Assembly (NCBI GenBank): GCA_012728835.1
Contig: JAAYEJ010000062.1
Location: 62,001 to 126,000 of the forward strand
Direction: 5' to 3'
Source: Candidatus Brocadiaceae bacterium
GTDB taxonomy: Bacteria > Planctomycetota > Brocadiia > SM23-32
DNA: 64,000 nt
Under the pieces are notes generated by a model. The model saw only the letters and a list, made by a program, of their open reading frames with translations, was not told the DNA's origin and made no database searches. This document shows, piece after piece, positions 1 through 64,000 of this stretch (its first letter is position 1; each line of letters starts with the position of its first letter). Position numbers and translations under genes: made by a program.

Positions 1-1
1 T

Positions 2-988
2 CTGGCCGCTCAGAACGCGGCCATCGTGCTGCACAGCACGGCGCAGAAGCTCGAACCCGGACAGACGCTGCTTATCCGCTACGCGCTCGTGGCCGCCCCG
101 AAGGAGCCCGCTTTGCTGGAGAGCTACGACCGCGGATTCGGCAAGCTGATCGAATACGGCATCCTTCCCGGGGTCAGCAAGCTGGTGGTGGCCCTGCTGA
201 AGGCGGTCTACCGCGTCCTGCCGAACTACGGCGTGGCGCTGATCCTGATGACGATCATCGTGCGCGCCCTGCTGCACCCGCTTACGCGCAAGAGCCAGAT
301 CGGCATGGCGAAGATGCAGAAGCTCCAGCCCATGCTCGAGGAGCTTCAGAAGAAGTGCGGGGACGACAAGCAGCGGCTCACGCAGGAGCAGATGGAACTC
401 TGGCGCAAGTACGGCGTCTCGCCGATGGGCGGCTGCCTGCCGCTCCTGCTCCAGATGCCCGTGCTGTTCGCCCTCTTCGGCGCCCTCCGGGCCGCGATCG
501 AACTGCGCCATGCCGGCTTCCTCTGGGTCGAGGACCTCAGCCGGTCCGACACGCTCTTCACATTCAAGTTCTTCCTGCCCATCGTGCAGAACGAATTCAA
601 CCTGCTGCCCCTGCTGATGGCCGTCGTGATGGTCGTCACCCAGAAGTCCGCCATGCAGGCCTCCACAGAGCAGGCCCGTCAGCAGCAGAAGATGATGAAG
701 TTCATGCCCGTCATCTTCGCCGTGTTCCTCTACTCCATGCCCAGCGGCCTCTGCCTCTACATCCTCACCAGCACGCTGGTCGGCACCTTCGAGCGATGGC
801 TCGTGCAGCGCCACACGGACACGATCGAGCTGCGGCCCGTCGGTGAGAGCCCGCGCAAGGGCAAGCCGACTCGCCCCGGCACGCGGCCGGCAGGGCGGCC
901 GTCGGGCTGGATGGGCCGACTGCAGAAGATGGTCGAGGAGCAGGGCAAGCCCGGCCCACAGCCGCGCCGCCGGCCGAAGAAGAAGTAG
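2..988 (+). CDS. yidC: Membrane protein insertase YidC/Oxa1, C-terminal part (5' end outside window)
   Basis: YidC inserts and folds proteins in the cytoplasmic membrane, alone or with SecYEG. The frame is already open at base 2, so the start and most of the periplasmic domain lie upstream; about 328 residues are visible. The order of elements matches the family core: a first hydrophobic stretch with YGVALILMTIIVRALLHPL, a charged cytoplasmic hairpin (KLQPMLEELQKKCG), then CLPLLLQMPVLFALF, LPLLMAVVMVVTQ and MPVIFAVFLYSMPSGLCLY. The arginine early in the first core segment (IIVRALLHPL) is in the expected place. The tail is basic and proline-rich (PRRRPKKK), as is common for YidC and thought to contact the ribosome. 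SecDF, which works in the same pathway, is encoded 42 kb away at 43229-47101. The identification is secure. Confidence 0.95.
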   Translation: MAAQNAAIVLHSTAQKLEPGQTLLIRYALVAAPKEPALLESYDRGFGKLIEYGILPGVSKLVVALLKAVYRVLPNYGVALILMTIIVRALLHPLTRKSQIGMAKMQKLQPMLEELQKKCGDDKQRLTQEQMELWRKYGVSPMGGCLPLLLQMPVLFALFGALRAAIELRHAGFLWVEDLSRSDTLFTFKFFLPIVQNEFNLLPLLMAVVMVVTQKSAMQASTEQARQQQKMMKFMPVIFAVFLYSMPSGLCLYILTSTLVGTFERWLVQRHTDTIELRPVGESPRKGKPTRPGTRPAGRPSGWMGRLQKMVEEQGKPGPQPRRRPKKK

Positions 989-1002
989 CGCCCCCCGCCC
1001 TC

Positions 1003-1437
1003 TCAGACCGACGCCTCGGCGATGTCCGCCTCCAGGCGCACCTCGCCGGCGAGTGAGGCGGAGACCAGACACCTCTCGGCGCGTGCCATCGCCTCCCGGG
1101 CGGCGCCCAGATGCCCCGTCGCCACCGTCACGGACGGCCGCACGGTGAACGATGTGAAGGCCGGTCCGTCCGCAGTGAACTCCAGGACCCCCTCCGCCGC
1201 CGACTCGTAGCGGATCAGGTCGACCTTCGCACGCTCCGCGTAGTGCAGGAACGTCGCCAGCGTGCACGCGTTCAGCGAGGCGACCAGCAGGTCCTCCGGC
1301 GACCAGGCGTCGCCCGGCCCGCCGAACTCGGCCGGCGGGGCGACCGGCAGGTCGGGCCGGTCGGCTGCCGTGCATACTCCCCGCACCCCGCGGTCCCATG
1401 CGACCATCGTCCGGTAGACGTAACGCTTCTGCGCCAT
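1003..1437 (-). CDS. OsmC/Ohr family protein
   Basis: This 144-residue protein fits the small OsmC/Ohr family, thiol peroxidases that reduce organic hydroperoxides in the cytoplasm. Two cysteines sit where the family has its reactive pair: one in SLNACTLATFLHYAE (about residue 57) and one in ERCLVSASL (about residue 122). The segment GGPGDAWSPEDLLVASLNAC is the typical approach to the first cysteine. It lies 27 bases downstream of the ferritin-like gene on the same strand and probably shares its promoter, which would make a small oxidative-stress unit. Whether it is Ohr-like or of the broader OsmC type (some members are not peroxidases) cannot be decided from motifs. Confidence 0.85.
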   Translation of the reverse strand: MAQKRYVYRTMVAWDRGVRGVCTAADRPDLPVAPPAEFGGPGDAWSPEDLLVASLNACTLATFLHYAERAKVDLIRYESAAEGVLEFTADGPAFTSFTVRPSVTVATGHLGAAREAMARAERCLVSASLAGEVRLEADIAEASV

Positions 1438-1464
1438 CCCCGCCTCCGCTGCCGGCCCGGCGGC

Positions 1465-1992
1465 CTATTCGATCCCCAGCGAACTCTGATCGCCGACGAC
1501 CAGCGCCCACTCGTTCCACAGGAACCACTTCGGGTTCTCGGACAGGTACTCCAGCGTGTTCTCCAGCATCTCGTAGTGCTGGTTCTCCTCGCGGGCGAGG
1601 CGCTCGAGCAGCTCGCGCGTGGCCGCGTCCTCCGCGCGCCCGGCGGCATCCCGGTACATCTGGAAGCTCTTCGTCTCCATCGACAGGGCCACGCGGACGG
1701 CCTCCCGCTCGGTCTCGGTGGCCTCTACGTCGGCCTCCTCGCGTGCGGCGGCGCGCGTGAAGATCGTGGCGATCTCGTCGCGCGGCATGGGCATCTTCGA
1801 CAAGTCCACGCCGACGCCCTCGGCCACTTCGCGGACGATGCGCAGATGGCGTCGTTCGTCCGAGGCGAAGGACTCGAACATCCGACGGGCGGCCGCAGAG
1901 GAGCATTCCTCCGAGAGCTTCCCGTAGTACTCGGCTCCGTCGAGTTCGAGCTTCTGCGCCAGTTCCAGCGCCCTTTTCAGTTCGTCACGCAT
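1465..1992 (-). CDS. Ferritin-like/rubrerythrin-type diiron protein
   Basis: A 175-residue, almost wholly helical protein with the spaced carboxylate/histidine pattern of the ferritin-like superfamily: DGAEYYGKL, SDERRHLRIV, METKSFQMYRDA and REENQHYEML supply the Glu and ExxH ligands of a diiron site. It has no rubredoxin-type CxxC domain, so it is a 'rubrerythrin domain only' protein. Such proteins are linked to iron handling or peroxide reduction in anaerobes and microaerophiles. It is the first gene of a two-gene unit with the OsmC gene, under a promoter at 2041-2069. The C-terminal part with NPKWFLWNEWAL is shared by several proteins of this group. The substrate is unknown. Confidence 0.8.
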   Translation of the reverse strand: MRDELKRALELAQKLELDGAEYYGKLSEECSSAAARRMFESFASDERRHLRIVREVAEGVGVDLSKMPMPRDEIATIFTRAAAREEADVEATETEREAVRVALSMETKSFQMYRDAAGRAEDAATRELLERLAREENQHYEMLENTLEYLSENPKWFLWNEWALVVGDQSSLGIE

Positions 1993-2040
1993 CCGTCCGT
2001 ACCCCCTGATGAGTGGATCGTGTGCCCACCGTTTCGGTAC

Positions 2041-2069
2041 AGCTTACGCAATGCCCCGCCGCCAGTCAA
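2041..2069 (-). promoter_or_regulatory. Promoter of the ferritin-like/OsmC unit
   Basis: On the minus strand TTGACT (2064-2069) and TAAGCT (2041-2046) are separated by exactly 17 bases. Transcription would begin near 2034, giving a leader of about 40 bases before the ATG at 1992. Confidence 0.6.
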
Positions 2070-2144
2070 AGCGACACCCCAGGAGGCCGCCCCCGACTGC
2101 GGCCGGGTCTGGCGCGCCCATTGTTCCCCCGGGCCCGGAGTGCG

Positions 2145-2173
2145 TGGACGCCCCGGGGTCCGTCCGCTATAAT
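2145..2173 (+). promoter_or_regulatory. Promoter of the GH4 gene
   Basis: TGGACG (2145-2150), 17 bases, then a perfect TATAAT (2168-2173). The predicted start near 2180 precedes the chosen ATG at 2251 by about 70 bases. Confidence 0.55.
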
Positions 2174-2250
2174 GGAGCCTTTCACACGGTGTGCTCGGGC
2201 CGGCACGCTCGGTCCGCCCTGTCCTCGTGCCCATGGGAAGCGAACGTCTG

Positions 2251-3630
2251 ATGGCTGATCGGACCCACACCGCGCGCGAGGTCCGCATCGCGTGCATCGG
2301 CGGGGGCGGGCGCCACTGGCCCCGCGAGATGATGATGGAGCTGGCGCTGCGGCCCGAGATCACCGGCACGATCGCGTTGTACGACATCAACTTCCCCGCC
2401 GCGAGCCGCAACGCGCGGTGGGGCCGCGAGGTGTTCGCGCACAGGGATGCCCGCACGCGGTTCCGCGTCCGCGCGCACCGCACCCTGGCCGCCGCGCTTC
2501 GCCGCGCCGACCTGGTGCTGATCTCCATCCAGCCGGGCCCGATGACCATGATGGTGTCGGACATCGAGATTCCGCGCAAGTATGGGATCCTCCACGCGGT
2601 GGGCGACACGGCCGGGCCGGCGGGCGTTGTCCGCGGCCTTCGGTGCGTGCCGCTGTACATGGAGTATGCGCGGGCGGTGATGGACGAATGCCCGAACGCC
2701 TGGGTGATGAACTTCACGAATCCGCTGGCGCTGTGCGTCGCGGCGCTCTACGCGGCCGCACCCGGCATCAAGGCCGTGGGCTACTGCCACGAGATGCAGT
2801 ACAGGAAGCGTGAGCTGGCGGCGATCCTGCGCGAACGGTGCGGCCTGGAGGAGTGCCGGCCCGAGGAGATCGAGGTCGACGCCTCGGGCGTCAACCATTT
2901 CCTCATGGCCCGCCGGATCTCGTGGCGCGGGATGGACCTGATGCCGGTGCTTCGGGAACTCATCTCGCGCAAGGGGTTCTTCGCCGACCGGACGGAGGTG
3001 GCCCGGGAGCGGAAGGCCGGAGGGCGCTACTTCGAGGCGGACGGCCTGGTCGCGTTCGACTTCCTGCGCCGCTTCGGCGTCCTGGGCATCGCCGGCGACC
3101 GGCACCTGGTCGAGTTCGTGCCCTGGTACATCTCCAGCGAGGAGGAACTGCACCGCTGGGGCGTGGTGGTGACGCCGACGGAGTACCGCCTGTCCAGCCG
3201 TCCCGACGACCGCCGGGGCGAGCAGGCCGAGCATCCGGAGCGGCTCCGCAGTGCCGGGCCCGAGTATCCGCAGCAGATGCTGGCCCTGCTGGGCTGCGGC
3301 GAGATGCGGGCGATGGCGAACGTGCCCAACCGCGGGCAGACGCCCGACTGGCCGCTCGGGGCCGTGGTGGAGACGCACGCCGTCTACCGGCGCGACGCGG
3401 TCGACCCCATCGCGGCGCTTCGGCACTCGCCCATCGTGAGCGGCTGGCAGCAGCGCGCGATCGAGCAGCACATGACCACCCTGGAGGCCGCCCGGACCTG
3501 CGACCGGGACCTGGCCCTCCAGGCGGTGGCCCATGACCCCCTGGTGCGGCTGTCGACGGACCGGGTGTGGTCGATGCTCAACGAGATGCTGGACGCGACC
3601 CGTGCCATGCTCCCCGGGTGGAATCTCTGA
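2251..3630 (+). CDS. Glycoside hydrolase family 4 (alpha-galactosidase/glucuronidase type)
   Basis: A 459-residue GH4 enzyme. This family uses NAD+ and a divalent metal to cleave glycosides by an oxidation-elimination route. Visible elements are the N-terminal Rossmann glycine cluster IACIGGGGRHWP, the conserved MNFTNPLAL loop, the metal-binding cysteine in GYCHEMQ and the metal-binding histidine in SGVNHFLMAR. Length is normal for the family. An ATG at 2251 is preferred because GGGAAG lies 10 bases upstream; an in-frame ATG at 2233 is possible. No transporter or phosphotransferase gene is adjacent, so the substrate is open; the sequence looks closer to the alpha-galactosidase/glucuronidase branch than to phospho-glucosidases. 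It is probably transcribed alone. Confidence 0.85.
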   Translation: MADRTHTAREVRIACIGGGGRHWPREMMMELALRPEITGTIALYDINFPAASRNARWGREVFAHRDARTRFRVRAHRTLAAALRRADLVLISIQPGPMTMMVSDIEIPRKYGILHAVGDTAGPAGVVRGLRCVPLYMEYARAVMDECPNAWVMNFTNPLALCVAALYAAAPGIKAVGYCHEMQYRKRELAAILRERCGLEECRPEEIEVDASGVNHFLMARRISWRGMDLMPVLRELISRKGFFADRTEVARERKAGGRYFEADGLVAFDFLRRFGVLGIAGDRHLVEFVPWYISSEEELHRWGVVVTPTEYRLSSRPDDRRGEQAEHPERLRSAGPEYPQQMLALLGCGEMRAMANVPNRGQTPDWPLGAVVETHAVYRRDAVDPIAALRHSPIVSGWQQRAIEQHMTTLEAARTCDRDLALQAVAHDPLVRLSTDRVWSMLNEMLDATRAMLPGWNL

Positions 3631-3644
3631 GGGGTCGCCGCCCC

Positions 3645-3673
3645 TTGACGTGCTCCCCGGAGAGTCGTAAACT
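3645..3673 (+). promoter_or_regulatory. Promoter of the zinc-ribbon gene at 3717
   Basis: TTGACG (3645-3650) and TAAACT (3668-3673) are 17 bases apart. The ATG at 3717 is about 37 bases downstream of the expected start point. Confidence 0.6.
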
Positions 3674-3716
3674 TTTGCCCCGGAAGTGAATAGGACGGTT
3701 TGTCAGGGAGAGTTGA

Positions 3717-4124
3717 ATGGATCGCAACGTGACCTGTTCGGCGGCGGGATGTGGCACCACGTTCACGGTGCAGAACAAGGAAGTCGGCGACATCGTCAAC
3801 TGCCCGAAGTGTGGCGGGCAGTGCACGGTCCTGGCCGACTTCGGGGCCGACTTCGACCTCGAGGTCATCGAGGCGCCACCGGACCCCGGCAAGTCGCTGC
3901 ATCACCCCGCGCGGCAGATCTGCAGCCATTGCGGCGCCATCCTGGGCGTGCGCGCGGCCATCTGCCCTCATTGCGGGTCGGACGTGCGCACCGGGCAGGC
4001 CGTGCAGAGGCAGGTGCAGGTCGAAAAGAAGAGCAAGGCCCCCGTGCTGATCGCCTCGGGCGTGGCCGTGCTGGTCGTCCTGCTCGCCGCCGTCCTGCTC
4101 CTGGTGCTGACCAAGGGGAGTTGA
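3717..4124 (+). CDS. Double zinc-ribbon protein with C-terminal membrane anchor
   Basis: I do not recognise a named family. The 135-residue protein has an N-terminal CxxxxC...CPKC ribbon-like pattern (CSAAGC, then NCPKCGG), a short acidic linker, a second CSHCG/CPHCG zinc ribbon at about residues 65-85, a Lys-rich stretch, and one hydrophobic helix at the C terminus (PVLIASGVAVLVVLLAAVLLLVL). It has no signal peptide, so the ribbons should face the cytoplasm with the protein tail-anchored. Two other window proteins (36837-39002 and 58431-59456) also combine zinc ribbons with a membrane helix near the C terminus, which suggests a lineage habit. It has its own promoter and ends in a strong hairpin. 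Confidence 0.7.
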   Translation: MDRNVTCSAAGCGTTFTVQNKEVGDIVNCPKCGGQCTVLADFGADFDLEVIEAPPDPGKSLHHPARQICSHCGAILGVRAAICPHCGSDVRTGQAVQRQVQVEKKSKAPVLIASGVAVLVVLLAAVLLLVLTKGS

Positions 4125-4166
4125 CGCCGCGTCCCCGGACGCGGCCGCGTCCAGGGACGCGGCGTC
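4123..4166. terminator. Nested GC-rich hairpin between convergent genes
   Basis: Thirteen-base arms GACGCCGCGTCCC (4123-4135) and GGGACGCGGCGTC (4154-4166) enclose a 16-base perfect palindrome (4137-4152). It starts within the stop codon of the zinc-ribbon gene and touches the stop of the opposing RidA-like gene. There is no T tract, so it is a probable bidirectional hairpin terminator or mRNA end rather than a classical intrinsic terminator. Confidence 0.5.
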
Positions 4167-5334
4167 AGGGCGTCCGCGCCCTGGCGGCGATCCCGTCCAC
4201 CTCGAACAGCCAGTCGTCCCGGCACACGTCGGCACGCACGACGACCGCCGGCACGTCGGCCAGGCCGCTCTCTGCGCCCAGGGCCCGGAAGACGCCGTGG
4301 CCGTCGCCGTCCTTGAAGAACAGGGTGGCCTGGCAGATGTCGTCCAGCGAGACGCCCTCCTGGCCGATCAGTGAGCGCACGCTCTCGGCGGCGGACAGAA
4401 TCTGCCCGCGCACGTCCCCGACGTGCATCGTGCGCCCCTGCCGATCGACGGCGGCCGTGCCGGATATGTGTACCTGTTCCAGGTGCGGCTCGCGGATGCT
4501 CGCGCCGCGCGAGAACGCGGACCCGTAGCTGAAGGCGTCGGCCTGCCTGACGTTGCCCAGGAAGGACGTCCGCACCGCCGAGCCCTCCAGAGGCACCACC
4601 GCGACCACGTCCATCATGCACGCGGCCCCGTGCGCGTTGTCTCCCTCGATGCCGGTGCTGGCCGGCAGGCGCGGGCCGCGTTCGTCGGCCAGGCCCAGAC
4701 CCCCGTAGATCCGATTGCGCACGCCGTTGAACTCGTCGTACCACTCCAGGAGGCGCGAGAGGTAGATCCAGGTGCGCACGACGTGCGTGTAGTCGGCGCC
4801 CTCGGCCGCCAGGATCGCCTGCGTGCGCTGGAACATCCGCGCGGCCTGCTCGCCACGCGTCTGCCCGGCGATGCACGGCGCCTCCGCGCTCATGTCCTGC
4901 AGAATCAGGAAGCGCGCGCCGCTGCGCGTCCAGGCGCGGCCGCACGGCACGCCGCCCTCGCGGATCACCTCGACGCTGCTCTCGGGCGGTCGCACCAGAC
5001 GGAGCTGGACCCCCGCCAGGCCGTCGCCCCAGACCGGCCGGCCCTGCACGTAGGTCAGCGGGCCGTCGGGGTCGATCCCCTGCCGACCGAGCGCATCCCG
5101 GCGCGCGGCCAGGACGTCCGCGCGCACCGAAAGGCTGCCGAACACCCGTTCGTGCACGACGTGCATCCGCTGCGCCTTGGCCCGGGAGGCCAGCCGTTCG
5201 TAGAAGCGGCGGGCCGTCTCGCCCGCGCCGCCTCCGGCGGCCGTCACGGCCGCCGTGATGAACAGGTCGTCATCGCTCGGGCCGGCCAGGTGGACGGTCA
5301 ACGGCACGTCCTGCAGGGTTTCGCAACTGCGCAC
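4165..5334 (-). CDS. Tandem RidA-like (YjgF/YER057c) protein, possibly chorismatase-like
   Basis: A 389-residue protein that appears to hold two YjgF/RidA-fold halves. The first half is poorly conserved (residues 1-150). The second contains AEGADYTHVVRTWIYL, WYDEFNGVRNRIY, the ISGTAAVDRQGRTMHVGDVR segment and a RidA-like end (SLDDICQATLFFKDGD). Classical RidA proteins are about 130 residues and deaminate reactive enamines. Double-length relatives include the chorismatases (FkbO/Hyg5 type), which act on chorismate. Which group this belongs to cannot be settled here; the chorismate genes pabB and pabC are distant. The start is GTG at 5334: GGGAGG lies five bases upstream and there is no nearby ATG. 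It converges with the zinc-ribbon gene. Confidence 0.6.
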   Translation of the reverse strand: MRSCETLQDVPLTVHLAGPSDDDLFITAAVTAAGGGAGETARRFYERLASRAKAQRMHVVHERVFGSLSVRADVLAARRDALGRQGIDPDGPLTYVQGRPVWGDGLAGVQLRLVRPPESSVEVIREGGVPCGRAWTRSGARFLILQDMSAEAPCIAGQTRGEQAARMFQRTQAILAAEGADYTHVVRTWIYLSRLLEWYDEFNGVRNRIYGGLGLADERGPRLPASTGIEGDNAHGAACMMDVVAVVPLEGSAVRTSFLGNVRQADAFSYGSAFSRGASIREPHLEQVHISGTAAVDRQGRTMHVGDVRGQILSAAESVRSLIGQEGVSLDDICQATLFFKDGDGHGVFRALGAESGLADVPAVVVRADVCRDDWLFEVDGIAARARTP

Positions 5335-5474
5335 TCAGACCTCCCTTTCCGAAACCGGGGCACGCGGTGCGCGGGTGAACGTCCCGTGCCGCGCACCACA
5401 CCATGTGCCTTCAAGACTACGCGTTCCTGCCCGGCGTCTGCAAGGCCCCGCCCCTCGGCGGGGCCCCCGCCGCC

Positions 5475-7055
5475 TCATCGGGCGCGCCAGGGCAGCCCGG
5501 CGTCCTCCGACTGGCCGGGCTCCTGCGTCTGCTGTGCGGTGGCCCCCGTCGTGGGGGCTGCGACGGCGTGCCACTCATCGTAACGGATCGCCCGGGCCAT
5601 CTCCTGGCCGCTCACCGGCAGAGGGCCGGTCAGAAACTCGGGGAACTGGTACATGTAACAGTGGGTGCCGTAGAACGCCGGATCCTTCTGGGGCAGGATG
5701 AACGGCTTGGACGCCTGTCCGGACTCGTCCACGTGGGCGAAGTAGGGCCGGATGAACACGCCGTCGTCCCGCTTGCTGCTGAAGACGATCCAGCGGCTGT
5801 TGCTGGACCACGAGTGCCGCGACTCGGCCCCCTCGCCGCTGCATGCCAGGCGCCGGACGCTCCCGTCGGCCAGCGACAGCACGTAGATGTCCGCGTCGGG
5901 CTGGAACGTGGGGAACACGCTGTGGTCCGACAGGCAGAAGGAGACGAACCGCCCGTCCGGCGACGGGCGCGGCTGGGTGATGCTGCCGCCCGCCTGATCG
6001 GCCGACAGCACGGTCTCGACCTGTCCCCATTCGTCGGCATCGACGTCGTAGGGGATGCGAACGAGGTCGTAGCGCAGGGCGGCGATCTGGTTGGCCGCGA
6101 GTTCGGCGACGTCCGGGGAGGGCGGCACCACGCGGCTGAAGTAGAGGTGCTTTCCGTCGGCCGACCACGCGGGGTAGGTCTCCAGTGCGTCGGGGCGGCT
6201 GATGGCGGCCGTGGCGGTCACGCGCCCCTCGTCGACAAGGTAGAGGGCGAGGTCGGACCGCATGTCGTACACCTCGCGCACCTCGGTGCGATGGCTGTGG
6301 AAGAACTGGCGGAACACGTCCATGGAGTAGGCGATGGCCCGCCCGCTCGGATGCCAGGAGCTGAGGGCCGCCAGCCCGATGCTCTGCGGGGTCTTCGTGT
6401 CCACCTTGGTGATGCGGCCGTCCTGGATGATGAGCATGCCGTGGCCGTATGGTTCCGCCCCGCTGCGCACCTGCACGAGCGCCGAGTCGGGCCGGCCGTT
6501 CAGGAAGCTGTGGCAGTTCATGCAGCCGCCGCCGGTCTGGTCGTTGTCCAGAAGCACGATGTCATCGTAGGAGGAGATGTCCCGCTGGCGCAGCCGCATC
6601 CGCCCCCAGAACATGTAGACGTAGCCAAGCTCGCGGTAGACGATATGGCTGTCGATCTCCTCCTGCGCGACGTGGATCTCGAACGGATCGAATCGCGTCC
6701 ATCCGCCGTCGGCGTCCTGCACGCTCACCTGCACGCGGATCGTGTCGCCGCGGGCGTCCTGGAGCAGCGCGCGCCACTCCCCCGCCGGCAGGACCGCCGC
6801 CCCCGCTTTCGTGCGAACCGCGAACGCCCGCCCGGACGCCGTGCGCAGTTCGACGCGGCCGAGACGCCCCGGCTCGGCCACCCGGAAGTTCAGCGGCGCG
6901 ATGTTCGGGGGCACGGTCACGCCGATGTAGTCGGGCTCGATCCTCGGCGGCCGCCCGGCAGGGCGTCCCTCGGGCGGGGTCCCGCCGCACCCGGCCGCCA
7001 GCATCGTGGACAGGAGCGCGCAGAGCGCCGCGAACAGGCATCGGGCAGGCATCAT
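5475..7055 (-). CDS. Haem-tagged (CxxCH) TolB-like beta-propeller lipoprotein, copy 1
   Basis: A 526-residue exported protein. Residues 1-23 form a lipoprotein signal (hydrophobic run ending LAAGC, Cys23). Residues 35-175 are a conserved non-propeller region with PPNIAPLNF and EEIDSHIVYREL. CMNCH at 178-182 is a covalent haem c attachment motif. The rest carries PD40/TolB-type propeller blades (SSWHPSGRAIAYS, YPAWSADGKHLYFS, SPDGRFVSFCLS, HSWSSNSRWIVFSSK). It should therefore be a periplasmic monohaem cytochrome with a propeller. From memory, unverified, similar uncharacterised proteins occur in Bacteroidota. Its ATG overlaps the TGA of the upstream membrane-protein gene (ATGA), so the two are translationally coupled. 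ResB and CcsA, which attach haem to CxxCH, are encoded at the head of the same operon. It is paralogous to 9003-10565. Function unknown. Confidence 0.8.
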   Translation of the reverse strand: MMPARCLFAALCALLSTMLAAGCGGTPPEGRPAGRPPRIEPDYIGVTVPPNIAPLNFRVAEPGRLGRVELRTASGRAFAVRTKAGAAVLPAGEWRALLQDARGDTIRVQVSVQDADGGWTRFDPFEIHVAQEEIDSHIVYRELGYVYMFWGRMRLRQRDISSYDDIVLLDNDQTGGGCMNCHSFLNGRPDSALVQVRSGAEPYGHGMLIIQDGRITKVDTKTPQSIGLAALSSWHPSGRAIAYSMDVFRQFFHSHRTEVREVYDMRSDLALYLVDEGRVTATAAISRPDALETYPAWSADGKHLYFSRVVPPSPDVAELAANQIAALRYDLVRIPYDVDADEWGQVETVLSADQAGGSITQPRPSPDGRFVSFCLSDHSVFPTFQPDADIYVLSLADGSVRRLACSGEGAESRHSWSSNSRWIVFSSKRDDGVFIRPYFAHVDESGQASKPFILPQKDPAFYGTHCYMYQFPEFLTGPLPVSGQEMARAIRYDEWHAVAAPTTGATAQQTQEPGQSEDAGLPWRAR

Positions 7056-8965
7056 CCGGCTCCCGGCTCGGGCTTCTGGAGGAACACGAGGTAGTAGTAG
7101 TAATAGTACGTGCCGACGTACGCGGCGGCGGCCCTCCGGGCGCGGCTCAGGTCCCCTCCGTGCCGCGCCGACGCGCTCAGGAAGGCGAACAGCCGCATCC
7201 GCGCCTCCTCGCCGACCTCCAGCCCCCCCAGGTCCACCGCCCGGGCGGCCTCCTGCTCGTACACGAGGATCGCCTCCTGGTAGTGCACGGGCAGGCGGGA
7301 GATGCCCAGCTCGGAGAGCCTCGGCATCCATTCGACGAAGCGGTCCAGCCGCTTGCCGGCCAGGTAGTGGGCCAGCAGGTAATCCAGGGCCATGCGGTCG
7401 AGCGGGTCCGCCTCGAGCTGCTCGAGCAGCATGGTCTCCAGGCTGGCGTGGCCCGGCCTGGGCCTCCTTTTGGCGACGGCGGCGCGCAGACGCCGCACCT
7501 CGGCGACGTCGGACAGCGAGGAGTCCCGCAGCATGCGTTCCTTCCACCGCCGTGCCCAGGTCCGGTGCACGGGGTCCTGGGCCAGCAGCCCCAACCACTT
7601 CAGGGCCACCCCGACCCGCTGCTTGACGGCATTCGTGAAGAACAGGTGCCGTATGAGCGCCGGGCGGCGCCCCAGCACCTCCAGGGCCTCCGCCCCCATC
7701 TGCTCGGACTCGTTGACGCGGCCGATGTCCAGCAGCAGACGGCTGCTCTTGGCGAACGCCATCGGATTGGCGCCTCTCAGCGCCCCGGCGTCCAGATGGA
7801 AGTCCTCCGTCACCGGCAGCACCGCGTCCGGCCGCTGAGGGAATGTGAACATCCTGTCTCCGAGGGCGCCGGTGAAACACAGGGCGCGGTTGACGTCCCA
7901 GAGCACATACACGTTGAAGTGGCCGATCGGCAGGCGGCGTGCTTCGCGAAGGACGTCCTCCCACCGGCCCTGCTGCGAGAGCACGTCGATCCGCATCCGG
8001 TCCCGCATGCTCGTGTCCAGCGTCCGGCCGAAGACGAGGCAGGCCGCCAGGGCCAGCGCCGCCGCCGAGGCCGCCAGCCCGGCTCTCGAGTTGGCCCCGC
8101 GGGCGATGGCTGCAGGCAGACGGAAGCGCCCCAACGGGCGCACAGCCGGCACGGCCGCCGTCAGCACACACAAGGCATACAGCACGCCTGCCGCCCGAAT
8201 CGACACCCAGTTCCTCATCGGCCATGCCGGCCAGAGATGCACGAACGCCTCTTCCCAGAACAGGCCGGCGGCCCGGACCCCCAGGCCCCAGGGCACCAGG
8301 AAGCCGCACGCCAGGCATGCGAGGCCCGCCCCGACCTGCCGGCGCGCCCTCAGCTCGTGCAGCGCGCACAGGACGGCGAAGAGCGCACAGAACCCGCCGG
8401 CCACCAGGAACAGCGCGACCGTCAGGATCAGGGCCGCCGCGAACCGTCCCCACCACCGTTGCCACGGCAGCGAGGCGTAGACCCAGGCCGCCGTGAGCGC
8501 CGCCAGCACGCCCAGGCCGATGGCCAGGTGATTCCAGTACCGCACGAACGGCCAGAGGAAGACCAGCCCCGGCAGCAGGTGCAGCATGCGCAGGCGGACG
8601 CCCGACGCGGTGCGCGCAAAGCCCCGTGTCGCCACGCACAGGAGCATGGCCAGGGCCGACACCACCAGCGCGGCACTCCAGTCCGCGTAGAAGACCTGGC
8701 CCAGGAAGGCGGACGCGTAGCCGAGCAGTCCGCCGGGCCGCATCGCCGACTCGAGGAAGAACGTCCGGCTCAGGCGGAACGCCGGGAGCGCGGCGGCCGC
8801 CCAGAAGCTGTGGTAGAGGAGGCTCAGGTCGACGTGCGCCTGGAAGTAGATGAACGCGACCGCCGAGAACAGGCAGACCGCCGGCGCCGCGATCCGGTCA
8901 CGCGCCTCGGGGAGTGCGGCGGCCCCCGCGTTCGCATTCGTCTGGTCGACCTTGTCTGTGCTCAT
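7052..8965 (-). CDS. Polytopic membrane protein with TPR-like C-terminal half (DUF6057-like), copy 1
   Basis: A 637-residue protein. Roughly residues 25-330 are hydrophobic, with about nine or ten membrane segments. The C-terminal half is soluble and helical, with repeat-like stretches (GRWEDVLREARRLP, GRVNESEQMGAEALEVLG, DYLLAHYLAGKRLDRFVEW). It ends in a striking aromatic cluster (YVGTYYYYYYLVFL) close to the C terminus. The arrangement resembles the uncharacterised DUF6057 family as I remember it; this was not searched. Its stop codon overlaps the start of the propeller gene 5475-7055, and the same gene pair recurs immediately upstream, so the two proteins very probably work together. Its role is unknown. 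The paralogue at 10562-12460 shares length, layout and the aromatic C-terminal cluster. Confidence 0.7.
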   Translation of the reverse strand: MSTDKVDQTNANAGAAALPEARDRIAAPAVCLFSAVAFIYFQAHVDLSLLYHSFWAAAALPAFRLSRTFFLESAMRPGGLLGYASAFLGQVFYADWSAALVVSALAMLLCVATRGFARTASGVRLRMLHLLPGLVFLWPFVRYWNHLAIGLGVLAALTAAWVYASLPWQRWWGRFAAALILTVALFLVAGGFCALFAVLCALHELRARRQVGAGLACLACGFLVPWGLGVRAAGLFWEEAFVHLWPAWPMRNWVSIRAAGVLYALCVLTAAVPAVRPLGRFRLPAAIARGANSRAGLAASAAALALAACLVFGRTLDTSMRDRMRIDVLSQQGRWEDVLREARRLPIGHFNVYVLWDVNRALCFTGALGDRMFTFPQRPDAVLPVTEDFHLDAGALRGANPMAFAKSSRLLLDIGRVNESEQMGAEALEVLGRRPALIRHLFFTNAVKQRVGVALKWLGLLAQDPVHRTWARRWKERMLRDSSLSDVAEVRRLRAAVAKRRPRPGHASLETMLLEQLEADPLDRMALDYLLAHYLAGKRLDRFVEWMPRLSELGISRLPVHYQEAILVYEQEAARAVDLGGLEVGEEARMRLFAFLSASARHGGDLSRARRAAAAYVGTYYYYYYLVFLQKPEPGAG

Positions 8966-9002
8966 GGCGTTCTCGCACGGCCGGCCCCTGCCGGGGCGGG
9001 TG

Positions 9003-10565
9003 CTACTGAGCGGGCCGCCACGTCTCGGCGGGCGGCGTCGCGGACGTCACGGGGATGTCCACCCCCGTCCACTGCTCCCTGCGGATCACGCGTGCTATCT
9101 GCTCGCCCCGCACGGGCACGGGCTCCCTGATCAGCTCCGGCAACTGGTAGAGTCGGATGCTGGAGTCGTAGAACCGGGGATCGCGCTGCGGAAGCACGAA
9201 CGGCTTGCAGACCACACCATCCTGACCAACATAACAGAAGGCGGGCCGTGTGAAAAGCCCGTCGCCCGCTTTGGTCGCGTAGGCCAGCCAGCGGCTGTTG
9301 GAGGACCAGGAGTGCCACGTCTCGGTCTGATCGCTGTTTCCCGGCAGCGGGCGCACGCGGCGGGTCGCCGTGTCCATGACGTACAGGTCGGCCTCGGGCT
9401 CCATGGCCGGGAACCCGCCATGCGGGCTCATGCAGATGACCAGGAACCGGCCGTCCGGCGATTCGCGCGGCAGCGTGATGCTCATGCCGGCCTCGGCCGC
9501 ACTCAGGACAACCTCCGGGTCGCCCCAGGTGTCCGTCGCGACGTCATACGGAATGCGCATGAGGTCATACATCGCGTCGGCGTAGTTGTCGGGAATCCGG
9601 TCGCCTTCCGGCGTCCAGGGCAACGGCGCGGTGCAGTAGTAGAGGTGCGTGCCGTCCGCTGACCACGACGGCCAGGTCTCCATCCGGTCGGGCCGGCAGA
9701 GGACCGGCCGCGAGCTGACCAGCCCGGAGTCCACCCGGTAGTAGGACAGGTTGGAGTTCAGGTCGATGCCCTCCCGGACCTCCTGGCGGCTGGAGTGGAA
9801 GAACTGGCGCACGGTGTTCGTGCTGAAGGCGACCACGCGGCCGCTCGGATGCCACGAGGAGAACGCCGCGAGCCCCGGGTCCCGCTCCGTGCGGGTGTTG
9901 ATCTTCGAGACCCGACCATCCTGGATCAGCAGCATGCCATGCCCGTGATCGACCTTCCCGCTTCGCATCTGGATCAGCATGCGGTCCGTCCCGTTGTTGA
10001 GGAACGTGTGGCAGTTCATGCAGCCGCGCCCGAAGGACCCGTTGTCCAGAATCAGCCGATCCGCGTACGATTCGAGATGCCGTTCCCGGATCTGCATGTG
10101 CGTGTAATAGTTGTATAAAACATTGATTCGCCGGTAGACGAGATAGGAGTCGATCGGCTCCTCAGCCACCAGGCTGTGGAGCGGCTCGAAACGCGTCCAT
10201 CGTCCGCCCGCGTCCAGAACAAAGGCCCGTATTTCCAGTGAACGCCCCCGGTTCTCTTCCAGGAGCCTGCGCCAGGAATGCAGGGAAAAGTCGAGGCCCC
10301 CGTCCTTGCTCCACGCGCGGATGGGCTCGCCCCGGTCTCCGTGTAACTCCACGACGAAGGCCGAGCCCTCTTCCTCCACAACGAAAGACGGTGCGGCGAT
10401 ATTCGGGGGGAACACTGTGCCGGCGTAGTCGGGGCGCAACTTCGGGGGACGACCAGCCGACTGGGGCTGCACCACTTTCGGGAAATCGTCCGGCAGCAGG
10501 CAGATGACGGCCGCGACAACTGCAGCGAGCGCTGCAAGCACAACTGCGCCACGCGTCCGACTCAT
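9003..10565 (-). CDS. Haem-tagged (CxxCH) TolB-like beta-propeller protein, copy 2
   Basis: A 520-residue paralogue of 5475-7055, with the same blocks in the same order: PPNIAAPSF (about 53-61), EEPIDSYLVYRRI (about 135-148), the haem motif CMNCH at 182-186, then propeller blades (SSWHPSGRVVAFS, WPSWSADGTHLYYC, SPDGRFLVICMS, HSWSSNSRWLAYATK). It differs at the N terminus: a single hydrophobic segment (residues 7-24) without a good lipobox, so it is probably anchored by an uncleaved helix rather than by lipid. The start at 10565 overlaps the stop of the upstream membrane gene (ATGA), exactly as in copy 1. Copies 1 and 2 differ at many positions, so the duplication is not recent. Expected location is the periplasmic face of the cytoplasmic membrane. 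Confidence 0.8.
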   Translation of the reverse strand: MSRTRGAVVLAALAAVVAAVICLLPDDFPKVVQPQSAGRPPKLRPDYAGTVFPPNIAAPSFVVEEEGSAFVVELHGDRGEPIRAWSKDGGLDFSLHSWRRLLEENRGRSLEIRAFVLDAGGRWTRFEPLHSLVAEEPIDSYLVYRRINVLYNYYTHMQIRERHLESYADRLILDNGSFGRGCMNCHTFLNNGTDRMLIQMRSGKVDHGHGMLLIQDGRVSKINTRTERDPGLAAFSSWHPSGRVVAFSTNTVRQFFHSSRQEVREGIDLNSNLSYYRVDSGLVSSRPVLCRPDRMETWPSWSADGTHLYYCTAPLPWTPEGDRIPDNYADAMYDLMRIPYDVATDTWGDPEVVLSAAEAGMSITLPRESPDGRFLVICMSPHGGFPAMEPEADLYVMDTATRRVRPLPGNSDQTETWHSWSSNSRWLAYATKAGDGLFTRPAFCYVGQDGVVCKPFVLPQRDPRFYDSSIRLYQLPELIREPVPVRGEQIARVIRREQWTGVDIPVTSATPPAETWRPAQ

Positions 10566-12460
10566 TCCACGGGCTCCGGCGGCAGGACAAAGAAGTAGTA
10601 GAACATGTAGCTGTCTGCGAAGTCGGCGAGGGCCTTCATACGGCTGAGGCGCGTCCTCGCGCCCGCCATCGCACGCCGGAATGCTTCGAAACGCTCCTGG
10701 GTGCGCGCACTGATTCGCAGGCCGTTCATTTCGGGCATCTGCCCCGTCCGCACGGCGTAGAGCAGCAGCGCTTCCTCGAAGTGCCTCGGCACCGATCGAT
10801 AGCCGACCTCGCCCAGCCGCGCGAACTCCCGCACGCAGTCCCCCAGCCTGCCGTAGATCAGGTAGCGCGCCAGCAGGTACTCGTAGGCCATTCGGTTCCC
10901 GGGGTTCCGGCTCAGCAGCCGCTTGAGGGCGTCTTCGACGTGGCCCCATTGGGCCACGTTCTCCGTCACGCGCAGTTCCCGCAGACGCGCCACGAACGGA
11001 TCCTGCGAGAGGTCCGGGTCCGTCCTCATCCGTCGCAGCATGCTCCTTGCCCGCCGGCCGTAGACGGGATCTCGGCTCAGGGCGCCCAGCAGGATCCGGG
11101 CCGCCTCCGTGCGTCCCTTGGCCAGGTTACAGAACATCATCACCTCGAGCAGGCGCGGATGGCTGCCTCTGGTCTCGATGGCCTCGCAGGCCATGTGCTC
11201 CGCCTCGTTTACGAGTCCAAGGTCCAGAAGCATCTCGCTCGAGGCGACCCAGGCACGGTGCCGCAGCACCTGACTCGGCACGATGTCCTTACACAGCATG
11301 TGCCCGACGGGGTCCTGCTCGTAGGCGAACATCCCGTCGGCAAGCTCCCCCAGGTGGAAGAGCGCCCGGTTGAGCTGCGAGTTGACGAACAGGTAGTCCA
11401 GCGGATTGAACGCCCCGCGGGAGGCGTTCTTCACGACCTTCGGCCAGTTGCGCCGGGACGCGTGGTAGTCGACCGCCGTCTGCGCCTTCATCGCCCCGTC
11501 GTGGGCGAGCACGACGGCGACGGCCAGCATCGCCAGCGCAGCGACACCGGCGATGGGCCGACGGCGGCCCGCACGGCGAAGGCGCCCGGCCGCGTAGGCC
11601 GCCACGGCCGCTGCAGGGAAGAACGCGTAGAGCACGAGGCGCAACGCCTCGCTCCGCAGCACGAGCGGCACGGCGTTGTCCGGGGTCAGCGCAAACTCGT
11701 GGAAGGGCAGCAGGCGGCGGTAGGCGTCGGCCGTTCCGGCGTGCGGCCACAGGAGCCCCAGCGCGTACGGCATCGCCGCCCCCAGCACCAGCACGGCCGG
11801 AGCGAGCCGTCGCCGGCCCCCGGCGGTCAGTTCGTAGAGTGTGCACAGCGCCGCGTAGACCAGCACCGCCCCGGCGGCGATCGAGTGCAGCAGCGCCAGC
11901 AGGAGCACGAACACGCCCAGCCGTCGAGGGGGCGTCGCGCCGCCCTTCGTGACGTAGACGGCGGCCCCGCCCAGCACCAGCGCCAGCGCCAGCATCGGAC
12001 GCAGCGGGTCGTAGTAGAAGCCATAGAGGAGCAGCAGCGGGAAGACCGGCACCAGGTGCAGCAGGCGCGGGGGCTCGCCGGCAAACGCCCTGAGCAGCAC
12101 GAACGCCTCCAGGCAGAGCAGGGCCATCAGCCCGGTGATGATCACGGCCCCCAGCCATGCGATCTGGTGGTACTGGCTCAGGAGGGCCGCCGCATACTCG
12201 GTCAGCCCGCCGGGAAGGAACAGGAAATCGCCCAGGAAGCGCGTTCCCCAGCGGAAGACGGGCACGCCCGGGGAGAGCGCCGGCTGAACCCAGTGGGCCT
12301 GGAAGACGAGGGCGGGGTTGACGCGCAGGTAGACGTACGCGAAGACGGCGGCGAAGAACGCGGCCCAGACGCGGGGCCATGCACCGGGCCGCGCCGGAGC
12401 GGCCGGGGGCTCCCGGTCGCCTCCGGCCGGAGTGAGTCGCTCTGGTCGTGCCGTCCTCAT
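10562..12460 (-). CDS. Polytopic membrane protein with TPR-like C-terminal half (DUF6057-like), copy 2
   Basis: A 632-residue paralogue of 7052-8965. It has a hydrophobic N-terminal half with about ten membrane segments, then a helical domain with matching stretches (NRALFHLGELADGMFAYEQD, GLVNEAEHMACEAIETRG, YEYLLARYLIYGRLGDCVRE), and an aromatic C-terminal patch (SYMFYYFFVLPPEP). The ATG at 12460 gives a protein of nearly the same length as copy 1. The frame stays open further upstream, but that extension is Arg/Gly/His-rich and looks non-coding. A 172-base gap separates it from ccsA. No catalytic motif was recognised. Conservation of the pair suggests a membrane partner for the haem propeller, perhaps an assembly or electron-transfer partner; this is inference. 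Confidence 0.7.
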   Translation of the reverse strand: MRTARPERLTPAGGDREPPAAPARPGAWPRVWAAFFAAVFAYVYLRVNPALVFQAHWVQPALSPGVPVFRWGTRFLGDFLFLPGGLTEYAAALLSQYHQIAWLGAVIITGLMALLCLEAFVLLRAFAGEPPRLLHLVPVFPLLLLYGFYYDPLRPMLALALVLGGAAVYVTKGGATPPRRLGVFVLLLALLHSIAAGAVLVYAALCTLYELTAGGRRRLAPAVLVLGAAMPYALGLLWPHAGTADAYRRLLPFHEFALTPDNAVPLVLRSEALRLVLYAFFPAAAVAAYAAGRLRRAGRRRPIAGVAALAMLAVAVVLAHDGAMKAQTAVDYHASRRNWPKVVKNASRGAFNPLDYLFVNSQLNRALFHLGELADGMFAYEQDPVGHMLCKDIVPSQVLRHRAWVASSEMLLDLGLVNEAEHMACEAIETRGSHPRLLEVMMFCNLAKGRTEAARILLGALSRDPVYGRRARSMLRRMRTDPDLSQDPFVARLRELRVTENVAQWGHVEDALKRLLSRNPGNRMAYEYLLARYLIYGRLGDCVREFARLGEVGYRSVPRHFEEALLLYAVRTGQMPEMNGLRISARTQERFEAFRRAMAGARTRLSRMKALADFADSYMFYYFFVLPPEPVE

Positions 12461-12632
12461 GTGCACCCGTCGGTCGCTCGGACTCCCGAGATGGCGGTCA
12501 TGTCTCCGGCCGTCGTCGGCCCCTGGGGCCGGCACGTGCGCGGCGACCGATCCACAGCCGCCGCGGGGCCGATGATACCACAGGCGTCCGCGCGCGGGCA
12601 ACCGGCCGGCCGATCGGCGCCGAGGGCCGGGT

Positions 12633-13412
12633 TCAGGACGCGTAGCTGTGCAGCCCGGCGAAGACGCGTGCCAGGTTCGCCCACAGCAGCGTGGCCGCGA
12701 TGGTGCCGCAGCCGGCCAGGACGAATGCCGCGTTCGCGCGGCGGCGTGCGCCCCCCGTCAGGCGACGCCACTGGAAGTAGCCCACGTAGACCAGCCACAT
12801 GGCCAGCGCCCAGAGTTCCTTCGGGTCCCAGTTCCAGTAGTCGCCCCAGGCGCGCTGCCCCCAGACGGACCCCAGCACCAGCCCGAGCGTCAGCAGCGGG
12901 AACCCGAAGCGGGCCAGGCGATGTGCTCCCTCGTCCGCCCGGGCATCCGTGCCGCCGGATGCCAGCACGCGCACTGACTGCACCCCGGCGCGCAACATCA
13001 CCAGATAGCCCGCCAGGTAGGCCAGGATGTGCGGCCCGAACAGCCGGCTCCGGAGTATGGGCGGCAGCGGCAGCGGCGCCGGGTCGAACACGAACGCCAC
13101 GGGCACCAGGAAGAGCGCGGCCATCAGCGCGTCCTCGCCCCGCCCCGGCACCCTCAGCCGCCGCTCGAAGAAGGCCGAGAGCGGATAGCAGAGCGTCGCC
13201 ATGCAGAGGAACACCTCGAAGAGGTTCTTCATCGGCGTGTGCCCCACGGCCGTCCACCGCACGGCCACGGCCGCCAGCAGCAGACCGAACCCCGCCCGGA
13301 ACAGCCAGGTGCCTGCCGGCCGCCGGCCCGCAAACCACGCCGCAGCAGCGCCTGTGCAGGCCACCAGTGCGGCGGCGGCCAGTCGGCTCGCCCAGTAGCC
13401 CTCAGGGTCCAT
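12633..13412 (-). CDS. ccsA: Cytochrome c synthase subunit CcsA (CcmC/CcsA family)
   Basis: CcsA and ResB form the System II cytochrome c synthase, which carries haem across the membrane and ligates it to CxxCH proteins. The 259-residue protein has about eight hydrophobic segments, the tryptophan-rich haem-handling motif (WGDYWNWDPKELW, residues 189-201), and the conserved histidines: His58 in VGHTPMKN, His128 in GPHILAYL and His256 in GLHSY. Its start overlaps the resB stop by 11 bases, indicating coupled translation. Placement directly upstream of two genes for CxxCH proteins suggests that these are its substrates. Confidence 0.9.
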   Translation of the reverse strand: MDPEGYWASRLAAAALVACTGAAAAWFAGRRPAGTWLFRAGFGLLLAAVAVRWTAVGHTPMKNLFEVFLCMATLCYPLSAFFERRLRVPGRGEDALMAALFLVPVAFVFDPAPLPLPPILRSRLFGPHILAYLAGYLVMLRAGVQSVRVLASGGTDARADEGAHRLARFGFPLLTLGLVLGSVWGQRAWGDYWNWDPKELWALAMWLVYVGYFQWRRLTGGARRRANAAFVLAGCGTIAATLLWANLARVFAGLHSYAS

Positions 13413-14115
13413 CGGCGCCCCCTCCCCCGCCGGACGGCGCCGGCAGGAGCCAGAAGTGCAGGAACACGCCCGTGCACAGCAGCAGCATCCCCGCGTAGAC
13501 GGCGAACAGCCCGCGATCCGACTTGGCCCTCAGCATCACGTAGTCCCCGCGCTCCCAGCCTCCGCCCTGCAGGCTGAACTGGTAGCCGCCGTGCCGCAGC
13601 GGCCGGTTCATCGCGACGGATGCCCGGCAGACGTCCCGCCCGCCGCTGACGACGGCCACGTCCGCGGCATACTCCCGCACGGCCCCGCCGGCCGGGTCGG
13701 CGTCCACGCGGACCGTGTGGCACACGAGATGGAAGGGTAGGCGGGCGATCCTGTGCTCGAATCCGTGGCTGAACACATCGTCGCAGAGCCGCCCGCGCGG
13801 CAGGAACAGGTAGCCGTCCACCGGTGCAGGCCATCCCAGCAGGCGCTCCGCCAGCCGGCGCCCGGAGGCCGAGCCCCAGAGCCCTCCGGCCAGGATGAAC
13901 GCGGCCCCGAGCAGGGCCACCCTCCGGGCCACTCCCCTGCCGACGACGGCCCGCCCGAGCAGCCACAGAGCGCCCGCGCTCCAGAAGGCCCCCATCGGCC
14001 AGGAGTTGAACAGCCTCCGCGCCCGTTCCGGGCCCAGAAACGCGCCCACGACGCACAGGGCGGCGAGGCTCGCCACCCCGCCCAGCTCCACGGCCTGCAC
14101 CGGCCTTCGGTCCAT
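13402..14115 (-). CDS. resB: ResB/Ccs1-like cytochrome c biogenesis protein (short form)
   Basis: ResB (Ccs1) partners with CcsA in System II cytochrome c maturation. This 237-residue version is short, as is usual when ResB and CcsA are separate small proteins. There are about three hydrophobic segments in the first 90 residues, a soluble region with ARLPFHLVCHTVRVD and the typical ResB block MNRPLRHGGYQFSLQG, and a last membrane helix (FAVYAGMLLLCTGVFLHFWL). The ATG at 14115 was chosen over an in-frame start at 14154 because AAGGGG stands just upstream and because the promoter at 14142-14170 makes the longer start impossible. It heads the operon resB-ccsA-membrane-propeller-membrane-propeller. 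Confidence 0.85.
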   Translation of the reverse strand: MDRRPVQAVELGGVASLAALCVVGAFLGPERARRLFNSWPMGAFWSAGALWLLGRAVVGRGVARRVALLGAAFILAGGLWGSASGRRLAERLLGWPAPVDGYLFLPRGRLCDDVFSHGFEHRIARLPFHLVCHTVRVDADPAGGAVREYAADVAVVSGGRDVCRASVAMNRPLRHGGYQFSLQGGGWERGDYVMLRAKSDRGLFAVYAGMLLLCTGVFLHFWLLPAPSGGGGGADGP

Positions 14116-14141
14116 AGCGGCCCCTTGCCTGGGGAGACCCG

Positions 14142-14170
14142 GTTGTACCGGCACGCCGCAGCACGGTCAA
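14142..14170 (-). promoter_or_regulatory. Promoter of the cytochrome maturation/haem-propeller operon
   Basis: On the minus strand TTGACC (14165-14170) and TACAAC (14142-14147) are 17 bases apart. Transcription should start near 14135, 20 bases before the resB ATG. No comparable promoter was seen between the six genes downstream. Confidence 0.65.
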
Positions 14171-14188
14171 GCGACACGACAGACCGAG

Positions 14189-14208
14189 GGCTTGCCCGCC
14201 GGGGCGGG
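14189..14208. repeat. Dispersed hairpin repeat, copy A
   Basis: GGCTTGCCCGCCGGGGCGGG here matches 25684-25703 at 19 of 20 positions. Each copy contains a CCCGCC/GGCGGG inverted repeat and lies in an intergenic region. Only two copies were found in the window. Confidence 0.4.
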
Positions 14209-14242
14209 ACGGCCGTGCATGACGCGCGTGCGGCGAGCGCGG

Positions 14243-14271
14243 TTGAAAATGACGCCGCCGCCTGCGATCAT
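14243..14271 (+). promoter_or_regulatory. Promoter of the aldolase-like gene
   Basis: TTGAAA (14243-14248), 17 bases, GATCAT (14266-14271). The ATG at 14309 lies about 30 bases beyond the expected start. Confidence 0.5.
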
Positions 14272-14308
14272 GGGGTCAGGGCTGTCCATGCCTCTCAGGA
14301 GATGCTTC

Positions 14309-15301
14309 ATGCAGCACGTGAAGAGCGAGTTCGCCAGGGGCTCCTGGCTCACCTACCGGCCGGACATCAAGATACTGGACTGCACCGTCCGCGACGGCGG
14401 TCTGATCAACAACCACCGTTTCGACGACGACTTCGTGCGGGCCGTCTACCGGACCTGCGTCGACGCCGGCGTGGACTACATGGAGATGGGCTACAAGGGC
14501 GCCAAGAGCATCTACCCGACCGACGAGTTCGGCCCCTGGAAGCACTGCGACGAGGAAGACCTGCGTCGCATCGTCGGCGACAACGAGACGGACCTGAAGA
14601 TCTCCGTCATGGCCGATGCCGAACGCTGCGACTACGAGGCGGACATCCTGCCGAAGTCCGAGAGCGTCATCGACGCCATCCGCGTGGCCTGCTACATCCA
14701 CCAGATCCCGGTTGCGCTGGACATGATCCGGGACGCACATGAGAAGGGCTACGAGGTCGTCCTTCAGCTCATGGCGGTCTCCGTGATTGCGGAACGCGAA
14801 CTCGACCAGGCCCTGCAGATCGTCGCGGAGACGCCGGTGACGACCATCTACCTGGTCGACAGCTTCGGGGCGCTCTACTCGGAGCAGGTGCGCGACCTGG
14901 TCGTGACCTACATGAAGGCCGTGGAGGGCAAGGGCAAGGAGATCGGCATCCATGCGCACAACAACCAGCAGCTCGCCTACGCCAACACCATCGAGGCGCT
15001 GATCCACGGCGCGAGCCGGCTGGACGCGACGCTGCACGGCATGGGCCGCGGCGCCGGCAACTGCGCCACCGAGCTGCTGCTCGGGTTCCTGAAGAACCCG
15101 AAGTTCCACCTCCGCCCCGTGCTCAAGTGCATCCAGGAGCACCTGTTGCCGCTGAAGGAGCAGATGGAGTGGGGGCCGAGCATCCCGTACATCATCACGG
15201 GCCAGCTCAACCGCCACCCGCGCGCGGCCATCGCGATGCGACAGGGCGAGGACCCGGACGATTACGTTCGCTTCTACGACCAGATGACCGAGGAGGAGTA
15301 G
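14309..15301 (+). CDS. HMGL-like TIM-barrel aldolase/lyase (4-hydroxy-2-oxovalerate aldolase type)
   Basis: A 330-residue member of the DRE-TIM metallolyase group, which includes 4-hydroxy-2-oxovalerate aldolase, HMG-CoA lyase and isopropylmalate synthase. The diagnostic DCTVRDGG motif is near residue 20, followed by VDYMEMGYKGAK, YLVDSFGALY and the metal-binding HAHNN pair near residue 215, then GMGRGAGNCATE. Such enzymes use a divalent metal to cleave or form a C-C bond next to a carbonyl. The usual partner acetaldehyde dehydrogenase is absent, so the classical meta-cleavage role is doubtful. AGGAG seven bases before the ATG fixes the start. An amidohydrolase gene follows 61 bases later and may share the pathway. 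Confidence 0.8.
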   Translation: MQHVKSEFARGSWLTYRPDIKILDCTVRDGGLINNHRFDDDFVRAVYRTCVDAGVDYMEMGYKGAKSIYPTDEFGPWKHCDEEDLRRIVGDNETDLKISVMADAERCDYEADILPKSESVIDAIRVACYIHQIPVALDMIRDAHEKGYEVVLQLMAVSVIAERELDQALQIVAETPVTTIYLVDSFGALYSEQVRDLVVTYMKAVEGKGKEIGIHAHNNQQLAYANTIEALIHGASRLDATLHGMGRGAGNCATELLLGFLKNPKFHLRPVLKCIQEHLLPLKEQMEWGPSIPYIITGQLNRHPRAAIAMRQGEDPDDYVRFYDQMTEEE

Positions 15302-15362
15302 CGCCCGGCGCGCACGCGCGCTCCCCGCTCCCGCCTCGACACCGTCTCCGGAGGATCACCTC

Positions 15363-16178
15363 ATGACCAAGCGCCCGATCATCGACGCCCACCATCACGT
15401 GGGCGACGAGGCCTACGCCGACCGCCTCGCCGCCGTGTGCGAGAAGCTCGGCATCGTCAAGGTCTGCCTGGTGGCGACCAACGTGCCCGATTCCCCCCGG
15501 GACAACAACGCCAACACGAAGCGCGCCTTCGAGAAGTACCCCGACCTGTTCGTGGGCTTCGGCGGCGTCAACATGTGGCAGGACGACGGCGCCGACCAGG
15601 TCCAGCGGCTCCACGACGAGGGCTTCCGCGGGCTGAAGTTCATCATCCCGCCGAAGCCCTACCACGACCCGTCCTACGATCCCATCTACGCGAAGGCGCA
15701 GGAACTGGGCATGATCGCCCTCTTCCACCTGGGCATCGTGGCCCGGCACGTCACGCGCAACCTGCGCACCGACAACAACCTGATGCGGCCGGTCTACCTG
15801 GACACGATCGCGCGGAGCTTCCCCGAGCTGACCATCATCGGCGCGCACCTGGGCAATCCGTGGTATGAAGAAGCCACCATGTCCTGCCGCTGGAACCCGA
15901 ACCTCTACTTCGACCTGTCCGGCTCGACCTTGAAGAAGAAGTCGCCGCAGTTCCTCAAGGAACTCCTCTGGTGGACGCCGACGACCTTCTACGGCGACGT
16001 CGAGGGGCGCTACGCCTGGGAGAAGATCGTCTTCGGCAGCGACGTCGGCCCGGACTACGTCAAGGACGTGCTCCACGACTACGAGCAGACCATGGAAGCG
16101 ATCAACCTGCCGCCCGAGATGCGCCACCAGGTGCTCTACGGAACCATGGCGCGCATCCTGGGCCTGGAGGACGCCTGA
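15363..16178 (+). CDS. Amidohydrolase-2 family metal-dependent hydrolase
   Basis: A 271-residue TIM-barrel hydrolase/decarboxylase. Visible metal-site elements are the N-terminal DAHHH (residues 8-12), His in LFHLGIV, His in IGAHLGNPWYEE and Asp in FGSDVGPDYV near the end. Members act on lactones or amides, or decarboxylate aromatic acids. GGAGG precedes the ATG. It follows the aldolase-like gene and is probably cotranscribed with it. A second relative in the window, 24598-25404, shares the blocks HPMHLDTLAR-like/YLDTIARSF and NPWYEE/GPWYEE, so the two are paralogues. The substrate is unknown. Confidence 0.8.
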   Translation: MTKRPIIDAHHHVGDEAYADRLAAVCEKLGIVKVCLVATNVPDSPRDNNANTKRAFEKYPDLFVGFGGVNMWQDDGADQVQRLHDEGFRGLKFIIPPKPYHDPSYDPIYAKAQELGMIALFHLGIVARHVTRNLRTDNNLMRPVYLDTIARSFPELTIIGAHLGNPWYEEATMSCRWNPNLYFDLSGSTLKKKSPQFLKELLWWTPTTFYGDVEGRYAWEKIVFGSDVGPDYVKDVLHDYEQTMEAINLPPEMRHQVLYGTMARILGLEDA

Positions 16179-16203
16179 CGCGTCGGGGCCGTCCGAATGG
16201 GGC

Positions 16204-16232
16204 TTGACAGCCCCGGCCGCCCGGCCGACAAT
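16204..16232 (+). promoter_or_regulatory. Promoter of the PEBP gene
   Basis: A consensus TTGACA (16204-16209), 17 bases, then GACAAT (16227-16232). The strong ribosome site AAGGAGG (16258-16264) and the ATG at 16271 follow. Confidence 0.65.
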
Positions 16233-16270
16233 GGCCGCGGCGGTCCACTCCTTCGGAAGGAGGTTCGGAG

Positions 16271-16858
16271 ATGGCTCCCAGGCAGATCGTGGCGGCGGTC
16301 CTGGTCGTGCTCGTGCTCCTTCTGGCAGCCAACCACTTCCGCAAGCGCGCGCTCGAGCGCCGGCGGGCCGAACAGCCGCCCGCCGAGGGCGAGTTCGTGC
16401 TCGTCTGCCCCTCCTTCGGACACGGGGGTGCGATCCCGCCCGAGTACACGGCCGACGGACGGAACGTCTCGCCCCCGCTCGTGTGGGACAACGTGCCGGA
16501 CGGCACCATGACGTTCGCGCTGGTCGTCGAGGACCCCGACGCCCCGAACCGCACGTTCACGCACTGGATGCTCTGCGAGATCCCCGGCAAGCTCCGGGAA
16601 CTGCCCGAGGGCGTGCCGTCCGGGGAGACCACCGCGTTCGGCGCGCAGGGCGTCAACGACTTCCGCGAGACCGCCTACGGGGGGCCGAACCCGCCGCACG
16701 GGCAGGAGCACCGCTACTTCTTCCGGCTCTACGCCCTCAGCACCACGCTCGACATGGCCGGCGCCTACACGAAGCAGCAGCTCCGGGCCGCCATGGCGGG
16801 CAGCATCCTGGCCGAGACCGCCCTGATGGGACGTTACCGCCCTGCGGCCGGGCGCTGA
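16271..16858 (+). CDS. PEBP/YbhB-YbcL family protein with N-terminal membrane anchor
   Basis: A 195-residue protein of the phosphatidylethanolamine-binding protein (Raf kinase inhibitor-like) fold. The central DPDAPNRTFTHWMLCEIP and the GGPNPPHGQEHRYFFRLYAL block are the two family signatures that form the anion-binding pocket. Residues 5-22 are a hydrophobic helix followed by Lys/Arg (FRKRALERRR), so the domain is probably tethered to the outer face of the cytoplasmic membrane; no lipobox is visible. Bacterial members have no firmly established general function. It has its own promoter although the neighbours run in the same direction. Confidence 0.85.
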   Translation: MAPRQIVAAVLVVLVLLLAANHFRKRALERRRAEQPPAEGEFVLVCPSFGHGGAIPPEYTADGRNVSPPLVWDNVPDGTMTFALVVEDPDAPNRTFTHWMLCEIPGKLRELPEGVPSGETTAFGAQGVNDFRETAYGGPNPPHGQEHRYFFRLYALSTTLDMAGAYTKQQLRAAMAGSILAETALMGRYRPAAGR

Positions 16859-16888
16859 CGGCGCCGTCCCCACCGCGAAGGAGTATGC

Positions 16889-17974
16889 ATGCCGCCCCTG
16901 ACCGGACGTGAACGCATCGCCCGCATCCTGCGCCGGGAGCCCGTCGACCGCATCGGGCTCTTCGAGAGCTTCTGGGGCGACACCCGGAAGAAGTGGATCG
17001 CCGAGGGCCACGTGCGTGCGGACGAAGACCTGCCCACGCACTTCGGCTTCGACATCAGCACCCACTGGCCCTTCAACCTGATGGCCGACCTGGGCTTCGA
17101 GCCCGTCGTCGTCGAGGAGACCGCCGAGACCATCCTGACGCGCGACGCCAACGGCGCCCTGCTTCGCCGGCACAAGCTGCACGACGCGACGCCGGAGCAC
17201 GTGGACTTCGCGGTGAAGGACCGCCGCACGTGGGAGGCGAAGGCGCGTTCCCTGCTGCTGGAGCCCGACCGGCGGCGCATCGACTTCGAGGGCTACCGCC
17301 GCGCCCGCCGGGAGGCCGCCGAGGCCGGCCGCTTCTTCTGCTGGGGCGGACGGAACGTGTTCGAACTCATCTTCCCGGTCTGCGGCCACGAGCACATGCT
17401 CATGGGCATGGCGCTGGACCCCGCCTGGGTGCGCGACATGGTGGACGTCTACGCCGAGTTGACGGTGGCCCTCATGGGCATCCTGTTCGCCGAGGAGGGC
17501 CCGCCGGACGGCGTCTGGTTCTTCGAGGACATGGGCTTCAAGGGGCGGCCGTTCATGTCGCCGCAGATGTACCGCGACATCGTTCAGCCGGGCCACGCGC
17601 GGACCTTCGCGTGGGCGCACTCGTGGGGACTGCCCGTCCTGGTGCACTCCTGCGGCTACATTCGGCCCCTCCTGCCCGGCCTGGTCGAGGCCGGCATGGA
17701 CTGCCTGCAGGTCATGGAGGTGAAGGCCGGGATGGACCCGCTGGAGATCAAGGCCGAGTTCGGCGACCGGATCACGCTCTTCGGCGGCATGGACGCACGC
17801 AACCTCGTGGCCAACGACCGCGAGGCGATCCGCAGGGAACTCGGGCGCAAGATCCCGGTCCTCATGGAGGGCGGGGGCTACATCCTGCACTCCGACCACT
17901 CCGTGCCGACCACGTGCGACTACGAGACCTACCGGTTCTTCGTCGACGAGGGCCTGCGCCTGGGGACGTACTGA
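16889..17974 (+). CDS. Uroporphyrinogen decarboxylase-like protein (MtaA/CmuA-type methyltransferase group)
   Basis: A 361-residue protein of the URO-D superfamily. It starts with a typical TGRERIARILRREPVDRIG segment and carries HSCGYIRPLLPGLVEAGMD and FGGMDARNLVANDREAI, the motifs seen in zinc-dependent MtaA/CmuA-like corrinoid or thiol methyltransferases rather than in HemE. The role is therefore likelier to be methyl transfer or decarboxylation in catabolism than haem synthesis. No corrinoid protein or MtaB gene is adjacent. AAGGAG precedes the ATG. The thioesterase gene starts 26 bases downstream, probably in the same transcript. A more distant relative is at 54874-56013. Confidence 0.75.
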   Translation: MPPLTGRERIARILRREPVDRIGLFESFWGDTRKKWIAEGHVRADEDLPTHFGFDISTHWPFNLMADLGFEPVVVEETAETILTRDANGALLRRHKLHDATPEHVDFAVKDRRTWEAKARSLLLEPDRRRIDFEGYRRARREAAEAGRFFCWGGRNVFELIFPVCGHEHMLMGMALDPAWVRDMVDVYAELTVALMGILFAEEGPPDGVWFFEDMGFKGRPFMSPQMYRDIVQPGHARTFAWAHSWGLPVLVHSCGYIRPLLPGLVEAGMDCLQVMEVKAGMDPLEIKAEFGDRITLFGGMDARNLVANDREAIRRELGRKIPVLMEGGGYILHSDHSVPTTCDYETYRFFVDEGLRLGTY

Positions 17975-18000
17975 CAGGGCGCGCGGCATCGGAGGCTGCC

Positions 18001-18369
18001 ATGGCACATGCATTTGCGCACCACATGATCGTGCGGCAGGAGCACCTGAACCAGTACGGCAACCTGTTCGGCGGCGTCGTCCTGCGGGAGATCGACGAGC
18101 TGGCGTTCATCGCCTGCATGCGGGCCTACCCGGGCCGGAACTTCGTCACGCGCGCCGTGCAGAACGCCGAGTTCACGGCGCCGGCGCACCTGGGCGACAT
18201 GCTGGAGTTCCGCTTCCACGTCGGCCAGACGGGCCGCACGAGCGTGCGAGTGCACGTGGAGATGGTCGTGCACGACGGCCGCGGCGGTCCGCCCGTGCAG
18301 TCGTTCGACGGCACCGTGGTCATGGTCTGCGTGGATTCCCACGGCGTCCCCGCCCCGCTGCACGCCTGA
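18001..18369 (+). CDS. Acyl-CoA thioesterase, YciA/hotdog type
   Basis: A 122-residue single hotdog domain. The block LNQYGNLFGGVVLREIDELA (residues 16-35) is the signature of YciA/BFIT-type acyl-CoA thioesterases: the N-x-x-G-x-x-F-G-G turn with a catalytic Asp in the following helix. A second typical element is NFVTRAVQNAEFTAPAHLGD. These enzymes hydrolyse acyl-CoA in the cytoplasm and usually form trimers of dimers. GGAGG lies six bases before the ATG at 18001. It is last in the plus-strand run and converges with the sugar isomerase gene. Confidence 0.85.
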   Translation: MAHAFAHHMIVRQEHLNQYGNLFGGVVLREIDELAFIACMRAYPGRNFVTRAVQNAEFTAPAHLGDMLEFRFHVGQTGRTSVRVHVEMVVHDGRGGPPVQSFDGTVVMVCVDSHGVPAPLHA

Positions 18370-18396
18370 AGCCCGCGGCGCGCCCCCGGGGGGGGC

Positions 18397-19239
18397 CTAC
18401 TCCCCCTGCAGCAGGGCCGACAGGAACCGGTGGCCGCGCTCCAGCTTCTCGCGCGTGGTGATGCCGACGGGCTTGCAGGCCCAGCCGCCCTGGAGGTCCT
18501 CCAGGTTCAGCCAGCCGTCGTAGCCGACGCTCTTGAGCGCGGCGATCACCTCCTTCCAGTCCACGATCCCCTCGTCGATGCCGCAGTGCTCGCAGAACCA
18601 CGTGCCGTCTTCGCGCCGCACCCAACGGTCGTTCTTCGTGTGCACGTGCGCCAGGTAGGGGCCGAGTATCTCGCAGGCCATCTTCCAGTTCTCGATGCCC
18701 TCGCGGACCATGTTCGCGGGGTCGAGGATGACGCCGACCCAGCGCGGGTCCCGGCCCTCGAGCAGACGGAGGGCGGACGACGTGTTCGTGCAGATCAGGC
18801 CGTGGTGCAGTTCGAGCAGGGCCTTGACGCCGGCCGCCCGCGCGGCCTTCTCCACCTCGACGTAGGCGGCCCGGGCCTTCTCGAACAGCTCCTGATAGGG
18901 CGTCTTGCCGTCGTAGCGCGGCCCGGCCACCCTCAGCATCGGCGCACCGACGATTCGGGCGACCTCCATGCACGTGCGCGCGCCGTCCAGGTCGAAGCAA
19001 CTCACTGCCGTGCCGAGAGATACGACGGTCAGGCCATGGCGCTCGGCCGCCGCACGCGCGGCGCGTGCGCTCTCCTCCAGGTTGGCCGTGTCGATGTGCC
19101 ACCGGCTCGTGCCGTCCCAGACGGCGTTCTTGTAGTCCACCGTCCACTCGATGCCTTCGTGGCCGGTCTCGGCCACCAGTCCGGCGGCATCGTCCACCCG
19201 GTAATCCGGCGTGACGAGCGAATAGACGCCGAGCTTCAT
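18397..19239 (-). CDS. Sugar phosphate isomerase/epimerase family (xylose isomerase-like TIM barrel)
   Basis: A 280-residue TIM-barrel protein of the AP_endonuc_2/xylose-isomerase-like family. The metal ligands are visible in order: Glu in LLELHHG, Asp in VILDPANMV, His in LAHVHTKND and Glu in WLNLEDLQGG. The family covers ketose epimerases, inosose dehydratases/isomerases and others; the specific reaction cannot be read from motifs. It starts at ATG 19239 behind a GGGAGA ribosome site and is transcribed alone from a near-consensus promoter, divergent from recG. Confidence 0.8.
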   Translation of the reverse strand: MKLGVYSLVTPDYRVDDAAGLVAETGHEGIEWTVDYKNAVWDGTSRWHIDTANLEESARAARAAAERHGLTVVSLGTAVSCFDLDGARTCMEVARIVGAPMLRVAGPRYDGKTPYQELFEKARAAYVEVEKAARAAGVKALLELHHGLICTNTSSALRLLEGRDPRWVGVILDPANMVREGIENWKMACEILGPYLAHVHTKNDRWVRREDGTWFCEHCGIDEGIVDWKEVIAALKSVGYDGWLNLEDLQGGWACKPVGITTREKLERGHRFLSALLQGE

Positions 19240-19305
19240 ACCCGTCTCCCCGATCCTGAGGAACGCGGCAGGCCGGCCCCGGTGCCCCGAGGGACGGCTC
19301 CGGGG

Positions 19306-19334
19306 ATTGTAGGCTTGATCCGCCGCGAAGTCAA
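19306..19334 (-). promoter_or_regulatory. Promoter of the sugar isomerase gene
   Basis: On the minus strand TTGACT (19329-19334) and TACAAT (19306-19311) are 17 bases apart. The leader is about 60 bases. Confidence 0.65.
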
Positions 19335-19353
19335 AACGCCGTAGATGCGCACC

Positions 19354-19382
19354 GTGACGTCGGGACGCGTCTCTGGTATAGT
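19354..19382 (+). promoter_or_regulatory. Promoter of recG
   Basis: GTGACG (19354-19359), 17 bases, TATAGT (19377-19382). It lies 20 bases from the isomerase promoter, so the two divergent promoters are back to back. It excludes any recG start upstream of about 19390. Confidence 0.55.
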
Positions 19383-19431
19383 GCCCGGACTGCGATCGAC
19401 GATGATCCCGACGCACAGAGGGAGGGTGTCC

Positions 19432-21543
19432 GTGGGCAAGGAGGTCGGGCTCGGATCCGACGCGGCCGGAGCCCTGGACCGCGACGTGCGCTACCTGCGC
19501 GGCGTCGGCCCTCGCCGTGCGGAGGCGCTCGCCCGGCTGGACCTGCACACGGTCCGCGACGTGGTCTTCCACCTGCCGCGCGGCTACGAGGACCGCCGCC
19601 ACCCGCGGCCGATCGCCGGACTCCGTGCGGGCGAACGCGCGGTGGTCGCCGGGCGCATCGCCGACGTCCGCTTCCGCTACGCACGCAGCCGTCGGGGCGG
19701 CATCCTGGAGGTGGACGTGGAGGACGCGACGGGCCTCCTCGCACTCACGTGGTTCAACGCGCGCCAGGCCTGGGCCGCCCGCTACCCCATCGGCGAGCCG
19801 ATCCGCGCCTACGGCACCGTCAACTTCTACGGCGGCCTGCAGATCGTCGCTCCCGACTGCTCCGTCGGTCCCGCTCAGGACGCATCGGCGGAGAGGTTCG
19901 ACCGCATCCTGCCGCTCTATCCGCTGACGGAGGGCATCTCGCAGGCGGCCATGCGTGCAATCGTGCGCACGGCGCTCGAGGCGGGCGCCGCCGGGGTCGT
20001 CGACACCCTCCCGCCGGCGCTCTGCCGGCGCAAGGGCCTGCCCGACGTGCGGCGGGCGCTGCGCGACGTGCACTTTCCGAACGCACCGGCCGAGGCCGAG
20101 GCGGCGCGGCGCCGGCTGGGCTACGAGGAACTGCTGCTCTTCCAGACGGCACTGGCGCTCCGGCGCGCACGCGCCCGGCAGCAGGCGGGCGTCTCATTCC
20201 GGGTCGGCCCGAACGTCGACAGGCGCATCCGCCGCTTGTTCCCGTTCTCCTTCACGGGGGCACAGGACCGCGCGATCTCGGAAGTCGTCGCCGACATGCG
20301 CAGCCCCCGCCCCATGAACCGCCTCCTCCAGGGCGACGTCGGCTCCGGCAAGACCGTGGTGGCCGTCTACGCCCTCCTGGCCGCCCTGGCGGACAGCCGC
20401 AGGGGCTGCCAGGCCGCCCTCATGGCCCCGACCGAGATCCTGGCCGAGCAGCACGCCCTGACGCTGCAGGCACTGCTGAAGTCCGCACGCGTGCGCACCG
20501 CCCTGCTGACCGGCAGCGCGTCCCCGGCCGAGCGGCGGGCGCGGCTGGCGGCGATCGCCCGTGGCGAGGTGGACCTGGTGGTGGGCACCCACGCGCTCAT
20601 CCAGGGCGACGTGGAGTTCAGCAACCTGGCTCTGGTGGTGGTCGACGAGCAGCACCGCTTCGGCGTGCGGCAGCGACTGGAGATCCGCCGCAAGGGCCCG
20701 CCCCCCGACGTGCTCATCATGACCGCCACGCCGATCCCGCGCACCCTCGCGCTGGCCTACTTCGCCGACATGGACGTGAGCGTCATCGACGAGATGCCGC
20801 CGGGCCGCAGCCCCGTCGAGACGGTCCTGTGCCCGCCGAGGGACTGGGACCGCGCCTTTGAGGCCGCGCGCGGGGAACTCGAGCAGGGGCGGCGCGTGTT
20901 CGTCGTCTACCCGCTCGTGGAGGAGAACCGCGACCTGGACCTGACCAGCGCCACCGAAGGCTACCAACGGCTGCGCACCGAGGTCTTCCCCGAACACCCG
21001 TGCTGCCTGCTGCACGGGCAGATGCCGCCCGCGCACAAGCAGGAGGTGATGGAGGCATTCCGCACCGGCGGCTGCCGCGTGATGGCCGCCACGACGGTGA
21101 TCGAGGTGGGCATCGACGTGCCGGAGGCGAGCGTGATGATCGTGCAGCACGCGGAACGGCTGGGCCTGGCGCAGCTCCACCAGCTCCGCGGCCGCATCGG
21201 GCGGGGGCGCTTCCCCGGCCGGTGCTTCCTGCTGGCCGATCCGACCACAGAGGACGCACAGGCGCGCCTGGGCATCCTGACGCAGACGTGCGACGGCTTC
21301 CGCATCGCCGAGGAGGATCTGCGCCTGCGGGGGCCGGGGCAGGTGTTCGGCACCCGCCAGAGCGGCATGCCCGAGTTCCGATGCTACGACTTCTCGGACC
21401 CAGCCCTCCTCAAGGAGGCGTGCGACGACGCCGTCCGCCTCGTGGAGGCCGACCCGGACCTGCGCCGGCCGGAGCACCTGCGGATCCGGCAGACCATCCT
21501 CTCCCGGTACGGCGAGGGTCTGGCCCTGGCGGACATCGGATAG
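19432..21543 (+). CDS. recG: ATP-dependent DNA helicase RecG
   Basis: RecG remodels stalled forks and branched DNA. The protein has an N-terminal wedge/OB domain ([20 protein letters not shown] near the start), then SF2 helicase motifs in order: Walker A GDVGSGKT (about residue 300), [38 protein letters not shown], and the LRGRIGRG arginine-finger motif near residue 580. With the GTG at 19432 it is 703 residues, normal for the family. That GTG has GGAGG six bases upstream and lies downstream of the promoter; an ATG at 19402 lacks a ribosome site and ATGs further upstream fall in the promoter. Confidence 0.95.
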
Positions 21544-21560
21544 GATGGCGGGCCGCCCGC

Positions 21561-22034
21561 CTACTGCCCTTCCGGCAACTCCTCCACGAACCCCGCAAGC
21601 GCCCTCTCGCGGTACGCCTCCCCCCGGGCGATCACGGCGTCCGGATCGACTGCCGGGACATGGCCCGGTTCCGGCGCGTTCGGCAGCACGACCAGGGGAA
21701 GCGTGTGCTGGTCCAGGAGGACCTCGGGATAGAGCACCTCGGCGAAGAAGTCGAACGGGAAGGTCTCATACCAGGGCGGCTCCACCTCCCAGTCCACCAC
21801 CTGCTCCTCGTGCGTGAGCCGTCCGTCCTCGTCGCGCACGGGCCCCACGCGCACGCGGCGCAGGCCATAGTGGGCGAAGGAGTGATCCAGAGGCGTCATG
21901 CCGACGTAGGATTCGTCGATCCAGACGGGAGCCCCGGCGGGCTCGGAGCGGATGTACATCTTCCGCTCCACGCAGCCCGACGCGGCGGTCAGCAGGGCGA
22001 CGGCGAAGGCGGCCGTCACGATCGAGTGTCTCAT
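21561..22034 (-). CDS. PEGA-domain lipoprotein
   Basis: A 157-residue protein with a lipoprotein signal (residues 1-21, LLTAASGCVERK) followed by a PEGA-like segment (MYIRSEPAGAPVWIDESYVG), a beta module often found in surface or periplasmic proteins of PVC and related bacteria. The remainder is acidic and aromatic-rich (EVEPPWYETFPFDFFAEVLY) without known motifs. Its ATG overlaps the stop of the phosphoesterase gene (ATGA), so translation is coupled, and it is last in a four-gene minus-strand run. It converges with recG, with only 17 bases between them. The function is unknown. Confidence 0.75.
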   Translation of the reverse strand: MRHSIVTAAFAVALLTAASGCVERKMYIRSEPAGAPVWIDESYVGMTPLDHSFAHYGLRRVRVGPVRDEDGRLTHEEQVVDWEVEPPWYETFPFDFFAEVLYPEVLLDQHTLPLVVLPNAPEPGHVPAVDPDAVIARGEAYRERALAGFVEELPEGQ

Positions 22035-22522
22035 GGGAGAACCGTCTCCTGAGGTCCGAGTTGAACGAGTTCCGCCTCCATGGTCTCCAGGCTCACCAGC
22101 GCCGCCGTGGAAAGGCCGGTGAGCCAGCCGCCGGCCTCGCCGGGGTTGACCAGCAGAGGCGGGCCCATCTGCACACGGGGCTCGTGCGTGTGGCCGCACA
22201 CGAGCAGGTCGGCCCCGTCGGAGGCGCCCGCAAGCTGGTCCGCGTCATGGGCCAGCACGATCGTGCGCCCGCCCAGCACGCACCGGTAGGGCGCGGCGTG
22301 AAGGCCGTCGCAGGCCCTGCTCAGCCCGGCGCGCTCCCCGTCGTTGTTCCCGAAGACGCCGATGATCGGCACCCCGCCCTGCCCCATCAGGCGCAGGACG
22401 AACGGGGCCACGAAGTCGCCTGCGTGGAGGATCGTGCCGACCCCGCGTTCGGCGAACAGCTTCATCGCCGCCGAGACCTTGGGCAGGTTGTCGTGAGTGT
22501 CGGCCAGGATTCCGACCAGCAT
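22031..22522 (-). CDS. YfcE/MJ0936-type metallophosphoesterase
   Basis: A 163-residue calcineurin-like phosphoesterase with all the di-metal motifs: DTHDN (residues 8-12), HAGDFVAP, GNNDGER, AHDAD and CGHTHEPR. The short length and motif spacing match YfcE/MJ0936 phosphodiesterases, whose natural substrates are mostly unknown. It overlaps the lipoprotein gene by four bases and follows the propeller gene by 52 bases. A second, longer phosphoesterase of another subgroup is at 48865-49590. Confidence 0.85.
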   Translation of the reverse strand: MLVGILADTHDNLPKVSAAMKLFAERGVGTILHAGDFVAPFVLRLMGQGGVPIIGVFGNNDGERAGLSRACDGLHAAPYRCVLGGRTIVLAHDADQLAGASDGADLLVCGHTHEPRVQMGPPLLVNPGEAGGWLTGLSTAALVSLETMEAELVQLGPQETVLP

Positions 22523-22574
22523 GGCCCGATCTCCCTCCGTTCCGGATGCGGCCGCGCCATGCGGCCGCGCCGCC

Positions 22575-24578
22575 CTACTCCCTGTGCTCGAACCGGTAGA
22601 GCTTGCCGTCGGCCGCCGCCACGATGCAGCGAGCCTCCGCGTCGGCCTCGAACTGCTTGACGTCCGCGTCGCAGAGGCAGTGCCAGCGCGGCTCCAGTGC
22701 GGCCTCCCGACCGGCGAAGACCGTCAGGTGCGGCCCGGCCGCGTGGAGCACGACGGGCCCGCCCTCCGACGGGGTCCTCAGCAGCACCGCTCCCGGTGGG
22801 GGCGCGAAATCCCACACCGTGCCGGCGCGCACGTCCGCCACGGCGCAGAGCGCGTTCTCGCCGTAGGCGGCCAGGGCGCCCCCCAGGCGGTCTACGCGCA
22901 CGATCGGCTCGAAAAGCCGCCGGCTCCAGGCCTGCCGTCCCGTGCCGTCCAGTACCGTCAGCCGCCCTCGGGGCGCCACGAACGCGCTGAAGTCGTCGCC
23001 GACCACCACGGGGTGGTGCCGGTCGCCGTCGGCGAAACGCAGCTTCCGCTGAAGGGTGCCCTGGGGGTCGTAGTAGCGCAGGCGCCCGTCCGCATCGACG
23101 ACCAGCACGGTCCGCCCGGTCGCGCTCACGAGCAGCGTCCGGGCCTCGTCGCCGACGGGCCGCCGCCAGGCCGCCTCGCCCCCCTGCCCGAGACGGCAGA
23201 GCCAGCCGCCGTCCTCCAGCGTGTAGGCGACGCTCAGATCGTCGGCACAGCCGATGCCCAACAGGTCCGCCTCGCCCAGGCCGATCTCCCGGACGTCCCC
23301 GGTCGCGGGCTGCAGCACATGCAGCGACCTGCCGGCGTGCAGGCCGACGGCCTCGATGAACGCCGCCGGCACGACCTCGGCGGCCTCGACGACGCGGTGC
23401 CGCAGAACCGGCGCGCCCTGACGGTCAAGCACCGCGACCTGCCCGTCTGCCAGGCCCACGAGCAGGAAGGCCCCGTCGGCCGACGAACGCAGCAGGCCCG
23501 GGCGGATCGGCAGCAGCGCGTCGTGCAGGCGCTTCTTCCACAGCAGGTTCCTGTCCGTGTTGCGCGGGGCCGCCGCCGCAGCGGCGGGGGCGGGGGCGTC
23601 GGCGGCCATCGCCTCCTCGATCGCCAGGTAGTCGTCCGCGCCCGGTTCGGCCGGCTCCTGGTCCTTCGACGGGCCGGCCGCGGCAGGGCGCGGGGCCTCG
23701 GCGGGCTCGTCCCCGGCCGTTGCCACCCGGTAGGCGACGACGCGGCGGTCGGTCTCCGCCACGACGAGGCAGCCGCCGGCCGCTCCGTAGGCCCAGGTTC
23801 CGGCCGGCTTCGGCCCCGGTCGCTCCCAGACGACCTGGCCGCCCTCGTCGATCAGAGCCAGCCGGCCCTCTGCCAGCTCGACCATCGCCGGAAACCCTCG
23901 CGGGCCGGCCTCGACCCGCTGCACGTCCCCGCCGGGGGCCACCTTGCCCGCCTCGCGCCCGGCGGCGTCGAAGACCAGCAGGCCCCGTCGGCCGCCGGCC
24001 ACGAACACGCGGTCGCCGGTCGCGTCGGCCGAGACGGATTCGGCCCGGAAGCCCAGGTCCTTCTGCCACTGCGTCTTGCCCTGGCCGTCCAGTTGCGCAA
24101 GCTGCCCCTTCGCGCCGACCACGACGATACGGCGGGCGTCCGCGTCGCGGACCACGATCGCCGTCATGGGAAATCCGATGGGCGCCACGCGCCGCTCGCG
24201 GGTGACCGCCGAGTATGTGTAGAGCCAGCCGGCCTCGGAGACGGCGGCCAGGAACTCGCCCGACTGGCCGACGGCATAGGCGGTGACGGGGCCGCCCAGT
24301 TCCACGCGCCATTCGAAGTCGCCGCTTGGGGAGAACGCATAGATGATCGCCGTGCCGGCCAGGGCGGTCAGAACGGAGCCGCCGCCCACGTCGAGGCAGC
24401 GGACCAGCTGGCCCGCCTTGAAGCGCCCGCAGACCGTGCCCCCCTCATCGAGCACGTGCACGGTGCGCTCACCGGCGCAGACCAGGGCGCACGAAGCTGC
24501 GTGCGCGGCGGCGATCCGGCCGACCGGTTCGGCCGCCTTGAACTCCCACATCGGTGCCGTCCCATCCTGCGTCTGCAT
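22575..24578 (-). CDS. Cytoplasmic PQQ/WD-like beta-propeller protein
   Basis: A 667-residue protein built from short repeats of the form 'xVVGAKGQLAQLDGQGKxxW', typical of PQQ-like/WD-like propellers; examples are VFVAGGRRGLLVFDAAG, LLVGLADGQVAVLDRQG and TVLVVDADGRLRYYDPQG. An Ala/Pro-rich linker near residues 285-335 (APAPAAAAAAPRN) splits it into two propeller halves. There is no signal peptide or membrane helix, so it is probably cytoplasmic. The ATG at 24578 follows GGAGGG. It lies between an amidohydrolase and a phosphoesterase gene in one run. No enzyme motif was seen; a scaffold or sensor role is only a guess. Confidence 0.7.
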   Translation of the reverse strand: MQTQDGTAPMWEFKAAEPVGRIAAAHAASCALVCAGERTVHVLDEGGTVCGRFKAGQLVRCLDVGGGSVLTALAGTAIIYAFSPSGDFEWRVELGGPVTAYAVGQSGEFLAAVSEAGWLYTYSAVTRERRVAPIGFPMTAIVVRDADARRIVVVGAKGQLAQLDGQGKTQWQKDLGFRAESVSADATGDRVFVAGGRRGLLVFDAAGREAGKVAPGGDVQRVEAGPRGFPAMVELAEGRLALIDEGGQVVWERPGPKPAGTWAYGAAGGCLVVAETDRRVVAYRVATAGDEPAEAPRPAAAGPSKDQEPAEPGADDYLAIEEAMAADAPAPAAAAAAPRNTDRNLLWKKRLHDALLPIRPGLLRSSADGAFLLVGLADGQVAVLDRQGAPVLRHRVVEAAEVVPAAFIEAVGLHAGRSLHVLQPATGDVREIGLGEADLLGIGCADDLSVAYTLEDGGWLCRLGQGGEAAWRRPVGDEARTLLVSATGRTVLVVDADGRLRYYDPQGTLQRKLRFADGDRHHPVVVGDDFSAFVAPRGRLTVLDGTGRQAWSRRLFEPIVRVDRLGGALAAYGENALCAVADVRAGTVWDFAPPPGAVLLRTPSEGGPVVLHAAGPHLTVFAGREAALEPRWHCLCDADVKQFEADAEARCIVAAADGKLYRFEHRE

Positions 24579-24597
24579 CTTTCCCTCCGCCGTCCGG

Positions 24598-25404
24598 TTA
24601 CGACTCCGCCGACAGTCCCAGCAGCCGCGCCGCCGTGCCTCCCATGACCGAGTCGATGCACTCAGGTGCCAGGGCGAGCGAACGGAAGACGCGCTGGTGG
24701 TCGCGTTCGACGGACGCGATCTCGTCGTGCCGCACGCCGGTGCCGAAGATGATCCGGCCCCACAGATCGTCCGCCGCGTTCTGCTCCCACAGGGCGGCCT
24801 GGGGCGGTCTGAGCAGGTCGCCGACGAACTCCGCCCCCTTGCGGCGCAGCAGGTCGCCGGACAGGTCGAAGTGCACGTTCCCATGGTGCCGCAGCACCTC
24901 GACGGCCTCCTCGTACCACGGCCCGCCCAGCCCGACGCCGACGATGCTCAGGTTCGGGAAGCAGCGGGCCAGCGTGTCCAGGTGCATCGGGTGTGCATTC
25001 ATGGTGCGCATGCGCCGGGAGCGGTCCAGCGGCGTGGGCGGCAGCACGCACGTATGGAGGAGCAGCGGCATGCGCAGCGCCTCGGCGGCCTCGTAGAAGG
25101 GGAAGTATTCCTCGGCATCGTAGGGAGCCGACGGCCCCCAGGCGCACAGCCCGACGAAACCTGCGCGGCGGAGGCGTTCGACTGTCGCGGGCCCGTCTTC
25201 GCCCGGGTCCACGTGGGCGAACGGCAAGAACATCTCCGGGTAGGCATCGGCCTGCCTGCGAACCTCTGCGTTGGCGGCCAGCCCGTAGCGGCCCTCGCCG
25301 CCGCAGATGCACAGGCGGTCGATGCCCAGGTTCCGGGCCGTCTCCGCCAGCGCCTCGCCGTAGCCCGCGTCCTCGTAGAGGTGTGCGTGGAAGTCGATCA
25401 GCAT
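24598..25404 (-). CDS. Amidohydrolase-2 family metal-dependent hydrolase (second copy)
   Basis: A 268-residue TIM-barrel protein beginning MLIDFHAHLYED, with the metal-binding HAH at residues 6-8. Further blocks are LLLHTCVLPP, HPMHLDTLARCFPNLSIVG, GPWYEEAVEVLRHHGNVHFD and IIFGTGVRHDEI. In that last block the usual active-site Asp after FGS/T is replaced by Gly (compare FGSD in the paralogue at 15363-16178), which may affect activity. GGGGAG precedes the ATG at 25404. It heads the run amidohydrolase-propeller-phosphoesterase-lipoprotein. Confidence 0.75.
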   Translation of the reverse strand: MLIDFHAHLYEDAGYGEALAETARNLGIDRLCICGGEGRYGLAANAEVRRQADAYPEMFLPFAHVDPGEDGPATVERLRRAGFVGLCAWGPSAPYDAEEYFPFYEAAEALRMPLLLHTCVLPPTPLDRSRRMRTMNAHPMHLDTLARCFPNLSIVGVGLGGPWYEEAVEVLRHHGNVHFDLSGDLLRRKGAEFVGDLLRPPQAALWEQNAADDLWGRIIFGTGVRHDEIASVERDHQRVFRSLALAPECIDSVMGGTAARLLGLSAES

Positions 25405-25456
25405 CTGTGCTCTCCCCTGCGCGGGATCGGGTTCAGGAGCGGTCCGGCGCACCACC

Positions 25457-25484
25457 AATGTAGCACAAACCGCCGCGTTCGCAA
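25457..25484 (-). promoter_or_regulatory. Weak promoter candidate for the amidohydrolase operon
   Basis: On the minus strand TTGCGA (25479-25484), 16 bases, TACATT (25457-25462). Spacing and -35 are less good than at the other promoters in the window. Confidence 0.35.
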
Positions 25485-25513
25485 CCGCCGTTGCGGCGTC
25501 CTGCACAAGCAAG

Positions 25514-25551
25514 AACGGGAGGACGGCCGGCAAGCCGGCGGCCCTCCCGTT
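25514..25551. terminator. Hairpin, probable terminator
   Basis: Nine-base arms AACGGGAGG (25514-25522) and CCTCCCGTT (25543-25551) enclose a further CCGGC/GCCGG stem. There is no T run. It lies between two minus-strand genes. Confidence 0.4.
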
Positions 25552-25575
25552 GCAGAGGCATGGGGCGCCCCATCA

Positions 25576-25607
25576 GCCCGTTGAAGGAGTCCTTTTGTGT
25601 GGCACAG
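25576..25607. repeat. Intergenic repeat module, copy 1
   Basis: These 32 bases match 59494-59525 at 26 positions, both beginning GCCCGTTGAAG. A second shared module (GCC-rGGGCGGGCGGCT) follows after about 85 bases here but after only about 7 bases in the other copy. Confidence 0.35.
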
Positions 25608-25622
25608 GCGCCCTCGCCTGTG
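25603..25622. repeat. Short hairpin CACAGGCG/CGCCTGTG
   Basis: A perfect eight-base inverted repeat with a four-base loop lies inside the longer spacer of intergenic repeat copy 1. Confidence 0.4.
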
Positions 25623-25683
25623 GGTTCTTGCCTGCAGTCAGGCCGTTCCGGACCTGGGCCAACAGCCGAGGCCTGCCCGACGT

Positions 25684-25703
25684 GGCTTGCCCGCCAGGGC
25701 GGG
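25684..25703. repeat. Dispersed hairpin repeat, copy B
   Basis: GGCTTGCCCGCCAGGGCGGG matches 14189-14208 with one mismatch. It also forms the second module of the composite repeat shared with 59532-59546. Confidence 0.4.
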
Positions 25704-25732
25704 CGGCTGTTCCACACTTCGTCAATGGGCTG

Positions 25733-27022
25733 CTACGACGCCTTCACGTCGCCGTTCGACGCCGGCTCGGGCGAGTCATCCTCGTCCTCATCCTCGTCCT
25801 CATCCTCGTCCTCGTCTTCCTCGCTGTCCTCGTCGTCCTCCTCGTCTTCGTCCTCGTCCTGGTCGTCCTCTTCGTCGTCATCCGTCTCATCCGACGCGTC
25901 CGACGGCTCCTTGGCGGGTGTGTCCTCGAGGCCCTCGGCGCCTTCTTCCTCCTCGTCCGCTTCCTCGAAGATTTCATCGACGCCAATGCTGTCCTGCTCC
26001 TTGCGCATCAGCAGGAAGGTGATGGTGCCGGCGGTGAAGACGTAGGAGAACAGGTAGGCGATGGGCAGCAGTCGCACGCCCAGGAAGAACACGGTCAGGA
26101 TCATGCTCGGCAGGGCCGCGAGCCCTTCCCCGGCGGGCGTGATGGCCGTCCCGGACTCGCCGACGACGTAGCTGACCCAGTCCACGGTGTTCACGTAGCC
26201 GAGGTTGACCGTCCGGACGATGAGGAACATCAGCAGGTCGGTCAGTCGGAACGCGACCCAGCCCGCCACGCAGCCGACCACACCGGCGACGACCGCATAG
26301 AGGACGAACCGCCGCAGGCCCCAAAGCACGTAGCTGTAGGCCGTGCTCCAGCTCTCGAATCCGTCCTTGCCGCCCGCGCTGACGGCCGGCATCATCAGGG
26401 CGAAGCTGAGCACCCCCAGCACGAGCAGGAACACGATGACGATAGTCGATGCGAGCAGCAGGGGGAAGCCCGGGAAGACCAGCAGGATGCGGCCCGGCAC
26501 CCAGAGGGAGGCGACGAGTCCGCCGATCACGTTCAGGGCGATCAGGAAGAGGATGAACAGGAGCGGCATCATGGGGGCCATGAAGTAGGCCCTGCGCCGG
26601 GAGCGCACCATCTGGCGCGCCTCAGCCAGTGTGGGCAGGTCGTCGCGGCCGTACTCCAGGGCTGCCAGCCGGCTGATGACCCCCGCCGCCCCGGTCCACA
26701 CGTAGAGGAGGCCCACGTAGGTGAGCACCGAGAGCAGGAAGTGCACGCGGCCGGCGCAGAAGGGGTTCAGGAGTGCGCGGACACTTGCGGCGGCCCGGGC
26801 CCCTTCGCCTCCGATCAGCATGGCGATGAGGTCGTTGTCCCCGCCCGGCAGCATCCCCGGCGGGTTGACGTCGCCCAGGAGCAGGCCGTAGACCACCGCC
26901 ATGATGACGATCAAGGCGATGCTGGCGCCGACGGCCAGCAGCCCCATGCAGACCTTCTTCGCGTCGAGCGCGAGCGAGTAGGCCGACAGCAGATCCCGCC
27001 AATCCTCGGTGCGTTTTCTCAT
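25733..27022 (-). CDS. Polytopic membrane protein with long acidic C-terminal tail
   Basis: No named family was recognised. The 429-residue protein has about six long hydrophobic segments (for example VGASIALIVIMAVVYGLLLG and ASTIVIVFLLVLGVLSFALM), a conserved-looking cytoplasmic stretch ALEYGRDDLPTLAEARQMV, and a final segment of about 80 residues dominated by Asp and Glu with runs of alternating ED. The tail is coded by a GTCCTC-like simple repeat (plus strand about 25775-25890). With the last helix before it, the tail probably faces the cytoplasm. The start at 27022 follows its own promoter. It is downstream of the chaperone run but separated from it by that promoter. Confidence 0.75.
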   Translation of the reverse strand: MRKRTEDWRDLLSAYSLALDAKKVCMGLLAVGASIALIVIMAVVYGLLLGDVNPPGMLPGGDNDLIAMLIGGEGARAAASVRALLNPFCAGRVHFLLSVLTYVGLLYVWTGAAGVISRLAALEYGRDDLPTLAEARQMVRSRRRAYFMAPMMPLLFILFLIALNVIGGLVASLWVPGRILLVFPGFPLLLASTIVIVFLLVLGVLSFALMMPAVSAGGKDGFESWSTAYSYVLWGLRRFVLYAVVAGVVGCVAGWVAFRLTDLLMFLIVRTVNLGYVNTVDWVSYVVGESGTAITPAGEGLAALPSMILTVFFLGVRLLPIAYLFSYVFTAGTITFLLMRKEQDSIGVDEIFEEADEEEEGAEGLEDTPAKEPSDASDETDDDEEDDQDEDEDEEDDEDSEEDEDEDEDEDEDEDDSPEPASNGDVKAS

Positions 27023-27079
27023 CACGGTTCTCCCAACGAGCGCGTGTGTAGAACGCCGGACGTGGCTGACTGAACGGCC

Positions 27080-27108
27080 ACTGTATACACGGGCGACGGC
27101 ATTGTCAA
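27080..27108 (-). promoter_or_regulatory. Promoter of the acidic-tailed membrane protein gene
   Basis: On the minus strand TTGACA (27103-27108) and TACAGT (27080-27085), 17 bases apart. It lies directly after the yacG stop. Confidence 0.6.
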
Positions 27109-27126
27109 ACACAAAAGAGGCACTGC

Positions 27127-27333
27127 TCAACCGGCGGTGGGCTCCCCGCCGGCGCCGGGCACATCCTCGGCCGGGGGGCCGGGGATGCGGTGCTCCTCGT
27201 CGAGCCACTTGCCGAGGTCGATCAGGCGGCACCGCTCGGAGCAGAATGGGAAGAACCGCCCCGCCGCATCCGTGGAGTACACGACCGGCCTCCCGCACGT
27301 GGGACACGCTACCTGCAGTTCCTCAGGTCGCAC
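27127..27333 (-). CDS. yacG: YacG-like zinc-binding protein
   Basis: A 68-residue protein with the YacG pattern [10 protein letters not shown]...[16 protein letters not shown]: two cysteines (residues 10 and 13), then two more (31 and 35), followed by the [15 protein letters not shown] element. In Escherichia coli YacG binds zinc and inhibits DNA gyrase. The start is taken as GTG at 27333 because GGGAG lies six bases upstream and it gives the usual family length. The frame runs on upstream through non-homologous sequence overlapping fmdB, which is rejected. The C-terminal tail is Pro/Gly-rich. Confidence 0.8.
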
Positions 27334-27374
27334 CGGATGGCTCCCTCGAACGGTTGCCGCACGGGCGCGGGGAG

Positions 27375-27659
27375 TCAGTTCCCGGCCCCCCCCGAGGCGC
27401 TGCCGCCCGACCCCGACCCCGAACCGGACCCCGAACCGGCCGTGCCGGTCGCGGCCTTCGCCGGGCTCCGCGAACCGTTCCGGTAGTCGGTGATGTAGAA
27501 GCCCGATCCCCGGAAGATGATGCCGGCGCCTCCCCCGATCAGCCGCACCAGCTTCTTCTTCCCGCACTCCGGGCATGTCTTCAGCGGCTCATCGCTCATG
27601 CCCTGAAAGGCCTCGAAGCGGTGTCCGCACTGCTTGCACTCGTAATCATAGGTGGGCAT
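27375..27659 (-). CDS. FmdB-family putative regulatory zinc-ribbon protein
   Basis: A 94-residue protein starting [16 protein letters not shown] and followed by [17 protein letters not shown], the FmdB/CxxC zinc-ribbon pattern, then [14 protein letters not shown], the other family hallmark. The last third is low-complexity Gly/Ser ([12 protein letters not shown]). FmdB proteins are named from a putative regulator of amide-degradation genes, but their general role is unclear; many lie near chaperone or translation genes, as here between grpE and yacG. No clear ribosome site precedes the ATG. Confidence 0.85.
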
Positions 27660-27721
27660 AGGAGGTTCGATCCATGGCGCTCAAGGGCTACTGCCGCACG
27701 GCCCTGCGGAAAGTCTCCATT

Positions 27722-28342
27722 CTACGCGTCGGCATCGGGCGAGTCAATCGTCTCGTCCGCCGGCGCGGCTGCGACGATCACCTGTGCCGGACGCACAAGC
27801 GTCTCGCCGAGCAGGAAGCCCTTCTTCAGTTCCTGCACGACCGTGTGGGTCGGCACGCCCTTGACGGGCATCTGGAGTACGGCCTCGTGGTAGTCGGGGT
27901 TGAACGGCTGTCCCACCGCTTCGATCGGCCGGATGCCGACGCCGGCCAGGGCGCGGTAGAACTCGTGTTCGACCAGCCGCAGCCCTTCGATCATGCCGGC
28001 GCCGCCTTCGGAGTTCGCGGCGGCCTCCAGGGCGCGCCCCAGGCTGTCGGCAACGGGCAGGAAGTCGTCGGCAAGCGCCCTCAGAGCGACCTGGCGCGCG
28101 GCGTCCTGGAAGCGCTCGACACGCTTCTGGAGGTTCTGGTAGTCGGCCACCGCCCTCTGGAGGCGGCGGAGATACTCATCGCGCTCGCCGGCCAGGGCCT
28201 TCAACTCCTCGTACTGCGCGTAGGAGAGCGTCACACCGCCTTCGGAGTCTGCGGCGTGGCCGAAGGCCGGATTCTCGCACGCATCATCGCGTGCGGGCTC
28301 GGCCGCATCGGCCTGGGGTCGGCGGTCCTGATCATCGTTCAT
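27722..28342 (-). CDS. grpE: Nucleotide exchange factor GrpE
   Basis: GrpE releases ADP from DnaK. The 206-residue protein has an acidic N-terminal region, a long coiled coil (about residues 40-85, EELKALAGERDEYLRRLQRA, DYQNLQKRVER), and the C-terminal beta domain with the family pattern GVRPIEAVGQPFNPDYHEAV as GIRPIEAVGQPFNPDYHEAV, then GFLLGETLVRPAQVIVA. It lies 35 bases downstream of dnaJ. No dnaK is present in the window. Confidence 0.95.
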   Translation of the reverse strand: MNDDQDRRPQADAAEPARDDACENPAFGHAADSEGGVTLSYAQYEELKALAGERDEYLRRLQRAVADYQNLQKRVERFQDAARQVALRALADDFLPVADSLGRALEAAANSEGGAGMIEGLRLVEHEFYRALAGVGIRPIEAVGQPFNPDYHEAVLQMPVKGVPTHTVVQELKKGFLLGETLVRPAQVIVAAAPADETIDSPDADA

Positions 28343-28377
28343 CGTGCTGAGCCTCTACAGGGCGTGCCGGGGCGGGC

Positions 28378-29520
28378 TTACTGCTCCTCGGCCGGCGTCC
28401 CTTCACCGTAGATGTAGTCCTTGAGCTTCGCAAGGAAGCTCTTGCGCTTCTCCGATACGTTCTCTTCCTCGATCTCCGCCAGCTCGCGCAGCAGTTCCTC
28501 CTGACGGGCCGTGAGGCGGTGGGGCGTCTCGATGACCACGCGCACGAGCAGGTCGCCGCGGGCCGTGCTGTTGAGGCGCGGCAGCCCCAGCCGGCGCAGC
28601 CTCAGCACGTCGCCGCTCTGCGTGCCGGCGGGCACGTTGAGTTGCCGGGCCTCTCCGTCCAGCGACGGCACGTCGACCGCACCTCCCAGGGCGGCGGTCG
28701 GGTAGCCGATGGGCACTTCGCAGAGCAGGTCGGGACCGTTGCGCTCGAATACGTCGTGCGGCTGCACGTAGACGTCGCAGTAGAGGTCGCCGGACGGGCT
28801 GCCCGGCAGGGCCTCGCCCTCGCCGCGCACGCGCAGTCGCGTGCCCGATTCGATGCCGGCCGGCACGTGCACGGTCACCTCGACCTCCTTGCGGATGCGG
28901 CCCTGTCCGCCGCACCGGGAGCAGGGGTCGACGACGACGGTGCCCCGGCCCTGGCAGCGGGGGCAGGTCGTGCGCATGCGGAAGAAGCCCTGTCGGCTCT
29001 CGACCTGTCCGTATCCGTTGCACTGGGCGCAGGAACGCAGGCCGCCCTCGGGGGCGCCCCGCCCGTCGCATTCGCGGCAGACCTCCTGGCGCACGAGCGG
29101 GATGGCCCTCTCGACCCCGTCCAGGACCTCGCGCAGGTCCAGCTCGACCGAGACGCGCAGGTTCCGGCCGCGTCCGGGGCGACGTGCGCCGCCGCCCCCT
29201 CCGAAGAAGCCGTCGAACAGGCCCGCTCCGCCGAAGAAGTCGCTGAAGACGTTCAGAATGTCGTCGACCGAGCCGAAATCGTGCAGCGGCACGCCCTGGA
29301 GGCCGGCCCGGCCGAAGCGGTCATAGCGGCTCCGCGTCTCTTCGTTGCCGAGCACCTCGTAGGCTTCGGCCGCCTCCTTGAATCTCTCGGCGGCGGCCGG
29401 GTCGTCCTGGTTGCGGTCGGGGTGGTATTCGAGCGCCTTGCGGCGATATGCCTTCTTGATCTCGGCCTGCGAGGCATCCCTGGCGACGCCCAGCACCTCG
29501 TAGTAGTCACGGTCCGCCAT
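28378..29520 (-). CDS. dnaJ: Chaperone DnaJ
   Basis: The 380-residue protein has the full type I DnaJ layout: a J domain with YHPDRNQDD (HPD, about residues 30-40), a Gly/Phe-rich region ([15 protein letters not shown]), four CxxCxGxG zinc motifs ([32 protein letters not shown]), and the substrate-binding C-terminal domains ([18 protein letters not shown]). ATG at 29520 begins the typical [12 protein letters not shown]. It follows the second groEL by 132 bases and precedes grpE; the whole set is on the minus strand. Confidence 0.97.
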
Positions 29521-29652
29521 CGAGCACCCGCTTCCCGCTGTGCGTCCCGCTTGCGCGGCCCAAGAAGCGTCCTTCGCGTGGCCGGCAGTGCCGGACGAGA
29601 CGGCGACCGGCCGGGGGTGCGGCATGCGCCGTCTCCGGCCGGTCCGTCGTCA

Positions 29653-31275
<1,623 letters not shown>

Positions 31276-31317
31276 CTGGATCGATTCCTCCGTCCGGTAC
31301 TGGCGAAGTGGAGAGCG

Positions 31318-31611
31318 TCAGTTCTCGACGACGGCCAGCAGGTCGCTCTCCCGCAGGATGAGAAGCTCCTTGCCGTCCACCTCGACCTCCGTGCCGCTGT
31401 ACTTCGCGAAGATCACCACGTCGCCTTTCTTGACGGTCATGGCGCCGCGCTGGCCGTTCTCCAGCACCTTGCCGGGACCGGCGGCCACGATCCTGCCCTG
31501 CTGCGGCTTCTCCTTGGCCGTGTCGGGGAGGAAGATGCCTCCGCGGGTCTTCTCGGCCTGTTCGAGGATCTCCAGCACAACGCGGTCATCCAACGGCTTG
31601 ATCTTGGCCAT
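31318..31611 (-). CDS. groES: Co-chaperonin GroES
   Basis: A 97-residue GroES with the family features [20 protein letters not shown], the mobile loop ahead of [16 protein letters not shown], and the [20 protein letters not shown] beta segment. It lies between two groEL genes, 70 bases after the GGM-tailed copy and 42 bases before the acidic-tailed one, so a single GroES probably serves both rings. Confidence 0.97.
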
Positions 31612-31681
31612 CTTGTCCGAACCTCCGAAACCTGATTTCTCGTGTGTTGCCTCTGTCCTCTGTGCTCGGCGCCGGGGGCTC

Positions 31682-33358
<1,677 letters not shown>

Positions 33359-33522
33359 TTGTCAGACCCTCCTGCGATACATTCAGGTTGAGGAACGCGT
33401 GCGAGGAAGTTCCCGCGCGGAAGAGCAAACCCCATGCCAGCGCCGCGTCTCCGGCCCGCATCCGGCACCGTGCAATGATCGCAGAGGGGCGGCTGCCCAA
33501 CCGGAAGGCGCTGACGTGCCCC

Positions 33523-33551
33523 ATTATGCCCGTTGCCGCCTGCCGGCACAA
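33523..33551 (-). promoter_or_regulatory. Promoter candidate for the chaperone operon
   Basis: On the minus strand TTGTGC (33546-33551), 17 bases, CATAAT (33523-33528). This would leave a leader of about 155 bases before groEL. A short inverted repeat GGAAC/GTTCC with a 12-base spacer lies in that leader (about 33392-33413). The minus strand has no evident heat-shock sigma motif. Confidence 0.4.
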
Positions 33552-33648
33552 GTCCCCGCCCGCCCGGCGGCCCCTCCGCCCCACCCCGCGCCCACCCGGC
33601 CGAGGTGGCAGACCCGGCGTTGCCGGTCTGTCATATTGGCAGAGGAGG

Positions 33649-35940
33649 CTACGATCCGCCGCTCTCGCCCCAGTAGGCCGCATGGCGCACGGCCGCCGAG
33701 AAGCCCTCGTGGCAGCACTCGGTGACCGCCGTCATGATCTCGCGCGCGATGATCCGCTGCCCCTGCTCGTTCGGGTGCACGAGGTACGTGGTCCCCTGCC
33801 CGTCCGGGGGCTGGAACAGTGCCTCCCAGTCCGGCATCAGCCGAAAGCGCGAGTAGAGATCCACCACCGGCACCCCCTTGCGCAGCCCCAGCCGCTTGGC
33901 CGCCGCCGCGTAGGCCCTCGAAGCGTCGGGCCGGCCGGGCACCGGCGGCGGCCCCACCAGGACCGCTTCCGCCCGGCTGCGCACCAGTACCTGGTCCAGG
34001 GCGGCCGAGAGAGCGGCCTCGAATTCGTCCACGGGTGTGCCGTTGATGACCGTGTCCGGCTGGCAGACGAGGATGACGAGGTTCGGGCTGCTCCGCGCCA
34101 GCGTGGACGCCACGTGCAGGAAGCCGGCCATGGGCTGGATGCCGGCGCTCTGCGGCGCGGCGGCGCGGCGAGGGACGAAGCGAAGGCCGCTGTAGAGGCC
34201 CTCGAGGGCCTCGGCCAGGAACTCGCCGTAGGTCCGGGCCGGGCTGCCGGGAGGGCCGCCCAGGGCGTCGTCGATGATGAGCACGTCGACCGTGGTCGAC
34301 CCGGGCTCGCACAGGCAGCGCGGCGAAGCGCCGCTGCGGGTGGCGCCGGCGGTCCGCAGGGCCACCCGCGCGCCGCCGGCACGTCGCAGTTCCCCAGAGT
34401 CGTCCAGGGCCAGATCGCGCAGCACGCCGTCGGTGCCGAGCACGACGAGGTCGTCCCGCGCGACCTCGACCCCGTGGAACTGCGCCGAGACGGTGACCCG
34501 CACGTCGTCCTCCGGCACCGGAAAGAGCACCCGCAGTGCGGTCCACCGTGCCGATTCGCCTGCGGTGCCGGGCACCGTGTTCAGCACGGTGGTCGTGCCG
34601 GCGTCGTTGCGGCCTTCGCGCCGGACGGTGGCCTGCAGAACGAACTCCTGCTCGGCGCCCCCCTGCCGCAGCACGAGGGCCTGCAGCGGCAGCACGTCCC
34701 CCGGCTGCGCAAACAGGGACGCCGGCCGCGACTGCACCTCCAGGAGCACCTCGCTGGTGGGCCGGGCCGCCGGGAACACCGGCCGGGTGACGGACGCCTC
34801 CCGGCCGTCGGCATCGCGCACGAGCAGCGTCACGGTGCGCGCCCCCGTGCCGGCGAACTCGTGGATGACCTCGGGACCCGTCGCCACGGTGCCGTCGCCG
34901 AAGTCCCACTCGAATTCCAGACTGCCGTCGGAGGACGCGGCGGCCACGCGGCTCTCGAAGCGGTAGCGGGGGAAGCCCGGCTCCCGGCCGTTGATCCGGA
35001 CGGTGTAGCAGTGTGTGGCTGTGAAGAAGGGAGAGAGCGGGTCGTCGCGCATCTCCAGCCCTTCGATGTCCGCCGGCAGGTAATGGATGAACGCGCCGGG
35101 GGGAATCAGCACGATGGCGTCCGAGGACGGCGTCTGCCAGCCCAGCTTGGCCAGTTGCCCGCCGTAGTTTTCGAAGTGGTGGTAGTGGATGCGGTAGACG
35201 CCCCGCTCAAGCCGGACCTTCCGCACGGCCCGGGGGTGGGCAGGGTCGCGCCAGGTGGTGCCGAGCACGCCGGGATCGCGCCAGCACAGCAGGTCGGCCG
35301 TGCCCTCGATGCCGAACAGCGCCCCATCGTCCGAGCTGACGGCGAACACGTAGTCCCCGCTCTCAGGGCAGTACAGCGTGCCCTCGTAGATGCTCAGGTA
35401 GAGGTCGTCCGGGCCGAAGGGATTCTCCTGGTCCCACACCTGCTTCCAGGGCTGACGGTCGTGGCGTTCGGTATGCTGGCGCACGGCGGCGGGCAGCTCG
35501 GCGGCACGGCGCAGCGGACGCGAGAGGGGGCGCGTCTCGAGGTAGAGCCCTCCCAGCGTCTCGGTCCACGGCTCGGAGGCGGGCAGGGCCTCGCCGCTCC
35601 CGTAGTAGAGGTGGAAGTGATCGCAGTCTTCGGGCGCCTGGAAGTAGACGCGAAACGCCGCCTGCTCCCCCACCTCGATTCGGTGCGGCACGGCACGGCC
35701 TGCGGGGGTCGTCACGCGGATGTCCGCACCGTCCGGCCGGCACCGCTCGCTCTGCTCGGCCAGGTCGATCTGCACCGTATTGAGTCCGCCCCGCCGGGCA
35801 GCGGGCACCGCGCTGAGCAGCAGGCGGCAGGGCATGTCCGGGGCATGCCAGTCCTCCCGGGCGCCGGCCGCGCCGCCAAGTGTCACCAGCATGGCAAGGA
35901 CGGCCACCGCCAGGGGCCGCCCGGCACGGGGTCTTCCCAT
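33649..35940 (-). CDS. Secreted PA14-like/PKD/SGNH-hydrolase-like multidomain protein
   Basis: A 763-residue exported protein. Residues 1-30 are a signal peptide (LAVAVLAMLVTLGGAAGA). Around residues 150-310 is a PA14-like module (YCPESGDYVFAVSSDDGALF, GVYRIHYHHFENYGG). A PKD-like domain follows near 335-400 (EFEWDFGDGTVATGPEVIHE), then a beta-rich region, and the C-terminal 220 residues look like an SGNH/GDSL hydrolase (VDVLIIDDALGG near its start and VHPNEQGQRIIAREI as the histidine block). The usual Gly-Asp-Ser-Leu nucleophile motif is absent; a serine in GGPPGSPART is the nearest candidate, so activity is uncertain. Such proteins often act on surface polysaccharides. The ATG at 35940 fits the signal peptide and the promoter. 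Confidence 0.7.
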   Translation of the reverse strand: MGRPRAGRPLAVAVLAMLVTLGGAAGAREDWHAPDMPCRLLLSAVPAARRGGLNTVQIDLAEQSERCRPDGADIRVTTPAGRAVPHRIEVGEQAAFRVYFQAPEDCDHFHLYYGSGEALPASEPWTETLGGLYLETRPLSRPLRRAAELPAAVRQHTERHDRQPWKQVWDQENPFGPDDLYLSIYEGTLYCPESGDYVFAVSSDDGALFGIEGTADLLCWRDPGVLGTTWRDPAHPRAVRKVRLERGVYRIHYHHFENYGGQLAKLGWQTPSSDAIVLIPPGAFIHYLPADIEGLEMRDDPLSPFFTATHCYTVRINGREPGFPRYRFESRVAAASSDGSLEFEWDFGDGTVATGPEVIHEFAGTGARTVTLLVRDADGREASVTRPVFPAARPTSEVLLEVQSRPASLFAQPGDVLPLQALVLRQGGAEQEFVLQATVRREGRNDAGTTTVLNTVPGTAGESARWTALRVLFPVPEDDVRVTVSAQFHGVEVARDDLVVLGTDGVLRDLALDDSGELRRAGGARVALRTAGATRSGASPRCLCEPGSTTVDVLIIDDALGGPPGSPARTYGEFLAEALEGLYSGLRFVPRRAAAPQSAGIQPMAGFLHVASTLARSSPNLVILVCQPDTVINGTPVDEFEAALSAALDQVLVRSRAEAVLVGPPPVPGRPDASRAYAAAAKRLGLRKGVPVVDLYSRFRLMPDWEALFQPPDGQGTTYLVHPNEQGQRIIAREIMTAVTECCHEGFSAAVRHAAYWGESGGS

Positions 35941-35979
35941 ACGCGCACGCTCCCTGTCCTGTGCAGCGGGCCAGACCGC

Positions 35980-36008
35980 ATGATAGCAGGGACAGGGGGC
36001 CGAGCCAA
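35980..36008 (-). promoter_or_regulatory. Promoter of the secreted PA14/PKD/SGNH-like gene
   Basis: On the minus strand TTGGCT (36003-36008), 17 bases, TATCAT (35980-35985). The expected leader is about 35 bases. Confidence 0.55.
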
Positions 36009-36057
36009 AGGGACGACCGCCGAACGGCACGTCCGCGGGCCTGGCAAATAGAGGGGG

Positions 36058-36132
36058 TGGTAGCGGAGGAGGGATTTGAACCCCCGACCCGAGGCTTATG
36101 AATCCTCTGCTCTACCCCTGAGCTACTCCGCC
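36058..36132 (-). tRNA. tRNA-Met (anticodon CAU), elongator-like, CCA encoded
   Basis: The minus strand folds as a complete tRNA: acceptor GGCGGAG with CTCCGCT (first pair G-U), D arm GCTCAGGGGTAGAGC, anticodon loop TTCATAA with CAU, T arm CGGGGGTTCAAATCCCTC-like, discriminator A and an encoded CCA (36058-36060). The anticodon stem lacks the three consecutive G-C pairs of an initiator, so it is elongator Met or possibly the lysidine-modified Ile tRNA, which shares the CAU anticodon. Confidence 0.9.
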
Positions 36133-36145
36133 ACCAACGCCCTGC

Positions 36146-36175
36146 ATGTTAGCGTGTAACGCCCCGGCCTGTCAA
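36146..36175 (-). promoter_or_regulatory. Promoter of tRNA-Met
   Basis: On the minus strand consensus TTGACA (36170-36175), 18 bases, TAACAT (36146-36151), placing the start about 7 bases before the mature tRNA. The -35 overlaps the stop codon of the upstream gene. Confidence 0.65.
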
Positions 36176-36609
36176 GCCGAACGGGCAGGTGAGTAGGGCA
36201 GATCGAATGCCTCGCGCACGCGGGCCGTCATCTGGGCTTCCGACATCTTCTGGGCGCTGTCCAGGGCGCGGACGCGGCCCGTGAAGTCCTTGTGTTCCCT
36301 GAGCGTCTTGAGGAGCTGCTTCTTCGCCTGGCCCGGTCCGAACACGTAGATGCTCTCCGCGGTGCGGGCGGCCCGGCAGATCCTCTCATACAGGCGGTGC
36401 GCATGGATCTGCCGCTTCTCCTCCGGGTCGGCATGGGGCGGGAGCCCCCCGTATGCCCCTCTGCGCCCCGAGATCGTCCGTCCGCTGGATCGGCCATGCC
36501 TCGGCTGGTCGACTTCCGCGTGCTGCACGTCCGTTTCCCCGTCCTCGTCGATCCACACGAGGTAGGCTTCCCTGTGGTCCAGCCAGATCCCCAGGTAAGG
36601 CTTCGTCAT
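36172..36609 (-). CDS. Small eRF1 domain-3-like protein (bacterial release-factor-like group)
   Basis: A 145-residue protein beginning MTKPYLGIWLDHREAYLVWI, with a middle His-rich segment, then YVFGPGQAKKQLLKTLREH and the ending KMSEAQMTARVREAFDLP. This layout matches small uncharacterised proteins, frequent in Planctomycetota and Proteobacteria, that resemble the third domain of eRF1/Pelota. A link to ribosome rescue or translation control has been suggested for such families but is not shown. GGGGAGG precedes the ATG at 36609. It has its own promoter and ends at the tRNA-Met promoter. Confidence 0.6.
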   Translation of the reverse strand: MTKPYLGIWLDHREAYLVWIDEDGETDVQHAEVDQPRHGRSSGRTISGRRGAYGGLPPHADPEEKRQIHAHRLYERICRAARTAESIYVFGPGQAKKQLLKTLREHKDFTGRVRALDSAQKMSEAQMTARVREAFDLPYSPARSA

Positions 36610-36676
36610 GGCGCACTTCCTCCCCAGCATCAGATGCAGGTGCCTGAAGTGTCCGTCCCCCAACAGCCATGACCCC

Positions 36677-36706
36677 ATACTACGCCAGCGGGCGGAACCG
36701 AGTCAA
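36677..36706 (-). promoter_or_regulatory. Promoter of the eRF1-like gene
   Basis: On the minus strand TTGACT (36701-36706), 18 bases, TAGTAT (36677-36682). The leader is about 60 bases. Confidence 0.6.
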
Positions 36707-36836
36707 GACAGCAGATTGGATGGAAATGGGTGTGGGAGCAGGCAACCGGTGCGAGATTCGCGCGCGGGCCGGAGGGAGATGGGGCCCAGAGCACGCCGCC
36801 TGGAGCAGGTCTCCCGGCGGCATGTGCGGCGGGGCC

Positions 36837-39002
36837 CTATTCGGTGGACATGACGAGCCAGAGGACGAGGCCGCCGACGCCCAGAATGGCCACGCCGAAG
36901 CCGATCAGGACGAGCACCAGCGGCTGCTTGTACCACGGGCCGCGTCGGGCGCGGATGGCTGCCAGTTCGGCCGCGACGCGGGCCTCCTCCCTCTTTTTCT
37001 CTTCGGCTTCCCGGATGAACCGCTGCGCGCCGGCCAGCATCTTGGCCATGGCGGGCCGCTCGGGGTCCGCCTCGGGAGTCAGTTCGAGTGCGGCCTTCAG
37101 GTAGCCGAGGGCGTCGGCGTATCGTTGTTCCTCGAATGCCTTGCGTCCCTGGGCGAAGGCGCTCTTGCGGACCGTCTGCCCGGACTGCTGTTCGATGGCG
37201 GTCTGGAGTTCGCGCACCAGCGGGTGGTCGCGGCGTGTGGCGCTGGCGAATTCGAGGGCCTTGCGGGCCTCGGTCGTCTTGCCCTCCTCCAGGAACCGCC
37301 GAACCTCGCGCAGTTCGTACTCCACCATCCTGTCGGTCTCGCGCGCGTCATGGAGCTGCGCGCGCGCGTCCTCGAGGCCGGGGCAGTCCACCCAGGTTTG
37401 GGCGACGCCGTTGAGCGCCTTCTCGGCCTCATCGTACTGCTGCTGCTTGATCAGGTCGAGCGTGGCGCCCACCCTCTGGCGGGCCAGCGCCATGCGGGAC
37501 TTGAGGTTGATCAACTGGGCCTCGACGTCCTGCCGGTGGCCGAACTCCTCGGGGATGGACTCCAGGATGGGCAGGGCGTCGGCCAGACGGCCCTCGGCGG
37601 CCAGCCGCTTTCCGTCGGCGATCTGCTGGCGGTAGTACTTGCGCTCCTCCTGTCGGTAGGTCTCGATGAAGCGTTGGGCCCGTTCGCGCGCGCGCTGGAA
37701 CATCTTCTCCCGCGTGCGGAGCACCTCTTCGAGGGCCTTGACGGCGCCCTTGTAGTTGTGGCGGGCGGCCAGGCGGCGGGCCCGCTCTTCGGTGCGGCCG
37801 ATGTTCATCGAGGTCTGGCGGCGCAACTCGCTGAGGTTCACGCCGCAGGAGGTGCAGATGTCGCGGTCGATCCGGTTATCGGCGCCGCACTCGGGGCACG
37901 AGTCGAAGAGAGCCGACAGATCGGCGCCGCAATGGACGCATGTCTTGGCGGTGGGCGGGCTTTCCTTCTTGCACTGGGGGCAGACCTCGTAGGCGCGGGC
38001 GAGATCCTGCCGGTAGGTGCGGAAGGCGTCGAGCAGCTCGCGGGCCGTCTGATAGCGTTTGTCCGGGCTCGCGGCCAGGCAGGTCAGGACGATGCGGTCC
38101 AGACGGGGGTCGACGCGCGGGTTGGCGCGGCTGGGCGGCGTCGGCGGCAGCCGGTCGGGCACCTTGCCCACAAGGGCGCGGTACATGACGGCCCCCATCG
38201 CGAAGATGTCGCTCCGCTCGTCCGTGCGGTTGACGTGCATCTCCTGCTCGGGGGGCATGTAGCCGCGCGTGCCCATCACCTTCTTCTTGCCGGACGCCTG
38301 TTCGTCGGCGCTGGCAATCAGGCCGGCCACGCCGAAGTCGGCGATCTTCACCATGCCGTTCTCGTTCAGCATGATGTTGGCCGGCTTCAGGTCGCGGTGC
38401 ACGACGCCCTTGGAGTGGGCATAGGTGAGGGCATCGCAGCACTGTTCGAGGATCTGGAGGAAAAACTCCTCGTCCAGTTGACCGGAGGCGATCAGTTCGC
38501 CGAAGGTGGTGCCTTCGACGAACTCCATGGCGAAGTAGTAGGTCTCGTCCTGGTGGCCGCGGTCGATGATGCTGACGATGTTCGGGTGGTTCAGCGATGC
38601 GAGCAGTTCGGTCTCGCTGTCGAACTGCCGCACGAACGATGGGCGCTTGGCGAACTCCTTCGGCAGGATCTTCAGCGCGACCGAGCGGTCCAGCGATATC
38701 TGGGTGGCCCGGTACACCACGGCCATCGCGCCCGCGCCGACCATGTCCTCCACCCGGAAGCCGCCGAGCTGGTCGCCCTTCTTGATCTCGCCGTACTCGG
38801 CGCGGGCCGCCGCGCTGCTGAAGCCCTCGGTGCCCCAGCCGGCGGTCGACCCGACGCGCACCTCGGTCTGGCCGGACCTGGTGCCCTTCTTGCGGACGAT
38901 CTCCACCGTCCGGCTGCATGACGGGCAGGCGACTCGCCCCTGCCCCATGTCCTCGTTCCACTCGAACTCGCCACGGCAGTAGGGACACCTCAGGGAAGCC
39001 AT
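36837..39002 (-). CDS. Ser/Thr protein kinase with zinc ribbons, TPR-like region and C-terminal membrane helix
   Basis: A 721-residue protein. Residues 5-30 are a zinc ribbon (CPYC...CPSC). Residues 82-345 are a complete Hanks-type kinase: glycine loop VGAGAMAVVY, Lys111 in VALKIL, HRDLKPANIM (202-211), DFG (222-224) and GTRGYMPPEQ. A second set of zinc ribbons follows (CPQC/CVHCG, CPECG/CTSCG, about 352-403), then about 250 residues of TPR-like helices (LAAEGRLADALPILESIPEE, EEQRYADALGYLKAALELTP), and one C-terminal helix (QPLVLVLIGFGVAILGVGGL). Typical bacterial kinases carry a sensor domain outside the membrane; here nothing follows the helix, so all domains face the cytoplasm. All catalytic residues are present. 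A promoter is at 39075-39104. Confidence 0.92.
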   Translation of the reverse strand: MASLRCPYCRGEFEWNEDMGQGRVACPSCSRTVEIVRKKGTRSGQTEVRVGSTAGWGTEGFSSAAARAEYGEIKKGDQLGGFRVEDMVGAGAMAVVYRATQISLDRSVALKILPKEFAKRPSFVRQFDSETELLASLNHPNIVSIIDRGHQDETYYFAMEFVEGTTFGELIASGQLDEEFFLQILEQCCDALTYAHSKGVVHRDLKPANIMLNENGMVKIADFGVAGLIASADEQASGKKKVMGTRGYMPPEQEMHVNRTDERSDIFAMGAVMYRALVGKVPDRLPPTPPSRANPRVDPRLDRIVLTCLAASPDKRYQTARELLDAFRTYRQDLARAYEVCPQCKKESPPTAKTCVHCGADLSALFDSCPECGADNRIDRDICTSCGVNLSELRRQTSMNIGRTEERARRLAARHNYKGAVKALEEVLRTREKMFQRARERAQRFIETYRQEERKYYRQQIADGKRLAAEGRLADALPILESIPEEFGHRQDVEAQLINLKSRMALARQRVGATLDLIKQQQYDEAEKALNGVAQTWVDCPGLEDARAQLHDARETDRMVEYELREVRRFLEEGKTTEARKALEFASATRRDHPLVRELQTAIEQQSGQTVRKSAFAQGRKAFEEQRYADALGYLKAALELTPEADPERPAMAKMLAGAQRFIREAEEKKREEARVAAELAAIRARRGPWYKQPLVLVLIGFGVAILGVGGLVLWLVMSTE

Positions 39003-39074
39003 CTTGCTCCCTTCTGTTCGGATTCCACCAAGCCCTGACCAGCGCCGCCCGACTCGGCGCGCGAAGCCGCCGGA

Positions 39075-39104
39075 ATTCTACTGGAACTGCCCGGTGCCGA
39101 TCAA
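39075..39104 (-). promoter_or_regulatory. Promoter of the Ser/Thr kinase gene
   Basis: On the minus strand TTGATC (39099-39104), 18 bases, TAGAAT (39075-39080). The leader is about 65 bases, with AGGGAGC before the ATG. Confidence 0.55.
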
Positions 39105-39132
39105 GTGCGCAATAATCGGCATGGCAGAAGCC

Positions 39133-39804
39133 TCAGGGCTCGCCGGGCGGCGGCAAGCCCGGCAGTGCGCGCAGAGGGCATTCGGCGCACGCGCGTCGCG
39201 GGCGGCAGTAGCGTTTTCCGAGTTCGACCAGTTGCGCGTGGTAGTCCTTGTACAGCTCCGGATCGCGCGGCAGATGCGACTCGAAAAGCTCCTGCAGCTC
39301 GAAGTAGTCGCAGTCCGTATCGACCAGGCCGTGGCGGACGGCCATGCGGACCGTGTAGGCGTCGACGACGAACGTCGGACGGCCCAGGGCATAGAGGAGG
39401 ATGCTGTCGGCCGTTTCGGGGCCGATGCCGCGCAGGCTCAGCAGTTCGGTTCTCAGTTCCGCCGTGTTGCCGACGACCTGGCTCGGGTCACCGTCGGCGC
39501 GGTTCACAAGCCAGCGGGCCAGTTCCTGCAGGCGCGCGGCCTTCTGCCTGTAGTAGCCCGACGGGCGGACCAGTTCCTGCAGGCGCTCGGGCCTGGCCTC
39601 GGCCAGGGCGTGGGCGTTGAGCAGGTCGGCCGCCCCCAATCGCTCGATGGCCGTGCGGGCGTTGTTCCAGTTCGTGCGCTGGGTGAGGATGGCGCCGACC
39701 ATGACCTCGAACGGCGTCTTCGCCGGCCACCACCCCTGGTGTCCGAACGCATCACGCAGGGCTTCGTAGACGCGCATCAGGCAGCCGGCTATCGGGTCGC
39801 GCAT
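39133..39804 (-). CDS. Endonuclease III-related DNA glycosylase (HhH-GPD), atypical
   Basis: A 223-residue HhH-GPD protein. The helix-hairpin-helix and catalytic Asp are visible in LRGIGPETADSILLYALGRP followed by FVVDAYTVR. Endonuclease III has Lys in the hairpin (GVGRKTA); here the position is Glu (GPETAD), so it is probably a monofunctional glycosylase, as in MagIII-type 3-methyladenine glycosylases. Three cysteines of an iron-sulphur loop are present (YCRPRRACAECPL), but the fourth expected Cys is missing, so a normal [4Fe-4S] cluster is doubtful. It lies 22 bases after the THUMP gene and is likely last in the ribD transcript. The start at 39804 is uncertain; an in-frame ATG at 39777 is possible. 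Confidence 0.75.
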   Translation of the reverse strand: MRDPIAGCLMRVYEALRDAFGHQGWWPAKTPFEVMVGAILTQRTNWNNARTAIERLGAADLLNAHALAEARPERLQELVRPSGYYRQKAARLQELARWLVNRADGDPSQVVGNTAELRTELLSLRGIGPETADSILLYALGRPTFVVDAYTVRMAVRHGLVDTDCDYFELQELFESHLPRDPELYKDYHAQLVELGKRYCRPRRACAECPLRALPGLPPPGEP

Positions 39805-39826
39805 GGAATCGGCCGTGTTCGGGGGA

Positions 39827-40891
39827 TCAGAACGACTTCTCGATCCGGTAGAGGGTCCAGTGCCGGCCTTTCCAGTTGCAGGCCAACGTCGAGACCGGGC
39901 AGTGCGGGGCCACCCGCTTGAGCACCTCGGGCAGCAGGTCCCCCTGCTGCATCAGCCAGACCATGCGGCCTTCGAAGCGGAGCACCCGCAGGCTCTCCTG
40001 CACCAGAGGGGCCAGTTCCTCGGGCCGCCAGCGCCGCCCGCCTGAGGGCTCGCTCTGCGGCGGAACGGCGGCAACGGCCGAGAACGTCCGATCGGCGAAC
40101 GGCAGCGCGGCGGCGTCCCAGCAGGCGAACTGCACGTCGGCGCCGGCGGCCTGTGCGTTCGTGCGCGCCCAGCCGATTCGGCGTTCGTTCCGCTCGCCCG
40201 CCACCACGCGCTGCGCTGCGCCGGCCAGGCAGCGTTCGATGGCAACCGAGCCGGTTCCGCAGAACGGGTCCAGGAAGACGTCGTCGCCCCTGGGCTCGGT
40301 CATCCGCACCATGGCGGCGGCCAGCGTCGGGTCCGTCGCGCTGCGCGCGTGGCACCGCCTGTAGTCGCGCACGGCCAGCGAGCGCACCGTCAGGCGCGCC
40401 AGGAGCCGGCACCACTCGTTGTGGACGTCCACCTTCAACTGAAGGGGCCGGTCCTCCAGCGTAGTGCGGCGCCCGGTGGCCGTGGCGACGGCCTCGAGGG
40501 CCAGCTCCTCGACCTGCGCATATGTGAACCGGTGCTCGCCCTTCCTGTCGACACGGATGCCGATCTCCCCGGCCGCCTCGTCGTGGAAGGCGCCGGCCAG
40601 CCGCTCCCATCGTGCCAGGGGAAGCGCACGCAGGCGGTCCGTCAGCGGGGCCAGGTCGGCCAGGGACGGGCCGATGCGGACGCGGTCGATGCACAGGAAG
40701 ACGTTGCCGGCCAGGCGCAGGGCGCCCACGTGCCTGGGGTCGCCGCCGTAATGGAAGGCGACTTCGCTCCAGTGGCGTTCGCCCGGCACATGCAGCCGCT
40801 CCTGCACCTCGTCCGCCAGCAGGCCCTCCAGCCCGTACAGGCAGGTGACGACATACCGGTCGGTTCCTTCGACGGCATCCCTGTTCAGCAT
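39827..40891 (-). CDS. THUMP-domain RNA methyltransferase-like protein
   Basis: A 354-residue protein. Residues 10-160 resemble a THUMP RNA-binding region (TCLYGLEGLLADEVQERL at the N terminus and a VDRKGEHRFTYAQVEELALE block). Residues 165-354 resemble an AdoMet-dependent methyltransferase of the RlmL/Trm14 group: RSLAVRDYRRCHARSATDPT, motif I as FLDPFCGTGSVAIE, and VVAGERNERRIGWARTNAQA. The catalytic NPPY/DPPF-type motif is replaced by AAVPPQSEPSG, without the Asn/Asp that orients the target base, so base methylation is uncertain. The ATG overlaps the ribD stop by seven bases. Confidence 0.75.
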   Translation of the reverse strand: MLNRDAVEGTDRYVVTCLYGLEGLLADEVQERLHVPGERHWSEVAFHYGGDPRHVGALRLAGNVFLCIDRVRIGPSLADLAPLTDRLRALPLARWERLAGAFHDEAAGEIGIRVDRKGEHRFTYAQVEELALEAVATATGRRTTLEDRPLQLKVDVHNEWCRLLARLTVRSLAVRDYRRCHARSATDPTLAAAMVRMTEPRGDDVFLDPFCGTGSVAIERCLAGAAQRVVAGERNERRIGWARTNAQAAGADVQFACWDAAALPFADRTFSAVAAVPPQSEPSGGRRWRPEELAPLVQESLRVLRFEGRMVWLMQQGDLLPEVLKRVAPHCPVSTLACNWKGRHWTLYRIEKSF

Positions 40892-42060
40892 CCCGAACTC
40901 CCTGGCGGAGTGCCCTTCTGCTGCCCGCGCGCGATCCAGTTCCGTGGGGCGGTGACCCACCCGCGTACCAAGACGTCGGGGCCGACGCGAACGACTTCGC
41001 AATCGGCCAGGTCCCGCACCGCGCTCATGGCGTCCACCCCCTGCCCCCCCACCGGCCCGAGGGCGCCGGAACCGCCGATCAGACGGGGCGCGACATAGGC
41101 CAGCACGCGGTCGACGAGTTTCGCGTCGAAGAACGACCCCAGCACATCGGGCCCGCCCTCGACGAGCACGTTGGCCATGCGGCGTGCGCCCAGTGCGTCG
41201 AGCAGGGCCGCCGGGTCGACGCGCGGACTCCCCGGCCCGCCGCGCGGCAGGGACAGCACCTCGCAACCGAGGGCCTGCAGGGCCGGCAGGCCCTCCGGAG
41301 GCTCCCCATCCACGCAGGCCAGCAGCACGGGCGCCTCCCGCGCGGTGCACGCGAGCCGCGAATCCGGCCGCGGCGCCCGCCGGCCGCAGAGGACCAGGCG
41401 CGCGGCCGTACGGCGCCGCTCCGCGTCGCGGCACGTCAGCAGCGGGTCGTCGGCGCGTGCGGTCCCCGCCCCCACCAGGACGCAGTCGACGAGCCCCCGC
41501 AGGCGGTGCACGTCGCGCCGGGACTCGACCGAGCTGATCCACCGGGAATCGCCGGTGCGTGCGGCGGCCCGGCCGTCGATGCTCATGGCCCACTTGGCCG
41601 TCACGAGCGGGCGGCCGACGGCGGCCAGCTTGAAGAAGGCCGCGTTCTGACGGGCCGCCTCGTCTTCGCACAGGCCCTCGTCCACCGCGATTCCCGCCCG
41701 CCGCAGGATGGCCACTCCCCCGCCCGGGTCGGCAGCCGTCGGGTCCCGAAGCGGGATGACGACGCGCGCGACGCCGGCCCGCACGACGGCCGGCGCGCAG
41801 GCGGGCGTCTTGCCCGCGTGATCGCAGGGCTCCAGCGTGACGTAGAGCGTCGAGCCGCGCGCCCGCTCCCCGGCGGCGGCCAGCGCATTGACCTCCGCGT
41901 GCGGGCCGCCGAAACGCTCGTGCCAGCCCTCCCCGACGGCACGTCCCTCCCGCACGAGGACCGCCCCGACGAGCGGGTTGGGCTCGACCCACCCGCGCCC
42001 CCGCTCCGCCAGGTGGAGGGCGCGCCGCATGGCAGAACGGTCGTCGTCGGAAAAGTCCAT
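40885..42060 (-). CDS. ribD: Bifunctional riboflavin biosynthesis deaminase/reductase RibD
   Basis: RibD deaminates and then reduces the pyrimidine intermediate of riboflavin synthesis. The 391-residue protein has an N-terminal zinc deaminase domain with HAEVNAL (about residue 52) and the PCDHAGKTPAC zinc cysteines (about 77-87), and a C-terminal reductase domain with AKWAMSIDGRAAARTGDSRW, VLVGAGTARADDPLLTCR and VLVEGGPDVLGSFF. The length is normal. No FMN riboswitch was recognised in the leader and no other rib gene is adjacent. Its promoter overlaps that of accA. Confidence 0.95.
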   Translation of the reverse strand: MDFSDDDRSAMRRALHLAERGRGWVEPNPLVGAVLVREGRAVGEGWHERFGGPHAEVNALAAAGERARGSTLYVTLEPCDHAGKTPACAPAVVRAGVARVVIPLRDPTAADPGGGVAILRRAGIAVDEGLCEDEAARQNAAFFKLAAVGRPLVTAKWAMSIDGRAAARTGDSRWISSVESRRDVHRLRGLVDCVLVGAGTARADDPLLTCRDAERRRTAARLVLCGRRAPRPDSRLACTAREAPVLLACVDGEPPEGLPALQALGCEVLSLPRGGPGSPRVDPAALLDALGARRMANVLVEGGPDVLGSFFDAKLVDRVLAYVAPRLIGGSGALGPVGGQGVDAMSAVRDLADCEVVRVGPDVLVRGWVTAPRNWIARGQQKGTPPGSSGC

Positions 42061-42102
42061 GGGACACCCCTGGTCGGGCAGGCGGGCACGCACGCGAATG
42101 CA

Positions 42103-42119
42103 GGCGGTATTATACCGCC
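42103..42119. promoter_or_regulatory. Palindrome over the ribD -10 box
   Basis: GGCGGTATTATACCGCC is an inverted repeat with seven-base arms around TTA. It fully covers the ribD -10 hexamer (42109-42114), a position suited to a repressor operator. Confidence 0.4.
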
Positions 42120-42137
42120 CGGGCCGCCTTGATTCAA
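42109..42137 (-). promoter_or_regulatory. Promoter of ribD
   Basis: On the minus strand TTGAAT (42132-42137), 17 bases, perfect TATAAT (42109-42114). Its -35 shares three bases with the accA -35. Confidence 0.65.
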
Positions 42138-42157
42138 AACCGGACGGCCGGTACAAT
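42129..42157 (+). promoter_or_regulatory. Promoter of accA
   Basis: TTGATT (42129-42134), 17 bases, TACAAT (42152-42157). The combined string TTGATTCAA provides -35 boxes on both strands. Confidence 0.65.
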
Positions 42158-42208
42158 TGGCAATCCAGTCAGCAGAGACGCTCTCCCACTCCTTCGGAAG
42201 GCCACGGC

Positions 42209-43207
<999 letters not shown>

Positions 43208-43228
43208 CGTCCGGGCCGGTCCGGGCCG

Positions 43229-46200
43229 TCAGGCGGCCGTCCGGAATACGTCCCTGTGGCGCAGGGCGCTGACCACGGGCGGCAGACAGGCAAGCGCCCA
43301 GAGCGCCAGCAGCAGCGTCACGTCCGAACCGGACCCGAGGCCCAGGCCGTACCAGTGCAGCCCGGCCATCGCCCCGAGCTGTACCAGCGCCACCGCGGCC
43401 AGCGCGATCAGTCCGCCCACGGCCCCCCCGCGGCCCCGACGCAGTCCCCTGCCCACCAGGCAGGCCAGCACGCCGGGCACCAGCCAGATGAGCAGGTAGA
43501 GGCCCGCACTTGCAGGGCTGCCTTTCAGCAGATGCACCACGGCGCCGACGCCGCCCACGAACGCCGCCAGGGGGCCACCCAGCATCATCAGAACTCCGTA
43601 GAAACGCGCCACGCCGGGCACCCGCGGCTCCACGGCGAACAGACGCGGCCAGTCCAGCAGGATGGGGCTCGCGATGAACACGCTCGAGTAGGTGCCGATG
43701 ACCACGCCGATCGTCAGTGTGAGGGCCACTCCCTGCAGGACCGACCCGCCCATCACATAGAGGATCAGAACCACGATGAGCGTGGTCACAGACGTCAGGA
43801 CGGTGCGGCTCAGCGTCTGATTGATGCTCAGGTTGATCAGATCGCCGTCGACCGCCTTGCGTCCGAGCGAACCCATGTTCTCCCGGATGCGGTCGAAGAC
43901 GACGATCGTATCGTTGATGCTGTAGCCGAGAATCGTCAGGAACGCTGCGAGCATGGCCAGGTTGATCTTCACGTCGCCGAACCCACCGACCCAGTCCGCC
44001 AGCGCGACGAGGCCGGCCGTGGCGACGACGTCATGGAGCAGGGCCACGACGGCGGCCAAGCCGAAGCGGAATGCATGGAACCGCACGGCCACGTAGAGCA
44101 CGATGATGACCGAGGCGAACACGACGGCGAGCAGGGCCTTTCCCTGCATCTCCTGGGCCACGGTGGCGCCGATCCGGACCACCTGCTGAACGGCCTGCGG
44201 CCGGCCCAGCGCGTCCTGAAGGCTTGCCTGCAGAGCCTCGGCCTCGCCGGCGGGCAGCCGGAGGGTCAGGTCGGAGACCACCACCCCCGGCGCGTAGTCG
44301 GTCGCGCCGACGATGATCTCGCCGCGGGACATCAGCCCGCTGTCCTCCATCTGCGAGCGAACGTCTTCGAACGCCATCGGCTGGCCGAGCTTCATCCTCA
44401 CCAGCACGTGCCCTTCGGACGCCGCCCCCTCGACGGGCGCGAACGTGACGGCCGACGGCGACGGAGCCAGATGAGCGAAGATGGCCTCCATCTGCTCGCG
44501 GACCTGCCCGACGTCGATGGCCATGCGATAGGATGGGCTGCGTGCGTCCAGCGAGATCACCAGCAGGTCGCCCAGTGCCTGCTGCTCAAGGCGGGCGCGC
44601 ACGTCCTGCTCGTCCATCTCAACGGCCAGGCGGGCCGTGACGCCGTCCGGATGGACCTCGGCCAACGGGATGCTGAGCGTCGCCCCCACGGGCAGCTCGC
44701 GTCGCAGGTCCTCCAGCCGCTTCCGGGCTCCGACGAGGCGGAAACGCCCGCCCTCGTCGCCCTCGCGCTCCACGGCGATGCCGCCGAACTGACGCCGCTC
44801 CAGTTCGAGGACGAGCACTTCGGATTGCACGGCGCCATCGAGCACAAAGGGCATGGTTGCGGCCGGGCCGTCGCCGGCCGGCGGTCCGGTCTCGATGATG
44901 GCGAGCTGAGCGCGCTCCAGGCCGGCCCAGGCCAGCGTTCGGAGGATTCGGCCCGGCAGCCCGGGCTGCCGCGCGGCGGCCGATCCGATCGGAGCCCGTA
45001 CGGTGACGTGTCGTGTGGGGGCCGATTCGGCCGGGGTGATCGCGCCGATGTCGGCCAGTGCGTAGGGATCGCCTCCCTCTCCCAGGGCCTGGCGCAGTTC
45101 CATCTCCGTCAGGGCACGCGGCGCAGTCAGCAAGACGGCCCGGCCGTCGCCGGTGATCTTCAGCCCGTCGTCCGCCGGCGGGAGCCCGGCGGCCTGCAGC
45201 TTCTGCCGCAGCTCGGCGAGCAGTTCGTCGGTCTCGATGCCCGCCCCCTTGATGCGGATGCCGAAGGCGGTCGCACCCTCGGCGGTCGAGTCCTCCGTGC
45301 GAACGGCCTGCACCTCCGCCCTCGGGAATCCGCCATCGGCCAGCAGGGCGCGGACCTCGCTCACGGGCGTCGGCCGCGCCAGCGAGATTTGCACCAGGGA
45401 ACCGCCCGTGAAGTCGATGTCATAGAGTTCCGCCCCGCGCGTGAAGAACGCCGCCATGCCCACGAACAGCAGCACGGCGGAGGCGATGAGCGCCGGCCGG
45501 CGCAGGCGGGCGAAGTCGATCGTCGGCGTGCCGATCCAACTCCGCATCTTGAACGCTGTGAGCCATTCGCGCTCCACGAACGTCTCGAACGCCAGGCGCG
45601 TCAGCACCACCGCGGTGAACATGCTCAGCAGGATGCCGAACGAGAGGGTGACGGCGAACCCTCGCACCGGCCCCGTGCCGATCAGGTAGAGGATGAGCCC
45701 GGTCAGGAGCGTGGTGACGTTGGAGTCGACGATCGTGGTGAACGCCCGCTCATACCCGTTGCGCAGGGCCATGCGGACCCCTTTGCCGGCCCCGGACTCC
45801 TCACGGATGCGTTCGAAGATGAGCACGTTCGCGTCCACCGCCATGCCCACCGTCAGTAGAATGCCCGCCATGCCCGGCAGGGTGAGCGCGGCCCCGAGGA
45901 ACGACAGGACGCCGACGAGGAAGACCAGGTTGAGCACCAGGGCGGCGTCGGCCACGAGCCCGCAGCGCAGGTAGTAGACGCCGACGAACGCCAGCACGAG
46001 GAGGCCGGCGACCGCGAGCGATCGGAGGCCCTTACGGATGCTGTCGCGCCCGAGCTGCGGCCCGACCGTGTTCTCCTGGAGCAGGTCGATGTCCATCGGG
46101 AGGCTGCCCGCCTGCAGGACGTTGACGATGTCGGCGACCTCCTGCTGCGTGAAGTTCCCGCTGATGACGCCCGGCCCGTAGATGCGCTCACGGATCCGCG

Positions 46201-47101
46201 GCGCGCTCCGCAGCACGCCGTCCAGGACGATGGCCAGGCTCCAGCCCTGATTGCGCTCCGTGATGCCGGCAAACCTGCGCATGCCCAGTGCGTTGAACTG
46301 GAACGCGATGGCGGGGCGGTACTGCTCGGTCGTCGGCCTCACGGCGCCCGGATCCAGGTACTGGCCCGTGATGGCCGGATCGCCCTTGCGCACGAGGTAG
46401 TAGCGTGCCGCCGGGTCGCCGTCGACATGCATCTTGACGAACTCATCCGGGACGTTCCCGGCCTGGGCCTCTTCGTAATACTGCAGGAAGCGCGGCTCGG
46501 TCACGTCGCCGTCATCGGGGCGTGGCACGGCGACGCGGAACTCCAGCCGGCCCATCCGCTGCAGCCGGTTCTTGAGCTGCGCCACCTCCGACGCCGTGGC
46601 CTGTGGCACCTGGATGAGGATCCGGGAGTTCTCGAGAGGCTGGATCCGGTACTCCTTGACGTTGCTCGGGTCGATCCGCTTCTTGAGGATGTCGATCGTG
46701 GCCGCCTGGCTGCCGCCGAGGGCCTGGCCTTCCGCCTGGCGAAGCTGGTAGAGCAGTTCCGTGCCGCCCGCCACGTCGAGGCCCAGCTTCACGCGCCCCG
46801 GCACCGTCTGCGACACCTCGTAGAGCACGGTGCCGTCCTCGAGCCGCTCCAGGAAGCGCCGCTCGACGTCCCTCTTGCCCATGGCCAGCGGCAGGAAGCT
46901 GCGTTCCTTGACCTCCCGGACGACCTCGTATTCCTCACCCTCCGCCACGCGGTGCCGGGCGGCTTCCTCGGCGGTGGCCGCCGTGTGCACCTCGGCCACG
47001 TACCTCTTCACGACCACGCCGACCGGCGGGTAACTCACGTAGAGGGCCAGGAGCAGGGGCAGAACGACGAACACGATCCACTTGGTCGCACGGCCGGACA
47101 T
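43229..47101 (-). CDS. secDF: SecD-SecF fusion protein translocase subunit with expanded SecF periplasmic region
   Basis: SecD and SecF use the proton gradient to pull exported proteins out of SecYEG. This 1290-residue protein fuses them. SecD spans about residues 1-525: an N-terminal helix, KLGLDVAGGTELLYQL, the periplasmic domain with LGMRRFAGITERNQGWSLAI, and helices starting near LRSLAVAGLLVLAFVGVYYL. SecF begins near RRPALIASAVLLFVGM (about 535) with YDIDFTGGSLVQISLARP. The SecF helices after the periplasmic loop begin only at about residue 985 (GKALLAVVFASVIIVLYVAV, then ILGYSINDTIVVFDRIREN). The SecF periplasmic region is thus some 400 residues, against roughly 100 in standard SecF. 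About four extra hydrophobic segments follow at the C terminus. No ribosome site was seen at ATG 47101. Confidence 0.93.
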   Translation of the reverse strand: MSGRATKWIVFVVLPLLLALYVSYPPVGVVVKRYVAEVHTAATAEEAARHRVAEGEEYEVVREVKERSFLPLAMGKRDVERRFLERLEDGTVLYEVSQTVPGRVKLGLDVAGGTELLYQLRQAEGQALGGSQAATIDILKKRIDPSNVKEYRIQPLENSRILIQVPQATASEVAQLKNRLQRMGRLEFRVAVPRPDDGDVTEPRFLQYYEEAQAGNVPDEFVKMHVDGDPAARYYLVRKGDPAITGQYLDPGAVRPTTEQYRPAIAFQFNALGMRRFAGITERNQGWSLAIVLDGVLRSAPRIRERIYGPGVISGNFTQQEVADIVNVLQAGSLPMDIDLLQENTVGPQLGRDSIRKGLRSLAVAGLLVLAFVGVYYLRCGLVADAALVLNLVFLVGVLSFLGAALTLPGMAGILLTVGMAVDANVLIFERIREESGAGKGVRMALRNGYERAFTTIVDSNVTTLLTGLILYLIGTGPVRGFAVTLSFGILLSMFTAVVLTRLAFETFVEREWLTAFKMRSWIGTPTIDFARLRRPALIASAVLLFVGMAAFFTRGAELYDIDFTGGSLVQISLARPTPVSEVRALLADGGFPRAEVQAVRTEDSTAEGATAFGIRIKGAGIETDELLAELRQKLQAAGLPPADDGLKITGDGRAVLLTAPRALTEMELRQALGEGGDPYALADIGAITPAESAPTRHVTVRAPIGSAAARQPGLPGRILRTLAWAGLERAQLAIIETGPPAGDGPAATMPFVLDGAVQSEVLVLELERRQFGGIAVEREGDEGGRFRLVGARKRLEDLRRELPVGATLSIPLAEVHPDGVTARLAVEMDEQDVRARLEQQALGDLLVISLDARSPSYRMAIDVGQVREQMEAIFAHLAPSPSAVTFAPVEGAASEGHVLVRMKLGQPMAFEDVRSQMEDSGLMSRGEIIVGATDYAPGVVVSDLTLRLPAGEAEALQASLQDALGRPQAVQQVVRIGATVAQEMQGKALLAVVFASVIIVLYVAVRFHAFRFGLAAVVALLHDVVATAGLVALADWVGGFGDVKINLAMLAAFLTILGYSINDTIVVFDRIRENMGSLGRKAVDGDLINLSINQTLSRTVLTSVTTLIVVLILYVMGGSVLQGVALTLTIGVVIGTYSSVFIASPILLDWPRLFAVEPRVPGVARFYGVLMMLGGPLAAFVGGVGAVVHLLKGSPASAGLYLLIWLVPGVLACLVGRGLRRGRGGAVGGLIALAAVALVQLGAMAGLHWYGLGLGSGSDVTLLLALWALACLPPVVSALRHRDVFRTAA

Positions 47102-47202
47102 GGCGTGGGCATTCTGTGAAAATGGAACCGGGGCGGCACGGCCCGGAGGGAACCGAACGGCGCGGCACGCCCGCCGCAGTTCGAGACCCGAAGAATCGTC
47201 GA

Positions 47203-47231
47203 ATCATACCATTTCGTGCCCGCCAACTCAA
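47203..47231 (-). promoter_or_regulatory. Promoter of secDF
   Basis: On the minus strand TTGAGT (47226-47231), 17 bases, TATGAT (47203-47208). The leader is about 95 bases. Confidence 0.6.
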
Positions 47232-47260
47232 GCGATGCGGTGCTGCCGCCCATGCCGGCA

Positions 47261-47296
47261 CGGACACACACGGACACACGGACACACACACGGACG
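47261..47296. repeat. Short tandem repeat of CGGACACA units
   Basis: Starts of CGGACAC occur at 47261, 47271 and 47279, and a partial CGGAC at 47291, with (AC) extensions of varying length. It lies between the secDF and aroDE promoters. It resembles a simple-sequence tract prone to length change. Confidence 0.5.
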
Positions 47297-47322
47297 CCCA
47301 TGAAACCCACGCCCGCGCCCGG

Positions 47323-47328
47323 TATAAT
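47323..47328 (+). promoter_or_regulatory. -10 box of the aroDE promoter
   Basis: A perfect TATAAT stands 48 bases before the GTG start. No good -35 is present 17 bases upstream (ATGAAA at 47300-47305), so an activator may be needed. Confidence 0.45.
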
Positions 47329-47376
47329 CCGTTCCGCCGTGCCGCCCGGCACCAGCCCGACCCCGGAGGATGGCCC

Positions 47377-48858
47377 GTGACGAAGCTCTGCGTCCCCATT
47401 ACCGAAAACGACACCGAGTCCGCACTCGCCCGCATGCGCTCCCTGCCGCGCGAGGTGGACATCGTCGAGCTGCGGCTCGACATGATGGCCGGCTGCGACC
47501 CGGAGCGACTCCTGGCCGGCCGGGACCGCTGCGTCATCGTGACGAACCGCCCCGTGCGCGAGGGCGGTGCCTGCACCGCCCCGGAGGCCCAGCGCCTGGC
47601 CCTGCTGAGGCGGGCGGCCGAACAGGGGGCCGAGTTCGTGGACGTGGAACTGGACGCGGTCGGCGCGCTCGGAGAGCTGCCGGCCGGCTGCCGGCGCATC
47701 GTCAGCCGCCACGACACGCAGGGCACGCCGGCCGACCTGCCCGCCCTGCTCCGCCGGCTGCGGGACGCCGGCGCCGACGTGGCCAAAATCGCCGTGACGG
47801 CGGCAGACGCCGCCGACGTCGCCCCGGTGCTCTCGCTTCTGCAGCGCGAGGCCCGCCGCACGCCCGTGATCGCCCTCAGCATGGGCGAGGCCGGCGTGGC
47901 CAGCCGCGTGCTGGCGCCCAAGTACGGCGCCTTCCTGACCTTTGCCAGCGCCGAGCCGGGCCGCGAGTCCGCCCCGGGGCAGGTCACGCTGGACGGGATG
48001 CTGAACATGTACCGCATCCGCTCGGTCGACGCCTCCACGGCCGTCTACGGGGTCGTCGCCGATCCCGTCATGCACAGCATGAGCCCGGCCGTGCACAATG
48101 CGGCCTTCGCGCATGCCGGCCTGAACGCCGTGTACCTGCCGTTCAGGGTCCTCGACCCCGCCCGGTTCCTGGAGGCGTTCACGCCATTCGACCTGCGCGG
48201 TCTCAGCGTGACCCTGCCGCACAAGGAGGCCGTGCTGCCCCTCATGGACGAGGTGGAGAGCCTGGCGGCCGAAATCGGCGCCGTCAACACGGTCGACCTG
48301 CGCGACGGCCGTCGCTACGGCGTCAATACGGACGTGGCGGCGGCCGTGGAGAGCATCGAGGGGGCCGTGCGCCGCGCCCGGCTCGAGCCGCTCTCGGCCC
48401 GCACGGTCCTGCTGGTAGGAGCCGGCGGCGCCGCGCGGGCCATCGCGTGCGGCCTGCGCGGGCGGGTGGGCCGCCTGGTGATCGCGAACCGTACGGCCGC
48501 CCGTGCGCGCGCCCTGGCCGGGCAGGTCGGAGTCGACTGGTGCCCGATTGCCGAGATGCCCGCGCTGCGCCCCGACGTGATCGTCAACAGCACGTCCGTG
48601 GGCATGTGGCCGCGCGTGGACGACACCCCGGTGCCTTGCGGGATGCTGCGCGAGGGCATGGTCGTCTTCGATTCGGTCTACAATCCCATCCGCACGCGCC
48701 TCCTGGCGGAAGCGGAGGCGGCCGGGGCCGTGACGGCGGCCGGGCTGGAGTGGTTCGTGGGCCAGGCGGCCGCGCAGTTCCGGATCTGGACGGGGCTGTG
48801 CGCGCCGCGCGCGCTCATGGCCGAGGTCGTGCGCGCCCGCCTGCAGGGCGCGGGATGA
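47377..48858 (+). CDS. aroDE: Fused 3-dehydroquinate dehydratase (type I) and shikimate dehydrogenase
   Basis: The protein combines two successive steps of the shikimate pathway. Residues 1-215 are a type I dehydroquinase: VDIVELRLDMM, the catalytic His in IVSRHDTQGTP and the Schiff-base Lys in ADVAKIAVTAAD. Residues 225-493 are AroE: VMHSMSPAVHNAAF, SVTLPHKEAVLPL (catalytic Lys), GAVNTVD, VGAGGAARAI and NSTSVGMWP. The GTG at 47377 follows GGAGGA by six bases; an ATG at 47370 is in another frame. Fusions of this kind are known from plants and some bacteria, including chlamydiae, which suits a PVC-type host. No other aro gene is adjacent. Confidence 0.93.
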   Translation: MTKLCVPITENDTESALARMRSLPREVDIVELRLDMMAGCDPERLLAGRDRCVIVTNRPVREGGACTAPEAQRLALLRRAAEQGAEFVDVELDAVGALGELPAGCRRIVSRHDTQGTPADLPALLRRLRDAGADVAKIAVTAADAADVAPVLSLLQREARRTPVIALSMGEAGVASRVLAPKYGAFLTFASAEPGRESAPGQVTLDGMLNMYRIRSVDASTAVYGVVADPVMHSMSPAVHNAAFAHAGLNAVYLPFRVLDPARFLEAFTPFDLRGLSVTLPHKEAVLPLMDEVESLAAEIGAVNTVDLRDGRRYGVNTDVAAAVESIEGAVRRARLEPLSARTVLLVGAGGAARAIACGLRGRVGRLVIANRTAARARALAGQVGVDWCPIAEMPALRPDVIVNSTSVGMWPRVDDTPVPCGMLREGMVVFDSVYNPIRTRLLAEAEAAGAVTAAGLEWFVGQAAAQFRIWTGLCAPRALMAEVVRARLQGAG

Positions 48859-48864
48859 GGGCGC

Positions 48865-49590
48865 TCAGCGGCCGAGGACGATGCGGACCGAGTTCGTGGA
48901 GGGCAGGCCCGCCTCCACGATGCGGGACGAGGCCGTGGAGACGTCGTATTCGACGCGCCGTGTGGTGACCGTGCGTTCGCGGTCGTCATAGACGACGTAG
49001 GACGCGCGGGGGTCCAGGTCGCGCGGCTGGCCGACGCTGCCGACGTTGACGATGACCTGCCTGTCGTCCGGCACTTCGTACTCGTCGCGCACGAAGTAGT
49101 CCACCGGGTCGGTGTGCTCGAAGATCACGGGCACGTGCGAGTGCCCGACGAAGCAGAGGGGGGTCGCCAGGTGTTCGAAGGCGACCTCGACGTCGTAGTT
49201 GGTCTGGATGTATTCGAAGCAGTCGGGGCTGAACGGACTGCCGTGCACGAGAGTGACACCGTCGAGAACGTTGATCAGGTCGAGGTTCTTCAGGAAGGCC
49301 ACTTCGTCGGTGCTGAGCACGCTTCGCGTCCAGTGGACCGAGTCGCGGGCATCCGAGTTGAAGTAGTCCACGTTCAGCCGGCCGACGGTTGCCCAGTCGT
49401 GGTTGCCCGCGACGATCGTCGCATTCAGATCGCGCACCATCTGCAGGCATTCACGCGGATCGGCGCCGTAGCCGACGATGTCGCCCAGACACAGCATCCT
49501 CTCGGCACCGGCGCGGCGCACGTCGGCACATACCGCCTCCAGCGCCTGCAAATTGGCGTGGATATCCGCCAGGACCGCGTATCGCACCAT
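48865..49590 (-). CDS. Metallophosphoesterase (YfcE/ApaH-like group, longer form)
   Basis: A 241-residue calcineurin-like phosphoesterase with all the metal motifs: ADIHANLQALEAV (residues 8-20), CLGDIVGYGADP, GNHDWATVG, HGSPF and GHSHVPVIF. The DIHAN...GDIVGYGADP pattern is that of the phosphoesterase group often annotated as diadenosine tetraphosphatase-like or YmdB-unrelated 'protein serine/threonine phosphatase'; substrates are unproven. CTGGAGGGG directly precedes the ATG. It converges with aroDE. Confidence 0.88.
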   Translation of the reverse strand: MVRYAVLADIHANLQALEAVCADVRRAGAERMLCLGDIVGYGADPRECLQMVRDLNATIVAGNHDWATVGRLNVDYFNSDARDSVHWTRSVLSTDEVAFLKNLDLINVLDGVTLVHGSPFSPDCFEYIQTNYDVEVAFEHLATPLCFVGHSHVPVIFEHTDPVDYFVRDEYEVPDDRQVIVNVGSVGQPRDLDPRASYVVYDDRERTVTTRRVEYDVSTASSRIVEAGLPSTNSVRIVLGR

Positions 49591-49631
49591 CCCCTCCAGG
49601 ATGTTCCCCGCACCACATGGGAAGTGCCTGC

Positions 49632-49660
49632 ATTGTACTCGCCGCGAACGGGCGAGGCAA
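49632..49660 (-). promoter_or_regulatory. Promoter of the phosphoesterase gene 48865-49590
   Basis: On the minus strand TTGCCT (49655-49660), 17 bases, TACAAT (49632-49637). The leader is about 35 bases. Confidence 0.55.
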
Positions 49661-49702
49661 ACGCAAGCGGCCCGGCGCGGGCGTACGGCAGCTCGCGCGC
49701 AA

Positions 49703-49732
49703 TTGACAAGGCCGGCGGGTTTGCGGCACTAT
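49703..49732 (+). promoter_or_regulatory. Promoter of the glycosyltransferase gene
   Basis: Consensus TTGACA (49703-49708), 18 bases, weak CACTAT (49727-49732). The leader is about 45 bases. Confidence 0.4.
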
Positions 49733-49784
49733 TGCCGGACCGGCATGCTTCGCCACCTTCAAGTCGAGACGAACGGCGCAGCCC

Positions 49785-50969
49785 ATGAGTGACCTTGTCG
49801 CCTCCGTCGTGATTCCCGTCGGCCCGGGCTGCACGTCGCTGGGCCGGTGCCTTGACCGCGTCCTGCGCCAGGAGGCCGTGCGCAAGGAGATCATCATCGT
49901 CAGCGACCCCGCCGTGCCCGAGAGCGATCTGCCCCGGGGTTCGGAGGAACTGCGCGTCATGCGCGGACGCCGGGCCGGCCACCCCGGCATGCTGATCAAC
50001 GACGGCATGCGGGCGGCCCGCGGGCACGTCAAGGTGCTGCTGATGCCCCACTGCGTGCCGTCAGGCACGGGCTGGCTGCAGGGCATGCTGGATCTGTTCG
50101 AGGACGAGAGCGTGGGCGTGGTGGTGAGCCAGACGGTCCCGGCCCCGGAGACGCGGCCGGGGCTTGCGGCGTGCCTGCTCGATTCGGTCCGGCCGGCAAT
50201 CCGGCGCAATCACCGGGACCACCCCGTCCCGGTCGAGACCGTCAGCCACCAGTGCGATGCCTACCGGGCCAGCGTGCTGGCGGACGTCGGCTACTTCGAC
50301 ACCGATCATCTGCCCCACCCGGGCGAGGCGGTGGACATGTCGATCAAGATGGCCGATGCGGGCTTCTCGATGGTGCTCAGCGACAGGGTCGTCGTCAGCC
50401 GACAGACGCCCCCTGCCGGTCGCCGTCTCGGGGCGGCGTTGCGGCGGGCCCTGCAATACGGGGCGGCCGATGCGGCGCTGGAGAAACTCCATGACATGCA
50501 CTGGCTCAACGCGGGGGTGCACGCGGGGGCCGCCGTCTCGCTCTTGCTGCTGCCGGTGGGTCTGCTGAGCCTGCCGATCGGCGTGGCGCTTGCGCTCCTG
50601 CTGCTCGTCTGGGGGGCGTTTCTGGCGTTGCGCGTCCCCGTGCTCGGGGTGGACGTCCCGGTCATGGCAGTGAACCTGGCCGTCTACGCGGCCGTCATGC
50701 TGCTGGTGAGGGAGGACTGGGCACCCGGCCTGTTCGGCAAGGGGATGCACCCGGCCATCATCCGGCAGTGGTGTCTGCTCGGCTCGACGACGGCCTCCTA
50801 CCTGCTGCTGGTCGCCCGCACGGCCGGCCAGGGGGCGTGGCGGACGCTGCGCTTGCCGCGGGGCGCCCGCTCTGCCCTGCCCGTCTTCCTGCTCGGCTTC
50901 GCCTGGTGGCTCCTGGCCGGTGTCGGCTACATGCGGGAACGTCTGCTGCCCTCCGGGCGAGGCGACTGA
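49785..50969 (+). CDS. Family 2 glycosyltransferase with C-terminal membrane segments
   Basis: A 394-residue protein. The N-terminal 230 residues are GT-A fold, family 2-like: ASVVIPVGPGCTSLGRCLDR, KEIIIVSDPAVPESD, NDGMRAARGHVKVLLMPHC (the DxD region is atypical, with PHC where DDD is usual) and VGYFDTDHLPHPGEAVDMSI. The C-terminal 150 residues hold four or more hydrophobic segments (VHAGAAVSLLLLPVGLLSLP), so it is a membrane-associated transferase, probably using a nucleotide sugar for surface glycans. The missing acidic metal triad means donor binding may differ. It is transcribed alone and converges with enolase. Confidence 0.75.
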   Translation: MSDLVASVVIPVGPGCTSLGRCLDRVLRQEAVRKEIIIVSDPAVPESDLPRGSEELRVMRGRRAGHPGMLINDGMRAARGHVKVLLMPHCVPSGTGWLQGMLDLFEDESVGVVVSQTVPAPETRPGLAACLLDSVRPAIRRNHRDHPVPVETVSHQCDAYRASVLADVGYFDTDHLPHPGEAVDMSIKMADAGFSMVLSDRVVVSRQTPPAGRRLGAALRRALQYGAADAALEKLHDMHWLNAGVHAGAAVSLLLLPVGLLSLPIGVALALLLLVWGAFLALRVPVLGVDVPVMAVNLAVYAAVMLLVREDWAPGLFGKGMHPAIIRQWCLLGSTTASYLLLVARTAGQGAWRTLRLPRGARSALPVFLLGFAWWLLAGVGYMRERLLPSGRGD

Positions 50970-50979
50970 CGGCCGCGCG

Positions 50980-52418
<1,439 letters not shown>

Positions 52419-52454
52419 ACGAATGCCCGGCACACGGGTCTGTGCGGGATCCCC

Positions 52455-53336
52455 TCATGGCGGCTGCAGGCAGGGGCGCTCGCCGCCGAGGGCGCGTTCC
52501 ACGTAGGCGCGGCGGATGGCGGCCGTCACCGGGGCGTCCGCGGGAAAGGCGTGCGGGGGGTCCAGGAGGCTCCGAACCCCCATCACGCCGCGCAGGCCGT
52601 TCGTGCAGAACACCTCCTCGGCCTCGATCAAGTCGGCGTCCGGGAACGCGCCTTCCCGGACCGGCAGGGTCTCCTCCCTGCAGATGTCCAGCACGATCCC
52701 GCGCGTGATGCCCGGCAGCAGCCCGCATCCGACGGCGGGGGTGTGCACGGCGCCCCGCCTGACCCAGAAGAGGTTGCTGGTAGCGCCCTCGGTCAGTCGG
52801 GCCTGCGAATTCAGGAAGTAGACCTCGTCCGCCCCGCGCCGCCGGGCGGCCGCCAGGGCCAGCACGTTGTCCATGTAGCTGAGGGCCTTGTGGCGCACGA
52901 GCGGCGAACGCTCGTTGCGGCGCCACTCGGACCGCGCGAGGCACAGGGGCGACGGGACGGCCAGCGGGGCGATGTCTGCGGGGCGCGCCTCGACCACGAG
53001 CGTCGGCTGCGCCGCCGTCAGGTCCGTCAGCACCCCTGCATGCGCCCCCCGGCTGACGGTGATGCGCAGGTAGCCGTCCTGCACGCGGTTTGCGGCGATC
53101 AGGTCGTGCACGGCGGACCTCACCACCCCGGCGTCCGGCGACCATCCGAAGCCCGTGTCCGTGCACGAGGCGGCCAGCCGGGCCAGATGCAGCCCCAGGA
53201 ACAGCGGCCGCCCCTGGAGGATGCGCGTGGTCTCGAAGAAGCCGTCGCCATACAGGAACCCGCGATCGAGGGCGCTCAGGACGGGCGCATCCCTGGCCAC
53301 GATCCCCCCGTTCACCCACAGGCGGTCACTGTCCAT
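52455..53336 (-). CDS. pabC: Class IV aminotransferase, probable aminodeoxychorismate lyase PabC
   Basis: A 293-residue PLP-dependent class IV aminotransferase-fold protein. The catalytic Lys is in RHKALSYMDNVLA (about residue 149), and the PLP phosphate region is EGATSNLFWVRRG. Branched-chain aminotransferase and PabC share this fold, but the start overlaps the pabB stop by 11 bases, so it should be the lyase that releases p-aminobenzoate and pyruvate from aminodeoxychorismate, for folate synthesis. The N-terminal LWVNGGIV...LDRGFLYGDGFFETTRI is typical. No pabA glutaminase gene is adjacent. Confidence 0.85.
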   Translation of the reverse strand: MDSDRLWVNGGIVARDAPVLSALDRGFLYGDGFFETTRILQGRPLFLGLHLARLAASCTDTGFGWSPDAGVVRSAVHDLIAANRVQDGYLRITVSRGAHAGVLTDLTAAQPTLVVEARPADIAPLAVPSPLCLARSEWRRNERSPLVRHKALSYMDNVLALAAARRRGADEVYFLNSQARLTEGATSNLFWVRRGAVHTPAVGCGLLPGITRGIVLDICREETLPVREGAFPDADLIEAEEVFCTNGLRGVMGVRSLLDPPHAFPADAPVTAAIRRAYVERALGGERPCLQPP

Positions 53337-54711
53337 CGAACGCGGCCTCCGTCAGCGCGTCGAGATTCGGCGCCCGCAGCGCCTCGAAGAGCGCCAGACC
53401 CTTGTGGAGCGTCTCCTGGTACTCCAGGGCCGGCACCGAGTCCGCCACGATGCCGCCGCCCACGTGCACGTGCACGCGGCCGTGCGCGCGCACCATCGTC
53501 CGGATGGCGATGTTCAGGTCCATCCGGCCGTGGAAGGAGACGTAGCCGATGGCACCGGTGTAGACGTTGCGGGCGTGGGGCTCGAGTTCCTCGATGATCT
53601 CCATGGCGCGGATCTTGGGGGCGCCGGTGATGGAGCCGCCCGGGAAGGCCGCGCGAATCAGGGAGAACTCGTCGTGGGTCGGTCGATGCAGCCGCCCCAC
53701 GACGGTCGAGACCAGGTGGAGCACGGTCGGATGGGCCTCCACCGCCGCATGCTCAGCCACACGGATCGACCCGTAGCTGCAGACGCGCCCCAGGTCGTTT
53801 CGCTCCAGGTCCACGATCATCGCCAGTTCGGCATGGTCCTTGGCCGAGGTCCGCAGTTCGCGGACCATGCGGCGGTTGAACGCGTCGTCTCCCTCTCTGC
53901 GCGGGCGGGTGCCCTTGATGGGGCAGGTCGAGACGCCGTCGCCGTCGACCAGCAGGAACCGCTCCGGCGACGACGACATGACCTCCAGTTCCGGGTAGCG
54001 CAGGTAGGCGGCAAACGGCGCGGGGTTCACCGCGCGCAGGCGCGAGTAGACGGCCAGCCCGTCCGACGGGCACCTTCCGCTGAATCGCTGGGACAGGTTG
54101 GCCTGGAAGATGTCGCCGGCCGCGATGTACTCCTTCACCCGCTCCACGGCGGCCAGATAGCGCGCTCGGGAGACGTCCGGCCGGAGCCGCACCGGGGCGA
54201 CGGCGAGCGGCGCCTCGGAGTCGACGGGCGCCGGCAGGTCCCCGTCGGCCGCGCACCGCCCGGCCCATTCGGTCACGCCTGCGACGTGGTCGAACACGAG
54301 GCCTCCGTCGTAGAAGGCCAGGACGAACTCGGGCGCCGGGACGTCGGCGCTGCAGAGCCGGGGCAGCCGCTCGATCCGGTGGCGCAGGTCGTATGAGAAG
54401 TAGCCGATCGCCCCGCCGGCGAACGGCAGGTCGAAGCCCGCTGCCTCGAGTCGATGGGCATCGAACTCGCGCGCCAGGACCCGGAACGGATCGCCCGGCA
54501 GGACGCGGCGAGCACCCGTCCGCAGGTCGTCCGCCAGCACCGTGCCGTCCACACAGCGCAGCACCTGAAACGGGCTCCAGCAGCAGATGGAGTAGCGTCC
54601 CATCGGGACGCCGCACTGTGCGCTCTCCAGCAGGGCCGGGTACGGCCGCCCGGCCGCCGCCCGCAACCACGCGAACGGGCGACAGCGGTGCTCGATCGTG
54701 CGGCGGTACAC
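53326..54711 (-). CDS. pabB: Aminodeoxychorismate synthase component I PabB
   Basis: PabB adds ammonia to chorismate in the first step towards p-aminobenzoate. The 461-residue protein has a partly conserved N-terminal domain (FAGGAIGYFSYDLRHRIERL) and the chorismate-binding domain: AGDIFQANLSQRF, SSSPERFL, PIKGTRPRREGDD, DLERNDLGRVCSYGS, PGGSITGAPKIRAMEIIEEL and GGGIVADSVPALEYQETL. PIKGT with Lys at that place matches PabB more than anthranilate synthase. The GTG at 54711 is preferred: AGGAG lies about ten bases upstream, and the promoter at 54799-54828 rules out the longer in-frame start. Confidence 0.9.
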   Translation of the reverse strand: MYRRTIEHRCRPFAWLRAAAGRPYPALLESAQCGVPMGRYSICCWSPFQVLRCVDGTVLADDLRTGARRVLPGDPFRVLAREFDAHRLEAAGFDLPFAGGAIGYFSYDLRHRIERLPRLCSADVPAPEFVLAFYDGGLVFDHVAGVTEWAGRCAADGDLPAPVDSEAPLAVAPVRLRPDVSRARYLAAVERVKEYIAAGDIFQANLSQRFSGRCPSDGLAVYSRLRAVNPAPFAAYLRYPELEVMSSSPERFLLVDGDGVSTCPIKGTRPRREGDDAFNRRMVRELRTSAKDHAELAMIVDLERNDLGRVCSYGSIRVAEHAAVEAHPTVLHLVSTVVGRLHRPTHDEFSLIRAAFPGGSITGAPKIRAMEIIEELEPHARNVYTGAIGYVSFHGRMDLNIAIRTMVRAHGRVHVHVGGGIVADSVPALEYQETLHKGLALFEALRAPNLDALTEAAFDGQ

Positions 54712-54773
54712 GCGATCCCCGCTCCTCGTTGTGTGGAAACCGAAGACGACACGCCGCAGACAGCGGCCCGCCC

Positions 54774-54803
54774 TTGACCCTGCCCTGGTCGGCGATGGAT
54801 TAT
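54774..54803 (+). promoter_or_regulatory. Promoter of the URO-D-like gene at 54874
   Basis: TTGACC (54774-54779), 18 bases, GATTAT (54798-54803). Its -10 overlaps the -10 of the oppositely directed pabB promoter. Confidence 0.45.
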
Positions 54804-54828
54804 AGTGCCGCCGGCTGGCGACGGTCAA
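54799..54828 (-). promoter_or_regulatory. Promoter of pabB-pabC
   Basis: On the minus strand TTGACC (54823-54828), 18 bases, perfect TATAAT (54799-54804). It faces the promoter at 54774-54803, with the -10 boxes superimposed. Confidence 0.65.
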
Positions 54829-54873
54829 TCACGCCCGGTGCGTATCCTCAGCGAGCCTCCGTGGAGGACGTCC

Positions 54874-56013
54874 GTGACGAAGCGCGAATTGAACCTGCGG
54901 ATATTCCGGGGCGAGCCCGTCCCCCGCGTCCTGTGGCAGCCGCGCATGGAGCCGTGGTTCGCCTGGCACACGCTGTTCGGCACCCTGCCGGAGTGCTTCC
55001 GCGGGATGGCCCTGCGCGACGTCTACGACGAACTCGACCTCTCGATGCGCTACGTGCACTTCTACACGGGCATGCCCGATCCCGTGCGGGAGGACTACGC
55101 GGAGGGCGTGCACGTACGGCGCGAGGTGCTGGCGGACGGCGACACGCTGACGGTGATCGCCACGCCGCACGGCGAGCTGGTGCGACGCGACCACGAGACC
55201 GTCGACAGGATGTGGCGGACGGTCGACTACCCGGTCAAGACCGCCGCCGACCTGCCCAAGCTGCGCTGGTTGTTCGAACGAACGACGTATCACTTCGTGC
55301 CCGAGAACTTCCAGATGGGCAGCCGTTTCATCGGCGAGCGCGGAGAGCCCCAGTTCTGGGTGCCCAAGAGCCCGTACCAGGCCCTCTGCCAGCAGTGGAT
55401 GAAGCTGGACGATTTCATCTACGCGCTGGCCGACGAGCCCGCGAAGATCGCAGACGTGATGGACGTGATCGACCGCTCCTACGCCGTGCTGTATGAGGAG
55501 ATCGTCGCCTCCGGACAGGTGCACATCGTGAACTTCGGGGAGAACATCCACGACAGCCTGCTCTCGCCCGCCTACTTCGAGCGCTACCTGATCCCCTGGT
55601 ATGAGAAGCGCGCCGGGCAGTTGAGGGGCGGCGGCGTCTTCACGCACATGCACCTGGACGGCAACTTCGCGTCGCTGCTGCCGTACCTGGCCGCCCTGCC
55701 GTTCGACGGCCTGGAGGCCCTCACGCCGAGCCCGCAGGGCGACGTGACACTGGAGCAGATCCGCGACCACATCGGCGACAAGGTGCTGTTGGACGGCATC
55801 CCGGCCGTGCTCTTCCTGCCGCACTATTCGATGGGGCAGCTTCAGGAGTGCGTGGAGACGGTGGTGGAGATGTTCCACCCGCGCCTGGTGCTGGGCATCT
55901 CCGACGAACTGCCGGAGGGCGTGGGCGAGGGCGCCGTGGAGCGTCTGCGGTGGATCGGCGACTACTGCCGTTCCCGGTCGGCCGGCCGCCCCGGATCGTC
56001 CGGATCGCCGTAG
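54874..56013 (+). CDS. Uroporphyrinogen decarboxylase-like protein, second member
   Basis: A 379-residue TIM-barrel protein that appears to be a distant URO-D superfamily member: an N-terminal NLRIFRGEPVPRVLWQPRME, the middle ENIHDSLLSPAYFERYLIPW, then THMHLDGNFASLLPYLAALP and FDGLEALTPSPQGDVTLEQI. In MtaA-like relatives a His/Cys pair binds zinc; here the block reads THMHLDG, with His but no Cys, so the metal site differs from 16889-17974. The start is GTG at 54874, with GGAGG upstream. Its 3' end overlaps the RNase III gene tail-to-tail by 52 bases. The reaction is unknown. Confidence 0.65.
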   Translation: MTKRELNLRIFRGEPVPRVLWQPRMEPWFAWHTLFGTLPECFRGMALRDVYDELDLSMRYVHFYTGMPDPVREDYAEGVHVRREVLADGDTLTVIATPHGELVRRDHETVDRMWRTVDYPVKTAADLPKLRWLFERTTYHFVPENFQMGSRFIGERGEPQFWVPKSPYQALCQQWMKLDDFIYALADEPAKIADVMDVIDRSYAVLYEEIVASGQVHIVNFGENIHDSLLSPAYFERYLIPWYEKRAGQLRGGGVFTHMHLDGNFASLLPYLAALPFDGLEALTPSPQGDVTLEQIRDHIGDKVLLDGIPAVLFLPHYSMGQLQECVETVVEMFHPRLVLGISDELPEGVGEGAVERLRWIGDYCRSRSAGRPGSSGSP

Positions 56014-56741
56014 AACTGCCGGAGAGCCTCCCGGGCGGCCCGCTCCTCGGCCGCCTTCTTCGTGGCGCCCGAGCCGGAGCCCCGCTCCTCCCCGCCGACG
56101 TACACGGCCGCGAAGAACCTGCGGTCATGCTCCGGGCCCTCGTAGCGCAGTATCTCGTAGCGAGGGAGTTCACGGCCCTCGCCCTGTGTGCACTCCTGGA
56201 GCGTCGACTTGGCGCTGGCCGCCCGCCCGCGGCTGCGCACCCGGCTCACGTGGACCTCGAGCGTGCTGAGTATGAAGGCCGACGCCGCCTGTATGCCGCC
56301 GTCCAGGTAGATGGCGCCCACCAGGGCTTCGTATACGTTGGCCACGATCGACTGGGGATAGGCCCCCCGCTTCCGGAGGCCCTCGTCGACCCGGACGAAA
56401 TCCGGCAATCCCAGTGCCCTTCCCACCCGGGCCATGGTGCGGCGGCTGACGGCGGTCGACTTGATGACCGTCATGGGGCCCTCGGGCATCTCGGGGGCGC
56501 TCCGGAACAGGTAGTCCGAGATGACCATGCCCACAACGGCGTCGCCGAGGAACTCCAGACGTTCGTTCGATGGCTGCGACGGACCGGCGGCCGACGCATG
56601 CGTCAGCGCATGGCGCAGGAGCCCCCGCTCCCGGAAGCGGTATCCGAGGACTCGCTCGATCCGCTCGAACTCGTCCTCATCGCCGCAGCCACCGGCACCG
56701 TCTCGCGCCGTCCCCGGTTCCCGATCCGCATCGCCGTTCAT
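55962..56741 (-). CDS. rnc: Ribonuclease III
   Basis: RNase III cleaves double-stranded RNA in rRNA processing and mRNA decay. The 259-residue protein has the signature NERLEFLGDAVVGMVISDYL, the catalytic Glu/Asp set (EALVGAIYLDGG), and a C-terminal dsRNA-binding domain (STLQECTQGEGRELPRYEIL, then GSGSGATKKAAEERAAREAL). The N-terminal 25-40 residues are acidic and not conserved, so the start is uncertain: ATG 56741 was chosen, while GTG 56750 and ATG 56795 are possible. It converges with the URO-D-like gene, overlapping by 52 bases, so their mRNAs could pair. Confidence 0.93.
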   Translation of the reverse strand: MNGDADREPGTARDGAGGCGDEDEFERIERVLGYRFRERGLLRHALTHASAAGPSQPSNERLEFLGDAVVGMVISDYLFRSAPEMPEGPMTVIKSTAVSRRTMARVGRALGLPDFVRVDEGLRKRGAYPQSIVANVYEALVGAIYLDGGIQAASAFILSTLEVHVSRVRSRGRAASAKSTLQECTQGEGRELPRYEILRYEGPEHDRRFFAAVYVGGEERGSGSGATKKAAEERAAREALRQFYGDPDDPGRPADRERQ

Positions 56742-56886
56742 CGCAGACACGTGCTCCACCCTCAGGCCCGGGCAACTCGCCGAATCCCAGACCATTCCAC
56801 CGCGTCTCGACCGTCCGGTGCCGGCCCTGCCTCGTGCCGACAGGGCGCCGTCGCACGGACGCCGGAGACAGGGGCCGGCGACCGGT

Positions 56887-57669
56887 TCAGACGTTGCGGC
56901 GGACGGCCTCCAGCGGCAGGGCCATCAGCAGGACCCGCGCCGCCGACGGCGGCATGTCGGCAAGGCTGGCCTGCGCCTGCAATGCGTAGGGAGCGGGGTC
57001 GGCCGTTCCCTCTTCGTCGATCTGGTCGTCGCGCAGTTGGAAGGCCGTGCCCAGGTGGCGTCCGTAGGCCCGGCACATGGCGCGCCGCCGGTCGTTGACG
57101 CCCGCCGCGAGCGCCCCGACCTCCGCGGCCGCCCCGAAGAGCGACGCCGTCTTCATCTCCGCGACACACTGGCCTTCCACCATGGCCTCGCCCAGACACA
57201 TCTCCTTGCAGGCCGCCGCCAGCACGGCTGCGGCCTCCGGCACGCGGGCCGCCAGAAGGAACGCATCGAAGCAGAACAGGTCGCCCGTCAACAGGGCCGC
57301 CGCCGGCCCGAACCGGACGTGCACGGACGGCACGCCGCGGCGATCCTCCGTGCCGTCGATTACGTCGTCGTGGATCAGGCTGGCGGTGTGGATCAGTTCG
57401 ATGGCCACGGCCGCGTCCACGGCGGTCCGCCAGTCGCCTCCGCCGGCCTCGCAGACGGCCATCAGGATAAGCGCGCGGATCCGCTTCCCGCCCGCCCGCA
57501 CGATGTGGCGGGCCGGACCGGCCAGGGCCCCGTAGGAGCCGATGCGCGCATGCAGCGCCGGTTCGACCGCCCCCAGGTACCGGTGGGCCAGCTCATACAG
57601 CGGTTCGTGCAGACAACCGCGCCAGAATGCCAGGGTATCCTCGGGCCGTCCTTGTTCCTGATCCGACAT
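56887..57669 (-). CDS. Polyprenyl (trans-isoprenyl) diphosphate synthase
   Basis: A 260-residue protein with both aspartate-rich motifs of chain-elongating prenyl synthases: LIHDDVIDGTEDRRG (DDxxD, about residue 97) and FQLRDDQID (second motif, about residue 207), plus GGKRIRALI. This is shorter than the usual 290-330 residues; the C-terminal end after the second motif is brief. Product length (geranylgeranyl or other) cannot be read with confidence. It starts at ATG 57669 and is separated from rnc by 145 bases. Confidence 0.85.
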   Translation of the reverse strand: MSDQEQGRPEDTLAFWRGCLHEPLYELAHRYLGAVEPALHARIGSYGALAGPARHIVRAGGKRIRALILMAVCEAGGGDWRTAVDAAVAIELIHTASLIHDDVIDGTEDRRGVPSVHVRFGPAAALLTGDLFCFDAFLLAARVPEAAAVLAAACKEMCLGEAMVEGQCVAEMKTASLFGAAAEVGALAAGVNDRRRAMCRAYGRHLGTAFQLRDDQIDEEGTADPAPYALQAQASLADMPPSAARVLLMALPLEAVRRNV

Positions 57670-57696
57670 GCACACCCCGCGCATCTGAGGCAAGCG

Positions 57697-57725
57697 GTGA
57701 CGACGCGCTGACGACATGTTACACT
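57697..57725 (+). promoter_or_regulatory. Promoter of the endonuclease V gene
   Basis: GTGACG (57697-57702), 17 bases, TACACT (57720-57725). The ATG at 57751 is about 20 bases past the expected start. Confidence 0.5.
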
Positions 57726-57750
57726 ACCGGGGCGTGAAAGGCGACTCCCG

Positions 57751-58434
57751 ATGATCATCCCCCCGCTGCATGAATGGACGAGCGACCCCGCCGAGGCGCG
57801 GCGCATCCAGGCGGCTCTGGTCGCGCGCGTCGAGCAGGCGCCCCTTCCGCAGGCCCCCAGGTTGGTCGGCGGGGCCGACGTCGCGTTTGACCGCCGTCGG
57901 CGTCGTGTGCTTGCGGCCGTCCTGGTCTTCCACGCGGCGGACATGGCGCTGGTCGAGGAGGTCACCGCCGAGGGGCCGGCCTCGTTTCCCTACGTGCCGG
58001 GACTGCTGACCTTCCGCGAGGGCCCCGTGATGCTGGAGGCGTTCGCACGCCTGCGGCGCGTCCCGGACGTGGTTCTGTTCGACGGCCAGGGGATTGCGCA
58101 TCCCCGCCGGCTCGGACTGGCCGCGCACATGGGGCTGTGGCTGGGTCTGCCCACCGTCGGGTGCGCCAAAAGCCGCCTGCTCGGGGAGCATGAGATGCCC
58201 GGCCCGTGCCGCGGGGATGCCACAGCGCTCCTGGACGGGGACGAGCAGATCGGCGAGGTGCTGCGCACCCGCGACGGCGTCAAGCCCCTGTTCATCAGCC
58301 CCGGACACCGGGCGGACTTCCCCTCGGCGCGTCGGATCGTGCTGGACTGCGGTCGAGGCTGTCGCCTGCCCGAGCCCACCCGTTGCGCCCACGCGGCCGT
58401 CACACGGTACAAGCGGGAGGTCCTGCAGGCTTAG
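57751..58434 (+). CDS. nfi: Endonuclease V (deoxyinosine 3' endonuclease)
   Basis: Endonuclease V nicks DNA near deoxyinosine and other deaminated bases. The 227-residue protein shows the family blocks: GADVAFDRR (catalytic Asp), FPYVPGLLTFREGP (the wedge region), VVLFDGQGIAHPRRLGLAAH (catalytic Asp and His) and VGCAKSRLLGE. The length is normal. It ends sharing bases with the opposing zinc-ribbon gene: TTAG at 58431-58434 holds the stops of both. Confidence 0.93.
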   Translation: MIIPPLHEWTSDPAEARRIQAALVARVEQAPLPQAPRLVGGADVAFDRRRRRVLAAVLVFHAADMALVEEVTAEGPASFPYVPGLLTFREGPVMLEAFARLRRVPDVVLFDGQGIAHPRRLGLAAHMGLWLGLPTVGCAKSRLLGEHEMPGPCRGDATALLDGDEQIGEVLRTRDGVKPLFISPGHRADFPSARRIVLDCGRGCRLPEPTRCAHAAVTRYKREVLQA

Positions 58435-59456
58435 CGGCTGACCGGGCGACGCAGATCCTGCTCGGTGAGCGGCCGGCCGCGGTCGGCGCCGCACTCGGGG
58501 CAGGGCTCGTTCGTGAAGGGGAACGCGCGCGTGTACACGTGCCCGTTCGGACACACGACGGCGTAGTAGACCGTCTTCCGGCCGCACCGGGCGCACACGA
58601 CCGGCCAGTCATAGGCGCTCCATTCGACCTTCTGAACGGCCTCGCAGTTCGTGCAGCGGCCCAGGACGTAGAGCGGCTCCTCACGGAACCGCCACGCCCA
58701 CACGCCGACGGCGGCCATGACCAGGACCGCCGCCACGGCGATGCCGCGCAGAACGGCGGGCGACCCCGTCGCCTTCCGCAGCACCCGCCCGGCGGCCGTC
58801 TCCTTCGGCGGGGGCTGGCTCATGGCCAGCGCCCTCTGCAGCGACCCGCGTCCGTCGGCCGTCTGCGCACGCAGGACCTCCAGCATCCGGACCTCGGTGA
58901 GGACGCGTCGCTGCACCAGCAACTGGCCGATGGGCGGCACCTCATGGCGGCGGGCCGCCATCCTCCGCTGCAGCTCGGCGACGGCACGGACCTTCTCGGG
59001 ATCGACCTCGTCGAGCCCCTTCAGCCGGGCCAGGAAGTCCTCATCGTCTTCGTCCGGCCGGCTGCGGCAGAGGAAGCGCAGCAGTCCCTCGGCCCGCATG
59101 GGGTCGATCTGCCCCATCGAGATCATCACCTCGTGGATCGGCCGCGCCACGCCGGTCTTCTGCTGCTCGCTGTTCTGCCGATGCATGGCGGTGTTGTACT
59201 GGTTAGGCGTCACGTAGCCGCACCATTTGGCCCACTCGGCGAACGCCACGTCGGCCGCCGTCGTGCCGTGGCGCCGGTCGGCACACGCGTATTCGAAGGC
59301 CCCGCCGGGCACCGGCAGCTCGCGAAGGTCGGTACTGCGGCACCGGGGGCACTGACGTACCGCGTCGGGGCCGCGTGCCCGCATGGCCGCCCCGCAGCCA
59401 CCGCACCGCAGCACCACGTCGCCCGGCCGCCCCGAATCGCTGGCTTCGTCTGTCAT
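58431..59456 (-). CDS. Zinc-ribbon protein with transmembrane helix, unknown function
   Basis: No named family was recognised. The 341-residue protein starts with a zinc ribbon (LRCGGCGAAM...CPRCRSTDLR, about residues 16-45) and has a charged helical middle (residues 70-215) with PIHEVMISMGQIDPMRAEGL and PPIGQLLVQRRVLTEVRMLE. That repeat-like pattern resembles the 'GQLLvxxgxit' modules of type IV pilus or signalling proteins. One helix follows (VLRGIAVAAVLVMAAVGVWA, about 245-264), then two more CxxC ribbons (CTNCEAVQ, CARCGRK, CPNG, CPECGAD) after the helix. If the N terminus is cytoplasmic, these lie outside. The ATG at 59456 follows GGAGGG. Confidence 0.65.
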   Translation of the reverse strand: MTDEASDSGRPGDVVLRCGGCGAAMRARGPDAVRQCPRCRSTDLRELPVPGGAFEYACADRRHGTTAADVAFAEWAKWCGYVTPNQYNTAMHRQNSEQQKTGVARPIHEVMISMGQIDPMRAEGLLRFLCRSRPDEDDEDFLARLKGLDEVDPEKVRAVAELQRRMAARRHEVPPIGQLLVQRRVLTEVRMLEVLRAQTADGRGSLQRALAMSQPPPKETAAGRVLRKATGSPAVLRGIAVAAVLVMAAVGVWAWRFREEPLYVLGRCTNCEAVQKVEWSAYDWPVVCARCGRKTVYYAVVCPNGHVYTRAFPFTNEPCPECGADRGRPLTEQDLRRPVSR

Positions 59457-59493
59457 GGCTTCTGACCCTCCGGTCCGTCCGTATGCCCCGCCG

Positions 59494-59525
59494 GCCCGTT
59501 GAAGAACTCCTCTTGCGCGGCGCAG
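59494..59525. repeat. Intergenic repeat module, copy 2
   Basis: It matches 25576-25607 at 26 of 32 positions. The second shared module (GGGCGGGCGGCT) follows at about 59535-59546 and includes the stop codon of the deacetylase gene. Confidence 0.35.
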
Positions 59526-59544
59526 AAGTCCGCCGGGCGGGCGG

Positions 59545-60453
59545 CTACGGCCCGACGCCCAGCGCCCGATCCACAACGGCGTGGAGTTCGCACATCGGCG
59601 CCCACTCCAGTCGCAGGTTCCGCTGGTCGGCCACCTCGCGCAGCATGGCGCAGAGGTTGTGCAGGCGCTCGACGTGCGGGTCGTCCGGTTCGCCCCATCC
59701 CACGAGGTTCGAGGTGACGAAGTTGACGAGCCGCAGGGGCACGCCTTCCTCCTCCATCGCCGCGATCTGGCGCTCGACGAGCGTGCGGGCATAGCCGTGC
59801 ACGTCCGGCTCTTCGATGCGCAGGTGCGGGGGCGTGTAGGTCCCGTGGGTGATGTACGAGGCGGCCTGGAAGTCGCTGGTCACGGGCAGTTCCAGGAACT
59901 CCATCGTGCCGGGCATGGTCCGGTCGAGCGGATCGGTGTGGCGCACAAACGGATAGCTGCCCGTCCACATGCTGCACTGGTCGCCGTCCAGCCGGCCCGG
60001 CAGAGAGCAGCTCCCCTGGGTGAACCCTTCCATGCAGAATACGTGGAAGGTGTAGTCGTTGGCGCTGAAGAAGCCGGGGCGGACGGTCGTCGCGGCCTCC
60101 CCCAGCCTCTGTTCCCACTCCCGACGGGCCAGGCTGATGATCTCCCGCTGGCGGTCGAAGCTGTAGGAGCCCAGGTAGCTCTGGTAGCCGGACAACTGGG
60201 GGTGACACAGCATGGCGGCCTCACAGCCACCGGAACGCAGGTCGGCGATGACCGATTCGAACCGGGCCAGGGCCTCCGGCGCGATGAAGAACGTGCCGCC
60301 CATCGATTCCGTCGCGAGGGCCTCGGCGAAGGCGGCGACCGAGCGTTCCGCCCGGTCCCAGCGGTCCGCCCCCCGCACCTCGCCCCGCCCGCCCGCGGGC
60401 AGGCAGTCCATCGTAAACCCGGCGTACACGACCTCCTGCTCCCGTCCGCCCAA
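59545..60453 (-). CDS. Polysaccharide deacetylase-like (NodB-type barrel) protein
   Basis: A 302-residue protein with a NodB-like plan: VVYAGFTMDCLPAGGRGEV near the start, where the first catalytic Asp is expected, GGTFFIAPEALARF, and MLCHPQLSGYQSYLGSYSFD (His region). The pattern of CE4 enzymes is loose: the usual HxxxH metal pair is not clear, so activity is uncertain. The N terminus is taken as TTG at 60453, which has GGGAGG seven bases upstream and lies after the promoter at 60491-60519; an ATG inside GFTMDC would remove conserved sequence. Its location seems cytoplasmic (no signal peptide). The stop codon lies in an intergenic repeat. Confidence 0.55.
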   Translation of the reverse strand: MGGREQEVVYAGFTMDCLPAGGRGEVRGADRWDRAERSVAAFAEALATESMGGTFFIAPEALARFESVIADLRSGGCEAAMLCHPQLSGYQSYLGSYSFDRQREIISLARREWEQRLGEAATTVRPGFFSANDYTFHVFCMEGFTQGSCSLPGRLDGDQCSMWTGSYPFVRHTDPLDRTMPGTMEFLELPVTSDFQAASYITHGTYTPPHLRIEEPDVHGYARTLVERQIAAMEEEGVPLRLVNFVTSNLVGWGEPDDPHVERLHNLCAMLREVADQRNLRLEWAPMCELHAVVDRALGVGP

Positions 60454-60490
60454 GTCCAGACCTCCCAGAAGACGCCGCGTGAACGCTCCG

Positions 60491-60519
60491 AGTCTACCGG
60501 AGCGCACGCCTCCGCGCAA
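60491..60519 (-). promoter_or_regulatory. Promoter of the deacetylase-like gene
   Basis: On the minus strand TTGCGC (60514-60519), 17 bases, TAGACT (60491-60496). It supports the TTG start at 60453. Confidence 0.5.
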
Positions 60520-60542
60520 ACACCGCAGCGGCCGGCGGCCGG

Positions 60543-61823
60543 TCAGGTCAGCAAGGCCACCTTGTTCGCGCGCGGGTTGACGAGCATCGGCTCGTCCGAC
60601 TCCGCCAGCCAGCGGTTCACCACGGTTTGTGCGTCCGCCGCCCAGTCCAGGTGGGCGGCCCGCACCTCCCGTTCGGGCATGTCGGTGACCAGCGTGATGC
60701 GGGCCAGCGACCGGATGAGCCGGGCGAACTTGTAGGCCTTGTGGGAGTACAACACGTAGCGTGCCTCCAGGCCGGCGATAACCTCGTCCAGGGGGGCCGT
60801 GAGGCGCTCGTAGAACTCCGTGCGGGCCTTCGCGGTGGGGGCCGCGCCCTTCTCGCAACGGGCGAGCAGCAGCACCTCGCCGCCGGCCCGCACGGCCGTC
60901 CGCGAGAGTTCCAGACCGCGTTGCGCGTTGTACAGGGACTCGTCCTCCGGGTGGCCGCCCGGGCAGACGATCAGGAAGCGGCACGGTTCCACGCGCACGC
61001 TGGTGCGCCGGTCAACCTGCCGGATCGCCTCGCGCGTGACCGCCTCGGCCTCGCCGGCCCCCGACCAGAGCACGCCCTCGGGCACGGTCACCCCGGCCAG
61101 CACGAACACCGCCCTGTCCCGCACGACCATCCGCATGGCGTCCAGCATGTCCTCCGCCACCGGATTCGTGCGCCGGGCGGGGTCCGGGTGCCAGGGGTGG
61201 CGCCCGAACGCGGCGTCCGGCGCCAGGGCGAAGCTGTGGTTGTTCTCCACGGCGGCGAAGGAACTGATCGCCGGCAGGAAGCTCTTCAAGGGGTTGGAGT
61301 AGCCGGCGAAGTAGTGGTTCTTGACATCCGCCGTCACGACGAACAGGTCGGCATCGAGGGCCTCGCGGTTGACCTCTACGGGCGTGCCCCGGGGCGTGAC
61401 GCCCAGCGACACGTGCAGGGCGGCGTCGTGGCAGTCATGGATGGTGATCGCGTGCGGGATGCCCATCTGCGAGGCCAGCGAGCGGAAGGAGGCGACGATC
61501 CGGCGGTTGCCGCCGCTGAAGCGTTCGTGTGTCCCGGTGCCGACGATGCAGCGCACGAACGCCGCCCCGGCCAGGTGCTCCAGCACCGCGTGCATGAGCG
61601 CGTCGTGGGGTTCGGACCGCGTCGCGTCGGCCACGATGCAGGTCACCCGCCGCCCGGCCGCCAGTTCGCGCAGCGGGGGGCCGGCCAGAGGCGCCCGCGT
61701 GCTCTCGCGCAGCGCCTCGAGCGGCGCACGGGGGGTGCCGGCGTCGGCCGCATCCACCAGCCGGAGACGTTCGCGCGGGATCTTCAGGTCGATCGGTCGC
61801 GTCCCGTACATGAGTGTCGGCAT
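60543..61823 (-). CDS. LarA family (nickel-pincer lactate racemase-like) protein
   Basis: A 426-residue protein of the LarA family, whose founding member racemises lactate with a nickel-pincer nucleotide. Visible matches are an N-terminal LMYGTRPIDLKIPRERL, CIVADATRSEPHDALM, the TGTHERFSGG loop with its His, HDCHD (second His), DVKNHYFAGYSNPLKSFLPA, and LYSHKAYKFARLIR, which contains the Lys that can carry the cofactor. No larB/larC/larE cofactor genes are adjacent. The substrate may be another 2-hydroxyacid. The start at 61823 was chosen over 61835 because GAGGA lies just upstream of the former; both are in frame. Confidence 0.8.
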   Translation of the reverse strand: MPTLMYGTRPIDLKIPRERLRLVDAADAGTPRAPLEALRESTRAPLAGPPLRELAAGRRVTCIVADATRSEPHDALMHAVLEHLAGAAFVRCIVGTGTHERFSGGNRRIVASFRSLASQMGIPHAITIHDCHDAALHVSLGVTPRGTPVEVNREALDADLFVVTADVKNHYFAGYSNPLKSFLPAISSFAAVENNHSFALAPDAAFGRHPWHPDPARRTNPVAEDMLDAMRMVVRDRAVFVLAGVTVPEGVLWSGAGEAEAVTREAIRQVDRRTSVRVEPCRFLIVCPGGHPEDESLYNAQRGLELSRTAVRAGGEVLLLARCEKGAAPTAKARTEFYERLTAPLDEVIAGLEARYVLYSHKAYKFARLIRSLARITLVTDMPEREVRAAHLDWAADAQTVVNRWLAESDEPMLVNPRANKVALLT

Positions 61824-61867
61824 CGTCGTCCTCATCGAAGCCAGGAAGAGCTCGACTCGCTGCCGGC

Positions 61868-61873
61868 ATTATA
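61868..61873 (-). promoter_or_regulatory. -10 box of the LarA-like gene
   Basis: A perfect TATAAT on the minus strand, about 45 bases before the start codon. The -35 17 bases upstream (ATGGCA) is poor. Confidence 0.4.
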
Positions 61874-61925
61874 GCCCGGCGGCCGCACGGTGCCATCCCG
61901 TCCGGCCCTTCGCTCCGCTACGTCC

Positions 61926-61954
61926 TTGATATCCCACGCCGCGATGGGTACGAT
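61926..61954 (+). promoter_or_regulatory. Promoter of the Gfo/Idh/MocA gene
   Basis: TTGATA (61926-61931), 17 bases, TACGAT (61949-61954). The leader is about 55 bases. Confidence 0.55.
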
Positions 61955-62016
61955 TGCGGTAGCCGTCGTCGGACGGCAGCCCCGTATCATTTCATCACAC
62001 CCGGCAGGACCTACGG

Positions 62017-63033
62017 ATGAGCCAGGACAAGTTGCGAGTCGGCGTGATTGGTGCCGGCGGCATCGCGCGCAGTGTGCATCTGCCGTCGCTGAACGACCTT
62101 CCCGACGTGGAGATCGCCGCCATCTGCGACCTGGTCGAGAAGCGGGCGGCCGAGCAGGCGGAGCGCTACTCGATTCCGCGCATTTACACCGTCTACCACG
62201 AGATGCTGGCGCGTGAGGAGCTCGACGCGGCCTACGTGCTGGTCGAGCCGGCGAACCTGTTCCACGTGGCCGTCAACTGCCTCGAGGCCGGCCTGCCGGT
62301 CTTCATGGAGAAACCCCCCGGGGTCACCTCGTTCCAGGCCGAAGGGCTGCTTCGCGCCTCCGAGAGGACGGGCAAGATCCTGCAGGTCGGGTTCAACCGC
62401 CGGCACATCCCCCTGGTTCGGCAGGTTGTGGACACGATGCGCAGCCTCACGACGATCACCCAGGTGGAGGGCCGTTTCATGAAGTGCGGGACGGCGGCCT
62501 TCGACAAGGGCGGCCTCAGCGCCTTCGACTCCGATTCCATCCACGCCATCGACCTGGTCCGCTGGATGGCCGACGGAACCGCGGTCAAGGCCGCAACCGT
62601 GCGCAACCAGGTCGAGGACATCGTGCCGAACATGTGGAACTCGGTCGCGCGGTTCGACAACGGCGTGACGGGCATCGTCAAGGCGAACTACCAGACCGGC
62701 GGGCGCACGCACACCTTCGAGATCCACGGCCCGGGCGCCAGCGCGTTCATCAACCTGGGCATGGGCGGCGCCCAGTGCGAAGCGCAGATCATGACGACCG
62801 AGGGCAAGGGCGGCTACTCGCTGGCAGCCACCGGCACCGGCGGGCACGGCCTGCAGACGCTCGACGGCAAGGAACTGGCCGGCAGCGACCAGTTCCACCG
62901 CTACTACGGCTTCTACCACGAGGACATGCACTTCCTCGAGTGCGTGCGCCGGGGCGCGCAGCCGGAGACGAGCATCGCCGACGCCGTCAAGACGTTCCGG
63001 TTCGTCGACCTGCTCAACGCCAGCCTGATATAG
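62017..63033 (+). CDS. Gfo/Idh/MocA family NAD(P)-dependent oxidoreductase
   Basis: A 338-residue protein with an N-terminal Rossmann domain (VGVIGAGGIARSVHLPSL), the family lysine in FMEKPPGVT (about residue 98), and the C-terminal alpha/beta domain with FDSDSIHAIDLVRWM, which supplies the Asp/His active-site pair. Such enzymes oxidise, reduce or isomerise sugars and inositols. AGGA precedes the ATG. It is transcribed alone, divergent from the LarA-like gene, and converges with the arginine decarboxylase gene. Confidence 0.88.
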   Translation: MSQDKLRVGVIGAGGIARSVHLPSLNDLPDVEIAAICDLVEKRAAEQAERYSIPRIYTVYHEMLAREELDAAYVLVEPANLFHVAVNCLEAGLPVFMEKPPGVTSFQAEGLLRASERTGKILQVGFNRRHIPLVRQVVDTMRSLTTITQVEGRFMKCGTAAFDKGGLSAFDSDSIHAIDLVRWMADGTAVKAATVRNQVEDIVPNMWNSVARFDNGVTGIVKANYQTGGRTHTFEIHGPGASAFINLGMGGAQCEAQIMTTEGKGGYSLAATGTGGHGLQTLDGKELAGSDQFHRYYGFYHEDMHFLECVRRGAQPETSIADAVKTFRFVDLLNASLI

Positions 63034-63040
63034 ACGCCGA

Positions 63041-63598
63041 TCAGTGGACGAAGACGGCGGCCGCGACGACACTCGTCCAGAGGCCGCCCTTCTCCCCTTC
63101 GGCCGTCTGCGTGCAGGCGCGCGTGCGCACGATCTTGCCGGACATGTGGTAGATCTCCTTGCGCTCGTCGTAGGCCGTCTCCGGGTTGAACTCGATGCCC
63201 AGGGTCGTCGCCAGCATCGTTGCGGCCATGTCCTCGACGAAGTCGCTCAGGACCTTCTGCTTCATGCCGAATCCATGGTGTTCGGAGATGTAGCCGTACT
63301 GGTCGCCCTTGGCCGGCTGGGCCAGGCCGATGCCGGCGCCCACGAGCCTTGACGGCTCGTTGGTGGACGCCTCGGCCAGAACCACGTGCACGATCTGCCC
63401 GGGCCGCAACTGGCTGATGCCCCGCTGCTTGCCGACGATCTTGCACTGCGGCGGCAGGATGCTGGAGACACGCACCAGGTTGTACCTCTCGATGTCCGCG
63501 TCGCGCAGCGCCAGCTCGAAGCTCTGCAGGCGGTTGCGATGCGCGCCGACACCCTTGGTGAAGAAGACCTCCCGGGGGACGAGAGCTTCGGTAGACAT
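63041..63598 (-). CDS. Pyruvoyl-dependent arginine decarboxylase
   Basis: The enzyme makes agmatine from arginine, the first step of a polyamine route. The 185-residue proenzyme carries LVRVSSILPPQCKIV, where the Ser45-Ser46 bond should self-cleave to give the pyruvoyl group. Other family blocks are VGAGIGLAQP, GYISEHHGFGM and MLATTLGIEFNPE. The length fits the archaeal/chlamydial type. GGAGGAAT precedes the ATG at 63598; the open frame upstream is not conserved. A deoxyhypusine-synthase-like gene starts divergently 191 bases away and probably belongs to the same pathway. Confidence 0.92.
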   Translation of the reverse strand: MSTEALVPREVFFTKGVGAHRNRLQSFELALRDADIERYNLVRVSSILPPQCKIVGKQRGISQLRPGQIVHVVLAEASTNEPSRLVGAGIGLAQPAKGDQYGYISEHHGFGMKQKVLSDFVEDMAATMLATTLGIEFNPETAYDERKEIYHMSGKIVRTRACTQTAEGEKGGLWTSVVAAAVFVH

Positions 63599-63648
63599 AC
63601 GGCATTCCTCCGACGTGTTGATGGCCAGACGGCAGGAAGCAGCCATAC

Positions 63649-63677
63649 ACGATAACGCCGCCGGCCCCCGCGCGCAA
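63649..63677 (-). promoter_or_regulatory. Promoter of the arginine decarboxylase gene
   Basis: On the minus strand TTGCGC (63672-63677), 17 bases, TATCGT (63649-63654). The leader is about 45 bases. Confidence 0.4.
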
Positions 63678-63705
63678 GCGATTCGGGCGCTTGCCGTCCC
63701 GGCGT

Positions 63706-63734
63706 TTGACACGGCACGCCGCTTGCCGTCAGAT
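63706..63734 (+). promoter_or_regulatory. Promoter of the deoxyhypusine-synthase-like gene
   Basis: Consensus TTGACA (63706-63711), 17 bases, weak TCAGAT (63729-63734). The leader is about 50 bases. Confidence 0.4.
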
Positions 63735-63789
63735 GGTGCTCGGGAGACGTATCGCCGTCGGGACCACGGACCAGAAAGGCCGCACGGAG

Positions 63790-64000
63790 ATGAGAGAACT
63801 GCATGACGGTCGCCAGGACGGCCTCGTGCCCCTGGAGTCACTGGATGTCCGCTCGGCGAACTCCTTCGCCGAGATGCTGCAGGCGATGTCGAAGACCGCG
63901 TTCGGGGGCCGCGCGCTCGGCGAGGCGCTGGGCGTTCTGCATGCCATGGACGAGGACCCCGACTGCGCCATCGTCGTGACCATCTCCGGCGCCATGACCA
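63790..64000 (+). CDS. Deoxyhypusine synthase-like protein (N-terminal part; runs off the window)
   Basis: Only the first 70 residues are visible. They contain LDVRSANSFAEMLQAMSKTA, FGGRALGEALGVLHAMDEDP and VVTISGAMT, which match the start of deoxyhypusine synthase, where SF-E-L-x-AM, FQGR-L-G-A and L-GAM are conserved. Bacteria lack the eIF5A hypusine target, and bacterial homologues are thought to act in polyamine synthesis, for example of homospermidine. The neighbouring arginine decarboxylase fits that idea. The catalytic Lys lies beyond the window, so activity cannot be judged. ATG at 63790. Confidence 0.75.
   Translation, partial: MRELHDGRQDGLVPLESLDVRSANSFAEMLQAMSKTAFGGRALGEALGVLHAMDEDPDCAIVVTISGAMT

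Follow-up and report, generated by a model that had tools for sequence, protein, structure and literature searches.

What does a cytochrome c synthase do beside duplicated propeller and membrane proteins, and do these genes form a system of their own? This question arose from a locus in the window, the 64-kb stretch of DNA that we analyzed, which has a GC content of 70% and comes from a 3.07-Mb assembly that is 97% complete. The sequence-only reading of the window placed six minus-strand genes at 5475-14115, and all six ORFs were found: resB (13402..14115), ccsA (12633..13412), and then twice a DUF6057 membrane-TPR gene followed by a propeller gene. The first pair consists of DUF6057-1 (10562..12460) and propeller-1 (9003..10565), the second of DUF6057-2 (7052..8965) and propeller-2 (5475..7055), all on the minus strand. 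Coding sequences overlap by a few bases at the resB/ccsA, DUF6057-1/propeller-1 and DUF6057-2/propeller-2 junctions. Between ccsA and DUF6057-1 there are 172 bp of intergenic DNA containing a sigma70-like match, and thus two transcription units are possible. The run had been taken to end at 5475, which proved too short, as a same-strand chorismatase-like gene (4165..5334, minus strand) comes 140 bp further on. Beyond resB, genes for an HMGL-like aldolase (14309..15301, plus strand; PF00682, 9.8e-27) and an amidohydrolase (both within 14309-16178) are transcribed away from resB; the aldolase gene, which is divergent, can be assigned to the system weakly. A close relative of it adjoins the chorismatase-like gene in an Aminicenantes MAG (locus L021), as detected by an HMM scan of the loci.

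A contig scan detected propeller relatives in 20 loci from Planctomycetota, Armatimonadota, Aminicenantes, Deltaproteobacteria, Kiritimatiellales, and Bacteroidales. DUF6057 adjoined the propeller in 18 of them, and in the two exceptions (L023 and L030) the contig ended directly upstream of the propeller. ResB/CcsA, which had been read as part of the core, were next to the pair in 0/20 of these homologous loci. This first scan relied on a CxNCH pattern, and because of that bias the test was redone starting from DUF6057 alone. DUF6057 was detected in 21 of 198 Bacteroidales genomes, which bears out the suggestion that Bacteroidota have similar genes, and a propeller adjoined it in 26/30 of the loci found in this way. 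Two of the other four loci were contig ends (L087 and L088), and two, L122 and L124 (extended versions of L082 and L099), had no propeller gene next to DUF6057. The DUF6057 gene without an adjacent propeller is followed by a hybrid two-component sensor in L122 (9179-11056) and by an 854-aa protein with zero Pfam matches in L124 (7502-9346). The conserved unit is DUF6057 plus propeller, and this partnership recurs across distant bacteria.

Both propellers matched PD40 (4.9e-11 for propeller-1, the model of which had a pLDDT of 87.9, and 1.2e-13 for propeller-2). Both have a hydrophobic N-terminus; a canonical lipobox is absent from that of propeller-1, and propeller-2 is a lipoprotein with the lipobox LAAGC. 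Each contains one CxxCH, in agreement with the earlier claim. The motif is CMNCH in both, at residues 182-186 of propeller-1 (10008..10022, minus strand; predicted to be a haem site from the motif and the homologue alignment) and at residues 178-182 of propeller-2 (6510..6524, minus strand; predicted from the motif). The strict pattern TGYATGAAYTGYCAC occurred twice genome-wide, both times at these sites. Zero further CxxCH matches were found on either strand of the window, for which no other obvious cytochrome had been noted.

The haem assignment hinges on conservation of the CMNCH cysteines among homologues. CxNCH was present in 26/26 propellers from the contig scan, in every propeller ORF of the DUF6057-found loci long enough to span the site, and in 55/55 homologues when loci found via DUF6057 alone were included. 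Both Cys and the His of the motif were invariant in these 55 family members. In a tree of the 55 members, the tandem pairs of L032 and L086 were independent in origin from the tandem pairs of the window. CxNCH lies directly N-terminal to the first PD40 (SPDG-type) blade motif, suggesting that the haem is probably on or in the propeller. Both propellers are exported and carry a conserved CxxCH, as is characteristic of c-type cytochromes.

We compared the propellers with known propeller and haem proteins. In HZS alpha, the haem domains are C-terminal to the propeller (PMC12758564). HZS alpha/HzsA-related proteins (PF18582) resemble the window propellers in being exported, in combining a beta-propeller with haem c (predicted here), and, for HzsA-related genes, in having a chorismatase-like neighbour. 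Unlike HZS alpha, the window propellers have a single CxNCH ahead of the PD40 motifs, and neither matched PF18582 at E<=1. Cytochrome cd1 nitrite reductase, which also combines haem with a beta-propeller, appeared among the Foldseek matches; these were generic, with a TM-score of about 0.3, and a PF02239 (Cytochrom_D1) match was absent at E<=1. TolB/PD40 propellers share the PD40 blades but have no haem site, and the window propellers scored 30.6 and 22.2 bits against TIGR02800, compared with a cut-off of 343. A PDB search with a single propeller sequence found no relative, and one with the propeller profile returned generic TolB-type matches only.

The putative synthase contains both System II subunits and the WWD motif, but its ResB is short. 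ResB (PF05140, 3.6e-12) starts at an ATG, a GTG at 14154 also being possible; residues 86-197 match about 100 of the 486 model positions, and three hydropathy peaks were above the threshold. CcsA, the haem lyase subunit, contains WGDYWNWD and matched PF01578 (4.1e-28), and its TIGR03144 match (3.5e-36) was under the family cut-off. The source genome has exactly one PF01578 gene, the ccsA of this operon. A wide occurrence of homologues in genomes without a maturation system had been named as evidence against haem attachment; instead, PF01578 was detected in 21/22 and 20/21 pair-bearing genomes, and the haem assignment thus withstands this check as well as that of motif conservation. Within Bacteroidales, it was present in 20/21 DUF6057 genomes vs 134/177 others (154/198 overall; Fisher p 0.029).

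The source genome appears to encode three credible haem-c proteins, the two propellers and a propeller-TPR homologue. This count is based on a CxxCH census at the DNA level, which gave 68 sites compared with 129 for the reversed control and covered the CxxCH spacing alone, not CxxCK or longer spacings, by a pattern search and by inspection of the DNA stretches around the other 65 sites. Coding sites elsewhere were in cytoplasmic or metal-binding proteins, named by eye and not by family search (valyl-tRNA synthetase, hydrogenase-type subunits, NrdR, NrdD, zinc ribbons, RecR, L31 and similar). A further site was in an esterase-like protein with CDVCH, an implausible haem position. Thus, CcsA/ResB have no credible substrate in this genome outside the three propeller-family proteins. 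The conservation of CxNCH, the co-occurrence of PF01578, and the census all support the proposal of the sequence-only reading that the propellers are probably c-type haem proteins, with one haem each, and that CcsA/ResB are the likely synthase. Alternatively, the Cys pair could be haem-free, forming structural cysteines or a metal site, with ResB/CcsA as a chance neighbour. That ResB is short and that ResB/CcsA are not adjacent in other loci would fit, but the invariant His and Cys residues, the nearly constant presence of CcsA in the genome, and the lack of another credible substrate for CcsA in the source genome make this very improbable.

Both membrane proteins are full-length members of DUF6057 (PF19529; 6.6e-77 for DUF6057-1 and 3.3e-76 for DUF6057-2), a family whose function is not known and of which no mention was found in the literature searched. 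They scored 257.8 and 260.1 bits against a cut-off of 29.8 and covered model positions 8-568 of 569. Hydropathy analysis indicated seven membrane segments per copy, and the AlphaFold model (pLDDT 86 for DUF6057-1) and a fold search identified the C-terminus as a TPR-like helical domain. Loop charges peaked in the loop preceding the last membrane segment. This topology and charge distribution suggest that the TPR domain is periplasmic and serves as the docking site of the propeller. The homologue alignment showed zero invariant charged residues in the membrane half, which counts against DUF6057 being an enzyme. A GT-C glycosyltransferase was suspected from the topology and rejected, given this lack of invariant charged residues and the absence of such proteins among the 50 matches listed. 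The fold search with the membrane domain returned TPR-type proteins only, at E values of at least 0.012. In L021 (4039-7914), one frame fuses a MacB-like periplasmic core domain to DUF6057, which is either a fusion or an annotation artefact.

Propeller and TPRs also occur in a single protein. In the phylum of the window, proteins of about 850-1000 aa share the N-terminal domain of the short propellers and have C[AG]NCH and PD40 blades, with TPRs after these; their alignment with the short propellers spans the whole length. The third member in the source genome (L107, 9225-11771, on contig C49) is one exported protein that combines an Ig-like domain, CGNCH, the propeller and TPRs.

The gene at 4165..5334 matched PF01042 (5.1e-14) and, under the cut-off, PF21168 (2.7e-4). 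A profile of seven homologues matched Hyg5 (5ag3) at 2.3e-41 and FkbO (4bps) at 3.1e-31. Residues C371, R372, L376, and E378 of a CR..L.E segment were invariant in the seven homologues and aligned to Hyg5 CRxxLLxE, the Cys and Glu of which we take to be catalytic. Against TIGR04444, the protein scored 42.4 bits and the best homologue tested 155.7, compared with a cut-off of 325, and it is therefore called chorismatase-like only. Judged by these matches, the product resembles a chorismatase-superfamily enzyme with the FkbO/Hyg5 fold, and chorismate is its predicted substrate. It shares the profile match and the CR..L.E residues with the FkbO/Hyg5/XanB2 chorismatases, but the window-type gene sits with cytochromes instead of a PKS or pigment cluster, and its product is under the TIGR04444 cut-off.

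The chorismatase-like gene adjoins the pair in Aminicenantes (L021), Armatimonadota (L024), Deltaproteobacteria (L028), and Bacteroidales (L110 and L119). It also adjoins DUF6057 on a short contig (L191/G414) and is one gene away from it in L122; in L021, shikimate-pathway genes, read by eye, come after it. It was present in 20/22 pair genomes. Among Bacteroidales, the full-length gene was detected in 19/21 DUF6057 genomes vs 11/177 others (odds ratio 143, Fisher p 7e-17), short RidA-like matches below 75 bits being left out. In the phylum of the window, 31/246 genomes had the gene, comprising 7/8 of those with a CxNCH propeller vs 24/238 others (p 2e-6); these co-occurrence tests ignore phylogeny and were made in two separate taxa. 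The gene also occurs without propellers, in 11 Bacteroidales and 24 phylum genomes, which speaks against a tie between the two. Two chorismatase-like genes have one in-frame stop each (G377:C23:142430-143578 and G288:C69:15342-16514), as a pseudogene or an assembly error. The six genes had been described as self-contained, and this description is not supported; the chorismatase-like gene is the strongest genomic partner found.

The chorismatase-like gene was also located beside other cytochromes. In Bacteroidales loci, picked partly for a nearby ccsA, it is found beside ResB-CcsA fusions with DHOR, imelysin and porin genes, or with HZS_alpha proteins. Four loci (L181, L182, L183, and L187) combine it with a ResB-CcsA fusion and a two-CxxCH protein; according to Pfam, L181 and L182 also contain imelysin, and L181 has Porin_O_P and DHOR as well. 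HZS_alpha cytochromes are beside the gene in L185 (7629-11018), L196 (2705-6367), L260 (7949-11050), and L270 (2700-6077), which are from Bacteroidales and other genomes and some of which have ResB-CcsA. Among 17 phylum loci picked solely for the chorismatase-like gene, a neighbouring ORF with at least two CxxCH was present in 10/17, compared with 0/17 for the reversed motif, although the host bacteria may be cytochrome-rich and the background is then not zero. The families in these loci include HZS_alpha, CCP_MauG-type, and PSCyt2. A link between a chorismatase and cytochromes c was not found in the literature searched.

The clusters with DHOR, imelysin and porin genes could point to iron or haem acquisition, with a phenolic or catecholic ligand as the product of the chorismatase-like enzyme and with reduction of ferric iron by the haem proteins. 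A role in iron uptake has been proposed for imelysin-like proteins (PMC3143127). However, none of the loci examined had an identified imelysin gene near the DUF6057-propeller pair, and no siderophore assembly genes were seen in these loci. We consider this explanation rather improbable.

Our preferred explanation, which we hold tentatively and at slightly less than an even chance, is that the locus encodes a periplasmic haem-c system that serves a non-respiratory purpose and is coupled to a chorismate-derived aromatic compound. Haem would be translocated by CcsA/ResB, and one haem would be attached to the CxNCH of each propeller, a step that is strongly supported; there it would probably sit on or in the propeller. 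DUF6057 may be a membrane anchor or adaptor whose periplasmic TPR domain docks the propeller, a role suggested by the constant gene pairing and by the homologues with propeller and TPR in one exported protein. The cytoplasmic chorismatase-like enzyme would turn chorismate into a hydroxybenzoate-type aromatic, which the haem protein would use as redox partner or substrate. This last step is suggested by co-occurrence and adjacency only, and a gene for further processing of the aromatic product was not consistently adjacent in the loci examined. An aromatic partner would explain most simply why a chorismatase-like enzyme of the cytoplasm is associated with exported haem-c proteins of several unrelated families.

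The main rivals arise from the iron-related clusters described above and from the carbohydrate context of the Bacteroidales copies. Many Bacteroidales pairs lie beside SusCD, GH2 or HTCS genes, which suggests a carbohydrate link and counts against the aromatic-coupled system. As a PUL-associated module, the haem-c propeller and DUF6057 could transfer electrons for the oxidation or uptake of sugars in the periplasm, with the chorismatase-like gene as a separate lifestyle marker. TonB receptor/SusD, GH2 and HTCS genes beside the pairs in L111, L112, L113, L116, and L122 support this, as do sugar-related families, recognised by eye only, near several Planctomycetota copies. However, no sugar enzyme is a constant neighbour, several pairs (for example in L025, L029, and L034) having none in the stretch read by eye, and the link with the chorismatase-like gene is statistically far tighter. 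Thus, we regard a sugar-related role as unlikely. The HTCS next to one copy (L122) would also suit a sensor formed by the haem propeller and DUF6057, with the aromatic product as a diffusible signal. There is a precedent in the chorismatase XanB2, to which a reference cited by PMC7170507 ascribes synthesis of the diffusible factor. DUF6057 matched zero signalling domains in Pfam and no regulator gene adjoins the pair consistently, and a sensor is accordingly quite improbable.

The aromatic-coupled system may extend beyond this locus. It is possible, though doubtful, that a whole set of exported haem-c proteins outside respiration receives a dedicated aromatic redox partner or cofactor from the chorismatase-like family. 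That set might comprise CxNCH propeller-DUF6057 and propeller-TPR proteins, HzsA-related proteins and di-haem oxidoreductases in Bacteroidota, Planctomycetota, and others. If true, this would be periplasmic redox chemistry so far undescribed. DUF6057, a family present in gut Bacteroidales and so far without an assigned role, gains a context in which function can be tested, and the propellers define a class of c-type cytochrome on a PD40 propeller, with the haem predicted. The results tie a chorismatase-like enzyme to cytochromes c, and the source genome is unusual in that it seems to retain System II for the sake of a single protein family.
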